From positions 1 through 44,138 of the forward strand of contig JAFYWY010000094.1 of assembly GCA_017546455.1 (NCBI GenBank): a stretch of DNA of 44,138 nt. Direction: 5' to 3'. Positions 1 through 44,138 of the stretch are shown one piece after another; within the stretch, counting starts at the first letter, position 1; each line of letters opens with the position of its first letter. Below the pieces are notes generated by a model that was not told the origin of the DNA, did no database searches, and was given only the letters and a program-made list of their open reading frames with translations. This DNA comes from Opitutales bacterium (GTDB taxonomy: Bacteria > Verrucomicrobiota > Verrucomicrobiia > Opitutales > UBA953). The translations under genes were made by a program, and so were the position numbers.

Positions 1-3000
1 GGGGGCGGCGTAATCAACGTGGCGCTTCTGCGTGAGGTAGCAAAGGCGGTAGTTGGTGACGGCGTCGTTGAACTTGCTGCGGCGTTCTTCGATTTGGCCT
101 TTGTAGTAGAGCGCGGCAGCATTACCGCCGAGCGGTTTCCATTCCTTGACACTGGCGATGAGATTGAGATCCGAGTAGGCTTTGCCGAGCGGATCTGAGA
201 TTTCCAATTGCGCGAGGTCGTTCTTGGGGAGATTCATGAGCGCTTTTACGCGGCCGAGGCGCAGGTCGAATTCCTTCATGTAAGCGACCTGGTTGTCGAT
301 CGCGTCATTGAAGACTTCGTAGGCCTTGCGGTAGTTCTTCTGTCTGAGGAAGATATTTCCGCAGCCCGCAAAGCCGTAGTCGGCGTAGTTGGAGCTTCGG
401 TAATTGTCCATCAGGTAGCGGTAGAACGGTTCGGCTTCCGCGTCTTTGCCCTTGTTTTCGAGGAATTCCCCGACTTTGCCCAAGATGGTCGGGCTGAGTT
501 CGTCCGGCTTGTAGCTTACGGCGATGTTTTGCAGATAGCGGTCACATTCGTCGAAGTTGCGGAGGTATTCGTAGATCGTGGCGCGAGCGTACAGGCCGCG
601 GGCGAGGCCGATCATCGTCGGCTTCTTTTCTGCCGAGGCGTGGGCGCTGTCGAGCTCAAGCAGGGCGAGCATTTCTTCCGCAGCCTTGGCCGGCGTGTAG
701 TCGTTCGGGACGCTCGTCTTGACCGGGACACCGGATTCGTCGGTGATGAACACCGTCTTTTTCTTGCGCTTGGTTTCGTAGGCGAGTGTCTGTGCGAGCT
801 GGTTAATCAGCTCTTCGACGTTGTCCTGTGTGGGATCGTTGAAGTTTTTCAGGATGGCGCCGGCGAGAATCTTCTTGGAGTTCTGCTTGGCTTCCAAGTG
901 TTCGGCTTCACCCTTGGCGCGTGCCGCACGTTCCGTGTACTGAATCTTCTTGTTCAGGTACATGAGGGCCTGAGGCGCATCCGGGTCGCGGTCGTAAAGT
1001 GCATTGTAAACGTCGAGCAGGCGTTCCCATTCGCCGCGTTGCGGGAGGTGTTTGTCGATTTCTCCGAGGGCAAAGTCCAAGGTCGTTGCGTTGCTTCCGG
1101 AGGTCTTCGCGGCGATGATGTAGGCGCGAATCATGTTGTTGCTCGCATTTTCCTTGCGGGCGGCGTCCGCCTCGTTGAGCTTGCGTTGGCCTTTGCCGGG
1201 GCGAATGCTTTCGGCGATGCGCTTGTAGGCGTCACCCAGGAGCGTGTAGATTTCCGGGCGCTGGTAAACGAGGTTGTAGCGGACTTCGTCGATGTCTTCC
1301 GCCGAGAAGGGCAGTTGCTCGCGGAGCGGAGCGATGCGCTGTTCGTTGAGGACGTCGGCGTCGGAGTTTTGGAAGTAGTCCTTGAGCCAGTTGCGGCAAT
1401 CGACAAAGACTTCTTCAAGGTTTTCCATGTCCTTGGCTTTGTCTTTGTAGCGGGCGCCGAACTTCGTGATGGCGCGGCGGTAACGTGCGTCGGGCGAGAA
1501 ACGTCCCTTCGGGTGGTCCTTGAGGTAGGAGTCCATCGCGTCGACGGTTTCTTTGTAGAAGCCGCTGTAGAAATAGAGGAGGCCCTTACGGTACTGCATT
1601 TCTTCAACGAGGTAGTTGAAGATCGACTTGCCGCCGTAGTTCTGGATGAAGGTCTCGATGAGCTTGATGGTGTCCTGAGTCGCTTGCGTGAGCTTCGGGA
1701 CATAGCCCGGCTTGCCCATGCCTGCGACGTCTTCGGCCTTCACGCCGAGGCCCCAGGGGCAGCGGGCGAACCACGCGTTAATCGTGTACCAGTCCAATTC
1801 GCATTTCGTGGCGATTTCGAGATTCGGGACGTTCTTTTTCGCCCAGTCGAAGTTTTCGATCGCGGCTACGTAGTCGCCCCGGTCGAAAGAAATCTGTCCG
1901 AGCATGAGGGCCACTTCGCCGATTTCTTCCGCTTGCGGGTGCTTTTCGATGAAGGCTTTACACGCTTTTTGTGCGTCGGCTTCACGATGGAGGTCGCGGA
2001 GACAGCGGATGTAATAGTACGTGGACGACGTGATCTGCGCGAATTCCTTGTGGTTGTTGACGACGTCTCCGAAGGCGATATAGGCTTCCCACGGGCGGCC
2101 CAAGGAGTACAGGCAGGCGCCGATACGGAACGAAATCTGGGCGTCGTAGTCTTTATTTTCGTCGAAATTGCTTTTGAATTCTTCGAGTTCGTCGAGCTCG
2201 CCCTGCAGCTTTTCGATTTCTGCGGCCTGTGCATCATTGGGCGTTTCCGTCGTTTCGGCGATTTTGGCCTTTACGCTTTCCAGCTTTTTGCGGGCGGCGT
2301 CGATTGCGGGAGAGAAGTATTCGAGGAGGGCGCTTTTGCGGAGTACGCGCTGGTAGCGGGAGAGGGCGTCGCGGAACAATTCGCGGCTTTGTTCTTCTTC
2401 CGCATTTTCCAGATTGAGTGCCTGTTGGAAATAGCTGTCGCCGAGGCTGAGCCCCTGCATGTTCGAGCGGATGATGCTTGCCGGATCCTTGGAGCCGGAG
2501 CTGTCGATTTCCGCTTTCAGGGCTTCGGCTTCCGCGCGCTTGTTTTGTTTGAGGTAAACCTGAACGAGGCGCAACTTGGCTTCGATGGCTTCCGGCGTGT
2601 TGCCGACCCCGGCGACGAGCGTCTTGAGCAGTTGCTCGGACGTGGCCAGGGCCTTTTTAATCATTTCCGGGTCCTTCGTGGCTTCGGCCTCCTTTTGGAT
2701 GACGTCCGTACGGACGATTTCCATGCGCATCTGGTCTGTTTGCGAGAGCGAGGCCATTTTGCTGACCTTCAGAAGCTGTTCGCGGGCTTCCTTCCACTTT
2801 TCCTGCTGCATGTAGATATCGGCGAGCGAGATCTGCGAGGTCGCGATGCGGTCGTCCTTTTCTCCGGTTCCCTTCGGGTAGAGGATCGGGAAGTCGCGCA
2901 GAATGGTGGCGGCTTCGTCCCATTTTTTCAAATTGTAATAGGCGGTTGCCCGGAGGTAGTCGATGGAGGCTTTTTGGGTTTCGCTAAGACGGTCTCCGCG

Positions 3001-3207
3001 TTCGACCTTGAGCTTTTCAAGGATCTTCAGTCCGCCTTCGTAGTCCTGTTCTTGGATTTTCTTAAAGCCTTCATCGTAGCGTTGCTGCATCGTGAGCTGC
3101 TTTTCCTGAGCGAAAGATTCCGGCATGGTGGCAACGGAGCCGAGAGCGATCAGGATCGCAAGCAATGCGGCACTCGCCATAGAGAACGTGCGGGATTTTT
3201 TGTGCAT
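1..3207 (-). CDS. Large secreted TPR-repeat protein (C-terminus beyond window)
   Basis: An open frame runs from an ATG at 3207 to the left edge, 1069 codons without a stop, so the C-terminus is missing. The protein begins with a signal peptide: basic MHKKSR, a hydrophobic stretch at about 10-27 and a likely cleavage after SFAQ near residue 34. After that it is almost entirely helical, with many degenerate TPR-like pairs such as RATAYYNLKKWDEA and SLADIYMQQEKWKEA. It is probably a periplasmic scaffold; no catalytic motif is visible. In Verrucomicrobiota such proteins often sit beside ExbB/ExbD-type genes (known from general knowledge, not visible here). Residues 1-190 are nearly the same as the start of the protein at 3419-4879. 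No Shine-Dalgarno sequence precedes the start. A 1002-codon frame on the opposite strand shares its codon boundaries and is a shadow. Confidence 0.85.
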   Translation of the reverse strand, partial: MHKKSRTFSMASAALLAILIALGSVATMPESFAQEKQLTMQQRYDEGFKKIQEQDYEGGLKILEKLKVERGDRLSETQKASIDYLRATAYYNLKKWDEAATILRDFPILYPKGTGEKDDRIATSQISLADIYMQQEKWKEAREQLLKVSKMASLSQTDQMRMEIVRTDVIQKEAEATKDPEMIKKALATSEQLLKTLVAGVGNTPEAIEAKLRLVQVYLKQNKRAEAEALKAEIDSSGSKDPASIIRSNMQGLSLGDSYFQQALNLENAEEEQSRELFRDALSRYQRVLRKSALLEYFSPAIDAARKKLESVKAKIAETTETPNDAQAAEIEKLQGELDELEEFKSNFDENKDYDAQISFRIGACLYSLGRPWEAYIAFGDVVNNHKEFAQITSSTYYYIRCLRDLHREADAQKACKAFIEKHPQAEEIGEVALMLGQISFDRGDYVAAIENFDWAKKNVPNLEIATKCELDWYTINAWFARCPWGLGVKAEDVAGMGKPGYVPKLTQATQDTIKLIETFIQNYGGKSIFNYLVEEMQYRKGLLYFYSGFYKETVDAMDSYLKDHPKGRFSPDARYRRAITKFGARYKDKAKDMENLEEVFVDCRNWLKDYFQNSDADVLNEQRIAPLREQLPFSAEDIDEVRYNLVYQRPEIYTLLGDAYKRIAESIRPGKGQRKLNEADAARKENASNNMIRAYIIAAKTSGSNATTLDFALGEIDKHLPQRGEWERLLDVYNALYDRDPDAPQALMYLNKKIQYTERAARAKGEAEHLEAKQNSKKILAGAILKNFNDPTQDNVEELINQLAQTLAYETKRKKKTVFITDESGVPVKTSVPNDYTPAKAAEEMLALLELDSAHASAEKKPTMIGLARGLYARATIYEYLRNFDECDRYLQNIAVSYKPDELSPTILGKVGEFLENKGKDAEAEPFYRYLMDNYRSSNYADYGFAGCGNIFLRQKNYRKAYEVFNDAIDNQVAYMKEFDLRLGRVKALMNLPKNDLAQLEISDPLGKAYSDLNLIASVKEWKPLGGNAAALYYKGQIEERRSKFNDAVTNYRLCYLTQKRHVDYAAP

Positions 3208-3320
3208 AAAGATTAAGGGGTGTATTAGCGGGGAAGCTTCCGAAAAGTCGGACGCTGTGAATTTGTTAGCAGTGATTAAAAAGAAAAAAACTTCTTGCGA
3301 CAATTTAAAACTTTGCGGGA
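3208..3320 (-). promoter_or_regulatory. Upstream block of TPR gene, duplicated at 4880-4980
   Basis: Read on the minus strand, this block contains TTGTCGCAAGAAG, a T-rich run, TTTTTAATC, CCGACTTTTCGGAAGC and then ACACCCCTTAATCT just before the ATG. The region upstream of the next gene (4880-4980) has the same elements in the same order: TTGTCGCAAAAAG, TTTTTAATC, CCGACTTCTCGGAAGC and TACCCCTCAACC. TTGTCG followed 17-18 bases later by TTAATC could be a -35/-10 pair, and a weak -10-like TAATAC lies nearer the start. The conservation is direct observation; the promoter role is inference. Confidence 0.5.
3210..3222 (-). promoter_or_regulatory. Leader motif CACCCCTTAATCT, shared with 9445-9457
   Basis: This 13-base string ends three bases before the ATG of the long TPR gene. 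The identical 13 bases occur 11 bases before the ATG of the PA14-like gene at 9469. The chimeric gene at 3419-4879 has a related ACCCCTCAACC in the same place. It is possibly a shared regulatory or translation element. Confidence 0.4.
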
Positions 3321-3418
3321 AGGCTTTTTGCGGGCGTCGGGAAATCTTACGGATAGGCTGGTCCGTCCGGAATTTTTTCGGCTCGGAAAAGGTCTCCGCC
3401 GGCAGAGCGGCGTCCGGT

Positions 3419-4879
3419 TTAGCGAGCCGGGATACGGTAATTTTCCGAGAGGTTGTAGCGGCCGGTTTCGCTGATGCCCCATTCGGGGATGTCGTCGGAA
3501 TCCTGTAGCGAGAACATCGGGAAGTTGTTGTCGTCGTGGCGTCCTTTCTTCTGAATGCCGAGGCAGGCGCCGGCAGTCATGCCGGAGGCATCTCCGAAAG
3601 CAATCTGGATGTAGTAGCTGCGATTCGCCTTGAGCTTCAGCCAGTGTCCCTTGTAGAGCGAAGAGCGCAGCCCGGGCGAGGGAAGATTCTTTCCGTCGGT
3701 CCCGCCTTCCCCGCAGTGATTCTGCGGCTCCCAACCTTTCTGATACTTGACAGCGGGGCCGAATCCTTCGCCCGGCCAGTACGCGTAGAGCACCGTCTTG
3801 TGGTCAACGCCGACAATCATCGCGTCGTCCGCCATCCCGACGAAACGGTATTCGCCGTCTTCGGGAACCGTAAACCGACCTTCGTAATAGCAAAGCCATC
3901 CCGGAGCCTTGAAGGGGGCCTTGCCGGTCTTTTCGTCGCCGAACACGTCCGTCACGAGCTTTGCGTTCAGGGCCTGTCCGGTTTCGTTGACGATAAAGAT
4001 GCGGGTGTTGTAAAGCGTCATCGGGGCCTTGAAATAGAGATCGTCAAGCTTGCGGGACTGCCATCCGCCCGTATCCAAAATGCTCAGTGCCTTGCGGAGC
4101 AGTTTCTTGCGGCGCTTGTTGTCTCCGTCTTCTGTCGTTGCTAGTACGGTTCCCTGTTTGTCGCGCTTGAGGTCAAAGAGGCAGCCCTTCAGGGGTGAAC
4201 GTAGTCGTAGACCTGGGAAAGTGCCGCTCACGAGCCACTTCTTGCCACCGAGGCCCATTCCCTTGCCGGATCCGGAGAATCCTTCAAGGGGCGAGAGCGG
4301 CGCTATCAGTGCTTTGGTTAAGGCCTTCTTAGTTGTTTCCGGGTTACCTGTGTCTTCGGCTTCCTTTCGGATGAGGTTCGTGCGGACGATTTCCATGCAC
4401 ATTTGGTCCGTTTGCGAAAGCGAGGCCATTTTGCTGACCTTCAAAAGCTGTTCGCGTGCTTTCTCCCACCTGCCTTGCAGTGCGTAGATATCGGCGAGCA
4501 AGATTTGCGTGGCTGCGAGGCAGTTGTCTTCCTCGCCGATTCCTTTTGGGTAGAGGATCGGGAAGTTGCGCAGAATGGTGTCGGCTTCGTCCCACTTTCC
4601 CAAATTGTAATAGGCGGTTGCCCGGAGGAAGTCGATGCAGGCTTTTTGGGTTTCGCTCAGGCGGTCTCCGCGTTCAATCTTGAGTTTTTCAAGGACCTTC
4701 AGTCCGTCTTCGTAGTCCTGTTCTTGGATTTTCTTAAAGCCGTCATCGTAGCGTTGCTGCATCGTGAGCTGTTTTTCCTGAGCGAAAGATTCCGGTATTG
4801 CGGCAACGGAGCCGAGGGCGAGCAGAATTGCAAGCGATGCGAGACGGATTACAGAGCCTATACGGTATTTTCGGTGCAT
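3419..4879 (-). CDS. Chimeric secreted protein: TPR N-terminus fused to PA14-like C-terminus
   Basis: The protein has 486 residues. Residues 1-187 (signal peptide ending near SFAQ at about 34, then TPR-like helices) closely match the start of the TPR protein encoded at 1-3207, including EKQLTMQQRYD and REQLLKVSKMASLSQTDQM. From about residue 204 (GSGKGMG) to the end it matches the C-terminal half of the protein at 9469-10812, for example KGCLFDLKRDKQGTVLAT, FTVPEDGEYRFVGMADDAM and DDIPEWGIS. The second half has the features of a PA14-like beta-sandwich. The join lies at about 4270-4318. The fusion lacks the membrane anchor of the 9469 protein and has gained a cleavable signal, so the PA14-like domain should be released into the periplasm or beyond. 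Residues 211-231 differ most from the 9469 protein and may hold small compensating shifts. The frame is intact with no premature stop. Its function is unknown. Confidence 0.85.
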   Translation of the reverse strand: MHRKYRIGSVIRLASLAILLALGSVAAIPESFAQEKQLTMQQRYDDGFKKIQEQDYEDGLKVLEKLKIERGDRLSETQKACIDFLRATAYYNLGKWDEADTILRNFPILYPKGIGEEDNCLAATQILLADIYALQGRWEKAREQLLKVSKMASLSQTDQMCMEIVRTNLIRKEAEDTGNPETTKKALTKALIAPLSPLEGFSGSGKGMGLGGKKWLVSGTFPGLRLRSPLKGCLFDLKRDKQGTVLATTEDGDNKRRKKLLRKALSILDTGGWQSRKLDDLYFKAPMTLYNTRIFIVNETGQALNAKLVTDVFGDEKTGKAPFKAPGWLCYYEGRFTVPEDGEYRFVGMADDAMIVGVDHKTVLYAYWPGEGFGPAVKYQKGWEPQNHCGEGGTDGKNLPSPGLRSSLYKGHWLKLKANRSYYIQIAFGDASGMTAGACLGIQKKGRHDDNNFPMFSLQDSDDIPEWGISETGRYNLSENYRIPAR

Positions 4880-4980
4880 GGCGGTTGAGGGGTATGTTAT
4901 AACGGAACGCTTCCGAGAAGTCGGATGCCGTGGGTTTTCCTCAACGATTAAAAAGAAAAAACTTTTTGCGACAATCTAAA
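4880..4980 (-). repeat. Second copy of the TPR-gene upstream block
   Basis: This is the diverged copy of 3208-3320 and lies directly upstream of the chimeric gene. The conserved elements are GATTAAAAAGAAAAAA, TTGCGACAAT and TAAAACTTTG (plus-strand reading). The duplicated unit therefore covers about 100 bases of upstream DNA plus roughly the first 187 codons. Confidence 0.65.
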
Positions 4981-5009
4981 ACTTTGACGAAAAAGCTTTT
5001 CGGGGCCGC

Positions 5010-5720
5010 TCAGAAGCGGTAACAGCAACCGAATTCGACGGCATGCGCGGCCGTCTCGATTTCGCCCCAGTTGACGGCGGTCGAGAGGAGCGAGTTGCCT
5101 ACATAAAGAAAGCGGTAAGCCGCATAAACGCTGAAATTTTTGTTCAGCATGAATTCGGCGTAGGGTTTGAACGAAAGTACCGTGTTCATCGTTCCGCTTG
5201 TGTCCGAACTGCCGTCGGCGAAATCCTTTTCGATTTGGGAGGCACCAATCAGGCCGTATCCCCAGAGCGCGCCTAAGGCGAAGTTGGGCGTGAAGTCGTA
5301 AGCGAAGCCTGCGGACAGCATCAGGTTGGCGGTGGTGAGCTCGGTGCGCTCGCCGTTGCGGCTGGCGTCTGCCGAGAACGCGAGCATTTCGCCGCCGATG
5401 AGAAATTTGAAGTCCGGCGTATCCGAGTTGGCTTGCACGAGGATGGCAGCGTTAATCCCGCGGCCGTCGCCGCCGGAAAGGTCGCTGTGAAGGCCGAAAA
5501 TCAGGGACGGAGCCAAGGTCAGGCGCAGCGTGCTTTCCCGCGGACCGTCGTCAAAGGCTTCCTTGGCCTTGGCTCGACGTTCGTCTCCGCCGCGTCGGAT
5601 AGCTTGTTCGGCGTCGTAATTCGGGTCAATGTTGCCGAGGCGCCCGGAGCTATCGGCGCCCATAGCGGGGACGGCGATTCCGAAGACAAGGAGGAGGGAA
5701 AAGAGTGCTGAAAATTTCAT
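5010..5720 (-). CDS. Small outer membrane beta-barrel protein
   Basis: The start at 5720 (MKFSALFSLLLVFG) was chosen because it begins a clear signal peptide cleaved after AMGA; the 19 codons before it lack signal character. The mature part, about 215 residues, has alternating hydrophobic strands with glycine and aromatic residues (LSAGFAYDFTPNFALGALWG, FSVYAAYRFLYVG) and ends in a C-terminal phenylalanine (CCYRF), the usual signal for outer membrane insertion. It resembles the 8-stranded OmpA/OmpW-like barrels in size. No specific family is recognised. It lies 84 bases downstream of the MFS gene on the same strand, so the two may be co-transcribed. Confidence 0.7.
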   Translation of the reverse strand: MKFSALFSLLLVFGIAVPAMGADSSGRLGNIDPNYDAEQAIRRGGDERRAKAKEAFDDGPRESTLRLTLAPSLIFGLHSDLSGGDGRGINAAILVQANSDTPDFKFLIGGEMLAFSADASRNGERTELTTANLMLSAGFAYDFTPNFALGALWGYGLIGASQIEKDFADGSSDTSGTMNTVLSFKPYAEFMLNKNFSVYAAYRFLYVGNSLLSTAVNWGEIETAAHAVEFGCCYRF

Positions 5721-5804
5721 GGAAAAACGGTTAAAGCGGGAAAGCCTAAAGATAAAAACTTCACGCTTAAAGACCAAAACCCGCGGAGAGCCTGTTTCGG
5801 AGGC

Positions 5805-7022
5805 TTATTCCGAGCGGAAGATTTTTCGTCTGAGGAAAAAGAACGTTGCGAGGCTTAGGCAGACGGTTGCGCTTACGCCGAGACAGGGCTTTAGTCCGAC
5901 GATTTCGTTGAAATAGCCGAGCAGTAACGTTCCGAACGGGAAGGTGCCGGTAAACGCCATGGTGTAGAGGCTGATGACGCGCCCGCGGAAGCGTTCGTCG
6001 ATGTTGAGCTGGACCAAGGTATTTGATGAGGCACCGACGAGTACGCTGCCGAAGCCGGCGGTAAACAGCATCACGAAAAACAGGGCCAGATGCGGGACAC
6101 AGGCAATGACGGCGAGCGAGCCGCCGACAATCAGGTTGCCTACAATCAGGAAAACGGGCAGCAGGCGCGCCCGCTTCAGGAAGGCAATCAGCAATGCGGC
6201 GACGATGGCGCCCGCGCCGGTTACCGTCAGCATGCGGCCGTAGAGTTCCGGCGTCCCCGCGTAAATTTTGTCGGCAAACATCGGTAGCAGGACCGTGTAG
6301 CTGAAGCCGAACGTACTCAGGAGCGCGATACTGCAGATGACGGCGCGCAGGACGGGGACGGAAAACATGTAGCGCACACCTTCGAGCAGGGAGCACAGGG
6401 CTCCGCAGTTGCAACTTGGCGGTACGGGGCGCGCGTCGAAGCGCATGGCAGCGAGCAGAAAAATCGTCGGCACCATCAGGACGGCATCCACGGCAAAGCA
6501 GGCCGCCGCTCCGGCGAGTGCATAGATTTCGCCCGCGAGTGCCGGCGCGAAGATACGCGTGAAATTAAACAAAGTGGAGTTAAGCCCGATCGCTTGCGGC
6601 AGGTGAGCCCGTTCGTCAATAAACTTGGCGATGAGGGACTGGCGTGTCGGGATTTCGACGGCGCCGACCAAGCCCCGGAAGAAGCAGAGCGCGAAGAGCA
6701 GAAGGACGTGTTTTCCGTCGAGAATCTGAAATGCCGTCAGTCCGAGAGCTACGGCGAGCGCCCCGAATTGCACTGCGAGCAGGATGGTGCGCCGGTTGAA
6801 GCGGTCAATCATCACGCCGGCGAGCGGTGTTATGAACAAATGCGAGACTTGGCCGAGAAACATGGCGATGCCGGACATCGTCGTCGATTGCGTCAGCGCG
6901 TAAACGAGCCAGCCGATCGCGGTTTGCGTCATCCAGCTACCCGTCAACGAAAACGCGTGCCCGGAATAAAACAGCCTGTAATTGCGGGAGCGGAACGGAG
7001 CCAATGCCTCGGGGATTTTCAT
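5805..7022 (-). CDS. MFS transporter, MFS_3/EntS-like exporter
   Basis: The protein has 405 residues and about 12 hydrophobic segments. It begins with RSRNYRLFYSGHAFSLTGSW and carries DRFNRRTILL, the MFS motif A in the loop between helices 2 and 3. SLIAKFIDERAHLPQAIGLN and NIDERFRGRVISLY are typical of the MFS_3 (EntS-type, 'transmembrane secretion effector') group, which exports small molecules such as siderophores. The substrate cannot be read from the sequence. It is divergent from prmC across a gap of 115 bases. No Shine-Dalgarno sequence is visible. Confidence 0.85.
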   Translation of the reverse strand: MKIPEALAPFRSRNYRLFYSGHAFSLTGSWMTQTAIGWLVYALTQSTTMSGIAMFLGQVSHLFITPLAGVMIDRFNRRTILLAVQFGALAVALGLTAFQILDGKHVLLLFALCFFRGLVGAVEIPTRQSLIAKFIDERAHLPQAIGLNSTLFNFTRIFAPALAGEIYALAGAAACFAVDAVLMVPTIFLLAAMRFDARPVPPSCNCGALCSLLEGVRYMFSVPVLRAVICSIALLSTFGFSYTVLLPMFADKIYAGTPELYGRMLTVTGAGAIVAALLIAFLKRARLLPVFLIVGNLIVGGSLAVIACVPHLALFFVMLFTAGFGSVLVGASSNTLVQLNIDERFRGRVISLYTMAFTGTFPFGTLLLGYFNEIVGLKPCLGVSATVCLSLATFFFLRRKIFRSE

Positions 7023-7137
7023 TGCGAGCTTGCGTTTTTACTCCGTTTGCCGCCGGAACGCGAGAATCAAACATTGCTTTTGCGGCGGCATTTTTTGCGC
7101 TCGTGAAACGCCGGGCCTTTGGTAAAAATCTCCGCCC

Positions 7138-7989
7138 ATGAATTCCCTTCTCGACCTGCTGAAAAAAAGCACGGAGTTTTTAGCGAAAAAAGGCATTGAT
7201 AACGCCCGCCTGCAAAGCGAGCTTATCTTCGCCGGGACGCTTCGTTGCCGTCGCCTCGACTTGTATCTGCAGTTCGAGCGTCCGCTCACGCAGGAGCAGG
7301 TCGATACGTTGCGGGAACGCATTCTTCGCCGCTCGCGCCGTGAACCCGTTCAATACATTGTCGGCGATACCGATTTTCGCAATCTCACTCTCAAGTGTGA
7401 CCCGCGGGCGCTTATCCCGCGTCCGGAGACCGAAGAGCTTGTCGGCTTCGTGCTCGAAAAGCTCGCGGCGCTGCGTCCGGAGGGAACCTTGGCGCGCGTG
7501 CTTGATCTTGGTACGGGGACGGGGGCTATCGCGCTTGCCGTTGCTACCGAGCGTCCGCATACGCAAGTCGTGGCCGTGGATAAATCCGAAGGTGCCCTTG
7601 CGCTTGCCCGCGAAAACGCAGCCTTTGTCGGGGCACCCGCCGAAACGGAGTTTATCCGGAGCGACTGGTTTGAAAATGTTACGGGGACCTTTGACGTCAT
7701 CATCTCCAATCCGCCTTATCTTACGCAGGCCGAATGGGAGTGCGCGCAGGCGGAAGTGCGCGATCACGAGCCCTTGTCCGCACTCGTGGCCGACAATACC
7801 GGCTTGGCCGATCTCGAAAAAATCCTGCGCGAGGCCCGCAAACACCTTGCGCCCGACGGCTTTGTCGCTTTCGAAACCGGCATCGCCCAGCACGAGGCCC
7901 TGCGCGAAATCGCGCTTGCCTGCGGATTTGCGGGAACGGAGTCGCTCAACGACCTTTCGGATCGTCCGCGCTTTTTCTTCGCCCGTTAG
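7138..7989 (+). CDS. prmC: Release factor glutamine methyltransferase PrmC (HemK)
   Basis: The protein has 283 residues, the usual length. PrmC methylates the glutamine of the GGQ motif of peptide chain release factors RF1 and RF2, using S-adenosylmethionine, in the cytoplasm. The N-terminal helical domain contains REPVQYIVGDTDF and LIPRPETEELV, both typical of this family. The Rossmann domain has motif I DLGTGTG (123-129) and the catalytic NPPY (191-194) that binds the target glutamine. No prfA gene is adjacent. Transcription probably starts in the 115-base gap shared with the MFS gene. Confidence 0.95.
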   Translation: MNSLLDLLKKSTEFLAKKGIDNARLQSELIFAGTLRCRRLDLYLQFERPLTQEQVDTLRERILRRSRREPVQYIVGDTDFRNLTLKCDPRALIPRPETEELVGFVLEKLAALRPEGTLARVLDLGTGTGAIALAVATERPHTQVVAVDKSEGALALARENAAFVGAPAETEFIRSDWFENVTGTFDVIISNPPYLTQAEWECAQAEVRDHEPLSALVADNTGLADLEKILREARKHLAPDGFVAFETGIAQHEALREIALACGFAGTESLNDLSDRPRFFFAR

Positions 7990-8046
7990 CGATTAAGCCG
8001 GCTGATTGAAGTTTCTTTCAAAAACGGAAAAACTGCAGTCTTTTAT

Positions 8047-8075
8047 TTGATTTAGACGGCGGAAAGTCTTATATT
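8047..8075 (+). promoter_or_regulatory. Probable sigma70-type promoter of lysC
   Basis: TTGATT (8047-8052) and TATATT (8070-8075) are separated by 17 bases and lie 19 bases before the lysC ATG. This would give a 5' leader of only about 12 bases with no Shine-Dalgarno sequence. Confidence 0.5.
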
Positions 8076-8094
8076 TCCACTCAATTTTCATAAG

Positions 8095-9318
8095 ATGGCA
8101 CTCATCGTTCAAAAATACGGCGGAACCTCCGTCGGCAATGTGGACCGCATCAAGAATGTTGCGGCAAAGATTAAAAGCTTTTGGGATCGCGGCGACAAAG
8201 TCGTCGTTGTCGTTTCCGCCCGCAGCGGCGTGACGAACGAACTGATTGCGCGCGCCAAGTCGATTTGCCCGAATCCGAGCGAACGCGAAATGGATATGAT
8301 GCTGGCGACCGGCGAGCAGGAAACCATTGCGCTGACGGCGATGGCTCTCCACGCGATCGGCGTCCCCGCCGTTTCTCGTACGGGCGCGCAGGCCGGTATC
8401 ATCACCGACACGTCGCACTCCCGCGCGCAAATCGCCAAGCTCACCGGCGGCGATATTCTCGATCGCCTCGACGAAGGTAAAGTCGTTATCGTCGCGGGCT
8501 TCCAAGGTCTTTCCTCGGAAAATGAAATTACGACGCTCGGACGCGGCGGAAGCGACCTGACCGCCATCGCGCTCGCTGCCGCCATCAAGGCCGATATCTG
8601 CCAGATTTACACGGACGTGGACGGCGTTTATACGGCCGACCCGCGCATCGTCCTTCCCGCACGCAAGCTCGAACGCATCTGCTACGAAGAAATGCTCGAA
8701 CTCGCGTCGAGCGGCTCCAAGGTCATGCAGTCCCGCTCCGTCGAATTTGCTCAAAAATACGGCGTCACCTTCGAAGTGCGCTCCTCCTTTAACAACCAAC
8801 CCGGAACTATTGTGAAATCATTTGAAAAAACCATGGAAGACGCCGTCGTTTCCGGCGTCGCGCTCGACCGCACGCAAACACGCGTCACCGTCGGCGATTT
8901 GCCCGATACGCCGCAGGCCATCTCCGCCATCTTCGATGCTCTCGGAGAAGCCTCCGTCAACGTCGATATGATTGTTAAGAACCTCGCCAAGGGAGTTGCG
9001 AACCTGACCTTCTCCGTCGCGACGGACCAGGTTCAGCGCGCGGAAAAGGTTATCGGCGGCGTTCTCAAGCGCCTCGGTACGGGTACCTTCCGTTCCTCCG
9101 GCGAAATCGCCAAGGTTTCCATCGTCGGTGTCGGCATGACTTCCCACCCCGGGGTGGCGGGAACGTTCTTCCGCGCACTTTCGGATGCGGACATCAACAG
9201 CGAGCTCATCACGACCTCCGAAATCAAGATTTCCGTTGCCGTGGCGCCGGAACGCGCAGACGAAGCCGTCCGCGTCATCCATACGGCGTTCGGACTCGAC
9301 GTTCCCGTAAAGATCTAA
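8095..9318 (+). CDS. lysC: Aspartate kinase
   Basis: The protein has 407 residues, the length of monofunctional aspartokinases. It phosphorylates aspartate, the first step toward lysine, threonine, methionine and diaminopimelate. The kinase domain shows KYGGTSVG (7-14), VVVSARSGVT, and FQGLSSENEITTLGRGGSD followed by TDVDGVYTADPR. Two C-terminal ACT domains, from about residue 265 (VTVGDLPDTPQAISAIFDAL and SIVGVGMTSHPGVAGTFF), indicate feedback control by end-product amino acids. It stands alone with its own promoter and is followed by a hairpin at 9343-9377. No internal start for a separate beta subunit was assigned. Confidence 0.95.
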   Translation: MALIVQKYGGTSVGNVDRIKNVAAKIKSFWDRGDKVVVVVSARSGVTNELIARAKSICPNPSEREMDMMLATGEQETIALTAMALHAIGVPAVSRTGAQAGIITDTSHSRAQIAKLTGGDILDRLDEGKVVIVAGFQGLSSENEITTLGRGGSDLTAIALAAAIKADICQIYTDVDGVYTADPRIVLPARKLERICYEEMLELASSGSKVMQSRSVEFAQKYGVTFEVRSSFNNQPGTIVKSFEKTMEDAVVSGVALDRTQTRVTVGDLPDTPQAISAIFDALGEASVNVDMIVKNLAKGVANLTFSVATDQVQRAEKVIGGVLKRLGTGTFRSSGEIAKVSIVGVGMTSHPGVAGTFFRALSDADINSELITTSEIKISVAVAPERADEAVRVIHTAFGLDVPVKI

Positions 9319-9342
9319 GCTTCTCGGAGAAAAGTCCGGATA

Positions 9343-9377
9343 ACAGCGCATTCTGCCGAAAAGGTGGGATGCGCTGT
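9343..9377 (+). terminator. Hairpin after lysC, possible terminator
   Basis: The arms ACAGCGCAT (9343-9351) and ATGCGCTGT (9369-9377) pair perfectly over nine bases around a 17-base loop. The tract that follows is not T-rich, so this may be a weak or factor-assisted terminator or an mRNA-stabilising hairpin. Confidence 0.45.
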
Positions 9378-9444
9378 TGACATTTAAAAAAGGGGTTGAA
9401 ATTGACTCCTTTTTTTTCGAAAATCTACACAAACTCATAATATC

Positions 9445-9457
9445 CACCCCTTAATCT
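9445..9457 (+). promoter_or_regulatory. Leader motif CACCCCTTAATCT before the PA14-like gene
   Basis: It is identical to 3210-3222 upstream of the TPR gene. It follows CATAAT (9436-9441), which could be a -10 element, and precedes the ATG at 9469 by 11 bases. The match suggests shared control of the two parents of the chimeric gene. Confidence 0.4.
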
Positions 9458-9468
9458 CGGTAACTACG

Positions 9469-10812
9469 ATGCAAGAAGAACAAGAACTCGAACAGACGCC
9501 CGTTGCGGAAGAAGCTCCCGTCCTGGAGGCTCCGAATGTAGAGCCGGAAGACGACAGCCGGAGTACGGACCCGCTGAAGCGCCGCAATAAAAAGTTTTCA
9601 TGGCGCGATTTCGGCGGCCCCGGCTTTATTTTCTCCCTCGTATTTCACGGGATTTTGCTGGTTATCGCTATTTTCCTTGTGGTACGCCACATCGTGACGC
9701 CGAAGGTTGACGAACCGGATGCGTTCGTTACCGGTGCCGGCGGCGGTAACAACGGAGACCGCGCGAGCATGCAGGAACACCGCATGAAACCGCGTCAGAA
9801 CATGATGCAGTCCAAGGCGCGCATTACTTCCAAGTCTTCCAACTCGACGATCGCTCTTCCGGAAATGCCGGCGGTGGCGATGAGCTCGTCTTTCTCTTCG
9901 GGGATGAGCGCCGGCGGAGATTCCTCCGGGTTCGGCGGCGGCACCGGCGGCGGTGTCGGTACCGGCAAGGGCATGGGCGTCGGGAACGGAAAGAACTTCG
10001 TTTCCCCGTTCGGGACCCGTAGCGGCGGGAATCGCGTGATGAAGGGCTACCTCTTCGACCTCAAGCGCGGCAAGCAGGGAACCGTTTTGGCAACGATTGA
10101 AGGCGGAGACCAGGCTCGCCGTAAAGAACAGCTCCATAAGGCGCTTGGCGTCTTGGATACGGGCGGATGGCAGGTGCGCAAGCTCCAGGACCTTTATTTC
10201 CAAGCCCCGACGACGCTTTACAACACCCGCATCTTCATCGTCAACGAAACTGGGCAGGCGTTGAATGCAAATCTTGCGACGGACGCGTTTGCCGACGAAA
10301 AGACCGGCAAGGCGCCTTTCAAGGCTCCGGGATGGCTCTGCTACTATGAAGGTAAGTTTACGGTTCCCGAAGACGGCGAATACCGCTTTGTCGGCATGGG
10401 CGACGACGCGATGATTGTCGGCGTCGACCGTAAAACGGTGCTCTACGCGTACTGGCCGGGCGAAGGTCACGGCCCCGCCGTTAGATACCAGAAGGAGTGG
10501 GAGCCGAAAAACCACTGCGGTAAGGGCGGTGAAGACGGTAAGAATCTTGCCAATCGCGGTCAGCGTACGTCCCTCTACAAGGGGCATTGGCTGCGCCTCA
10601 AGGCGAAGAGAACTTACACGATTCACGTCGCTTTCGGTGAAGCAGCCGGCGGTCTTGCCGGGGCCTGCCTCGGTATCCAGAAGAAGGGCCGCGACAACGA
10701 CAACAACTTCCCGATGTTCTCGCTGCAAGGTTCCGACGACATCCCCGAATGGGGCATTTCCGGAACCGGCCGTTACAACCTCTCGGAAAATTACCAGATT
10801 CCGGGTCGTTAA
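9469..10812 (+). CDS. Membrane-anchored protein with PA14-like C-terminal domain
   Basis: The protein has 447 residues. An acidic cytoplasmic N-terminus (1-40) leads to one membrane helix at about 52-73 (SLVFHGILLVIAIFLVV), whose SLVFHG start resembles the anchors of TonB-like proteins. A low-complexity linker rich in Gly, Ser and Met (85-175, with GFGGGTGGGVGTGKGMG) follows. Residues 190-447 form the globular part shared with the protein at 3419-4879. It includes PGWLCYYEGKFTVPEDGEYRFVGMGDDAMIVG, split here only by position (288-319), which resembles the PA14 beta-sandwich seen in carbohydrate-binding and secreted proteins. The topology should be N-in with the domain in the periplasm. Its substrate or partner is unknown. 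A short leader with a CATAAT box and the CACCCCTTAATCT motif precedes the ATG; a strong terminator follows. Confidence 0.8.
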   Translation: MQEEQELEQTPVAEEAPVLEAPNVEPEDDSRSTDPLKRRNKKFSWRDFGGPGFIFSLVFHGILLVIAIFLVVRHIVTPKVDEPDAFVTGAGGGNNGDRASMQEHRMKPRQNMMQSKARITSKSSNSTIALPEMPAVAMSSSFSSGMSAGGDSSGFGGGTGGGVGTGKGMGVGNGKNFVSPFGTRSGGNRVMKGYLFDLKRGKQGTVLATIEGGDQARRKEQLHKALGVLDTGGWQVRKLQDLYFQAPTTLYNTRIFIVNETGQALNANLATDAFADEKTGKAPFKAPGWLCYYEGKFTVPEDGEYRFVGMGDDAMIVGVDRKTVLYAYWPGEGHGPAVRYQKEWEPKNHCGKGGEDGKNLANRGQRTSLYKGHWLRLKAKRTYTIHVAFGEAAGGLAGACLGIQKKGRDNDNNFPMFSLQGSDDIPEWGISGTGRYNLSENYQIPGR

Positions 10813-10827
10813 GCGATCGCAACGGAT

Positions 10828-10863
10828 AAAAAGCCGTTCCCGTTTTCCGGGGACGGCTTTTTT
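10828..10863 (+). terminator. Rho-independent terminator of the PA14-like gene
   Basis: AAAAGCCGTTCCC pairs with GGGGACGGCTTTT (one mismatch) around a short loop and ends in a T run. It is 16 bases after the stop codon. The A run on the other side may allow action on the minus strand as well. Confidence 0.85.
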
Positions 10864-11121
10864 GTCGACAGGATTATCGGTTCCCGCCTTCTTGCGGAAC
10901 AAGTGCCAAGCCTGCACAGTGAACGGAAACCGGTAAATAGCTCTATGCGGAGATTTTCGCTTGAGAGCAAAAAAATTGAAGAAAACCATTCCCTAGTTAC
11001 CGGGTTCTATTCACCGCACCGGCAAAGCCGGGGAGAAGTTTCCGCCAAAGGCGCCGCTTGATGTTTGATGCCGGTCTCCGCTCACCACTCACTGTGCTAT
11101 TCGCAACAGCCTCTTCGAGGC
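10864..11121. other. Intergenic stretch between convergent genes, with small hairpins
   Basis: I find no convincing gene in these 258 bases. They contain two compact palindromes with the same three-base loop, CCGGC-AAA-GCCGG at 11019-11031 and CGCC-AAA-GGCG at 11043-11053. Further on, AGCCTC/GAGGCT (11108-11113 and 11117-11122) overlaps the pstC stop codon. The cluster could be a decayed repeated intergenic element, or structure at the 3' end of the pstC mRNA; there is no T run. Confidence 0.35.
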
Positions 11122-12054
11122 TTAGGCCTTGGCGCCTTCTCCGCGTTTGGCGGAGGTTTTGATGAGATAGTACTGAGCGAAAACCTGAATCGAAAACGAA
11201 AGGGCGAGCAAAATCAGACCGAGGGCGAAGAGCACGCTTTGCTGGAGGCCCTGCGCTTCGGCGAAATTGTTGGCAAGCGTTGCCGCAATCGTTGTCCCCG
11301 CATCGAAAATTCCCGTGGGGACCTCCGTCAGATTGCCGATGACGAACAATACGGCCATGGTTTCGCCGAGCGCGCGTCCGAGCCCGATAAAAACGCCGCC
11401 GAGCAGACCGCGGAAGCCGTATTTCATGACGATGTCTTTGGCAGTTTCCCAGCGCGTGCAGCCGACTCCGAAGGCGGATTCCCGCAGCATCGGCGGCGTC
11501 ATTTTAAACACGTCTCGCATGATCGCGCAGATGTAGGGCAGAATCATCAGGGCGAGGATGAGTCCGGCCGTCAGAAAACCGTAGCCGCTGGGATCGCTTC
11601 CGAGGAGCCCGCCGATAATCGGTAAGCGATCCAGTCCCAGGGTTTCGATGAAAAAGGGCTTAACGTAATCCTGCATAATCGGCACGAGGACGAAAAAGCC
11701 CCACATGCCGTAGATGATGCTCGGGATCGCGGCGAGCAGGTCGATTGCTTGGGAAAGTACTTTACCGACGCTCGGCGGGGCCTCCGAAAGGTAGAGGGCG
11801 GCGGTGAAGGCCGGCGGAAGCGCGACGATTAGGGCAATCGTCGTGGTAATCATCGTTCCCGCGAGTGCCGGCAGGGCGCCGTAGCGATCCGCCGTCGGAT
11901 CCCATTCGCCCGACCATAGAAATCCGATGCCGAATTCCTTCCACGCGTCGGCGGAGCTGGTGAAGAGGCAGGCGAAGAGCGCGATCATGAGGGCTCCGAT
12001 AATGCCTGCGCTACAGAGTGTTCCCGCCTTGAAGAGCTTGTCCGTTTTTAACAT
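11122..12054 (-). CDS. pstC: Phosphate ABC transporter permease PstC
   Basis: The protein has 310 residues and about six membrane helices. PstC and PstA form the inner membrane channel of the high-affinity phosphate importer PstSCAB. The assignment to PstC rather than PstA rests on FGIGFLWSGEWDPTADRYGA near the N-terminus, DLLAAIPSIIYGMWGFFV, and the cytoplasmic EAA-type loop ESAFGVGCTRWETAKDIVM with GLGRALGETMAV. All are conserved in PstC, and the length is normal. No pstS, pstA, pstB or phoU is next to it: downstream lies a convergent gene and upstream the divergent efflux operon. Other subunits must be encoded elsewhere for this copy to work. The ATG at 12054 lacks a Shine-Dalgarno sequence. 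Confidence 0.9.
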   Translation of the reverse strand: MLKTDKLFKAGTLCSAGIIGALMIALFACLFTSSADAWKEFGIGFLWSGEWDPTADRYGALPALAGTMITTTIALIVALPPAFTAALYLSEAPPSVGKVLSQAIDLLAAIPSIIYGMWGFFVLVPIMQDYVKPFFIETLGLDRLPIIGGLLGSDPSGYGFLTAGLILALMILPYICAIMRDVFKMTPPMLRESAFGVGCTRWETAKDIVMKYGFRGLLGGVFIGLGRALGETMAVLFVIGNLTEVPTGIFDAGTTIAATLANNFAEAQGLQQSVLFALGLILLALSFSIQVFAQYYLIKTSAKRGEGAKA

Positions 12055-12172
12055 GTCCGTGAAATTTTACTCGGTAGCGTTTATTTCGTATTCGGGGAAT
12101 GTTAGAAAACGGTTAAGTCCGGCGTGCCGGGAGGGATTTTTTTTGCCAAACGAAGCCCCTTGTTCTAAGCTT

Positions 12173-12189
12173 CCAAAAAATATTTTTGG
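12173..12189. repeat. Palindrome CCAAAAA-ATA-TTTTTGG before the efflux operon
   Basis: Seven-base arms surround a three-base centre. The element ends five bases before the first ATG of the RND operon, inside the divergent gap with pstC. It could be an operator for a repressor or a hairpin at the ribosome landing site. No regulator gene is adjacent. Confidence 0.4.
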
Positions 12190-12193
12190 ACTT

Positions 12194-13291
12194 ATGAATA
12201 CACGTATTTGGAGAATGGGAATGGTCGTTTTTCTCGCGTTTTTCTCGGCGGGAGCGTTGGCTTCGGCTCAGGAAGAACGCCTGGAATTGGTTGCAGTAGG
12301 AAGCGTTTCCGAGGCGGAAAACGTTATCACGCAACGCTATCCGGGGCGCGTTGTTTCGCCCTCGATTATCGCCGTCACCTCCCGCGTCTCCGGCGACCTG
12401 CTGGAAGTTGCCTTCAAGGAAGGGGACTTTGTCCGCAAGGGACAGGCGCTCTATCGCCTGGATGACGTCCGCTATGTCGCTGCCGTAAAAAGCGCGGAGG
12501 CCAAAATCGCGGAATTGAAGGCGCGCATCGCTTATTCGAAGGCAAACTTCGAACGCACCCAATTGCTTTTCGATAAGGAAGTTTCGACGCAGGACGAACT
12601 TGAGAGCGCCCGTAGCGAGTACGATGCCTACAAGGCGATGCTCATGGCGGCGGAAGCGGATTTGACCGTGGCTCGCGACGACTTGAAAAATACGCTCATT
12701 CTCGCTCCTGCAGACGGACGCATCGGCGTAAATGCGGCGCCGCTCGGAACTTACGTGACGCCGAGCTCGGGAACGCTTACGACGATCGTTCAGCAGGATC
12801 CGATTCGCGTCCGCTTCTCGCTGAGCAACCGCGACTTTTTGCAGATTTTCGGTTCGGAAAAGCGGCTTCGGGAGCAGGCGCGCATCTCGTTGGTGCTTGC
12901 CGACGGGCGGGCTTACGATCAGGGCGGAGCCATTGATTTTATCGACAACACGGCGAACGAGCGTACCGACGCAATTCAGGTTTACGCCTGTTTTGCCAAT
13001 CCGAGCCAGCGTCTGTTGCCGGGGAGCACGGTTTCCGTCGTCCTCGGGCGCAGTACGGGAATGCAGATGCCGGCCGTTGTGCCCTCCGCCGTTATGCACG
13101 ATGCGGAAGGGGCTTACGTTTACGTCTTGAACGCCGAAAACAGGGTGGAGCGCCGCAACGTCGTGCTCGCGCAATCGACCAAGAATCTGCAGTTCATTAA
13201 GTCCGGTTTAAAGGCGGGAGAACGCATTATCACCGACGGGACGCACAAAGCCATTCCGGGGCGGAAGGTCAAAACGGCCGAAGCCCGCTAA
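12194..13291 (+). CDS. RND efflux periplasmic adaptor (membrane fusion protein)
   Basis: The start at 12194 (MNTRIWRMGMVVFLAFFSAG) gives a signal peptide ending near ASA; the frame stays open upstream, but those codons lack signal character. The mature protein of about 340 residues follows the AcrA/MexA plan. A lipoyl-like half domain has ITSRVSGDL-type sequence (AVTSRVSGDLLEVAFKEGDF), then comes a helical hairpin rich in Ala, Glu and Lys (about 95-165). The second lipoyl half has ILAPADGRIGVNAAPLGTYV, and the beta-barrel has QQDPIRVRFSLSNRDF. AcrA-type adaptors link the inner membrane pump to the outer membrane channel. No lipobox cysteine is visible, so it is probably not a lipoprotein. The pump gene follows after 50 bases. 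Confidence 0.9.
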   Translation: MNTRIWRMGMVVFLAFFSAGALASAQEERLELVAVGSVSEAENVITQRYPGRVVSPSIIAVTSRVSGDLLEVAFKEGDFVRKGQALYRLDDVRYVAAVKSAEAKIAELKARIAYSKANFERTQLLFDKEVSTQDELESARSEYDAYKAMLMAAEADLTVARDDLKNTLILAPADGRIGVNAAPLGTYVTPSSGTLTTIVQQDPIRVRFSLSNRDFLQIFGSEKRLREQARISLVLADGRAYDQGGAIDFIDNTANERTDAIQVYACFANPSQRLLPGSTVSVVLGRSTGMQMPAVVPSAVMHDAEGAYVYVLNAENRVERRNVVLAQSTKNLQFIKSGLKAGERIITDGTHKAIPGRKVKTAEAR

Positions 13292-13341
13292 GGGGCGACG
13301 TTTTGCTTTTGGTCCGGCTCAACTCTTTCTCAGCTTAAAAG

Positions 13342-16300
13342 ATGTTTTCCCGAATTTTTATTGAGCGACCGCGCTTCGCCGCCGTCATCAGCCTGGTCAT
13401 TTTCCTCGCGGGGGCGCTCTGCCTGTTGCGCCTTCCCGTCGAAGAATACCCCGACATCGCGCCGCCGAGCATCCGCGTTTCCGCCAGCTACACCGGCGCC
13501 AGCGCCGAGACCGTCCGCGACGTTATTGCGACGCCGCTCGATGCCGAAATCAACGGTCTCGAAGACATGCTCTATTTCTCATCTACCTGCAGCAACGACG
13601 GCCAATACTCCTGCGGGATTTCCTTTAAGACCGGCGTGAACGACGACATCGCCATGGTCAACGTTCAAAACGCCATCAAGCGCGCCGAACGGAAACTGCC
13701 CTCCGAAGTGCAGCGTACCGGCGTGCAGGTGCGTAAGCGCGGCAACGACATCCTCGCGATGTATTCGTTTACGACGGACGGCACCTCGATGAGCACGCAG
13801 GAGCTGAGCAATTATATTTCGACGACGGTTTGCGATGCGATTTCCCGCGTGGACGGCGTCTCTTCCGCCGACGTGATGGGCGGCGACGTCTATTCAATGC
13901 GTATTTGGCTTGATCCCGTGCGCCTGGCGGGTTTGGAACTTTCGACGAGCGACATCGCTTCGGCGGTCGAATCGCAAAACATCCAAGCTGCGGCGGGGAC
14001 GCTCGGTTCGGAACAGGGGAACGAATTCCTGCAGTTCAAACTCAATGTCCAAGGGCGCCTCAAAAGCGCGAAGGAATTCGGCGACATCATCGTGCGGACG
14101 AGTGATGACGGAAGCGTTCTGCGACTGAAAGACGTGGCGCGCGTCGAGCTCGGATCGAAATCGTACGCTGGTCGCGGGAGCTTCAACGGCGAAGAATCCG
14201 TCGGCTTGGGGATTTACCGCAACAGCGATTCCAATGCATTGGCAACGGTCAAACGCGTCAACGCCTTGCTCGACGACATGGCCAAGCGCTTTCCCGAGGG
14301 CGTCACTTACGCCGTCTCCTACGATCCGACCAAGTTCATCGTCGTTTCGATTAAGGAAATCGTGGAGACGATTATTGTCGCGCTCCTGCTCGTCGTGCTC
14401 GTCACCTACGCCTTTCTTCAGGATTGGCGGGCAACGCTCGTGCCCGCAATCGCCATTCCCGTTGCGCTCGTGGGGACGTTTACGTTCATGTACCTGATGA
14501 ATTACAGCGTGAACGTGCTGACGATGTTCGGCCTGATTCTCGTCATCGGATCGCTTGTGGACGACGCGATCGTCGTCGTCGAAAACTGCCAGTCGCTGAT
14601 GTCGCGCGAAGGTCTCGGAGCCAAGGAGGCCGCGATTAAAAGTATGTCGCAGATCACGGGGGCTATCGTGGCGACGACCCTCGTTACGATTGCCTGTTAT
14701 GTTCCGCTCGCATTCTACGGCGGGATGGTCGGGCGCATTTACATGCAGTTCTCGGTGACGATGTGCATTGCGCTCGTGCTTTCGACGGTGGTGGCGCTCA
14801 CGCTCAGCCCGGCACTTTGTGCACTCATCTTGCGCCGTCCGCAAAAAAGTACCTCGCGGGTTTTCGTCGCCTTTAACAAATTTCTTACGGGAACGAAGGA
14901 GATTTATATCCGCGTCGTGATGCGCCTCGTGCGGCGTGCGGCGCTGACGGTCGGCTTCATGGTTCTGTTCTTTGTCGGCATCTGGTTCCTTTCCGGAAAA
15001 ATTCCCGGCTCCTTCCTGCCGGAAGAGGACAAGGGCTCCGTACGCATGAACATCGAACTGGCGCCGGGCGCAACCATTACGCGTACCGAGGCGACGCTCG
15101 AGAAAGTACGCGACCGCATTCGCCAGGTACCCGGCGTGCATGCCGTGATGACGATTCCCGGACGCAGCCAAATGAGCGGCAACGGCGAAAACGTCGCCAT
15201 GGGCTTCGTGCGCCTCGAGGATTGGGATAAGCGCCAGATGCCGGAAACGCAACTCAGTGCTATCGTCGCCGAACTCCAACGCGTCACGGCGGATATTCCC
15301 GAAGCGCGCATCCTCTTCTTTACGCCGCCCGCGATTATGGGCTTGGGTAGCGTCGGCGGGGTTTCCGCGGTACTTTGCGGCGAAGGGGACGTTTCTCCTG
15401 CCGAACTTTCTTCCGTGGTTAAGAACCTTGTCGCCGACCTGAATACGCTCCCGCAGGTGCGCCGCGCCAGTTCTTCCTACAACGCGGATACGGCGCAGCT
15501 CTTCCTCGATATCGACCGCGAAAAAGCCGAGTCGCTCGGCGTGCCCGTCAGCTCGATTTTCTCGACTCTGCAGAGCTTCCTCGCCTCGCTTTACATCAAC
15601 GACTTCACCTACGCGGGAGACTCCTTCTACGTCAAAATGCAGGCGGACCGGGCATTTCGCGTAACGGAAGACGACATCCGCAGCTTGCTCGTGCGCGGGA
15701 AGTCCGGCGATATGGTGCCGTTGGCGGCCTTGGCGACCCTGCGCTACACGGTGGGCCCGACGGAAATTCAGCGCTTTAATAAAATGACCTCGGCGGATGT
15801 TTCCGTTCAGGTTGCGGACGGCTATACCTCCGGCGAAGTGATGCGCCTGCTCGAAAACATGAAACTCCCGCAGGGCTACCACTTTGAATGGAAGGGACAG
15901 AGCTATCAGGAACGCCAAAACGAAGGACAGATTGTTCTCATCATGGCGCTGGCGATGCTCTTCGCCTACCTCTTCCTCGTGGCGCAGTACGAAAGCTGGA
16001 CGATTCCCGTTCCCGTCATGCTCACGGTATCGATCCCGACACTCGGCGCGTTGGTCGGTCTGCTTGTGTTCGGCTTGCCGATGAGTATTTATGCGCAGCT
16101 CGGCCTCGTCATGCTCATCGGGCTTTCGGCGAAAAACGCGATTTTGATGATCGAATTTTCGAAGCAGTCGCGCGAAGCCGGCTATTCGATCAAGGAAGCC
16201 GCTATGCTCGGCGCCTCCCTGCGTTTCCGCGCAGTGTTGATGACAGCCTGGTCCTTCCTTTTCGGCGTCTTTCCGCTCGTCATCGCAACGGGCGCGGGGG

Positions 16301-16512
16301 CCGGTTCTCGCCGGGCAATCGGCGTGACGACCTTTGCCGGCATGCTCTTCGCGACGCTCGTCGGTATCATGTTTGCTCCGGCGCTCTACGCCCTTTTCCA
16401 ACGGATGCGTGAATTTTTCCGGAAGCCGGCGAATCTGCCGGACGCCCCGAGCGCGGAAGCGCGTGCCGCCATCTCCGCCGAAATCGCATCCCAAAACGAG
16501 GAGGAAAAATAA
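13342..16512 (+). CDS. RND multidrug efflux pump, HAE1 (AcrB/MexB-like)
   Basis: The protein has 1056 residues, the full length for HAE1 pumps, which use the proton gradient to drive drugs and other hydrophobic compounds out of the cell as trimers. It starts with FIERPRFAAVISLVI and LRLPVEEYPDIAPP, as expected for the first helix and porter region. The proton-relay aspartates fall at 407 and 408 in GSLVDDAIVVVEN, exactly as in AcrB, and the relay lysine is at 931 in GLSAKNAILMIEF. GSFLPEEDKG (557-566) marks the start of the second repeat. Substrate range cannot be read from the sequence. A 1340-codon opposite-strand frame over this gene and the next is a shadow. Confidence 0.95.
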   Translation: MFSRIFIERPRFAAVISLVIFLAGALCLLRLPVEEYPDIAPPSIRVSASYTGASAETVRDVIATPLDAEINGLEDMLYFSSTCSNDGQYSCGISFKTGVNDDIAMVNVQNAIKRAERKLPSEVQRTGVQVRKRGNDILAMYSFTTDGTSMSTQELSNYISTTVCDAISRVDGVSSADVMGGDVYSMRIWLDPVRLAGLELSTSDIASAVESQNIQAAAGTLGSEQGNEFLQFKLNVQGRLKSAKEFGDIIVRTSDDGSVLRLKDVARVELGSKSYAGRGSFNGEESVGLGIYRNSDSNALATVKRVNALLDDMAKRFPEGVTYAVSYDPTKFIVVSIKEIVETIIVALLLVVLVTYAFLQDWRATLVPAIAIPVALVGTFTFMYLMNYSVNVLTMFGLILVIGSLVDDAIVVVENCQSLMSREGLGAKEAAIKSMSQITGAIVATTLVTIACYVPLAFYGGMVGRIYMQFSVTMCIALVLSTVVALTLSPALCALILRRPQKSTSRVFVAFNKFLTGTKEIYIRVVMRLVRRAALTVGFMVLFFVGIWFLSGKIPGSFLPEEDKGSVRMNIELAPGATITRTEATLEKVRDRIRQVPGVHAVMTIPGRSQMSGNGENVAMGFVRLEDWDKRQMPETQLSAIVAELQRVTADIPEARILFFTPPAIMGLGSVGGVSAVLCGEGDVSPAELSSVVKNLVADLNTLPQVRRASSSYNADTAQLFLDIDREKAESLGVPVSSIFSTLQSFLASLYINDFTYAGDSFYVKMQADRAFRVTEDDIRSLLVRGKSGDMVPLAALATLRYTVGPTEIQRFNKMTSADVSVQVADGYTSGEVMRLLENMKLPQGYHFEWKGQSYQERQNEGQIVLIMALAMLFAYLFLVAQYESWTIPVPVMLTVSIPTLGALVGLLVFGLPMSIYAQLGLVMLIGLSAKNAILMIEFSKQSREAGYSIKEAAMLGASLRFRAVLMTAWSFLFGVFPLVIATGAGAGSRRAIGVTTFAGMLFATLVGIMFAPALYALFQRMREFFRKPANLPDAPSAEARAAISAEIASQNEEEK

Positions 16513-17892
16513 ATGTACACGTTCTCTTTGAAAAACAATCTCTGTCTCGCGCTGGCCGTGGCGAGCCTCTTCGCCGGAACGGCCTGTTCGACGGTCGATG
16601 AGGCGCGGGAAGCCCAAAAATCCGCCAACCGCCTGCGCGGCGAACGCACCGTCTCTTTCGCCGAGTACGGTTTCCCGGCGGGGATTGCACTCTCTCTCAG
16701 CGATTTTGAAGCGATCGCCCTGGATGCCAATCCGAAAGTGTTTCAGGCGCGCCAGTCCGTCATTGCCGCCGAACTTGCCATCGCGGATATCCGTTCGGAC
16801 TATCAGCCGAAAGTGGATGCTTCCGCGAGCTATTCCCGCGGAACGCACAATGCTTCCAAGCACGGACAGAGTTTCCACAACACGGGCAAAACCAAGCTCG
16901 GGCTCTCGCTCGAATTGTTGCTTTGGGATTTCGGAAAGACCGATGCCCGTTTCCAAAAAGCGCTGGCGGAATTGCTCGCCGCGGAGAAGGCGCTGCTCTC
17001 GGCGGAGAATCTCGTTCGCTACAATGTCCGTAAGGCGTATTTCGAGCTTCGCCGCAGCGTCGAGCTCAACATCGTCGCCGAGCAATCCGTCGAACAGTAC
17101 AAAAAGCACCTCGAGCAGATGCTCGCTAAGCGGGAAGCCAACAAGGGAACGAAATACGACTGTACGAAAGCGGAAGTGGACTATAACAATGCCGTTCTCG
17201 AAAGCATTAATACGCAAAATCGTATCCGCACCGCCCGTGCCCAGTTGAACTTGGCGCTCGGCTTGGCGGAGTCGCCGAATTACGAAGTCGGCGGAAACGT
17301 CATGGGGACCTTTGCAGCCGATGTTGATGCGCTTATGGCCGTTGCGCGGGAACGCGAGCCGGGACTCGCCGAGCTGATTGCCCGCGAAAAGGCCGCCTCT
17401 GCCTACGTGGATAAAACCATTGCCGATTTGTACCCCTCGCTGGGCCTGAATTTTTCCGCGTCGCTTGAAGGCGACGAGCTGGACATGCCGACGGTTTGGA
17501 ATCTCATCGGCGCGGCGAGCCTCACGCAAAATGTTTTCAACGGCGGAAAGAATCGCCGGGCTATCGAAAACGCCGTGGCGCAACTGCGCATCGCCCGTAG
17601 CCGTGTTTCCGCCTACGAGCAGGATCTCTACGCGAAAATTTGTACGGCGGCGCTCAATTTGACGCGCGCCCAAAAGCAGCACGAAGTCGCGTTGCTTTCC
17701 GAGCGCGCCGCAAAGGAAAATTTCGATATCGTGACGGAGCAGTTCCGCGTCGGAAAGGCCTCGGCGCTCGACCGTACGGACGCGCAGGTGTCGCTCACCG
17801 AAGCTCGTGCTGCTGCTGTTACCGCAGAGTACGACCACCGCGAAGCCATCGCCGCCATCGCCTACCTTATCGCGATGGATCCGGAAAGCTAA
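16513..17892 (+). CDS. TolC-family outer membrane efflux protein
   Basis: The protein has 459 residues. The ATG follows the pump stop codon directly (TAAATG), and GAGGAGG within the pump's last codons supplies one of the few clear Shine-Dalgarno sequences in the window. The N-terminus is a signal sequence ending at FAGTACS. The cysteine could be lipidated as in OprM/CusC-type factors, although the lipobox is poor. Two repeats of long helices follow, each with typical OEP features: SRGTHNAS-type strand sequence, long helices around RKAYFELRRSVELN, and YPSLGLNFSAS and DLYAKICTAALNL in the second half. It forms the trimeric channel that completes the pump encoded upstream. Confidence 0.9.
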   Translation: MYTFSLKNNLCLALAVASLFAGTACSTVDEAREAQKSANRLRGERTVSFAEYGFPAGIALSLSDFEAIALDANPKVFQARQSVIAAELAIADIRSDYQPKVDASASYSRGTHNASKHGQSFHNTGKTKLGLSLELLLWDFGKTDARFQKALAELLAAEKALLSAENLVRYNVRKAYFELRRSVELNIVAEQSVEQYKKHLEQMLAKREANKGTKYDCTKAEVDYNNAVLESINTQNRIRTARAQLNLALGLAESPNYEVGGNVMGTFAADVDALMAVAREREPGLAELIAREKAASAYVDKTIADLYPSLGLNFSASLEGDELDMPTVWNLIGAASLTQNVFNGGKNRRAIENAVAQLRIARSRVSAYEQDLYAKICTAALNLTRAQKQHEVALLSERAAKENFDIVTEQFRVGKASALDRTDAQVSLTEARAAAVTAEYDHREAIAAIAYLIAMDPES

Positions 17893-17917
17893 TTCCCGGA
17901 AACCGCCTGCCGCCAAT

Positions 17918-17961
17918 AAAAAATCGGAGCTCCCCTTTGAAACGGGAACTCCGATTTTTTT
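17918..17961. terminator. Strong terminator between the efflux and glycan operons
   Basis: AAAAAATCGGAGCTCCC and GGGAACTCCGATTTTTTT form a long stem with a nine-base loop. A and T runs on either side allow termination of the efflux operon (plus) and the glycan operon (minus), which converge here. Confidence 0.85.
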
Positions 17962-18003
17962 CTACACCACTCTCGCGAGCAGATGTATTGTCGGCCAAGC
18001 TTT

Positions 18004-20271
18004 TTATTTGTATCTCGGATCGAGGTTCAGATGGCGGGCCCGAAAATCTTTCCGGGCTTGGGCATTGGGGAAAAACAGCATGGCAAGCAGCCGGATGAGG
18101 ATTTTCTTTAGAGGAGAATCTTTCTTCCTTTGGGCCAGAACAGTTTTTAACACACGGATTCGTAGAATTTTTATGCGAATCGAATTTGGCGCGTAAGATT
18201 CTTCGAAAAAGAAAGATTTGATACGCTTCCTCCAGGATTCATGGAGCTCCGCAATATCTAAAATGTAGTCCCACTCGTGAGGCGCAATTTCCGGAGGACG
18301 CTCCGAGAATTCTTCCAAGAGTGTCCGAAAATATTTTCTTAGGGTTTTTCGAACCTTTGCTTGTACGTCTCCCGTGAATCTTTCGACATTCCATTGGCCG
18401 GTTGCCTTGATTTTTTTTAGAATCAGAGCAGTGTGTCTGCGGTCAAGTATTGCGTGTTGTTTACAGTATTTGATGATTTCATCAAATTCGCCGAAAACAG
18501 CAAACGCCTTCGATGCTCCGGCGTTAATGGAGGAGTTCGGATTGCTTTGGCGGTAAGAGACAAACGGCTTGGGGATAAAGGCCATTTTTCCGGCGCAGAA
18601 ATAGCTTTTTATGACGAAGCCGGTGTCTTGGAACGATGCTCCGGGCGTTTCGCAGCAGCGAATGTTGTTTTGGCGCAACCATGCAAGATTGTAAATAGCT
18701 GCCCAAATCCCGGAAGCGTCGGCAATCATCACGGGGTTTTCCTTAGGAGCGAAGACGGTAATGTCTGTTGTTCCGGGAATTAATTGCCAGCGTTCTCGCC
18801 TCGTTTCTTCTGAATTTTGTTCCCAAAACAGTTCCCAATCCGATTTTACAAGCGGGACATTATGGGTTTTGGCAGTGCCGTAAAGACATTCAAACATGTC
18901 CTGAGCGACGTAGTCGTCCGGTTCTGCAATCGCAAGGTATTCGCCGCAGGCGGCATCAATTCCGACGTTTACGGTATGTCCGTACCCGGAGTTGGCTTTT
19001 CTGATGATTTTGATGCGGGAATCGCGATCGGCGTATTCTTTGAGGATCTCAGGTGTTTTGTCCGTTGATCCGTCATCGACACATATGATTTCGATATCGC
19101 GAAGTGTTTGGGCGCAAAGCGCGTCCAACGATTGGCGTAAATAGGCCTCGGTGTTGTAAATCGGAACGACGATTGAGACTTTCGGCTTTCCCGTATTTTC
19201 AGAGGATTCCGGACAGGAGAAAACGATATCAGATTCAGGAATTTTACGCTTCATAACACGAATACCGCAGAAAAAAGAACGACTGACGCCTTTGCAATTT
19301 TTTGTATGCCAAATTTTGTAGCTCAGGGGAACTTTTGAGTTGTTTGTGATTCGATCCAAGATTTCCCAAGCCCAGTTTTCCCGTGAGGGTAAAGAGGCCC
19401 GGTATTTTTTCCAATTTGCGGCCTTAAGTACTTTATAGGTTTCCTCTGCTGCACCGGCTTCATTTGATCTGGCGCTTAGCCCATAGTGGCCGGCAAGCAA
19501 AAGGAAGAAAGGACAGGCGTATTCGGAGAGTAATTTGCGCTCTGTCAGCTCTTTAAGAATGTTCATGCAGACTTTTACTGCGTCAAGCGAGTGGGCGTTA
19601 TTCCCGCCCATCGTTTCTTTCATGATGCCGCTTCCGTGGCGGACGTAATGGTACAGATTTTCCGTTATGCAGAAAATGGATTTTGCCCTGAGCGCTAATC
19701 GCCAGAAGAATTCGCAGTCTTCAAAATTTAAACCATTCGGGAAGCTTAGCGGCGGCTCGCAAAGGATGAGGCTGCGTCTGAAAATTTTATTACAAGCACT
19801 AACGTCTATTTTTTCGAGTAATGAGGCGTCGGGTAAAAGCTTTCCGCAGAATTTCATGTCGTAATACGCCTGGTCGACATCGGGGCCTTGAGACATGAAC
19901 TCACATTGTATGCCGCAGGCAGCAATGTCTGCATCGTTGTTTTGGGCCGCGGAATAAAGCTTTTCGTACATTTGGGCATCCACCCAGTCGTCGGAATCAA
20001 CAAAGCCGATGTACTCGCCTCGGGCAAGGTTGAGACCGGCATTTCGAGCAGATGAGAGCCCTCCGTTATTTTGGTGTACGGCGACTACTCGCGAATCTCT
20101 CGCCGCATACTCGTCTATAATCTGCGGGCACCCGTCGGGCGAGCCGTCATCGACGAGAATAATTTCAATGTCGCGTAGACTTTGCGCGAGAATGGAATCT
20201 ACGCATTGGCGCAGATACTTTTCGACCTTGTAGATCGGAACGATGACGGAAAGTTTAGGTTCTCTTCTCAT
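18004..20271 (-). CDS. Tandem two-domain GT2 glycosyltransferase
   Basis: The protein has 755 residues and two family GT2 (GT-A fold) domains. Domain 1 starts at LSVIVPIYKVEKYLRQC (about 7) with DDGSPDG and the metal-binding DSDD at 92-95. Domain 2 starts at VSIVVPIYNTEAYLRQS (about 365) with DDGSTDK and EPDD at 450-453. Domain 2 is clearly related to the single-domain enzyme at 22381-23415, sharing SGYG-TVN-GI, EPDD, the PGASxQD segment and YRQxNPN. The C-terminal ~100 residues are basic and helical. Such tandem enzymes build surface polysaccharides at the cytoplasmic face of the membrane. The nearby UDP-Gal mutase suggests a galactofuranose donor for one domain (inference). This is the last gene of a four-gene operon, ending at a shared terminator. 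Confidence 0.85.
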   Translation of the reverse strand: MRREPKLSVIVPIYKVEKYLRQCVDSILAQSLRDIEIILVDDGSPDGCPQIIDEYAARDSRVVAVHQNNGGLSSARNAGLNLARGEYIGFVDSDDWVDAQMYEKLYSAAQNNDADIAACGIQCEFMSQGPDVDQAYYDMKFCGKLLPDASLLEKIDVSACNKIFRRSLILCEPPLSFPNGLNFEDCEFFWRLALRAKSIFCITENLYHYVRHGSGIMKETMGGNNAHSLDAVKVCMNILKELTERKLLSEYACPFFLLLAGHYGLSARSNEAGAAEETYKVLKAANWKKYRASLPSRENWAWEILDRITNNSKVPLSYKIWHTKNCKGVSRSFFCGIRVMKRKIPESDIVFSCPESSENTGKPKVSIVVPIYNTEAYLRQSLDALCAQTLRDIEIICVDDGSTDKTPEILKEYADRDSRIKIIRKANSGYGHTVNVGIDAACGEYLAIAEPDDYVAQDMFECLYGTAKTHNVPLVKSDWELFWEQNSEETRRERWQLIPGTTDITVFAPKENPVMIADASGIWAAIYNLAWLRQNNIRCCETPGASFQDTGFVIKSYFCAGKMAFIPKPFVSYRQSNPNSSINAGASKAFAVFGEFDEIIKYCKQHAILDRRHTALILKKIKATGQWNVERFTGDVQAKVRKTLRKYFRTLLEEFSERPPEIAPHEWDYILDIAELHESWRKRIKSFFFEESYAPNSIRIKILRIRVLKTVLAQRKKDSPLKKILIRLLAMLFFPNAQARKDFRARHLNLDPRYK

Positions 20272-20289
20272 CTATAGCTTGATGTTGGT

Positions 20290-21213
20290 TTAAATCTTAG
20301 AATTGTGTTGTTCGGCTTCAATTTTTCTTTTTCGTGTAAGAGCGTTGAGCGTTTCCGGATCTCGGAGGCAGTTTCGCTTGATGACCTTTGCAGGAAATCC
20401 TCCTATGATGGTGTACTCTTCCTCGAACGCTTTTGTAACAACGGCCGCAGCTGCAATAATTGAGTTGGCCGGAATTCGGGCATTTTTCTGAAGTCGGACG
20501 GCTTGGCCAATCCATGTGTGATCTCCTACTGTGATTGGTCCACTAACTTCATTTAAAATTTTAGTAGGATTATTTTTATCTAAAATTGCATGTCCGTCGC
20601 TTCCCCAAATATGGATGCAATTTGAGCAGTTTACGTCGTCTCCGATAATGCAGCCGGAAGTCTCATCCAAAATAATTTCTCCGCCCCAGATGCGACTACC
20701 TTTCCCAAATCGGAGGACTTGCCGTTCTCCGGCGGCACAACGGACATACATTCCGACAAAGGTGGATTTTTCGCCGATTTCAATTTGAACTCCATTGTTC
20801 TTGGAGTTTGCCGCGGGGACGCCAATTTGAATGGAGACGCGCTCAATTGTACATGGCTTGTGAATGCGAATTTCGTTGTTGTCTCCGCATATTGCAATAT
20901 CGAGCCCCGGAATTCGCTCGTTTCTTCCGAGCAGGCGTTCTTCCCCATTTTCGATGATAATAATTCGATTGTTCTCTCCTGCTATGAGATAAGAAGGTAC
21001 TTTGGGGACAGGGGCGGAAACCGGTTTTTCGGGGGTACGGGGAGCCAAACACTGTAATTCATTACGGCAACGGGTAAGTTCCGCCCTTAGCTCCTTGATT
21101 TCTTCCCGATAATCATGCATTAGGGCATTTCGAAAAGCGCGGCGGGCTTCACGGTTCCAGATGAACGCAGAAAAAATGCGTGCGGCTAAATGTTGTGAGT
21201 GTGAGTGAGACAT
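20290..21213 (-). CDS. Left-handed beta-helix acyltransferase (hexapeptide repeat)
   Basis: The protein has 307 residues. The first ~75 are helical and charged (EEIKELRAELTRCRNELQCL, a likely coiled coil). A run of hexapeptide-like turns follows from about residue 95. The C-terminal part has the acetyltransferase signature: ITVGDHTWIGQAVRLQ, ARIPANSIIAAAAVVTKAF and YTIIGGFPAKVIKRN. Enzymes of this type transfer acetyl or other acyl groups to sugars. An IWGSDGHAILD segment with a histidine is a candidate for the catalytic base. Its place in a glycan operon suggests modification of a surface sugar. It is 18 bases from the next gene and 28 from the previous one. Confidence 0.8.
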   Translation of the reverse strand: MSHSHSQHLAARIFSAFIWNREARRAFRNALMHDYREEIKELRAELTRCRNELQCLAPRTPEKPVSAPVPKVPSYLIAGENNRIIIIENGEERLLGRNERIPGLDIAICGDNNEIRIHKPCTIERVSIQIGVPAANSKNNGVQIEIGEKSTFVGMYVRCAAGERQVLRFGKGSRIWGGEIILDETSGCIIGDDVNCSNCIHIWGSDGHAILDKNNPTKILNEVSGPITVGDHTWIGQAVRLQKNARIPANSIIAAAAVVTKAFEEEYTIIGGFPAKVIKRNCLRDPETLNALTRKRKIEAEQHNSKI

Positions 21214-21241
21214 AGAGTTAGAGTGGGGCTTGATTGGTTGC

Positions 21242-22360
21242 TTAGGCAGATTTGCCTTCTGTCAACGCCAGTGCGCGTGCAACAGCTTTGTCCATATCGT
21301 AGTACTTGTAATCGCCGAGGCGCCCGAGAAAATGAACGTTGGGAAACTTCTTTTGTGCTTCGTCCCGGTATCGATTGTATAATTCTGCGTTTTGCGGGTG
21401 GGAAATCGGATAGCAACGTTCATTTTGGCCAAGTTCGAATGCCGAGGAGTATTCGAAAGAGATGACCGTTTTATCTGATTTGTCGTTGAGGAAGTGCTTG
21501 TATTCTCCGATGCGTGTGAAATCGTAATTGCAAGGATAGTTGACGCAGGCGACAGGTTGGAAAAATTCCTGTGCGTATTCGACGAAATCGAAGCGGACGC
21601 TACGGTAGGGGAGAATTCCGAAAGAATAATCGAAAAATTCGTCAATAGACCCTGTTGAATAAATCGGCATCTCGGGAGGAATCGTGTCGCGAATAGCAGA
21701 GAATGGCGTGTTGAGCTTTAACTCGATATTCGGATGATCGAGCATTTTTTGAATCATTGCCGTGTATCCTTCACGCGGAATCGCCTGGTATTTGTCGTGG
21801 AAATAGCGGTCGTCGCGGCTGACAAAAATAGGTACGCGTGCGGTTACTGCCGGATCAAGCTCTTCAGGCTTCATGCCCCATTGCTTCAGTGTGTAATGAA
21901 GGAACACTTTTTCGTAGACGTAGTCTCCGAGTAATTTCAGGTCGGGATCGGATTTTTGGCGCAACTCGAGAATGGTTGTTCGGGCTCCGAATCCGAATTC
22001 GTCAACAAGCTTTTCTTCCAGTCGCGTTGCCATTGTCGGAGGAAAGACTTGTCGGATTGAATTGAGATTAAATGGGATGGGAATCAGCGCTCCGTCGATT
22101 TGAGCCAGAACTTTGTGCGTGTAGGGATGCCATTGAGTGAAACGTGAGAGGTAGTCCCAAACCGTTTTGTCATTGGTGTGAAAGATATGCGTTCCGTATT
22201 GGTGGACGCAAATGCCGTTTGGGTCTCGGAAGTCGTAGCAGTTGCCGCCGACATGAGATTTTGCGTCGATTACGAGAACCTTTTTCCCTGAAGACGCAAG
22301 ACGTTCTGCGACCGTTGCGCCGGAAATTCCGGATCCGATTACTAAAAAATCGTATTTCAT
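21242..22360 (-). CDS. glf: UDP-galactopyranose mutase
   Basis: The protein has 372 residues, near the usual 365-390 for bacterial enzymes. This flavoenzyme interconverts UDP-galactopyranose and UDP-galactofuranose, the donor of Galf residues. The FAD-binding motif is GSGISGATVAERLA followed by DAKSHVGGNCYD. YGTHIFHTND, QWGMKPEELDP, RVPIFVSRDDRYF, YSTGSIDEFFDYSFG and GRLGDYKYYDMDKAVA are all family signatures, including the conserved arginines that bind the diphosphate. The product implies that the cell surface polymer contains galactofuranose. Confidence 0.95.
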   Translation of the reverse strand: MKYDFLVIGSGISGATVAERLASSGKKVLVIDAKSHVGGNCYDFRDPNGICVHQYGTHIFHTNDKTVWDYLSRFTQWHPYTHKVLAQIDGALIPIPFNLNSIRQVFPPTMATRLEEKLVDEFGFGARTTILELRQKSDPDLKLLGDYVYEKVFLHYTLKQWGMKPEELDPAVTARVPIFVSRDDRYFHDKYQAIPREGYTAMIQKMLDHPNIELKLNTPFSAIRDTIPPEMPIYSTGSIDEFFDYSFGILPYRSVRFDFVEYAQEFFQPVACVNYPCNYDFTRIGEYKHFLNDKSDKTVISFEYSSAFELGQNERCYPISHPQNAELYNRYRDEAQKKFPNVHFLGRLGDYKYYDMDKAVARALALTEGKSA

Positions 22361-22380
22361 GTCGAATGTATAAGTAGGGA

Positions 22381-23415
22381 TTAGTGTTTAGTTAATAAAT
22401 ATTTCTTTTTTTGACGTAAAGCGTCAAGTAGTGCTCTTAAGCGAAAATAGAAGAGGAAGATTTTGGGCGAATTCAGCAGGAGCGGGAGGCGTCTGCCCAG
22501 CCGCTGAAACAATTCTTTCGGAAGCTCTCCCCGGATTTGTGCTTCAAGAAATTCACGTCGAAATAGTTCAAAAAAGTCTTTTTGTTGCTTTCGTGGCGTG
22601 CGTTGAAGGTTCGCAAAATATGCTTTGTAATGGAAAAGCCATTTATCGTAGGCAAAGGATTTCTGAAGCTCCGGCTTCTTCTCAAGCCAGCGTTCGATTT
22701 CGTGGATTTCGTCTGTAATGCAAAATACCTTCGTCTTTGATTTCATCGACGCATTGGGATTGTCCTGCCGATAATCGACTATAGCCTCGTTTAGCAGAAT
22801 CACGTTATCGGCGCTTGCGAATACCTTGAATGAGAACGCATTGTCTTGGTAAGATGCGCCCGGAGATTCAAGGAAACGGATATTGTTTTTGGTAAGAAAA
22901 GATTTGCGATAAAGGGCTGACCAAACAGAGAGCGGGAGGGCAAAGAGGTTGCCGCAAGTTCGAGCATTAACAGGGCGTTCTAAGGGACACGACCGTAGTG
23001 CATTTGCCCGTCTGCTTCCTTTGCTCCAGTAGAAATTGTAGTCTCCTTTGGCGACGTCAGCATTGTGTTTTCGTGCGCTTTCGAGAAGGTGTGCATAAAC
23101 ACCGGAGGTGCAGAGCTTGTCATCCGGCTCAAGGATTGTGACATACTCGCTACTTGCTAAGTTTATTCCCTGATTTACCGTTGCTCCGTAACCGGTGTTT
23201 TGGGATTTGGGAACGATAACAATTCGTGCGTCCTTTCGGGCGTATTCCTGCAGGATTTCGAGCGAGCGGTCTGTGGAGCCGTCGTCGACGCAGATGACTT
23301 CGATGGCGTTTAGCGATTGCGCTAAAACGCTGTCGAGGCAGGCCGGCAAAAACGATTCCGCGTTGTAAACGGGAATGATGACGGAGACGGCGGGTTGGTT
23401 GGCGGGAATTTCCAT
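22381..23415 (-). CDS. GT2 glycosyltransferase
   Basis: The protein has 344 residues from the ATG at 23415, preferred over one 21 bases upstream because GAGG lies at a suitable distance. The GT-A domain begins VSVIIPVYNAESFL and carries CVDDGSTDRSLEIL and EPDD (96-99). TGYGATVNQGIN, PGASYQDNAF and YRQDNPNASM place it close to domain 2 of the 755-residue enzyme at the other end of the operon. The C-terminal ~100 residues are basic. It is probably an early step or a second linkage in the same polymer. It is the first gene of the operon, divergent from dprA. Confidence 0.85.
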   Translation of the reverse strand: MEIPANQPAVSVIIPVYNAESFLPACLDSVLAQSLNAIEVICVDDGSTDRSLEILQEYARKDARIVIVPKSQNTGYGATVNQGINLASSEYVTILEPDDKLCTSGVYAHLLESARKHNADVAKGDYNFYWSKGSRRANALRSCPLERPVNARTCGNLFALPLSVWSALYRKSFLTKNNIRFLESPGASYQDNAFSFKVFASADNVILLNEAIVDYRQDNPNASMKSKTKVFCITDEIHEIERWLEKKPELQKSFAYDKWLFHYKAYFANLQRTPRKQQKDFFELFRREFLEAQIRGELPKELFQRLGRRLPLLLNSPKIFLFYFRLRALLDALRQKKKYLLTKH

Positions 23416-23584
23416 GGCTGAGCCTCGCGAAAGCATAGCTCATTGCCGAACTTTCGAGCAAGGAGAATAAGGTGTGTTGCGGCGCTCTTCGGGCGCTTGG
23501 CGGAGATTTCATTTCGCTAAAAATTGATTGCTCGTGAGCGGTCTTCGACTGTACTCTTCTGTCATAGATTGTTGATGTAAGACC

Positions 23585-24724
23585 ATGAAGCTTTCTCCGA
23601 CTCAAGCAGCTCTCGTTCTCAACGCCCTTTCGGGAATCGGTGCCGTTGCCTGCCGCAAACTCTCCGAACATTTCGGCGGAGAGCTTTCCGCAATTTTTGA
23701 GGCTTCTTCCAAGCAACTTGCTGGCGTTCGCGGTCTTAGCGCTCCGCTCGTCGAAAAAATTGCCGATTGGAAGAAGGAGTTCAATCTTGAGCGGGAGGAG
23801 GAGCGCGTGGATAAGTTCGGTTTTGCGTTCATTCCGTTTTTCGATGAGCGTTATCCGGCCTTGCTTCGGGAAATGCCGGATGCACCGATCGGGTTTTATG
23901 TCCACGGCGATGCGTCCGCCTTGCAGACGCGGCGCAGCATTTCGATTGTCGGGACGCGTAAGGCTTCTCCGTACGGAAGTACGATGGCGTACAAAATCGC
24001 GCGCGATCTTGCCGCGGCGCATTGGAATGTCGTCAGCGGATTGGCCCGCGGAATCGACACCGCCGCGCACAATGGTGCGCTGGACGGGAAGGGCGTGACA
24101 GTCGCGGTTCTCGGTTGCGGGCTCGATATTGTTTATCCGCCGGAAAATTTGGAGCTTTATCGTAAGATTGCTTCGAGCGGCGGAGCGATTATCAGCGAAT
24201 TTCGGCTAGGACGCAAAGCGGACAAGCGTTCGTTCCCTAAGCGCAACCGCATTATCGCCGGACTTTCGGCAGGTATGCTTGTGGTCGAATCCGACGAACG
24301 CGGTGGCTCGATGCTTTCCGCCGGCTTTGCTGCCGATTACGGACGTACGGTTTTTGCGCTTCCGGGGCGCGTGGATCAGATTTATTCCCGCGGATGCCAC
24401 AAGCTGATTCGGGAGGGGGCAACGCTGATTACCGGCGCGACGGAGATTGTCGAAGAAATGGAGAGCGTGGCGTCGCAACCGAGCCTTGCTCTTGAATTCG
24501 GGGAGTTGCCGGCGAGTATTCCCGCGGCAAAGCCGGCGGCACCGGTACTTTCCGGGGATTCCGCGAAGGTATTTGCCGTGCTTGAGGCCGGAGACTCGCT
24601 TTCGCCGGACATCATTGCCGAACGCACGCAGCTGCCCGTTTCTGCGGTCCTTTCGACCTTGCTCTTGCTCGAACTTGAGGGGCACGTTATCCGCAAAACC
24701 GACGGCTCCTATGAGCGGAAGTAG
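23585..24724 (+). CDS. dprA: DNA-processing protein DprA
   Basis: The protein has 379 residues. DprA binds incoming single-stranded DNA during natural transformation and loads RecA. Domains in order are an N-terminal helix-hairpin-helix/SAM-like region (LNALSGIGAVACRKLSEHFG), the Rossmann-like DprA core and a C-terminal winged helix from about 310 (DIIAERTQLPVSAVLSTLLL). The core has VGTRKASPYG, SGLARGIDTAAH, VAVLGCGLDIVYPPEN, FPKRNRIIAGLS and VVESDERGGSM. It ends at a terminator (24759-24787). It is the only competence gene visible in the window. Confidence 0.95.
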   Translation: MKLSPTQAALVLNALSGIGAVACRKLSEHFGGELSAIFEASSKQLAGVRGLSAPLVEKIADWKKEFNLEREEERVDKFGFAFIPFFDERYPALLREMPDAPIGFYVHGDASALQTRRSISIVGTRKASPYGSTMAYKIARDLAAAHWNVVSGLARGIDTAAHNGALDGKGVTVAVLGCGLDIVYPPENLELYRKIASSGGAIISEFRLGRKADKRSFPKRNRIIAGLSAGMLVVESDERGGSMLSAGFAADYGRTVFALPGRVDQIYSRGCHKLIREGATLITGATEIVEEMESVASQPSLALEFGELPASIPAAKPAAPVLSGDSAKVFAVLEAGDSLSPDIIAERTQLPVSAVLSTLLLLELEGHVIRKTDGSYERK

Positions 24725-24758
24725 AGCGAAAATTATTCGTTGCTTTGCTTCTTCATAC

Positions 24759-24787
24759 AAAAAGCCCCCGCGAGGCGAGGGCTTTTG
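24759..24787 (+). terminator. Rho-independent terminator of dprA
   Basis: AAAAAGCCC and GGGCTTTT pair around CCGCGAGGCGA, 35 bases after the dprA stop codon. Confidence 0.75.
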
Positions 24788-24886
24788 GACGATTTCGTGG
24801 ATTTAAAATCCGGTTAAAGGAGGGTTAACATCTTCTTTCTTCGGGCTTTTTCATGTTTTCTATACTTGCCGTAATGGGCAAAAGTG

Positions 24887-25792
24887 TCAATCTCGGATTT
24901 GGAACTTGTCTTTAATGTCGTTGTCAAAATCCGGATCATTTTTGACTTCTTCAGCTAAGGCCGGGTCCAAATCCGTGGCTTCATTCAAGATGAGAAGAAT
25001 TTCTTTCTGCAGCGCATTTCGAATCGAATCCCGTATTTCTTTTCTTCTTTTGAGAGAAAGGTAGCATGCGATATTGAATTTGGCGGTTGCGATGGACTCT
25101 TTTACTTCTTGGGTTTGTTTGCCGGCTCTTTGCTCTCTCTCGAAGTTTTTGAGGGTGGAAATAGCGTTGTTTATGTGTTCATCGAAATTTCCCGGGTCCA
25201 ACTCCGACATTTTCCGGTAGAGTCGTCCCAATTTGATGTTAAAAGCGCGAACCGTCCGGTAACTTGATTTCCCTGCTTCCATGCGGGCGATTGCGGAGCT
25301 GATTTGTCCGTAGCTTGGCTTATCGATATTCAATGCGTCGTCGGCAAGAGCAACGAGGTCGACCAAATGGTTCGAAAATTCCTTATATGTTCCGAACATT
25401 GAATCTACTTTGTTTTCCAAGAGTTTTAAGATTCGATGGTCAAGCGAAGGGAGGAGGGATTTGATCATCAGCCCGCTGAAAATCGCAATGCCGGTATAGA
25501 GGACGAGGCTATCCAAGCGGCTTGCATCCAGTTCATATTTGCTAAACATCAGGGCGATGAAAGTTCCGGAGCCGGAACCTGCGATGCCGACCAGGGCATG
25601 CCATCCGAGGTGGTTGTACCAATTTTTCCCCAAGCCGTTGTTGCCCATCAGCCAATCGAATGCCCCGCGTCCTATGCCGCCGAGAATGCCTCCGAGCAAA
25701 AGAACGGATGAAATCATCGAGTATTGGAGGATGACGAAGCATTCGGGTTTTCTTCCTATTTTGCTTATGACTTCACACAAAAAACTAAGCAT
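24887..25792 (-). CDS. Unrecognised membrane protein with TPR-like C-terminus
   Basis: The protein has 301 residues from the ATG at 25792. The frame is open further upstream but would run into the preceding gene, and those codons are basic and featureless. Three hydrophobic segments lie at about 20-42 (SVLLLGGILGGIGRGAF), 62-84 and 96-115. The remainder is helical and polar. Its end, FNIACYLSLKRRKEIR and EATDLDPALAEEVKNDPDFD, resembles the closing helices of TPR proteins. The base composition looks more A+T-rich than that of the exbB-tonB genes before it. It lies 71 bases downstream of the ArsR/methyltransferase gene and may be co-transcribed. I do not recognise the family. Confidence 0.6.
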   Translation of the reverse strand: MLSFLCEVISKIGRKPECFVILQYSMISSVLLLGGILGGIGRGAFDWLMGNNGLGKNWYNHLGWHALVGIAGSGSGTFIALMFSKYELDASRLDSLVLYTGIAIFSGLMIKSLLPSLDHRILKLLENKVDSMFGTYKEFSNHLVDLVALADDALNIDKPSYGQISSAIARMEAGKSSYRTVRAFNIKLGRLYRKMSELDPGNFDEHINNAISTLKNFEREQRAGKQTQEVKESIATAKFNIACYLSLKRRKEIRDSIRNALQKEILLILNEATDLDPALAEEVKNDPDFDNDIKDKFQIRD

Positions 25793-25863
25793 GTCGGATA
25801 AAATGTGTTGCAGAGTTAACTGTCGCAAACAAAATATCCTGCGGTACGCTACTTTGGGTGGTT

Positions 25864-26802
25864 TTAGAGCGGTTTTTCGCCGCGGGCGAAGAGGGTTTCG
25901 AATTTCAGTTTTTTGTCGTCGGCGGGGAAGACGAGCGAAGATGTCTTTTGGAATCCGCTTTCGGCGAGCCAGGTTTCGATGTCGCTTTTGGTGAAGCCGA
26001 GCCAAGTGTCGTGGTAGCGTTCACGCGCGATTTCGTAGGGGTGCTTGTTTAGGTCGAGAATGATGATTTTTCCGCCCGGCTTGAGAATGCGGAAAGCCTC
26101 GTTGATGGCGTCTTTCGGGCGGCTGGCGTGGTGAAGGGACTGGCTGAGCAGGGCGACATCGACGCTTGCGTTTTTCAGCGGGACGTTTTGGATGTCGCCG
26201 AGGATGAATTCCACGTTTTTGACGCCGTGTTTTTTCATGAACTCGCGACCTTCGTCGAGCGTCGTTTTGGAATTATCGATGCAAAAGATTTTCTTCGCCG
26301 AGAGGGCGAGGCGCTGGGAAATGATGCCGCGCCCGGATCCGAGGTCGGCAATGGTCAGCGGCGGGACGAGCGAGAGCAGCATTTGGATGATGCCGCCGTC
26401 GGAGCGTCCCGGGACGGCTGCATTGCCGTCGCGCTTGGCGATGGCGTCGAAGTATTCCTGAGTGGCGGCGGTGCGTTTTTCGATGACGCGCGCGAGGGCG
26501 GCTTCGTCTCCGCGGATTTCGGTATCGTCTGCGATAGATTCAAAGGTCGCCTCGAGCAGTTTTCGCGTATTCGGCGGAAGCGTTCCCGCGAGGGAGTAAA
26601 ACGCTTTTTTCCCTTCGCGCCGGAGGGAGACCACCTTCAGCTTCAGCAGCTGCGCCAGGTGTGTCGAGATGCGGGATTGCCCCATGCCGAGGATGTCCTG
26701 GAGTTCGCCGACGGAAAGCTGTTCGCGCTTCAGCAGATGGAGGATGCGCAAGCGCGTGCGGTCGGAAAAAAGTTTTAGGAGGTTCCAGGCGTTGTCGGGC
26801 AT
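25864..26802 (-). CDS. ArsR-type regulator fused to a SAM-dependent methyltransferase
   Basis: The protein has 312 residues. Residues 1-95 form an ArsR-type winged helix (LKLFSDRTRLRILHLLKRE; recognition helix around GQSRISTHLAQLLK) with a beta wing RREGKKAFYSL. No CxC metal site is visible. Residues 145-280 are a class I methyltransferase with motif I IADLGSGRGI (151-160), an acidic post-motif CIDNS, and ILKPGGKIIILDLNKHP. Fusions of this kind are known in several phyla, often near methionine-cycle genes; here the partner genes are exbB, exbD and a tonB/tolA-like gene. Its start is 9 bases after the tonB/tolA-like stop codon, so it is almost certainly co-transcribed with them. The methyl acceptor and DNA target are unknown. 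Confidence 0.85.
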   Translation of the reverse strand: MPDNAWNLLKLFSDRTRLRILHLLKREQLSVGELQDILGMGQSRISTHLAQLLKLKVVSLRREGKKAFYSLAGTLPPNTRKLLEATFESIADDTEIRGDEAALARVIEKRTAATQEYFDAIAKRDGNAAVPGRSDGGIIQMLLSLVPPLTIADLGSGRGIISQRLALSAKKIFCIDNSKTTLDEGREFMKKHGVKNVEFILGDIQNVPLKNASVDVALLSQSLHHASRPKDAINEAFRILKPGGKIIILDLNKHPYEIARERYHDTWLGFTKSDIETWLAESGFQKTSSLVFPADDKKLKFETLFARGEKPL

Positions 26803-26811
26803 GGCGCGGAA

Positions 26812-27783
26812 TTATTGGGCGAGGAATTCAATGCCGTCGAGGCGGCCCGTGAATGCGTCGCCGTTCGGCGGGCGCTGGAAGCGGCTCGGGAAAGCGAGGG
26901 CGAAGGCCTTGCGAATACATTCGCGAATCTGCGGATTGCTACTGCCTTCGATTTCGAGAAAACGGATCTCGCCGTTTTTGCCGACGGAAAACCGGGCGTT
27001 GACGCTTACCGAACTCGGAATCGAGGGCGGGTTCTGAGCGACGACGTTTTCGAAATGGACAACAAATCGGGCGCGTACGGCTTCGACGTAGGTCATGCGG
27101 GCATCGGCGACGCGCTTGCCGCCGTCGCCGCCGTTTTCGCCGGTGCCGTCGGGCCTGCCGAGGACGCTTCCGCCGCCGACTTTCACTTCGCCGATTTTGG
27201 CACCTTTGCCGTTTCCGCCGGAAGGCTTGGTGTTCCCGGAGCCGTAAAGGCCCTTGTTGCGGTTTGATTGAACGAGTTTACTGATATCGACGGTTCCGCC
27301 GGAAGGTTTTGTACCGGAAGCGTTCGGTTTGGTCGGCTGCTTGGTCGGCGCGGGAGTTTTGGGTTTCGCAGCCGCCTCTCGTGCTGCTTTTTGCCGTGCG
27401 GCTTCGGCGGCGGCCAGTTCGCGTTGGCGGCGCTCGGCTTCAGCCTGTGCCCGCTTGGCCGCTTCTTCGGCGGCGCGTTGTGCGGCAGCCGCCTCTTCTT
27501 GGGCCAGGCGTTCGTTGCTTTCGCGAATGGCGTCGAGGCGGCTTGTGTCGTTGGTCGGATCGACGATTTTCCCGCCCTGTGTTCCGCGCGCAACGCCACG
27601 TTCCCGTCCGACGAGACCGGCATCCTTGTTCGGATCTTCGCCGCCGAGCATCAGCAGAATCGGGTCGGCGTCGGAAGCGCTTACGGCTGTTTCCTCCGCT
27701 CCCGCGAACAAAAGCACGCCGAGAGCAATCGCGTGGAGGGCGACGGCGACACAAAGTCCGGGGGCTGAGAGTGAGTTGCTCAT
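26812..27783 (-). CDS. TonB/TolA-like energy-transducing protein
   Basis: The protein has 323 residues. An N-terminal membrane anchor (about 8-28, CVAVALHAIALGVLLFAG) includes the histidine typical of TonB/TolA anchors. A long Ala/Glu/Arg/Gln helix (about 88-140, with AEAERRQRELAAAEAAR) is more TolA-like. A Pro/Lys/Gly linker follows, then a small C-terminal domain with VNARFSVGKNGEIRFLEIEG, the TonB_C/TolA fold. The start codon overlaps the exbD stop (ATGA). No tolB or pal is nearby, so whether this is a TonB or a Tol system stays open. Confidence 0.8.
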   Translation of the reverse strand: MSNSLSAPGLCVAVALHAIALGVLLFAGAEETAVSASDADPILLMLGGEDPNKDAGLVGRERGVARGTQGGKIVDPTNDTSRLDAIRESNERLAQEEAAAAQRAAEEAAKRAQAEAERRQRELAAAEAARQKAAREAAAKPKTPAPTKQPTKPNASGTKPSGGTVDISKLVQSNRNKGLYGSGNTKPSGGNGKGAKIGEVKVGGGSVLGRPDGTGENGGDGGKRVADARMTYVEAVRARFVVHFENVVAQNPPSIPSSVSVNARFSVGKNGEIRFLEIEGSSNPQIRECIRKAFALAFPSRFQRPPNGDAFTGRLDGIEFLAQ

Positions 27784-28232
27784 TTCGTGTTCGGCGCGTT
27801 GTCCACTTCCGTGTCGAAAGCGACTTTGGCGAGACCGTGGCGCTTGGCGAGGTCAAAAAGTGAGATGAGCTGTTGGACCATCAGCGAGCCGTCGGCGCGG
27901 ACGCGGACGACGGGTTGCCGGTCGGCCGGGAGCTTGCTGATGCGGGAAAATTCGTCTGCGAGCTGTTCCGGCAGGAGCTGTTTGCCGTCGAGGAAGTAAA
28001 AACCGTTTTTGTCGAGGGCGACGACGGCGTACTTGGTTTCGGTTTCGATGGGTTTGCCGATCTTGTCGGAGGCGACGGGTAGGTCAATCTGCGTCGTCTG
28101 TTCGAGCATCGGCGTGGTGATCATGAAAATAATCAGCAAACAAAAACACAGGTCCAGCAAAGGCGTGACGTTGATTTCGCTCATCGCCTGGATGCGGTTT
28201 TTTCTGTGGAATGTGCGGGAACGGCGTGCCAT
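27780..28232 (-). CDS. exbD: ExbD/TolR family proton-channel protein
   Basis: The protein has 150 residues, the normal length. A short basic N-terminus leads to INVTPLLDLCFCLLIIFMI, the single helix that carries the conserved aspartate (D27 in PLLDLCF) for proton passage. A periplasmic domain follows (VRVRADGSLMVQQLISLFDLA). With ExbB it makes a proton-driven motor that powers the protein encoded next. It is spaced 10 bases from exbB and overlaps the next gene by four bases. Confidence 0.9.
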   Translation of the reverse strand: MARRSRTFHRKNRIQAMSEINVTPLLDLCFCLLIIFMITTPMLEQTTQIDLPVASDKIGKPIETETKYAVVALDKNGFYFLDGKQLLPEQLADEFSRISKLPADRQPVVRVRADGSLMVQQLISLFDLAKRHGLAKVAFDTEVDNAPNTK

Positions 28233-28242
28233 GGCGGGCCAA

Positions 28243-29073
28243 TTATTCGGCGTTCGAGTAAGGATTGATTAAGCCGTTTTGTGCGAGCGGTTTGGCGACT
28301 CTCACCGCGGAGTCCGGTCGGGCGTCGGGCGCTTCCGCAGCCGGAGTGCCGGCTTCGGCGCTTCGGAGGTTTTCGTAAAGTTCGAGCTCCATGCGATCGA
28401 GGAGCATTGAGGCGAAGGCTTCCAACTCCATCGTTCGCTGCTTTGTTTTCGTAAGGATGATGTTGTAGAAAAACACAGCGGGAATGGCGAGCAGGAGACC
28501 GGAAAGCGTAGCAACGAGTGCGCCGGAGACCCCCGGAGCGAGATCGGAGATGGTCGCTTTTTCCGAGAGTTCGCCGAACGTAACGATAATCCCCCAAACC
28601 GTTCCGAGCAGGCCGAGGAAGGGACCGCCCGCGGCAAAGGAGCTCAGCAGCACCAGGGATTTTTCGTAGGTGTTCATGATGCGGCTCATTCCGCGCTGAA
28701 CGGCATTTTCGATGTGTCGCATGCAGATATCGACATCGCTTTCCGTGCGGATGTGCTTGCCGTTTTTGGCATAGGCCTGGCAGGCTTCGATGGTGAGCAT
28801 TTCGTAGGGCGAGGCTCCCGGGTGGCGCTCCAGACGGAGCTGGGTCAGACGTGCTTTACCCACATTCAGACGGGCCTCGAAGTGGGCGTTGCCGTGGAGA
28901 AATTTCTTGAGGTCGAGAAGCTTGTTGACGATGGCCGTAACCGACCAAACCGAGAGTACGACGATGATGGCGATAACAACTTTGGCGGCGCCGTCGCATT
29001 GTTCCCAATACCAAAGTGCGCCGCGGGAAGTCTCGCCGTTTGCCAAGAAAATCGAAGAAAAAAGTGTCTGCAT
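28243..29073 (-). CDS. exbB: ExbB/TolQ family motor protein
   Basis: The protein has 276 residues from MQTLFSSIFLANG at 29073; an upstream in-frame ATG would add 33 residues without membrane or signal character. Three hydrophobic segments are visible at about 32-52, 128-150 and 173-195. The MotA/TolQ/ExbB signature is clear in LLSSFAAGGPFLGLLGTVWG and PGVSGALVATLSGLLLAIPA. Residues 240-276 form a low-complexity Ala/Pro tail. It is the first gene of the operon, divergent from the polyprenyl synthase gene across 175 bases, which should hold both promoters. No Shine-Dalgarno sequence. Confidence 0.9.
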   Translation of the reverse strand: MQTLFSSIFLANGETSRGALWYWEQCDGAAKVVIAIIVVLSVWSVTAIVNKLLDLKKFLHGNAHFEARLNVGKARLTQLRLERHPGASPYEMLTIEACQAYAKNGKHIRTESDVDICMRHIENAVQRGMSRIMNTYEKSLVLLSSFAAGGPFLGLLGTVWGIIVTFGELSEKATISDLAPGVSGALVATLSGLLLAIPAVFFYNIILTKTKQRTMELEAFASMLLDRMELELYENLRSAEAGTPAAEAPDARPDSAVRVAKPLAQNGLINPYSNAE

Positions 29074-29248
29074 AAATCGTTTTTTCAAATGATGCACAGA
29101 AAAAAAACGCGTGCAAGTTTGGACTCCGTTTTGTGAATAAAATGCTCCCGGCGTTCGGTGAAAATCAGGCACGGACGCGGGTTCCGCTGTCGTTTTCCGC
29201 GTTTCTTTCCTTGCAACCGGCTCCCGCGGATTTTATCTTTCTACGGCA

Positions 29249-30277
29249 ATGGACAAGGCCGATAAACAACAGGAACCGCTTACGAAAACGCTTTCTCAGA
29301 GCGGAATTTTCGACCCGATTCGCCCGCACTTGGAAGCGCTTGACGCGTTTTTAGACGAGCAGGTCGAAGTGTTTGCTCCCGTGACACGTCCCTTGGTGCG
29401 CTACACGTTCTCGCACCGCGGGAAGCGCTTGCGCCCGGCCCTCGTCTTTTTCTCCGGCTGGCGGGAAGAAGCCGTCAACCCGATGCTCGTCCGCGCCGCT
29501 GCCATCGTCGAGTTGATTCACCTGGCGACCCTGGTGCATGATGACGTTCTCGATGACGCTCAGATTCGCCATGCTTCGCCGACGCTTTTTGCTAAGTACG
29601 GTTCGCACACCGCCGTTCTGCTCGGGGACGCAATTTTGGCGCACGCGCTCAATCTCATGGCGGAATTTGATTCCGTTGAGCTCTGCCGCGCTACGGCTAC
29701 GGCGACGCGCAAGATTTGTGACGGCGAAATTTGGCAGACCTCCGAACGCGGCAATGCCGGACTTTCGATCGACGACTATTTCCGCATTATTCAAATGAAG
29801 ACGGGAGAACTCTTCGAGGTCTCCGCGCTTTTGGGCGCGATGCTCGGCGGCAACGGAGCCGAGCGCGGGAAAGCCTGCGCGGTATTTGGCCGTGCTCTCG
29901 GGCGCGCCTACCAGATTTTTGACGACCTGGTCGATTTTCTCGGGACGGAAGAATCCATCGGAAAAACGCTCGGGACCGACCTCGCCAGCGGCAAATACAC
30001 GTTGCCGATTATCCTGTTTTTGAAGCGGAAAACGGACGCGGAACGTGCGGCGTTGGTCGCGGAAATCGCCGCGGGAACGCTTGCTCCCGAAATCTTGGCC
30101 GAGCAGATGAACGCCGCCGGCGTGTTCGACGAATGCCGTGATTATTTCATGAAGGAAGTTGAAACGGCGCGCGAAGCCGTGGCTCCCTACGCGGAAGAAT
30201 TCGGATCCAAACAATTGCTCGCGCTTGCTGACTTTGTCGTCAGCCGCGTCGATAAGTTCTTCGCGGCTCGAGGATGA
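29249..30277 (+). CDS. Polyprenyl diphosphate synthase (trans, long or medium chain)
   Basis: The protein has 342 residues. It condenses isopentenyl diphosphate onto an allylic primer to make the prenyl tail of a respiratory quinone or a related lipid. The first aspartate-rich motif is DDVLD (98-102) and the second is DDLVD (225-229). GKRLRPALV, KTGELFEVSALLGA and GTDLASGKYTLPII are standard family blocks. Small residues (LAT) before the first motif favour a product longer than farnesyl or geranylgeranyl, as in IspB or heptaprenyl synthases. Chain length cannot be fixed from the sequence. Its stop codon overlaps the start of a 33-codon frame. Confidence 0.9.
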   Translation: MDKADKQQEPLTKTLSQSGIFDPIRPHLEALDAFLDEQVEVFAPVTRPLVRYTFSHRGKRLRPALVFFSGWREEAVNPMLVRAAAIVELIHLATLVHDDVLDDAQIRHASPTLFAKYGSHTAVLLGDAILAHALNLMAEFDSVELCRATATATRKICDGEIWQTSERGNAGLSIDDYFRIIQMKTGELFEVSALLGAMLGGNGAERGKACAVFGRALGRAYQIFDDLVDFLGTEESIGKTLGTDLASGKYTLPIILFLKRKTDAERAALVAEIAAGTLAPEILAEQMNAAGVFDECRDYFMKEVETAREAVAPYAEEFGSKQLLALADFVVSRVDKFFAARG

Positions 30278-30375
30278 TTTTTGACATTACGCCGCGGGAA
30301 AGGCGCGTTTTGGCGCTTCTTGTTTTCCTCGCGGCGCTTTGTCTTTTAATCGGGCTTTGGGTGGCCGGGGCTTAA
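30274..30375 (+). CDS. Small single-helix membrane protein (33 aa)
   Basis: The ATG overlaps the preceding stop codon (ATGA), the classic coupling of co-translated genes. The peptide MIFDITPRERRVLALL continues into one hydrophobic helix of about 20 residues (VLALLVFLAALCLLIGLWVA) and ends in GA-stop. The basic TPRERR before the helix predicts N-in topology. The start resembles the beginning of larger competence-type (ComEA-like) proteins, so it could be a remnant rather than a full gene; no continuation in other frames was found. No function is assigned. Confidence 0.5.
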   Translation: MIFDITPRERRVLALLVFLAALCLLIGLWVAGA

Positions 30376-30415
30376 AATCGGCGGAAGCGGACGATGCCGC
30401 TGTCCGCCGGAATAT

Positions 30416-31291
30416 TTATTGTGCGAGGAATTCGCAGACGGCGGGAATGATGCGATCGCCCGCGTCTTCGAGCAGGTAGTGGCCCGCATCCTTGCAGTAG
30501 AGCGTACGGGCCTGCGGGAAGCGTTGCACCCATTCGTTGTAAAACGTATCGTCGAAGCAGAAGTCGCGGCCGCCCCAGGCAATGAGCATCGGTTTGTCGC
30601 GGAGGCTTTCTAATCCGTTTTCGACGGCGCAGAGCGTCGCGTAGGTCGGGTGGGCGGAATTCAGCGGGATGTCGCGGACAAAGTTGGCGACGGCAACGCG
30701 TTCCCGCGGCGAAGCGTAGGGGAACAGGAAGCCGGCTTTAGCGGCGGCGGAGAGCTTTTTCGTCACCGACATAAACGTCGCCGGCCAGGCGAATGCGTTG
30801 AAGTATTTGACGAGGAAGGGGCCGATGCCGGCGGCTTTGCAGAGCGCGATGCGGCGGGGAATGTTTTGCGAACGGAACGCGGCCGTGTTCGTGATGACGA
30901 GCTTTTCGATTCGTTCCGGATGGCGTCCGGCGACGCCGCTTCCGACGGCTCCTCCCCAGTCGTGCACGCAGAGCGAAAATTTTTCGATGCCGAGGTGAGC
31001 GAGCAGGGCTTCGACGTGGGCGATGCGGTCGGCAAGCGTGAGGTATTTCTGCGGCTTGTCGGAGAGCCCCATCCCGATGTGGTCGGGAGCGATACAGCGG
31101 AATCCGGCGGCGGAAAGCGCCTTGATCAGGTCGCGCCAAAGGAAGGACCACGAAGGATTCCCGTGGAGCAGGACGACGTTGCCGCGCGTTCCCGTTTGCG
31201 TGTCGACGAAGTGCATACGTCCGTCAACGGTTTCAAAGAAATGCGGCTCAAAGGGATAGAGCGCGGTGACATCCGGCGGGAGGGTTTTCAT
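30416..31291 (-). CDS. OleB-like alpha/beta hydrolase (haloalkane-dehalogenase fold)
   Basis: The protein has 291 residues. The nucleophile is aspartate D111 in VHDWGG, with LLHGNPSWSFLW (41-52) supplying the N and W positions, acid D243 in WGGRDF and base H271 in DAGHYLLED. NTAAF, NAFA, FVRDIPL and WGGRDFCFDDTF match, from memory, OleB, the beta-lactone decarboxylase of long-chain olefin synthesis, better than true dehalogenases. No oleA, oleC or oleD is present here. Its start overlaps the sufE stop by four bases (ATGA). The exact substrate is uncertain: head-to-head olefin formation, another beta-lactone, or dehalogenation. Confidence 0.75.
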   Translation of the reverse strand: MKTLPPDVTALYPFEPHFFETVDGRMHFVDTQTGTRGNVVLLHGNPSWSFLWRDLIKALSAAGFRCIAPDHIGMGLSDKPQKYLTLADRIAHVEALLAHLGIEKFSLCVHDWGGAVGSGVAGRHPERIEKLVITNTAAFRSQNIPRRIALCKAAGIGPFLVKYFNAFAWPATFMSVTKKLSAAAKAGFLFPYASPRERVAVANFVRDIPLNSAHPTYATLCAVENGLESLRDKPMLIAWGGRDFCFDDTFYNEWVQRFPQARTLYCKDAGHYLLEDAGDRIIPAVCEFLAQ

Positions 31292-31698
31292 CGGCAGCTT
31301 TGTGCGAAGGCGTGGATTTTGGCAACGAGGTTCGCGAGCCCGTTGCGGCGGTTCGGGGAAAGGTGTTGGTCGATTCCGACGGACGCGAGAAAATCGGCGT
31401 CGTCGGCGATAATCTCTTCGGGAGCGGCTCCGTCAAAATAATTGCAGATGAGCAGGGCGATTCCCTTGGCGATGACGGCATCGGCGTCGACCCGGAAGTT
31501 GCAGATTCCGTTTTCGAACGCGGGGACGAGCCAGAGCTGCGAGGTGCAGCCTTCGACTAAGAATTCTTCGCGGCGCAGGGATTCGGGAAGCGACGGCGCA
31601 GACTTCGCGCAGTCGATGATATATTGAAAGCGTTCCTGCGGGTCGTCGAACGGTTCCAGCTCGGCGATGATTTCGGCGTGTTTCTCCTTGAGTGACAT
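31288..31698 (-). CDS. sufE: SufE-family sulfur acceptor for Fe-S cluster assembly
   Basis: The protein has 136 residues from MSLKEKHAEI at 31698; a start further upstream would add 17 residues and run into a terminator hairpin. SufE takes persulfide sulfur from a cysteine desulfurase and passes it to the scaffold. The acceptor cysteine is C51 in FLVEGCTSQLWL, at the same position as in E. coli SufE. A later SPNRRNGLANLV is typical of the C-terminal helix. No sufS, sufB, sufC or sufD is adjacent. It overlaps the OleB-like gene by four bases. Confidence 0.85.
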   Translation of the reverse strand: MSLKEKHAEIIAELEPFDDPQERFQYIIDCAKSAPSLPESLRREEFLVEGCTSQLWLVPAFENGICNFRVDADAVIAKGIALLICNYFDGAAPEEIIADDADFLASVGIDQHLSPNRRNGLANLVAKIHAFAQSCR

Positions 31699-31709
31699 AG
31701 ATACGGAAA

Positions 31710-31739
31710 TTAAAAGGACGAGCTTAGCCCGCTCGTCCC
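31710..31739 (-). terminator. Terminator after the thioredoxin-like gene
   Basis: GGACGAGC (31716-31723) and GCTCGTCC (31731-31738) pair perfectly. On the minus strand the stem is followed by TTTTAATTT. It separates the thioredoxin-like gene from sufE and the OleB-like gene. Confidence 0.7.
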
Positions 31740-31764
31740 GAAAATGCAAAACGTTCCCGCGTTT

Positions 31765-32715
31765 TTATCTCACGAGGCGGTTCAGCTTGGGGAGGTCGAG
31801 GTTCTCTTTGGAGAGCTCTTTCCCCGCGGCGTTGAAGAGGCGCAGGTCGGGAAGATCGCGAACTTTATACTTAATGAGGAAGCGCTGAACCTCGCCCGGG
31901 TTCGGATTCATGACCAGCCAGGGCATCTTGGTTTTCTTCGCGTATTTGAGGACTTCTTCCTTGTTCTTGCCGTAAGTGTAAAAAACGATTTCGACTTTGC
32001 CTTTTTGCTTTTTGTAAAACGCGGCAAGCTCGGCCGTGAACTTTTCGCATTTGAGCTCGTTTTCGCTCGCGCAATAAAGGGCAATGTAGCGTTTCTTTTT
32101 CAGCGCGGGAAGCGGAGCCTCTTTGCCGTTGGCCGTCATCAGGCCTTCTTTGAAAAAGAGATCCCAGTCTTCGTTGGTTCCGGGAACGGAGGTGTCCTTT
32201 TCTCCGGTAATAATGCGGCGGATGACTTTCAGGTTGATTTCGTTGGCGACGAGCAGTTTTCCCGTCTTGGCGTCGTAAAAGCGGAAGTTCGGAATACCGC
32301 GGATGCCGTTGCGCGAACGGTAGCCGGCTACGCCCGGCGAGTCCTTTTGCACGGTCAACCAGGGCATTTTGTAGTCGTTCATGTACTTGAAGACCTGGTC
32401 CTGCGTGTCGTCGTAGCCGATGAGGACGACTTCCATCTGGTCTTTGAATTCTTCGTAGAATTCAATCAGTCGCGGGGTAAAGTGTTTGCACGGCGCGCAC
32501 CAGGATGCGGAGGCGTAGAGGCCGACGAAGCGCTTTTTCTTGAACGCGTCCGTGTACTTGAGCTTGGTGCCGTCGGCGCGGAAAAGTCCGTCGGCGAAGA
32601 CTTCTTTCCAGTTTTCTTTCGGCGAGCCTTGGTCTGCCGGCGCGGCAAGGGCGTTGCCGAAGAAGGCAAAGACGGCGGTGAGAGCTCCGAGTAGTGTGAG
32701 GGTAATTTTTCTCAT
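31765..32715 (-). CDS. Secreted protein with two thioredoxin-like domains (nucleoredoxin-like)
   Basis: The protein has 316 residues with a signal peptide (MRKITLTLLGALTAVFAFFG, cleavage near NALAA). Domain 1 has the active site WCAPC (72-76) followed by KHFTPRL, the pattern of tryparedoxin and nucleoredoxin, and the cis-proline segment RGIPNFRFYDA. Domain 2, from about 180, repeats the fold (KKKRYIALYCASENELKCEKF; VRDLPDLRLFNA), but its cysteines C215 and C223 are eight positions apart, so it lacks CxxC. The two domains look like an internal duplication in which the second lost the classical active site. It is likely a periplasmic thiol-disulfide protein. It is flanked on both sides by minus-strand terminators, so it is a single-gene unit. 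Confidence 0.8.
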   Translation of the reverse strand: MRKITLTLLGALTAVFAFFGNALAAPADQGSPKENWKEVFADGLFRADGTKLKYTDAFKKKRFVGLYASASWCAPCKHFTPRLIEFYEEFKDQMEVVLIGYDDTQDQVFKYMNDYKMPWLTVQKDSPGVAGYRSRNGIRGIPNFRFYDAKTGKLLVANEINLKVIRRIITGEKDTSVPGTNEDWDLFFKEGLMTANGKEAPLPALKKKRYIALYCASENELKCEKFTAELAAFYKKQKGKVEIVFYTYGKNKEEVLKYAKKTKMPWLVMNPNPGEVQRFLIKYKVRDLPDLRLFNAAGKELSKENLDLPKLNRLVR

Positions 32716-32763
32716 GCGGGAATTTTTGTTGGGAGGCTTTTTCTTGTCAATCCTCGCGGAAAT

Positions 32764-32797
32764 AAAAAAACGGGCGTCCCCGCTAAGGAACGCCCGC
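32764..32797 (-). terminator. Terminator after the unrecognised 355-residue gene
   Basis: On the minus strand GGGCGTTCC and GGGGACGCCC enclose a short loop and are followed by a run of seven T. It ends the unit that reads from 33959. The remaining 94 bases up to that gene show only A+T-rich sequence. Confidence 0.75.
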
Positions 32798-32891
32798 CAA
32801 CTCTCTCTAACTTAACCTATTCTCATTAACACTCAAAACACTTAACAAGCGCCGTGTTTTAATTTTTTTGTCTTCGTGTTCGTTTTTTGTG

Positions 32892-33959
32892 TCAGCTTTC
32901 TTTCAGCAGACGGCGGAGTGTCCGTTCGTCGATTTCCGGGCGACCGATTTTCCCGGCGACGAAATCGAGGAGCTTTTGTCCCCGCAGCCCTTTTTGCCGC
33001 CCTTCTTCATGGGATTTTCGGGCTTTTGCCGCGAGGCTTTTGGCGGAAGCGCGGGCGGAGAGCAGGGCGGTTCCCTGACGGCGAATACCCTTAGCCCGGT
33101 GCAGTTTCGAGATTTTGGCGTGGTTGAAGTCCCGCCGCGCATCGTAGGACATGTAGGCGGGGATAAAAATTTGGGTGCCGAACGGTGTTGTGTTTACCGA
33201 GGGTTTCATCAGCAGGGGCGAATCGTTCAGCAAGTCCATGCCCCACAGGTAATATTTCCAGCAGAATAAATTGAAGGCTGCACGGAAGCGGGATTCTTCG
33301 GTGTCGAATTTTTCGCCCATTCCGCGGGACCAGCCGCGCTCGAGTATCGGGGAGCGGTGCAGGACGGAGCGCGTGCCCAGAGCTTTGTAATCGGGGTAGA
33401 GCGCCTTGAGCGTCGCCCAGTCGCGGGAGAATTCTTTTGACGAGCACAGGGAGAGTTCAAATTCCCGGTATTTGGCGAGCCCGGTTGCCGTCAGAAAGGC
33501 TTCGTATTGTCCGGAGCGGGCCAGACGGGCGCTTTCGCAGAGTGTTTCGGTGTCGTGATAGGCGAAGGTATTGAAGCCGCAGGCGCCGTCTTTGTTCGTT
33601 TCTCCGGCAATTTCGGCGATGGCGCAGACGCTGCCGTCGAGCAGGGAAATTTCGCCGAGTAGGGCCCTGCGGAGGAATTCCGCATAGTCTTGCGGGAAGG
33701 GAATAAATGCGTTCCGGCTTTGCCAAAAAGCAAAACAGAAGCGGGCGTAGGCTTCCGCGGTTTTTAAAAAGGCTTCGCTCGGTTGAGCCGGAAACAGCGT
33801 CGGGAGTCGAACGAAAAGGAATTCGCAGAGTTCGAAGTCGCGCGATTCCGGAAACGGCAGGGCTTCCAGGTAGTTTTTTACGGGGGCTTCGGCAAATTGA
33901 ACTAAGCCGAAAGTTTTGAGCCAGCGTTTAACAAATCCTTTTCCCGTTTCTTTTTTCAT
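32892..33959 (-). CDS. Unrecognised 355-residue protein
   Basis: The start at 33959 (MKKETGKGFVKRWLKTFG) was chosen because the open frame upstream overlaps the next gene. No signal peptide or membrane helix is visible. The N-terminal two thirds are helical with many aromatic residues (FFVRLPTLFPAQPSEAF-like and YARFCFAFWQSRNAF). A central block, PFGTQIFIPAYMSYDARRDF followed by NHAKISKLHRAKGI, looks conserved in style. The last ~70 residues are very basic (RASAKSLAAKARKSHEEGR) and could bind nucleic acid. I do not recognise the family; it may be lineage-restricted. Confidence 0.65.
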   Translation of the reverse strand: MKKETGKGFVKRWLKTFGLVQFAEAPVKNYLEALPFPESRDFELCEFLFVRLPTLFPAQPSEAFLKTAEAYARFCFAFWQSRNAFIPFPQDYAEFLRRALLGEISLLDGSVCAIAEIAGETNKDGACGFNTFAYHDTETLCESARLARSGQYEAFLTATGLAKYREFELSLCSSKEFSRDWATLKALYPDYKALGTRSVLHRSPILERGWSRGMGEKFDTEESRFRAAFNLFCWKYYLWGMDLLNDSPLLMKPSVNTTPFGTQIFIPAYMSYDARRDFNHAKISKLHRAKGIRRQGTALLSARASAKSLAAKARKSHEEGRQKGLRGQKLLDFVAGKIGRPEIDERTLRRLLKES

Positions 33960-34015
33960 CGAATTAATGAAAACACGAAAACGCCGGACGGGACACCGAA
34001 AAATGCCGTTGGCGG

Positions 34016-34306
34016 CTATTCTTCTTCGGTCTCGGGAAGAATTTTTTCGAAGGAGGCGAATTCGCGCTCCGAAAGAATGGCGCGCAACTGCGCCAGCGAG
34101 ATGTCGAAGAGGTGGAACTCCTGCTTGGCGTTTTTGGCGACCAAGGTGAGCCGCCATCCGCCCTTGAGGCGCAGCACTTTGATTGTGCGGGCGCGGGAAC
34201 GCGCGTTTGCCTTGATGATGCCGCGGGAGACGCGCGCTACACGATCAAGCTGCCGAATCAGCGGTTCGGCAGCTTCGATGACCGTGGAATGTGTTCCCGC
34301 GCGCAT
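34016..34306 (-). CDS. Small conserved-type protein, possibly DUF2103-like
   Basis: The protein has 96 residues. It begins MRAGTHSTVIEAAEPLIRQL, then VARVSRGIIKANARSRARTI, WRLTLVAKNAKQEFHLFDI and an acidic helical end. HSTVI near the N-terminus and the QEFHL segment recall DUF2103 proteins, predicted to bind metal, but I place this from memory only. The ATG at 34306 lies 14 bases before the inverted repeat 34320-34421. It may be co-transcribed with the following 355-residue gene (gap 56 bases). Confidence 0.55.
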   Translation of the reverse strand: MRAGTHSTVIEAAEPLIRQLDRVARVSRGIIKANARSRARTIKVLRLKGGWRLTLVAKNAKQEFHLFDISLAQLRAILSEREFASFEKILPETEEE

Positions 34307-34319
34307 GGTGGAAGAAAAA

Positions 34320-34421
34320 TTAAAGCTTAAAGATTAGGGCTTAAAGTTTAAAGAATCGTCGAAAAATTCTTTCGTCTAAACCTCTTTCCCTCTTCTTTAA
34401 GCTCTAATCTTTAAGCTTTAA
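34320..34421. repeat. Long A+T-rich inverted repeat
   Basis: The arms at 34320-34346 and 34395-34421 are 27 bases each and differ at one position, which would be a G-U pair in RNA. The arms themselves are built from TTAAAG/CTTTAA units, and AAAGAA...TTCTTT is nested in the 48-base centre. It fills the gap between pepP and the 96-residue gene and contains no gene. It could be a miniature mobile element, a terminator-like or mRNA-processing hairpin, or a protein-binding site. Confidence 0.75.
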
Positions 34422-34430
34422 ACTCTATTG

Positions 34431-35588
34431 CTAAGCAATCTCCCACTTGTACGGGTGCTTCGAAAGCAGTTCGCAGCCGTCTTTCTTGACGACGACGACG
34501 TCTTCGATGCGGCAACCGCCGATGCCCGGATAATACAAGCCGGGTTCGACCGTAACGACCATGTTTTCGCGCAGCTTTTCCGCCGCGAGCGAGCGACCGC
34601 CGAGATTCGGGGCTTCGTGGACGTTGAGGCCGACGCCGTGGCCGAGACCGTGGAAGAATCCCACGGGAACTCCGGCGTCGTTGTAGCCCGTTTCGTAGCC
34701 CAAATCCTTGAAGAATTCGACCGTCGAACGATAAACGTCGACACCGGCGACACCGGCTTTGATTTTTTCAATTGCCGCGTCGTGTGCTTTTTTCACGTCG
34801 TTCACGAGTTTCTTCTGCTCCGGCGAGGCCTTACCCTTGAGGTAGGTACGCGTCATGTCACCGAAATAGCCGGTGGCGGCGATGAGCGGGAAGATATCGC
34901 AAACGATGAGCTCGTTGGCGCGAATCGGGCCGAAGCCGGCACAGTGGCAGTCCACGCCCTGGTCGCCGCCTGCGGCAATAACGCCTTCGACATTGATACC
35001 GCCTGCGTCGAGGCAGGCGTGTTCGATGGCTGCGCGCAGGATTTCCGAGGTCAGCGTCTTGCCGTTGTATTTCAAAAATCCTTTTTTATCAATGGTTGAT
35101 TCTTTGAGGATTTTTTCGACCGCCTTGAACCCGGCGCAGGAGGCGCGGTTGCCGGCGCGGATGTATTCGAGTTCTTCTTCCGTTTTGATGACGCGTTGCG
35201 GGAAGAAGGGCGTGCCGCCGACTTCGAGCTTTACGCCGAGTTTGTGGAGGAGGACAAAGAGCCCGGAAGGGAAATCCGGCGGGACGAGGAAGCTGTTTAC
35301 CTTGTAGCGTTCAGCGAGCGCGGCGATGAGTTCCGGCGTGCCTGCTTCCGGCTGCGTCTCGCGCAGCTTCGCCATTTCTTCGCTCATGTCGAGCACGATG
35401 TCGAAATTGGATTCCTTGCGGCAACGAACGATTTCGAGCGGCGTGATTGCGGCGATGCGCTTGCCTTTTGCCGTGAACGCGATGAACGGGTCGCCGCAGG
35501 CAAAGCGGGCAAACCAGCGCATATCGGCGGAATTGTTCGGCGAGGCGAAAAGCAGAACGTCGGCTTTCTTGGTCGATTTTTTAATCAT
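34431..35588 (-). CDS. Xaa-Pro aminopeptidase-type M24 metallopeptidase
   Basis: The protein has 385 residues. The N-terminal creatinase-like domain (1-135) is followed by the pita-bread catalytic domain. The metal ligands can be read in order: CDIFP and GDMTRTY (two aspartates), LGHGVGLNVHE (histidine), VEPGLYYPG (glutamate) and RIEDVV (glutamate). M24B enzymes remove N-terminal residues ahead of proline or cleave Xaa-Pro dipeptides, usually in the cytoplasm; no signal peptide is present. It follows the M20 peptidase gene by 37 bases on the same strand, so the pair probably forms a peptide-degradation unit. Confidence 0.9.
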   Translation of the reverse strand: MIKKSTKKADVLLFASPNNSADMRWFARFACGDPFIAFTAKGKRIAAITPLEIVRCRKESNFDIVLDMSEEMAKLRETQPEAGTPELIAALAERYKVNSFLVPPDFPSGLFVLLHKLGVKLEVGGTPFFPQRVIKTEEELEYIRAGNRASCAGFKAVEKILKESTIDKKGFLKYNGKTLTSEILRAAIEHACLDAGGINVEGVIAAGGDQGVDCHCAGFGPIRANELIVCDIFPLIAATGYFGDMTRTYLKGKASPEQKKLVNDVKKAHDAAIEKIKAGVAGVDVYRSTVEFFKDLGYETGYNDAGVPVGFFHGLGHGVGLNVHEAPNLGGRSLAAEKLRENMVVTVEPGLYYPGIGGCRIEDVVVVKKDGCELLSKHPYKWEIA

Positions 35589-35625
35589 AACGACGGAGTC
35601 TAAGTTTAAATTTGAGTGAACGCCA

Positions 35626-37014
35626 TTACTTTGCGGCGATTTGTTCCAAAATGGCTTCGTAGGTTTTTACGCCTTTTTGAAGCAGAGCAATGTCGACATT
35701 TTCGTTCGGCGCGTGGATGAACGAATCGGGGAGGAAGAAGCCGATCATGAGCGCATTCATGCCGCAGATTTGGCGGAAGGCTTCGATGATACCGATCGAG
35801 CCGCCGTCGCGCGTGTAAATCGGCGGATTGCCGAATTGCTCCGAAATAATCGTATGTGCGGCGTCGAAGGCTTTTGCCAAAGTCGGATTCATATCGGCAG
35901 GCGTGTTCGGGCGGTTCGGCGGGCAGACGTAGTAGGGCGGGCAGCCTTGCATCGGTGTAATCGACGCGCGAATGCCGGCGGGGACGCGAGCCATAATCGC
36001 CGAAGAAACCTTTTCGAAGGTCGCTTTCGGATCCATGCCCGGAACCAGGCGGCAGGTGATTTTTACGAAGGCTTTTGCGGGTACAATCGTCTTGGAGCCG
36101 CTACCGAGGTAGCCGCCGCCCATACCGTTGAATTCAAGCGTCGGGGCAAAGCGCGTCGCCTCAATGCCGTTGTAGCCGGGAAGGCTGTGAAGCGCATCGA
36201 CTCCCAGGAATTGCTTGTAGCTTTCTTCCGTTGTGGGAAGGCGTTTGAGTTCTTCGCGTTCCCAGTCTGCCGGAGCGAGCATGCCGTCGTAAAATCCGGG
36301 TACGTTGACGGATCCGTCCGGATTGTGGAGGGAGGCGCAAATTTCCGCGAGCGCTTGGAGCGGATTGTAAACCGCGCCGCCGTGGATGCCGGAGTGCAAG
36401 TCGCTGTTGGGCCCTTCAAGGTTGAGCTCTAAACCGACGATGCCGCGCAGCCCGATTGTGATTGCAATTTTGTCTGCCGCCGGGCTTTCGGTGTCGGAAA
36501 GCAGGACGAAGTCGCCCGTTGAAAGTTCTGCCTGGTGATCGCGCAGGAACTGCGGGAACGAGCCGCTGCCGATTTCTTCTTCGCCCTCGAAGACGAAGGT
36601 GACGCGCAGGGGCAGATCCGGGCGGCGTGCCAGCAAATTGGCGAATGCGACGACGGAAACGGCGTGCGGGCCGCGATTGTCCGCCGCGCCGCGGGCATAG
36701 AGCTTGCCGTCAACTTCCGTCGGAACGAAGGGTGGCGTTTTCCAAAGGTCGAGCGGATCGACCGGCTGAACATCGTAATGGCCGTAGATGACAATGTGCG
36801 GGAGATCGTTGCGATCGGCGTTGTAGCGGCCGACGACAACGGGGTTTCCCGCCGTCGGAACGATTTCCGGTTTTGCGCCTGCCTTTTCCAAGAGTCCGGC
36901 CAAATAGCTTGCCGAATCCAAAATCCATTGTTTGGCGTTGGGGTCGGCGGAAATGCCGGGGAAGCGTAGGTAGTCTTTAAGTACGGAAACGATATCCATG
37001 GTTGTATTGCTCAT
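35626..37014 (-). CDS. M20-family dipeptidase
   Basis: The protein has 462 residues, normal for M20A/M20F dipeptidases. The two-zinc catalytic site is visible: YGHYDVQP (first histidine and aspartate), ARGAADNRGP (bridging aspartate) and EGEEEIGS (catalytic base glutamate and zinc ligand). HSGIHGGAVYNP and SGSKTIVPAKAFVKI belong to the lid (dimerisation) domain. No signal peptide, so cytoplasmic. It is the first gene of the two-gene peptidase unit. TATAAA lies just before the ATG and would leave almost no leader if used as a -10 element. Confidence 0.9.
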   Translation of the reverse strand: MSNTTMDIVSVLKDYLRFPGISADPNAKQWILDSASYLAGLLEKAGAKPEIVPTAGNPVVVGRYNADRNDLPHIVIYGHYDVQPVDPLDLWKTPPFVPTEVDGKLYARGAADNRGPHAVSVVAFANLLARRPDLPLRVTFVFEGEEEIGSGSFPQFLRDHQAELSTGDFVLLSDTESPAADKIAITIGLRGIVGLELNLEGPNSDLHSGIHGGAVYNPLQALAEICASLHNPDGSVNVPGFYDGMLAPADWEREELKRLPTTEESYKQFLGVDALHSLPGYNGIEATRFAPTLEFNGMGGGYLGSGSKTIVPAKAFVKITCRLVPGMDPKATFEKVSSAIMARVPAGIRASITPMQGCPPYYVCPPNRPNTPADMNPTLAKAFDAAHTIISEQFGNPPIYTRDGGSIGIIEAFRQICGMNALMIGFFLPDSFIHAPNENVDIALLQKGVKTYEAILEQIAAK

Positions 37015-37071
37015 ATTTTTATAGAAAATAAATTCTTGACCGGTTTTTGGGAAAGTGGTTCTCTTTCTGCC

Positions 37072-37077
37072 TATAAT
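37072..37077 (+). promoter_or_regulatory. TATAAT -10 box of the tRNA-Ala gene
   Basis: A perfect TATAAT lies nine bases before the tRNA 5' end. A weak TTGGGA 19 bases upstream is the only -35 candidate. Confidence 0.5.
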
Positions 37078-37085
37078 TCCTTTTT

Positions 37086-37161
37086 GGGGGCGTAGCTCAT
37101 CTGGTAGAGCGCGACATTCGCATTGTCGAGGTAGTGAGTTCGAGTCTCATCGTCTCCACCA
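37086..37161 (+). tRNA. tRNA-Ala (anticodon CGC), CCA encoded
   Basis: The 76 bases fold as a complete cloverleaf. The acceptor GGGGGCG pairs with CGTCTCC and has the G3-U70 pair that identifies alanine tRNAs. The D arm is GCTC/GAGC. The anticodon arm is CGACA/TGTCG around TTCGCAT, giving anticodon CGC (codon GCG). The T arm is GTGAG/CTCAT with TTCGAGT. The 3' CCA is encoded. Confidence 0.95.
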
Positions 37162-37167
37162 ATTTTT

Positions 37168-37203
37168 GAAATCCTTGCATTCTATTCCGTTTGCAAGGAT
37201 TTC
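37168..37203. repeat. Perfect 12-base hairpin between tRNA-Ala and marC
   Basis: GAAATCCTTGCA (37168-37179) pairs with TGCAAGGATTTC (37192-37203); the loop contains the MarC stop codon. It could end both the tRNA transcript and the marC transcript, but neither side has a clear T run. Confidence 0.6.
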
Positions 37204-37835
37204 GTCGTTTCCGGGGCGGCGTCCGTACGGCGATTGTATTCGTCAATTCCGTTAATAAACATCTGGACGGAGATCAGAATCAGCAAGATACCGATAACGC
37301 GCTCCATCGCGAGGCTCCCGCGGCGGCCGAGTTTGCGGATGATATAGGGCGAAAGCAGCACGATACACAGGCCCAGAAACCATGCCGTACAGATACTTCC
37401 GATAAAGGAGAGACTGCTGGATGCACCGATGAATTGGGCGCCTTTAATCATGACGAACGAAATACTGCTCGGGCCGACAATCATCGGAATTGCAATCGGG
37501 ACGATGAATGGTTCCGTTTCCGGCTCGCCGGACGGCGCGGAGGCCGTCGTCAGGGCTGCCAGCGACGGGAAGACCATGCCCAAGGCGATGAGGAGCAGGA
37601 CGATGGCGCCGGAGATGCTTAAAGTCGATTGTTCCAAGCCGAGCACGCCGACGATTTCGTTCCCGAGAAAGAAAAACAGCAGGAGCAGGGCGAGGGCGAA
37701 AAACATTTCCCGAATAATCACTTTTTGCCGGCGTTCCTCAGGCACGCATTTGAGCAGTGACGGGAGAACCAAGGCGAGCGCGATGGGGTCGAGAATGATA
37801 AAAAGCAAAATCGTAATAGAAATAAACTCGCTCAT
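37182..37835 (-). CDS. MarC family integral membrane protein (UPF0056)
   Basis: The protein has 217 residues and six hydrophobic segments, the standard MarC layout: ITILLFIILDPIALALVLP at the start, AIPMIVGPSSISFVMI in the middle, and ERVIGILLILISVQMFINGI near the end. The function of the family is not firmly known; the early link to antibiotic resistance has been withdrawn in the literature. It reads toward the tRNA gene. A 101-base gap shared with the HAD gene should contain its promoter. Confidence 0.85.
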   Translation of the reverse strand: MSEFISITILLFIILDPIALALVLPSLLKCVPEERRQKVIIREMFFALALLLLFFFLGNEIVGVLGLEQSTLSISGAIVLLLIALGMVFPSLAALTTASAPSGEPETEPFIVPIAIPMIVGPSSISFVMIKGAQFIGASSSLSFIGSICTAWFLGLCIVLLSPYIIRKLGRRGSLAMERVIGILLILISVQMFINGIDEYNRRTDAAPETTKSLQTE

Positions 37836-37936
37836 GACTCGCAGATTTTGGTCTGTGTTTATACAAAGTCAATAAATAGAAATTCCGCCTGAAATTTCGA
37901 TTTGAAGTTTTGCGGACGCGGAAATAGCGTTGCGGT

Positions 37937-38587
37937 ATGAAGCTTCGTCAGGATTTTTCTCCCGCAATTCGCAATATTTTCTTTGATTTCGGCGGCGTCA
38001 TCATGGACGTGCATTTGATGCGCACTTTGGCGGCATTCGTCGAACTCGGCGTTTCTGAGTTGAGTGTAGAGCAAACGCAGGCCGGTTCGGGGACATTTTT
38101 TGATGCCCATGAGCGCGGCACGATTTCCTCCGAGCAATTTCTCGGAGAACTCCGTAAGCTGTTGCCCGACGGTGACGCGATTCCCGAAGCTAAAATTTGG
38201 GAGGCTTGGCACGCGTTGCTCGACGGGTTTATTCCCGAGCGCGTGGAGTTGCTCAAGACGCTTGCGCGTGAAAAACGCTATCGGATTTTCGTTTTGAGTA
38301 ATACCAATCCTCCGCATCGCGCCCGCTTCCGCGAGATGTTTCGCGAGCAATTCGGCGGCGAGTTTGATGCAATTTTCGAAAAAACGTTTTATTCCGACGA
38401 ACTCGGCTCCGTAAAGCCCGAAGCCGCAATTTACGAACGCGCGGCGGCCGCAGCCGGTGTATTGCCCGAAGAATCGCTTTTCATCGACGATAATATTGCG
38501 AATGTCGCAGGCGCCCGCGCTTGCGGCTGGCATGCATACCACCTTGTCGTCGGGAAAGAAAGTATTCTCGATCTCTTTGAGGTGTAA
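37937..38587 (+). CDS. HAD-superfamily phosphatase, YihX-like
   Basis: The protein has 216 residues. Motif I is FFDFGGVIMDV (residues about 15-25), where the second position that is normally Asp is Gly, as in the YihX-like (glucose-1-phosphate phosphatase-like) branch of subfamily IA. Motif II is VLSNTN, motif III KPEAAIY and motif IV FIDDNIANVAGA. The helical cap lies between about 40 and 100. The substrate is uncertain. It ends at a bidirectional terminator. Confidence 0.85.
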   Translation: MKLRQDFSPAIRNIFFDFGGVIMDVHLMRTLAAFVELGVSELSVEQTQAGSGTFFDAHERGTISSEQFLGELRKLLPDGDAIPEAKIWEAWHALLDGFIPERVELLKTLAREKRYRIFVLSNTNPPHRARFREMFREQFGGEFDAIFEKTFYSDELGSVKPEAAIYERAAAAAGVLPEESLFIDDNIANVAGARACGWHAYHLVVGKESILDLFEV

Positions 38588-38588
38588 T

Positions 38589-38628
38589 AAAAAAGCGTTC
38601 CCGCGAAATTTACGGGAACGCTTTTTTT
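38589..38628. terminator. Bidirectional terminator between HAD and flotillin genes
   Basis: AGCGTTCCCG and CGGGAACGCT pair perfectly around CGAAATTTA, flanked by A and T runs. It serves the HAD gene (plus) and the flotillin gene (minus). Confidence 0.9.
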
Positions 38629-38641
38629 GTGGATGTGAGAA

Positions 38642-40084
38642 TTATTTTTTGGCCGGATCCGGTTCTTCGGTGACGGTGACTTTTTCGGGAGCGCCGAGGT
38701 AGCCGGGGAGCTTGACGCCGACATTCCCGGCGAGCTCATGCAATGGCGGGAGCGCACCCACCAAACCGGAGAGGAAATTCGCCGTCGAACCCTTGCCGTT
38801 CCCGTCGGTGCCCTTGCCGGAATCCCAAACCGTGATTTTGTCGATTTTGAGATTCGAAATCGCTTTGACCTGTTCGGAAACAATCGTCGGGAGTTGTTCG
38901 ACGAGGAGCAGGTTTTGTGCACCTTCCGGCGTTTGGCAGGCGGAAATGATATCGCCGAAGCCTTTTGCTTTCTTGGTAAGGAGGGCTTCGGTACCTTCTG
39001 CTTCTGCGAGCAGTTTCATGCGCAAACCGGCAGCTTCGGCTTCCTTAACGGAGCGAATCCCGTCCGCTTCCGCCTGCTTCATGTAGCGTACGGCGTCTGC
39101 TTCCCCGAGTTGCGTGCGGCGCACCTTTTCGGCTTCCGCTTCCGCTTCGACGATGATGCGTTGCTTGTCGATTTCCGCGGGAACGATGATGTTGGCTTCC
39201 TGAGAGGCTTTTTCGCGGGAAGCGCGTTGCTTTTCCGCTTCCGCTTCGGCGACGTAGGATTCTTCGAGGGCTTTTGCGGCAGCGACCTTTTCCGCTGCCG
39301 TCGCTAAGCGATTGGCTTCCGCTTCCTTCGTGCGGCGGTCGGCGTTGGAGTTTGCGACTTCGATTGCTGCCAAGTTTTCCCCTTTCGTTGCTTCCGCCTG
39401 AGCAGCGGCGACGCGAATCGCCTGGTCTTTGCGTGCTTCCGCCGCCCCGATTTCCCCGTCGCGTTGAGCCTGAGCGACCTTGACCTTCGCTTCGTTAATC
39501 GCCTTGGAAGCGGCTTCCTGACCGAGCGCATCGATATAACCGGATGCATCGGTGATGTCCTGAATGTTAACGTTGATCAGACGCAGACCGACTTTGCGGA
39601 GTTCGACTTCGACGCCGCCGGAAATATTCGCAATGAGTTTGTCGCGGTCGGCATTGATTTCTTCGATGTCCATCGTTGCGAGGACAACGCGCATTTGACC
39701 GAAAATGATGTCTTTGGCGAGGTCCTTAATTTCGGCGAGACCGAGGCCGAGCAAACGCTCTGCCGCGTTTTCCATTACGCCGGGCTCTGTCGAAATCCCG
39801 ACGGTAAAGGTGGACGGGGTGTTGACGCGGATGTTTTGCTTGGACAGCGCGCCTTCAAGGCGAATGTCGATCGGAAGGGGCGTCAGATCCAAGTATTGGA
39901 AGTCTTGAATGATCGGCCAAACGAAGGTTCCGCCGCCGTGAAGGCATTTGGCGGAACGGCCGCCTTCGATTTTCCCGTAAACGACGAGGATTCTGTCGGA
40001 CGGGCAGCGTTTATAGCGCGAGGAAAACGCAAAGATCGTCGTGATGACGAGAATGATGATTCCGATACCGATATAGATAGTCAT
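38642..40084 (-). CDS. Flotillin-like SPFH protein (YqiK/FloT type)
   Basis: The protein has 480 residues. An N-terminal hydrophobic segment (3-19) anchors it. The SPFH domain follows (about 30-200: KCLHGGGTFVWPIIQDFQYL, ISGGVEVELRKVGLRLINVN). A long Ala/Glu-rich flotillin coiled coil runs from about 190 to 370 with repeated EAEAN, AEAEAEKV and QAEADG units. A Gly/Pro-rich tail ends the protein. Flotillins form membrane microdomain scaffolds. The NfeD-like gene 23 bases upstream is the usual partner. Confidence 0.9.
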   Translation of the reverse strand: MTIYIGIGIIILVITTIFAFSSRYKRCPSDRILVVYGKIEGGRSAKCLHGGGTFVWPIIQDFQYLDLTPLPIDIRLEGALSKQNIRVNTPSTFTVGISTEPGVMENAAERLLGLGLAEIKDLAKDIIFGQMRVVLATMDIEEINADRDKLIANISGGVEVELRKVGLRLINVNIQDITDASGYIDALGQEAASKAINEAKVKVAQAQRDGEIGAAEARKDQAIRVAAAQAEATKGENLAAIEVANSNADRRTKEAEANRLATAAEKVAAAKALEESYVAEAEAEKQRASREKASQEANIIVPAEIDKQRIIVEAEAEAEKVRRTQLGEADAVRYMKQAEADGIRSVKEAEAAGLRMKLLAEAEGTEALLTKKAKGFGDIISACQTPEGAQNLLLVEQLPTIVSEQVKAISNLKIDKITVWDSGKGTDGNGKGSTANFLSGLVGALPPLHELAGNVGVKLPGYLGAPEKVTVTEEPDPAKK

Positions 40085-40107
40085 AGGATTATATGTGTTT
40101 AATTAAA

Positions 40108-40725
40108 TTAAAGGCGTTCAACGAGGAGGATGTTTGAAGGGAGAACTTCCGTGACGCGAACAAGCGTGCCCGCAGGGATTTTTTCTGCGTCGCTTGTAAC
40201 GGCGGGAAGCGTCATCAGGCGGCCGCTGACAAGGATTTCGATCTGGCCGCCGGCGACGCGATTCGGCGGAACGGTAACGTAAACCGTCCCCGTCGCTCCC
40301 AAAGTCGATTCCGGGCGGATATTGCCTGACGCGCGCAGGCTGTAAAGCAGCTTCATTACCCAGAAAATGATGAGCATGAAGGCGAAACCGACGAGGACGG
40401 CTCCGGCGATGGCCCACGGGAACGCGTAGCCGTTTTCAAGAATGGTGCCGCCGGTCAGGCCGAAACCCATGAAAAATGCCGTTAGCGTGCGTACGGAAAT
40501 CAGTCCGAGCCCGGCATCATGCGAAATATCGCCGTCGGGGGTGATGTCGCCGGGGAAATCTGCGTCTGCGTCTCCGGCGCCGGCCAAGCTCAGCAGGGCT
40601 TGTATGACAACGACGACGAAGGCGATTCCGCCTACGGCATAGAAAATTTGGATATCCCAGTTCAGCGCATTCCACCATGCGGAAAGGCTTTCGCTTAGGG
40701 AGGCAAACAGATAGGAGCAACTCAT
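40108..40725 (-). CDS. NfeD-family membrane protein, partner of flotillin
   Basis: The protein has 205 residues with hydrophobic segments at about 27-47, 78-98 and 104-127. The C-terminal OB-fold (about 137-205, ESTLGATGTVYVTVPPNRVA; RVTEVLPSNILLVERL) is the NfeD soluble domain. An Asp-rich loop (GAGDADADFPGDITPDGDIS) between the first helices is a notable acidic patch. Members of this group are encoded with flotillins and act together in membrane organisation. Confidence 0.8.
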   Translation of the reverse strand: MSCSYLFASLSESLSAWWNALNWDIQIFYAVGGIAFVVVVIQALLSLAGAGDADADFPGDITPDGDISHDAGLGLISVRTLTAFFMGFGLTGGTILENGYAFPWAIAGAVLVGFAFMLIIFWVMKLLYSLRASGNIRPESTLGATGTVYVTVPPNRVAGGQIEILVSGRLMTLPAVTSDAEKIPAGTLVRVTEVLPSNILLVERL

Positions 40726-40852
40726 TTGCGTCTAATCATAGAGGCGGTTTCGGCAAATGCAATAAAACAAAAGTTCACGGGGCGGCGTTCGAACGCGCAA
40801 CCTATTTTATTTTTGCCGAGAGACGCTTATTTGCTAAACTCCTTTTAAAACG

Positions 40853-41863
40853 ATGGAAGAAAAAACAGAGATGACGGCGGAAAAGGCTTCGGAGCTCTCC
40901 GCCGAAGAGCGGGCTCAGCCGAAGAAAAAGCGCGGTTGGCTGAAGCACGTTTTGTGGGTGCTGTTCGTGCTGTTTGTTTTATTCGTCACCGTAATCGCTT
41001 TTCTTTTAGGGCCGATTGTCGGTTTTGCGATCAATAAATTCGGCGCGTCAACGCTTGGCGTGGACGTTTGCTCGGTCGATTCCGTTCGCATTTATCCTTT
41101 CGGCGGTTACTTGCGGGTGGAGAATCTTGTCGTCGGAAAGCCCCTCGCGACCCCGGATGCGAAGTTTTCCGAAGATTTGCTCCGTGTGGAACATTTTGAA
41201 TTCGACTTTGCGCTGCGTTCGGCGCTTTCCCGGAAGAAAGTTATCGATCGCCTCGAGCTGAAGCATCTCAGCCTGAATTACGAACGGCTTGCCGACGGTA
41301 AAAGTAATGTCGGCGAATTGCTTGCGCGCTTTGAAAAAGAAAAGGGCGATGCGGATTCGAGTGCCGTAACGAAAGCGGAGGACCCGCCTTCAGAGCCCGT
41401 TTATATTGCCGCTCACTATATTGATATTGAAGGAGTTCGGGTGCGTTCCTATTTCTCCGGTGTGCCGTCGATGGCGCTTCCGCCGTTTTCGGTGCAGTTT
41501 AAAGACGGAATCGGCCTTGAAAATGATTTAACGCCGGCCGAATTCGGAATTTATTGCCTCGGAAAATATGCGAGCCTGATTCACGTTTTCCGGGATTCCG
41601 TAATCGGCGATGCTGCGGGTGTTGCTGCCGGAGCTGTTTCGAACGCCGCAGGGCTTACGGCCGATGTCGTTTCCGGCGCCGCCAAGGGAACGGCTGCCGT
41701 TGTTACGGATGTTGCGGGCGTGACTGCCGATATCGCAGGCGCGAGCGTCCATGCCGTGGTCGATGTGGCGGGAGCAACAGGCGAAGCTGTCGGCGAGACC
41801 GCGAAAAAAATCTTTGATCTCTTTTCTTCTGACAAAAAAGACGAACCCGAAAACAAAAAATAG
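40853..41863 (+). CDS. AsmA-like membrane protein with repetitive Ala/Val/Gly C-terminus
   Basis: The protein has 336 residues. An acidic then basic N-terminus precedes one membrane helix (about 31-59, HVLWVLFVLFVLFVTVIAF). The following part (FGGYLRVENLVVGKP, EHFEFDFALRSALSRKKVID, LKHLSLNYERLADGKSNVGE) has the strand pattern of the N-terminal AsmA/TamB-type domain. From about 245 to 325 it is a low-complexity stretch rich in Ala, Val, Gly and Thr with a loose DVAG/AAG unit repeated about 11 residues apart, then an acidic-basic tail. It may span the periplasm or associate with membranes. The start at 40853 has no Shine-Dalgarno sequence. def follows after 9 bases. Confidence 0.65.
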   Translation: MEEKTEMTAEKASELSAEERAQPKKKRGWLKHVLWVLFVLFVLFVTVIAFLLGPIVGFAINKFGASTLGVDVCSVDSVRIYPFGGYLRVENLVVGKPLATPDAKFSEDLLRVEHFEFDFALRSALSRKKVIDRLELKHLSLNYERLADGKSNVGELLARFEKEKGDADSSAVTKAEDPPSEPVYIAAHYIDIEGVRVRSYFSGVPSMALPPFSVQFKDGIGLENDLTPAEFGIYCLGKYASLIHVFRDSVIGDAAGVAAGAVSNAAGLTADVVSGAAKGTAAVVTDVAGVTADIAGASVHAVVDVAGATGEAVGETAKKIFDLFSSDKKDEPENKK

Positions 41864-41872
41864 CATTTGATT

Positions 41873-42466
41873 ATGGAACTTCCCGTCGTTCATTACGGAA
41901 ACCCGGTTCTCCGAAAAAAAGGTGAGCCCGTTACGGTATTTGATGCCGCGCTCAAGCAGCTTGCGGACGATATGGTCGAAACGATGCATGCGACCAACGG
42001 CATCGGTCTTGCCGCGCCGCAAGTCGGTTTGTCGATGCAGTTTTTCGTTATTGATCTGCGTCCGGCTGCGGGGGAAGAGCAGGATTTCGAACTCGTCCTT
42101 GACGGGAAAGCCGTCCCCGCTCAGCTTGCGATGCCGATGGCGTTTGCTAATGCGACGATTGAGTTGCTCGACGAAGACGAATGGTCTTGCCGTGAGGGCT
42201 GCCTGTCTTTCCCGGGGATTCGTGGGGAAGTTGTCCGCTGTGAGAACGTCCGCGTGAGGTTTCAGGATGTCGAGGGCAATCCGCATGTCCTGGAATGTAC
42301 GGGAATGCTTGCCCGTTGCGCCCAGCACGAAAACGACCACTGCCAGGGTATCGTTTTCGTCGATCGCATGGAAGCTCGCGACCGTCTGCGCAATACGTCG
42401 AAGCTCAAGTTGCTCAAACGCGATACGCTTGCCGAACTCAAGGCCTCGCGCCGTGCCGGAAAGTAG
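41873..42466 (+). CDS. def: Peptide deformylase
   Basis: The protein has 197 residues from the ATG at 41873; an in-frame TTG six bases upstream is less likely. It removes the formyl group from new N-terminal methionines. The three active-site motifs are present: GIGLAAPQVG (43-52), EGCLSFPG with metal ligand C110, and QHENDHCQG with H152, E153 and H156 (HExxH). An insertion around residues 63-90 (PAAGEEQDFELVLDGKAVPA) is longer than in E. coli. It probably shares a transcript with the AsmA-like gene and ends at a strong terminator. Confidence 0.95.
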   Translation: MELPVVHYGNPVLRKKGEPVTVFDAALKQLADDMVETMHATNGIGLAAPQVGLSMQFFVIDLRPAAGEEQDFELVLDGKAVPAQLAMPMAFANATIELLDEDEWSCREGCLSFPGIRGEVVRCENVRVRFQDVEGNPHVLECTGMLARCAQHENDHCQGIVFVDRMEARDRLRNTSKLKLLKRDTLAELKASRRAGK

Positions 42467-42479
42467 AGTGCCGCCGCAG

Positions 42480-42521
42480 AAAAAGGCGTTCCCGTGATTT
42501 GCTTCGCGGGGACGCCTTTTT
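42480..42521 (+). terminator. Rho-independent terminator of def
   Basis: AAAAAGGCGTTCCCG and CGGGGACGCCTTTTT form the stem, 14 bases after the def stop codon. Confidence 0.85.
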
Positions 42522-42658
42522 GTTTCCGGAAGCGATCTCCGTTCTGTGCTTGATTCCGGGTTCGGAGGGTAGGGCACTTGCACCGGGAAGTCCTTTCCTA
42601 ATTTCTCATTTCCTTTTTCTGCGGGAACACGCTATTTTCCTTTTCATCAATTTCCCCG

Positions 42659-43720
42659 ATGGCGAAGAAAAAAACAGAGCAGAACACGCACGCCGACGAT
42701 GCGCCGCGTACTTATTTCGAAGAAGCCCTTGCACGCAAGGATACGACGCTGGATCAGGCGCTTCGTCCGCCGAACTTTGATGATTTTACCGGACAGCCGC
42801 GAACGATTGAGCGTTTGCGCGTGATGGTCGGGGCTGCGCGGCGGGAAGGGCGCTCGCTTGATCATATTTTGCTCCACGGGCCGCCCGGCTTAGGAAAAAC
42901 CACGCTCGCGCTGATTCTCGCCGAAGAGATGGGAACGAAAGTGAAGATTACCTCCGGCCCCGTCATTGAAAAACCCGCGGATCTTGCCGGGCTGCTGACG
43001 GCGCTTGAAGAAGGCGAAATTCTTTTCATCGACGAAATTCATCGTATTTCCAAGGTCGTTGAAGAATTCCTCTACTCGGCAATGGAGGATTTCCGTATTG
43101 ATATTATGATCGACCAGGGGCCGAACGCCCGTAGCGTGCGCCTGTCGATTCCGCGTTTCACCTTGGTCGGCGCGACAACGCGTACCGGTTTGCTTACGGC
43201 ACCGATGCGTTCCCGCTTCACCCTGCAGACGCGCCTTGATTATTACACGCACGAAGATTTGTTCAAAATCGTCAAACGCAATTGCGCTAAGCTCGGGATT
43301 GCGATTGATGACGGCGGAGCGATGGAAATTGCCAGACGCGCCCGCGGAACGCCGCGTATTGTAAATAATCTTATCCGCTTTGCCCGTGACTACGCTTTGG
43401 AGCGAGGCAACGGAGCGATCGACCGAAAGACTGCCGCCGCGGCGCTTGAATTGCTTGAAATCGACGGCCATGGATTGGACGATATGGATAAACGCATTTT
43501 GCGTACGCTCGCTCTTAATTACAACGGCGGTCCTGTCGGCCTCGGTACCATTGGTGTCGCTGTCGGCGAAGACGAACATACACTCGAAGAAGTGCACGAA
43601 CCGTATCTGATTCAGGAAGGCTATATCGCGCGTACGCCGCAAGGACGTGTGCTGACGGAAAAAGGTTGGGGCGTTTGCGGTGTAGAACGCGACTTTGGCA
43701 AGCAAGGCAACTTATTTTAA
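42659..43720 (+). CDS. ruvB: Holliday junction branch migration helicase RuvB
   Basis: The protein has 353 residues, the normal length. RuvB is the hexameric AAA+ motor that drives branch migration of Holliday junctions with RuvA. Walker A is GPPGLGKT (74-81), Walker B IDEIH (124-128), sensor 1 GATTRTGLL, and the arginine-finger region is near APMRSRF. The C-terminal winged helix includes GGPVGLGTIGVAVGED and HEPYLIQEGYIARTPQGR. No ruvA or ruvC is adjacent. It has no Shine-Dalgarno sequence; the yraN-like gene begins two bases after its stop codon. Confidence 0.95.
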   Translation: MAKKKTEQNTHADDAPRTYFEEALARKDTTLDQALRPPNFDDFTGQPRTIERLRVMVGAARREGRSLDHILLHGPPGLGKTTLALILAEEMGTKVKITSGPVIEKPADLAGLLTALEEGEILFIDEIHRISKVVEEFLYSAMEDFRIDIMIDQGPNARSVRLSIPRFTLVGATTRTGLLTAPMRSRFTLQTRLDYYTHEDLFKIVKRNCAKLGIAIDDGGAMEIARRARGTPRIVNNLIRFARDYALERGNGAIDRKTAAAALELLEIDGHGLDDMDKRILRTLALNYNGGPVGLGTIGVAVGEDEHTLEEVHEPYLIQEGYIARTPQGRVLTEKGWGVCGVERDFGKQGNLF

Positions 43721-43722
43721 AT

Positions 43723-44138
43723 ATGTGGCGCGAGTGGCTGGCGAAATGGCGTTCGCTTCTTTTCAAAGAAGAAAAAAGAACCTCTCGCCAGTTGCGCGGA
43801 AGGTTGGGAGAAGATTACGCCGTAAAGTTTTTACGCCGCGCAGGGATGAAAATTCTTCTGCGAAATTGGCGATGCGGTCGTGACGAAGTGGATATCGTGG
43901 CGTTAGAAAGCGACTGCCTTGTGTTTGCCGAAGTAAAGACGCGATCCGAAAATGATTTGCGCGGAGGCTATGCTGCTGTCGATGCCCGAAAGCGCCGCGC
44001 ACAAAAGCGTGCCATCCGTGCCTATCTCCATGCATTGCATGAGCGGCCGAGCACACATCGCTTCGATATCATCGAAGTTGTTTTGGGCACGGACGACTCG
44101 CTTGTTCGCATTGTTCACCACCGTCGTATTTTGTTGTA
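43723..44138 (+). CDS. YraN-like protein (UPF0102), 3' end beyond window
   Basis: About 138 codons are present with no stop, so the end is missing. The family has an endonuclease-like fold: GEDYA (29-33), DEVDIVA (54-60) with the acidic residues D54, E55 and D57, and FAEVKTR (68-74) with E70 and K72 match the PD-(D/E)xK nuclease pattern seen in UPF0102. The function of the family is not settled. It follows ruvB by two bases and is probably co-transcribed, linking it loosely to DNA repair. Confidence 0.85.
   Translation, partial: MWREWLAKWRSLLFKEEKRTSRQLRGRLGEDYAVKFLRRAGMKILLRNWRCGRDEVDIVALESDCLVFAEVKTRSENDLRGGYAAVDARKRRAQKRAIRAYLHALHERPSTHRFDIIEVVLGTDDSLVRIVHHRRILL

Follow-up and report, generated by a model that had tools for sequence, protein, structure and literature searches.

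What is the gene at positions 3419-4879 of this Opitutales genome made of, when and where did it arise, and has it been kept as a gene? The window analyzed here is an entire contig (C88, 44,138 bp) of a 2.15-Mb genome assembled in 105 contigs. Two other genes in the same window, referred to here as the TPR gene and the PA14 gene, are central to the answer. The named relatives of the PA14 gene come from metagenome-assembled genomes (MAGs) of Opitutales/Verrucomicrobiota, several of them from animal guts and including Candidatus Spyradosoma merdigallinarum.

A chimera of two nearby genes

The open reading frame at 3419-4879 lies on the minus strand, starts with ATG and encodes 486 amino acids. 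A sequence-only reading had proposed that it combines parts of two neighboring envelope genes, and a blastn comparison of the window against itself bears this out. Positions 4322-5008 align with 2650-3336, the 5' end of the TPR gene (82.9% identity over 691 columns, E=0), and positions 3419-4191 align with 10812-10040, the inverted 3' end of the PA14 gene (81.4% over 773 bp, E=0), the latter match running without gaps as far as the stop codon. At the DNA level the two parts are homologous to two separate genes of this genome, and 3419-4879 is a chimera of two nearby cell-envelope genes. Chimeric genes that result from partial duplications are an already known evolutionary kind. At the protein level, residues 1-189 share 76% identity with the TPR protein and residues 200-486 share 78% with the PA14 protein. 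The features of the locus are as follows, G006 being the closest relative among the genomes compared:

1..3207, minus strand: TPR parent gene, truncated where the contig ends and completed on contig C24
3337..3418, no strand: 82 bp between the stop codon of the chimera and the upstream DNA of the TPR gene, unmatched elsewhere in the genome
3419..4879, minus strand: chimeric gene, 486 amino acids, with predicted export signal, TPR module, linker and PA14-type domain
3419..4195, minus strand: PA14-derived half, residues 229-486 and stop codon, matching 10040-10812, with PA14 fold
4196..4315, minus strand: join and linker, residues 189-228, set by the limits of homology and disordered in the model
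4316..4879, minus strand: TPR-derived half, residues 1-188, 76% amino-acid identity to the TPR parent, eight helices predicted by AlphaFold2 from residue 40 on
4880..5008, minus strand: copied DNA from upstream of the TPR gene, matching 3208-3336, 98 of 131 columns identical, 4 gap columns
5010..5777, minus strand: beta-barrel (OMP-like) gene, directly adjoining the TPR gene in G006
9469..10812, plus strand: PA14 parent gene, with N-terminal helix, linker and PA14-type domain
9634..9648, plus strand: S-x3-H motif SLVFH, residues 56-60, in the transmembrane helix of the PA14 parent, absent from the chimera

Homology to the PA14 gene begins near 4270 (4269-4248 matches 9962-9983 at 91%) and homology to the TPR gene fades past about 4318, so that the join falls at about 4270-4318, exactly where it had been placed from the letters. 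Past the join, the linker (residues about 211-228) can be aligned only poorly, and its MAFFT alignment contains two 4-nt gaps of opposite sign, which suggest, as far as this alignment holds, compensating frame changes. The copied segment includes about 129 bp of DNA from upstream of the TPR gene, again as anticipated. The gene order is therefore beta-barrel gene, TPR upstream DNA, TPR 5' end, inverted PA14 3' end, 82 bp, TPR upstream DNA again and the whole TPR gene. For the 82 bp (3337-3418), a DNA search of the genome gave no match elsewhere above chance and none to the DNA downstream of the PA14 gene. The chimera adjoins the TPR gene in the same orientation, both on the minus strand, and the PA14 parent lies 4.6 kb away on the opposite strand.

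The TPR parent is whole in this genome, contig C24 continuing it through a 320-nt overlap, and an ExbB-type gene directly follows its end there. The overlapping contig ends (window 1-320 and L090:1-320) differ at 5 positions, a sign of strain mixture, which probably broke the assembly inside the TPR gene. A scan of genome contigs with the full chimera gave no relatives.

Distribution and age

In G006, the beta-barrel gene stands directly upstream of the TPR gene with no chimera between them. The TPR gene there is the first of an operon that also contains ExbB and ExbD genes, and the PA14 gene comes after lysC, just as it does in the window. Since the beta-barrel and TPR genes are adjacent in G006, the chimera was most likely inserted between them. 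This adjacency was not seen in G003 or G007, and the order before insertion is accordingly read from G006 only.

We searched 78 other genomes of the family for the fusion architecture, defined as one protein aligning to both halves in one frame, and none was present among the matches listed (E down to about 3e-8). The TPR matches listed were mostly frames of about 1,100 amino acids and the PA14 matches mostly frames of about 430-520. The proposal of a local origin, which a widespread and ancient fusion would have undone, came through this search intact. The opposite history, in which the fusion came first and the parents are fragments of it, was rejected: long homologs of both parents occur throughout the genus, and across the family both types of protein turn up repeatedly.

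In a maximum-likelihood tree, the PA14 half is sister to the local PA14 parent (support 100/98). Synonymous divergence (dS, Nei-Gojobori) from the parents amounts to 0.347 in the TPR half and 0.67 in the PA14 half (difference p=0.005), while the parents differ from their G006 orthologs by about 1.7-1.9, a saturated value. Judged by these distances, with the halves far closer to the local parents than the parents are to their orthologs, and by the search of the family, the chimera is lineage-specific and made from two local genes, in agreement with what had been supposed.

Two species pairs of the genus, G004/G005 and G002/G007, provide a scale for its age: dS is 0.28 in the TPR region and 0.48-0.59 in the PA14 region, one PA14 copy of the G002/G007 pair with a dS of 0.043 being omitted as an outlier. 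Because the twofold ratio between the halves is mirrored in these pairs, the difference looks regional and a single event suffices. On this scale, the age of the chimera is about 1.1-1.4 times that of the splits within the two species pairs, and its origin falls long after the divergence from G006. The description of the fusion as recent thus holds at the scale of the genus and fails at the scale of species.

Two further points emerged from these comparisons. Between G002 and G007, one PA14 copy shows the dS of 0.043 and the other 0.475 (L056/L060 versus L055/L059), and the near-identical copy appears to be the result of a recent interspecies transfer or conversion. In addition, dS in the TPR gene (L046-L049) is 0.28 over the first ~180 codons versus 0.48-0.53 over the entire gene, which suggests constraint on the 5' coding DNA.

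Frame retention, constraint and alternative explanations

The frame is kept in both halves, as had been claimed: their 1335 nt contain neither stop codons nor indels, versus 4 gap columns in the 131 columns of the copied non-coding DNA (Fisher test, p=6e-5). In neutral simulations, the probability of no stop was 0.023 at 100 substitutions and 0.009 at 140. Pairwise dN/dS is 0.185 in the PA14 half, where third codon positions are the most altered, and 0.39 in the TPR half. Amino-acid changes polarized with G006 as outgroup fall mainly on the chimera rather than on the parent (20 versus 8 in the PA14 half and 21 versus 5 in the TPR half), and the chimera has evolved 2.5-4 times faster than its parents. 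The TPR half, with its dN/dS of 0.39 and most changes on the chimera, is thus weakly constrained. A rough dN/dS for the chimera branch, an estimate only that assumes synonymous change to be split evenly over the two branches, is near 0.26 for the PA14 half and 0.6 for the TPR half. Maximum-likelihood codon branch models were unstable, probably because of saturated synonymous sites in the outgroup, so the pairwise values and relative-rate counts were used instead; in one fit of that unstable set, dN/dS = 1 was not rejected for the chimera's PA14 half. Taken as a whole, these patterns of substitution indicate that purifying constraint on the chimera is present yet relaxed, more so in the TPR half, and that the frame has been retained under selection. 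The chimera is probably a retained gene. The earlier suggestion of possible use gains indirect support from the kept frame and the partial purifying constraint, alongside clear relaxation.

The main competing explanation is drift: the chimera would be a leftover of duplication whose frame has stayed open by chance or because selection acted briefly at the start, and it would now have little or no function. The faster amino-acid change speaks for it (branch lengths of 0.19 for the chimera versus 0.055 for the parent in the tree; 41 versus 13 polarized changes with the halves pooled), as does the loss of otherwise invariant residues: at 15 columns without variation among relatives, including some in the linker, the chimera has lost the residue that the parent keeps. 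A drifting frame would, however, have had to escape every stop codon across some 100+ substitutions (probability about 0.01-0.02), and it fits poorly with the indel-free coding halves beside the gapped non-coding copy, with the excess of third-position changes and with the low pairwise dN/dS of the PA14 half. We regard drift as unlikely, though it is the strongest of the alternatives.

Import is improbable. The fusion could have been born in an unsampled relative and have entered the beta-barrel/TPR locus through homologous recombination; a dS of 0.35-0.67, as large as between species, would leave time in another genome, and the comparison covers one genome per species. Yet both halves are closest to the genes of this genome among the matches listed from the genomes searched, the PA14 half groups with the local gene, and the chimera adjoins its own TPR parent. 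A two-step origin, in which the PA14 copy came first and the TPR 5' end was duplicated later, or in which the TPR half was homogenized by gene conversion, would explain why dS is twofold lower in the TPR half than in the PA14 half, and would account for one near-identical stretch of about 85 bp. It is very improbable, given the same twofold ratio between orthologous regions of the species pairs and longest identical runs that are no longer than in shuffled data (p=0.16 and 0.22); as a test for gene conversion, run length was not significant. We give almost no weight to an assembly or binning artefact: the genome is a MAG in 105 contigs with some strain variation, as in the C88/C24 overlap, but the parts differ from their parents by 17-19% in DNA and keep an intact frame, neither of which a misassembly of the same genes would give, and the chimera lies 3.4 kb inside a 44-kb contig.

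Predicted product

By eye, the first 34 residues of the chimera resemble an export signal, as does the start of the TPR parent, and a signal peptide with a secreted product, as proposed from the sequence, is plausible. AlphaFold2 predicts eight helices in the TPR half (residues 40-192), forming four hairpins that end at the join, followed by a low-confidence, disordered stretch (189-228). The PA14 half, modeled alone, reached a pTM of 0.83 with a core pLDDT of about 92; this model replaced a first one of the full chimera in which the PA14 half was poor, probably because two families were mixed in the alignment. In these models, the join sits between two complete modules.

The best structural matches of the PA14 half are PA14 sugar-binding domains (6m8m, Z 12.3). 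It shares its fold with the carbohydrate-binding domains of MpAFP, the RTX adhesin and the Epa/Flo adhesins (Z about 11-12), a likeness of fold alone, with 12-18% identity over aligned residues; unlike them, it is joined to a TPR module and is not part of an adhesin. The Pfam PA14 profile scores 28.1 bits in the chimera against a cut-off of 24, in line with the fold, and exactly at the cut-off in the parent, for which the fold evidence comes from the copy in the chimera. An adjacent pair of Asp residues, a feature linked in lectin-type PA14 domains with the calcium site, is invariant across 34 aligned sequences, the chimera included. The TPR half superposes on the TPR domain of YbgF/CpoB (PDB 2xev, target TM-score 0.84), although at about 15% identity and with a fold that is common. 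YbgF is a periplasmic protein associated with Tol-Pal.

The helix left behind and a putative class of force transducers

The sequence-only reading had also held that the membrane anchor of the PA14 parent was lost, and the helix region of the parent is indeed absent from the chimera, which has no motor-binding transmembrane helix. What had been overlooked is that this anchor carries an S-x3-H of the TonB/TolA type, found in the N-terminal helix of 24 of the 26 PA14-family proteins examined. In TonB and TolA, the Ser and His of the SHLS motif have the same S-x3-H spacing. Both residues lie in this helix as part of SHLS, the motif that binds the motor (PMC12204202). The PA14 parent has a single N-terminal helix with Ser and His; by eye, the further Leu and Ser of SHLS are not evident, and a PA14-type domain takes the place of the TonB/TolA C-terminal domain. 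It looks like a TonB-like force transducer with a PA14 end domain, which would be coupled to a motor on the basis of a short motif and of precedent. Its gene is not adjacent to motor genes, and its pairing with the ExbB-ExbD motor of the TPR operon is consequently a guess.

The precedent is the set of systems described in PMC12204202, namely the periplasmic force transducers TolA and TonB, the vWA transducers of PVC bacteria and the TPR-TolQ-TolR-TolR clusters. Like the transducers, the PA14 parent has one N-terminal S-x3-H helix that a low-complexity linker connects to a globular end domain, and the TPR parent heads an ExbB/ExbD operon much as in those clusters. Unlike them, the PA14 parent ends in a PA14-type domain ('PA14' is absent from that paper) and is unlinked to motor genes here, and the chimera is without the helix altogether.

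Proteins with a single S-x3-H helix and a PA14-type C-terminal domain (window 9469-10812; L011-L030 and L050-L056) often occur in several copies per genome, and it is possible that the family consists of force transducers. G006 has a second PA14 copy (L051:1-596), its 5' part cut by the contig start. A distant homolog in a Verrucomicrobiales MAG (L081:2645-3904) also has an S-x3-H helix (SLLLH), and the family may reach beyond the order. A literature search, with most subscription journals outside its coverage, found no report of PA14-ended transducers. This putative class is a more general lead than the chimera itself. Elsewhere in the window, a minus-strand row at 26812-29172 comprises ExbB (28243-29172), ExbD (27780-28232) and a protein that by eye is TonB/TolA-like (26812-27783).

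Proposed origin and role

We propose that, in an ancestor of this lineage after its split from the closest sampled relative, one rearrangement set two copies side by side between the beta-barrel gene and the TPR gene: first one of the TPR gene's upstream DNA with its initial 188 codons, then an inverted one of the 3' part of the PA14 gene. The mechanism may have been template switching during replication or some comparable duplication, two switches being enough to give the observed order. The product would comprise, in frame, an export signal and four TPR-type hairpins, joined through a flexible linker to an intact PA14-fold domain, and may be expressed from the copied TPR upstream region. We hold this origin to be very probable; the fuller account of origin and retained product, leaving aside any role, is reasonably likely, if less firmly held than either the origin or the retention by itself.

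Since the PA14 parent resembles a transducer and the TPR parent heads an ExbB-ExbD operon, the chimera is most likely soluble and uncoupled from the motor, a periplasmic PA14 domain if its predicted export holds. Such a protein might act as a passive adaptor or as a competitor at sites used by the PA14 parent, a role that we put forward tentatively and think somewhat doubtful. Far more speculative, and itself quite unlikely, is the combined idea that the chimera is a natural soluble regulator (decoy or dominant-negative) of an unrecognized ExbB-ExbD-driven envelope machine in gut Verrucomicrobiota, and that this machine uses TPR proteins together with PA14-ended S-x3-H force transducers.

The event resembles the terminal reassortment that PMC5675462, citing Stavrinides et al. 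2006, describes for secreted effectors, in which the export-signal end of one gene is joined to the coding part of another; in the chimera, upstream DNA came along as well. It differs from the cases described there in that the chimera is no secretion-system effector, both donors are local envelope genes and the PA14 part has shed its membrane anchor. The locus offers an unusually readable birth of a bacterial gene from pieces of two opposite-strand neighbors: both parents, the copied upstream DNA, the insertion-free order in a relative and the relative age can be recovered in one case.

Outside the locus, imperfect palindromes at intergenic positions 17918-17960, 34320-34421 and 38589-38627 are probably transcription terminators.
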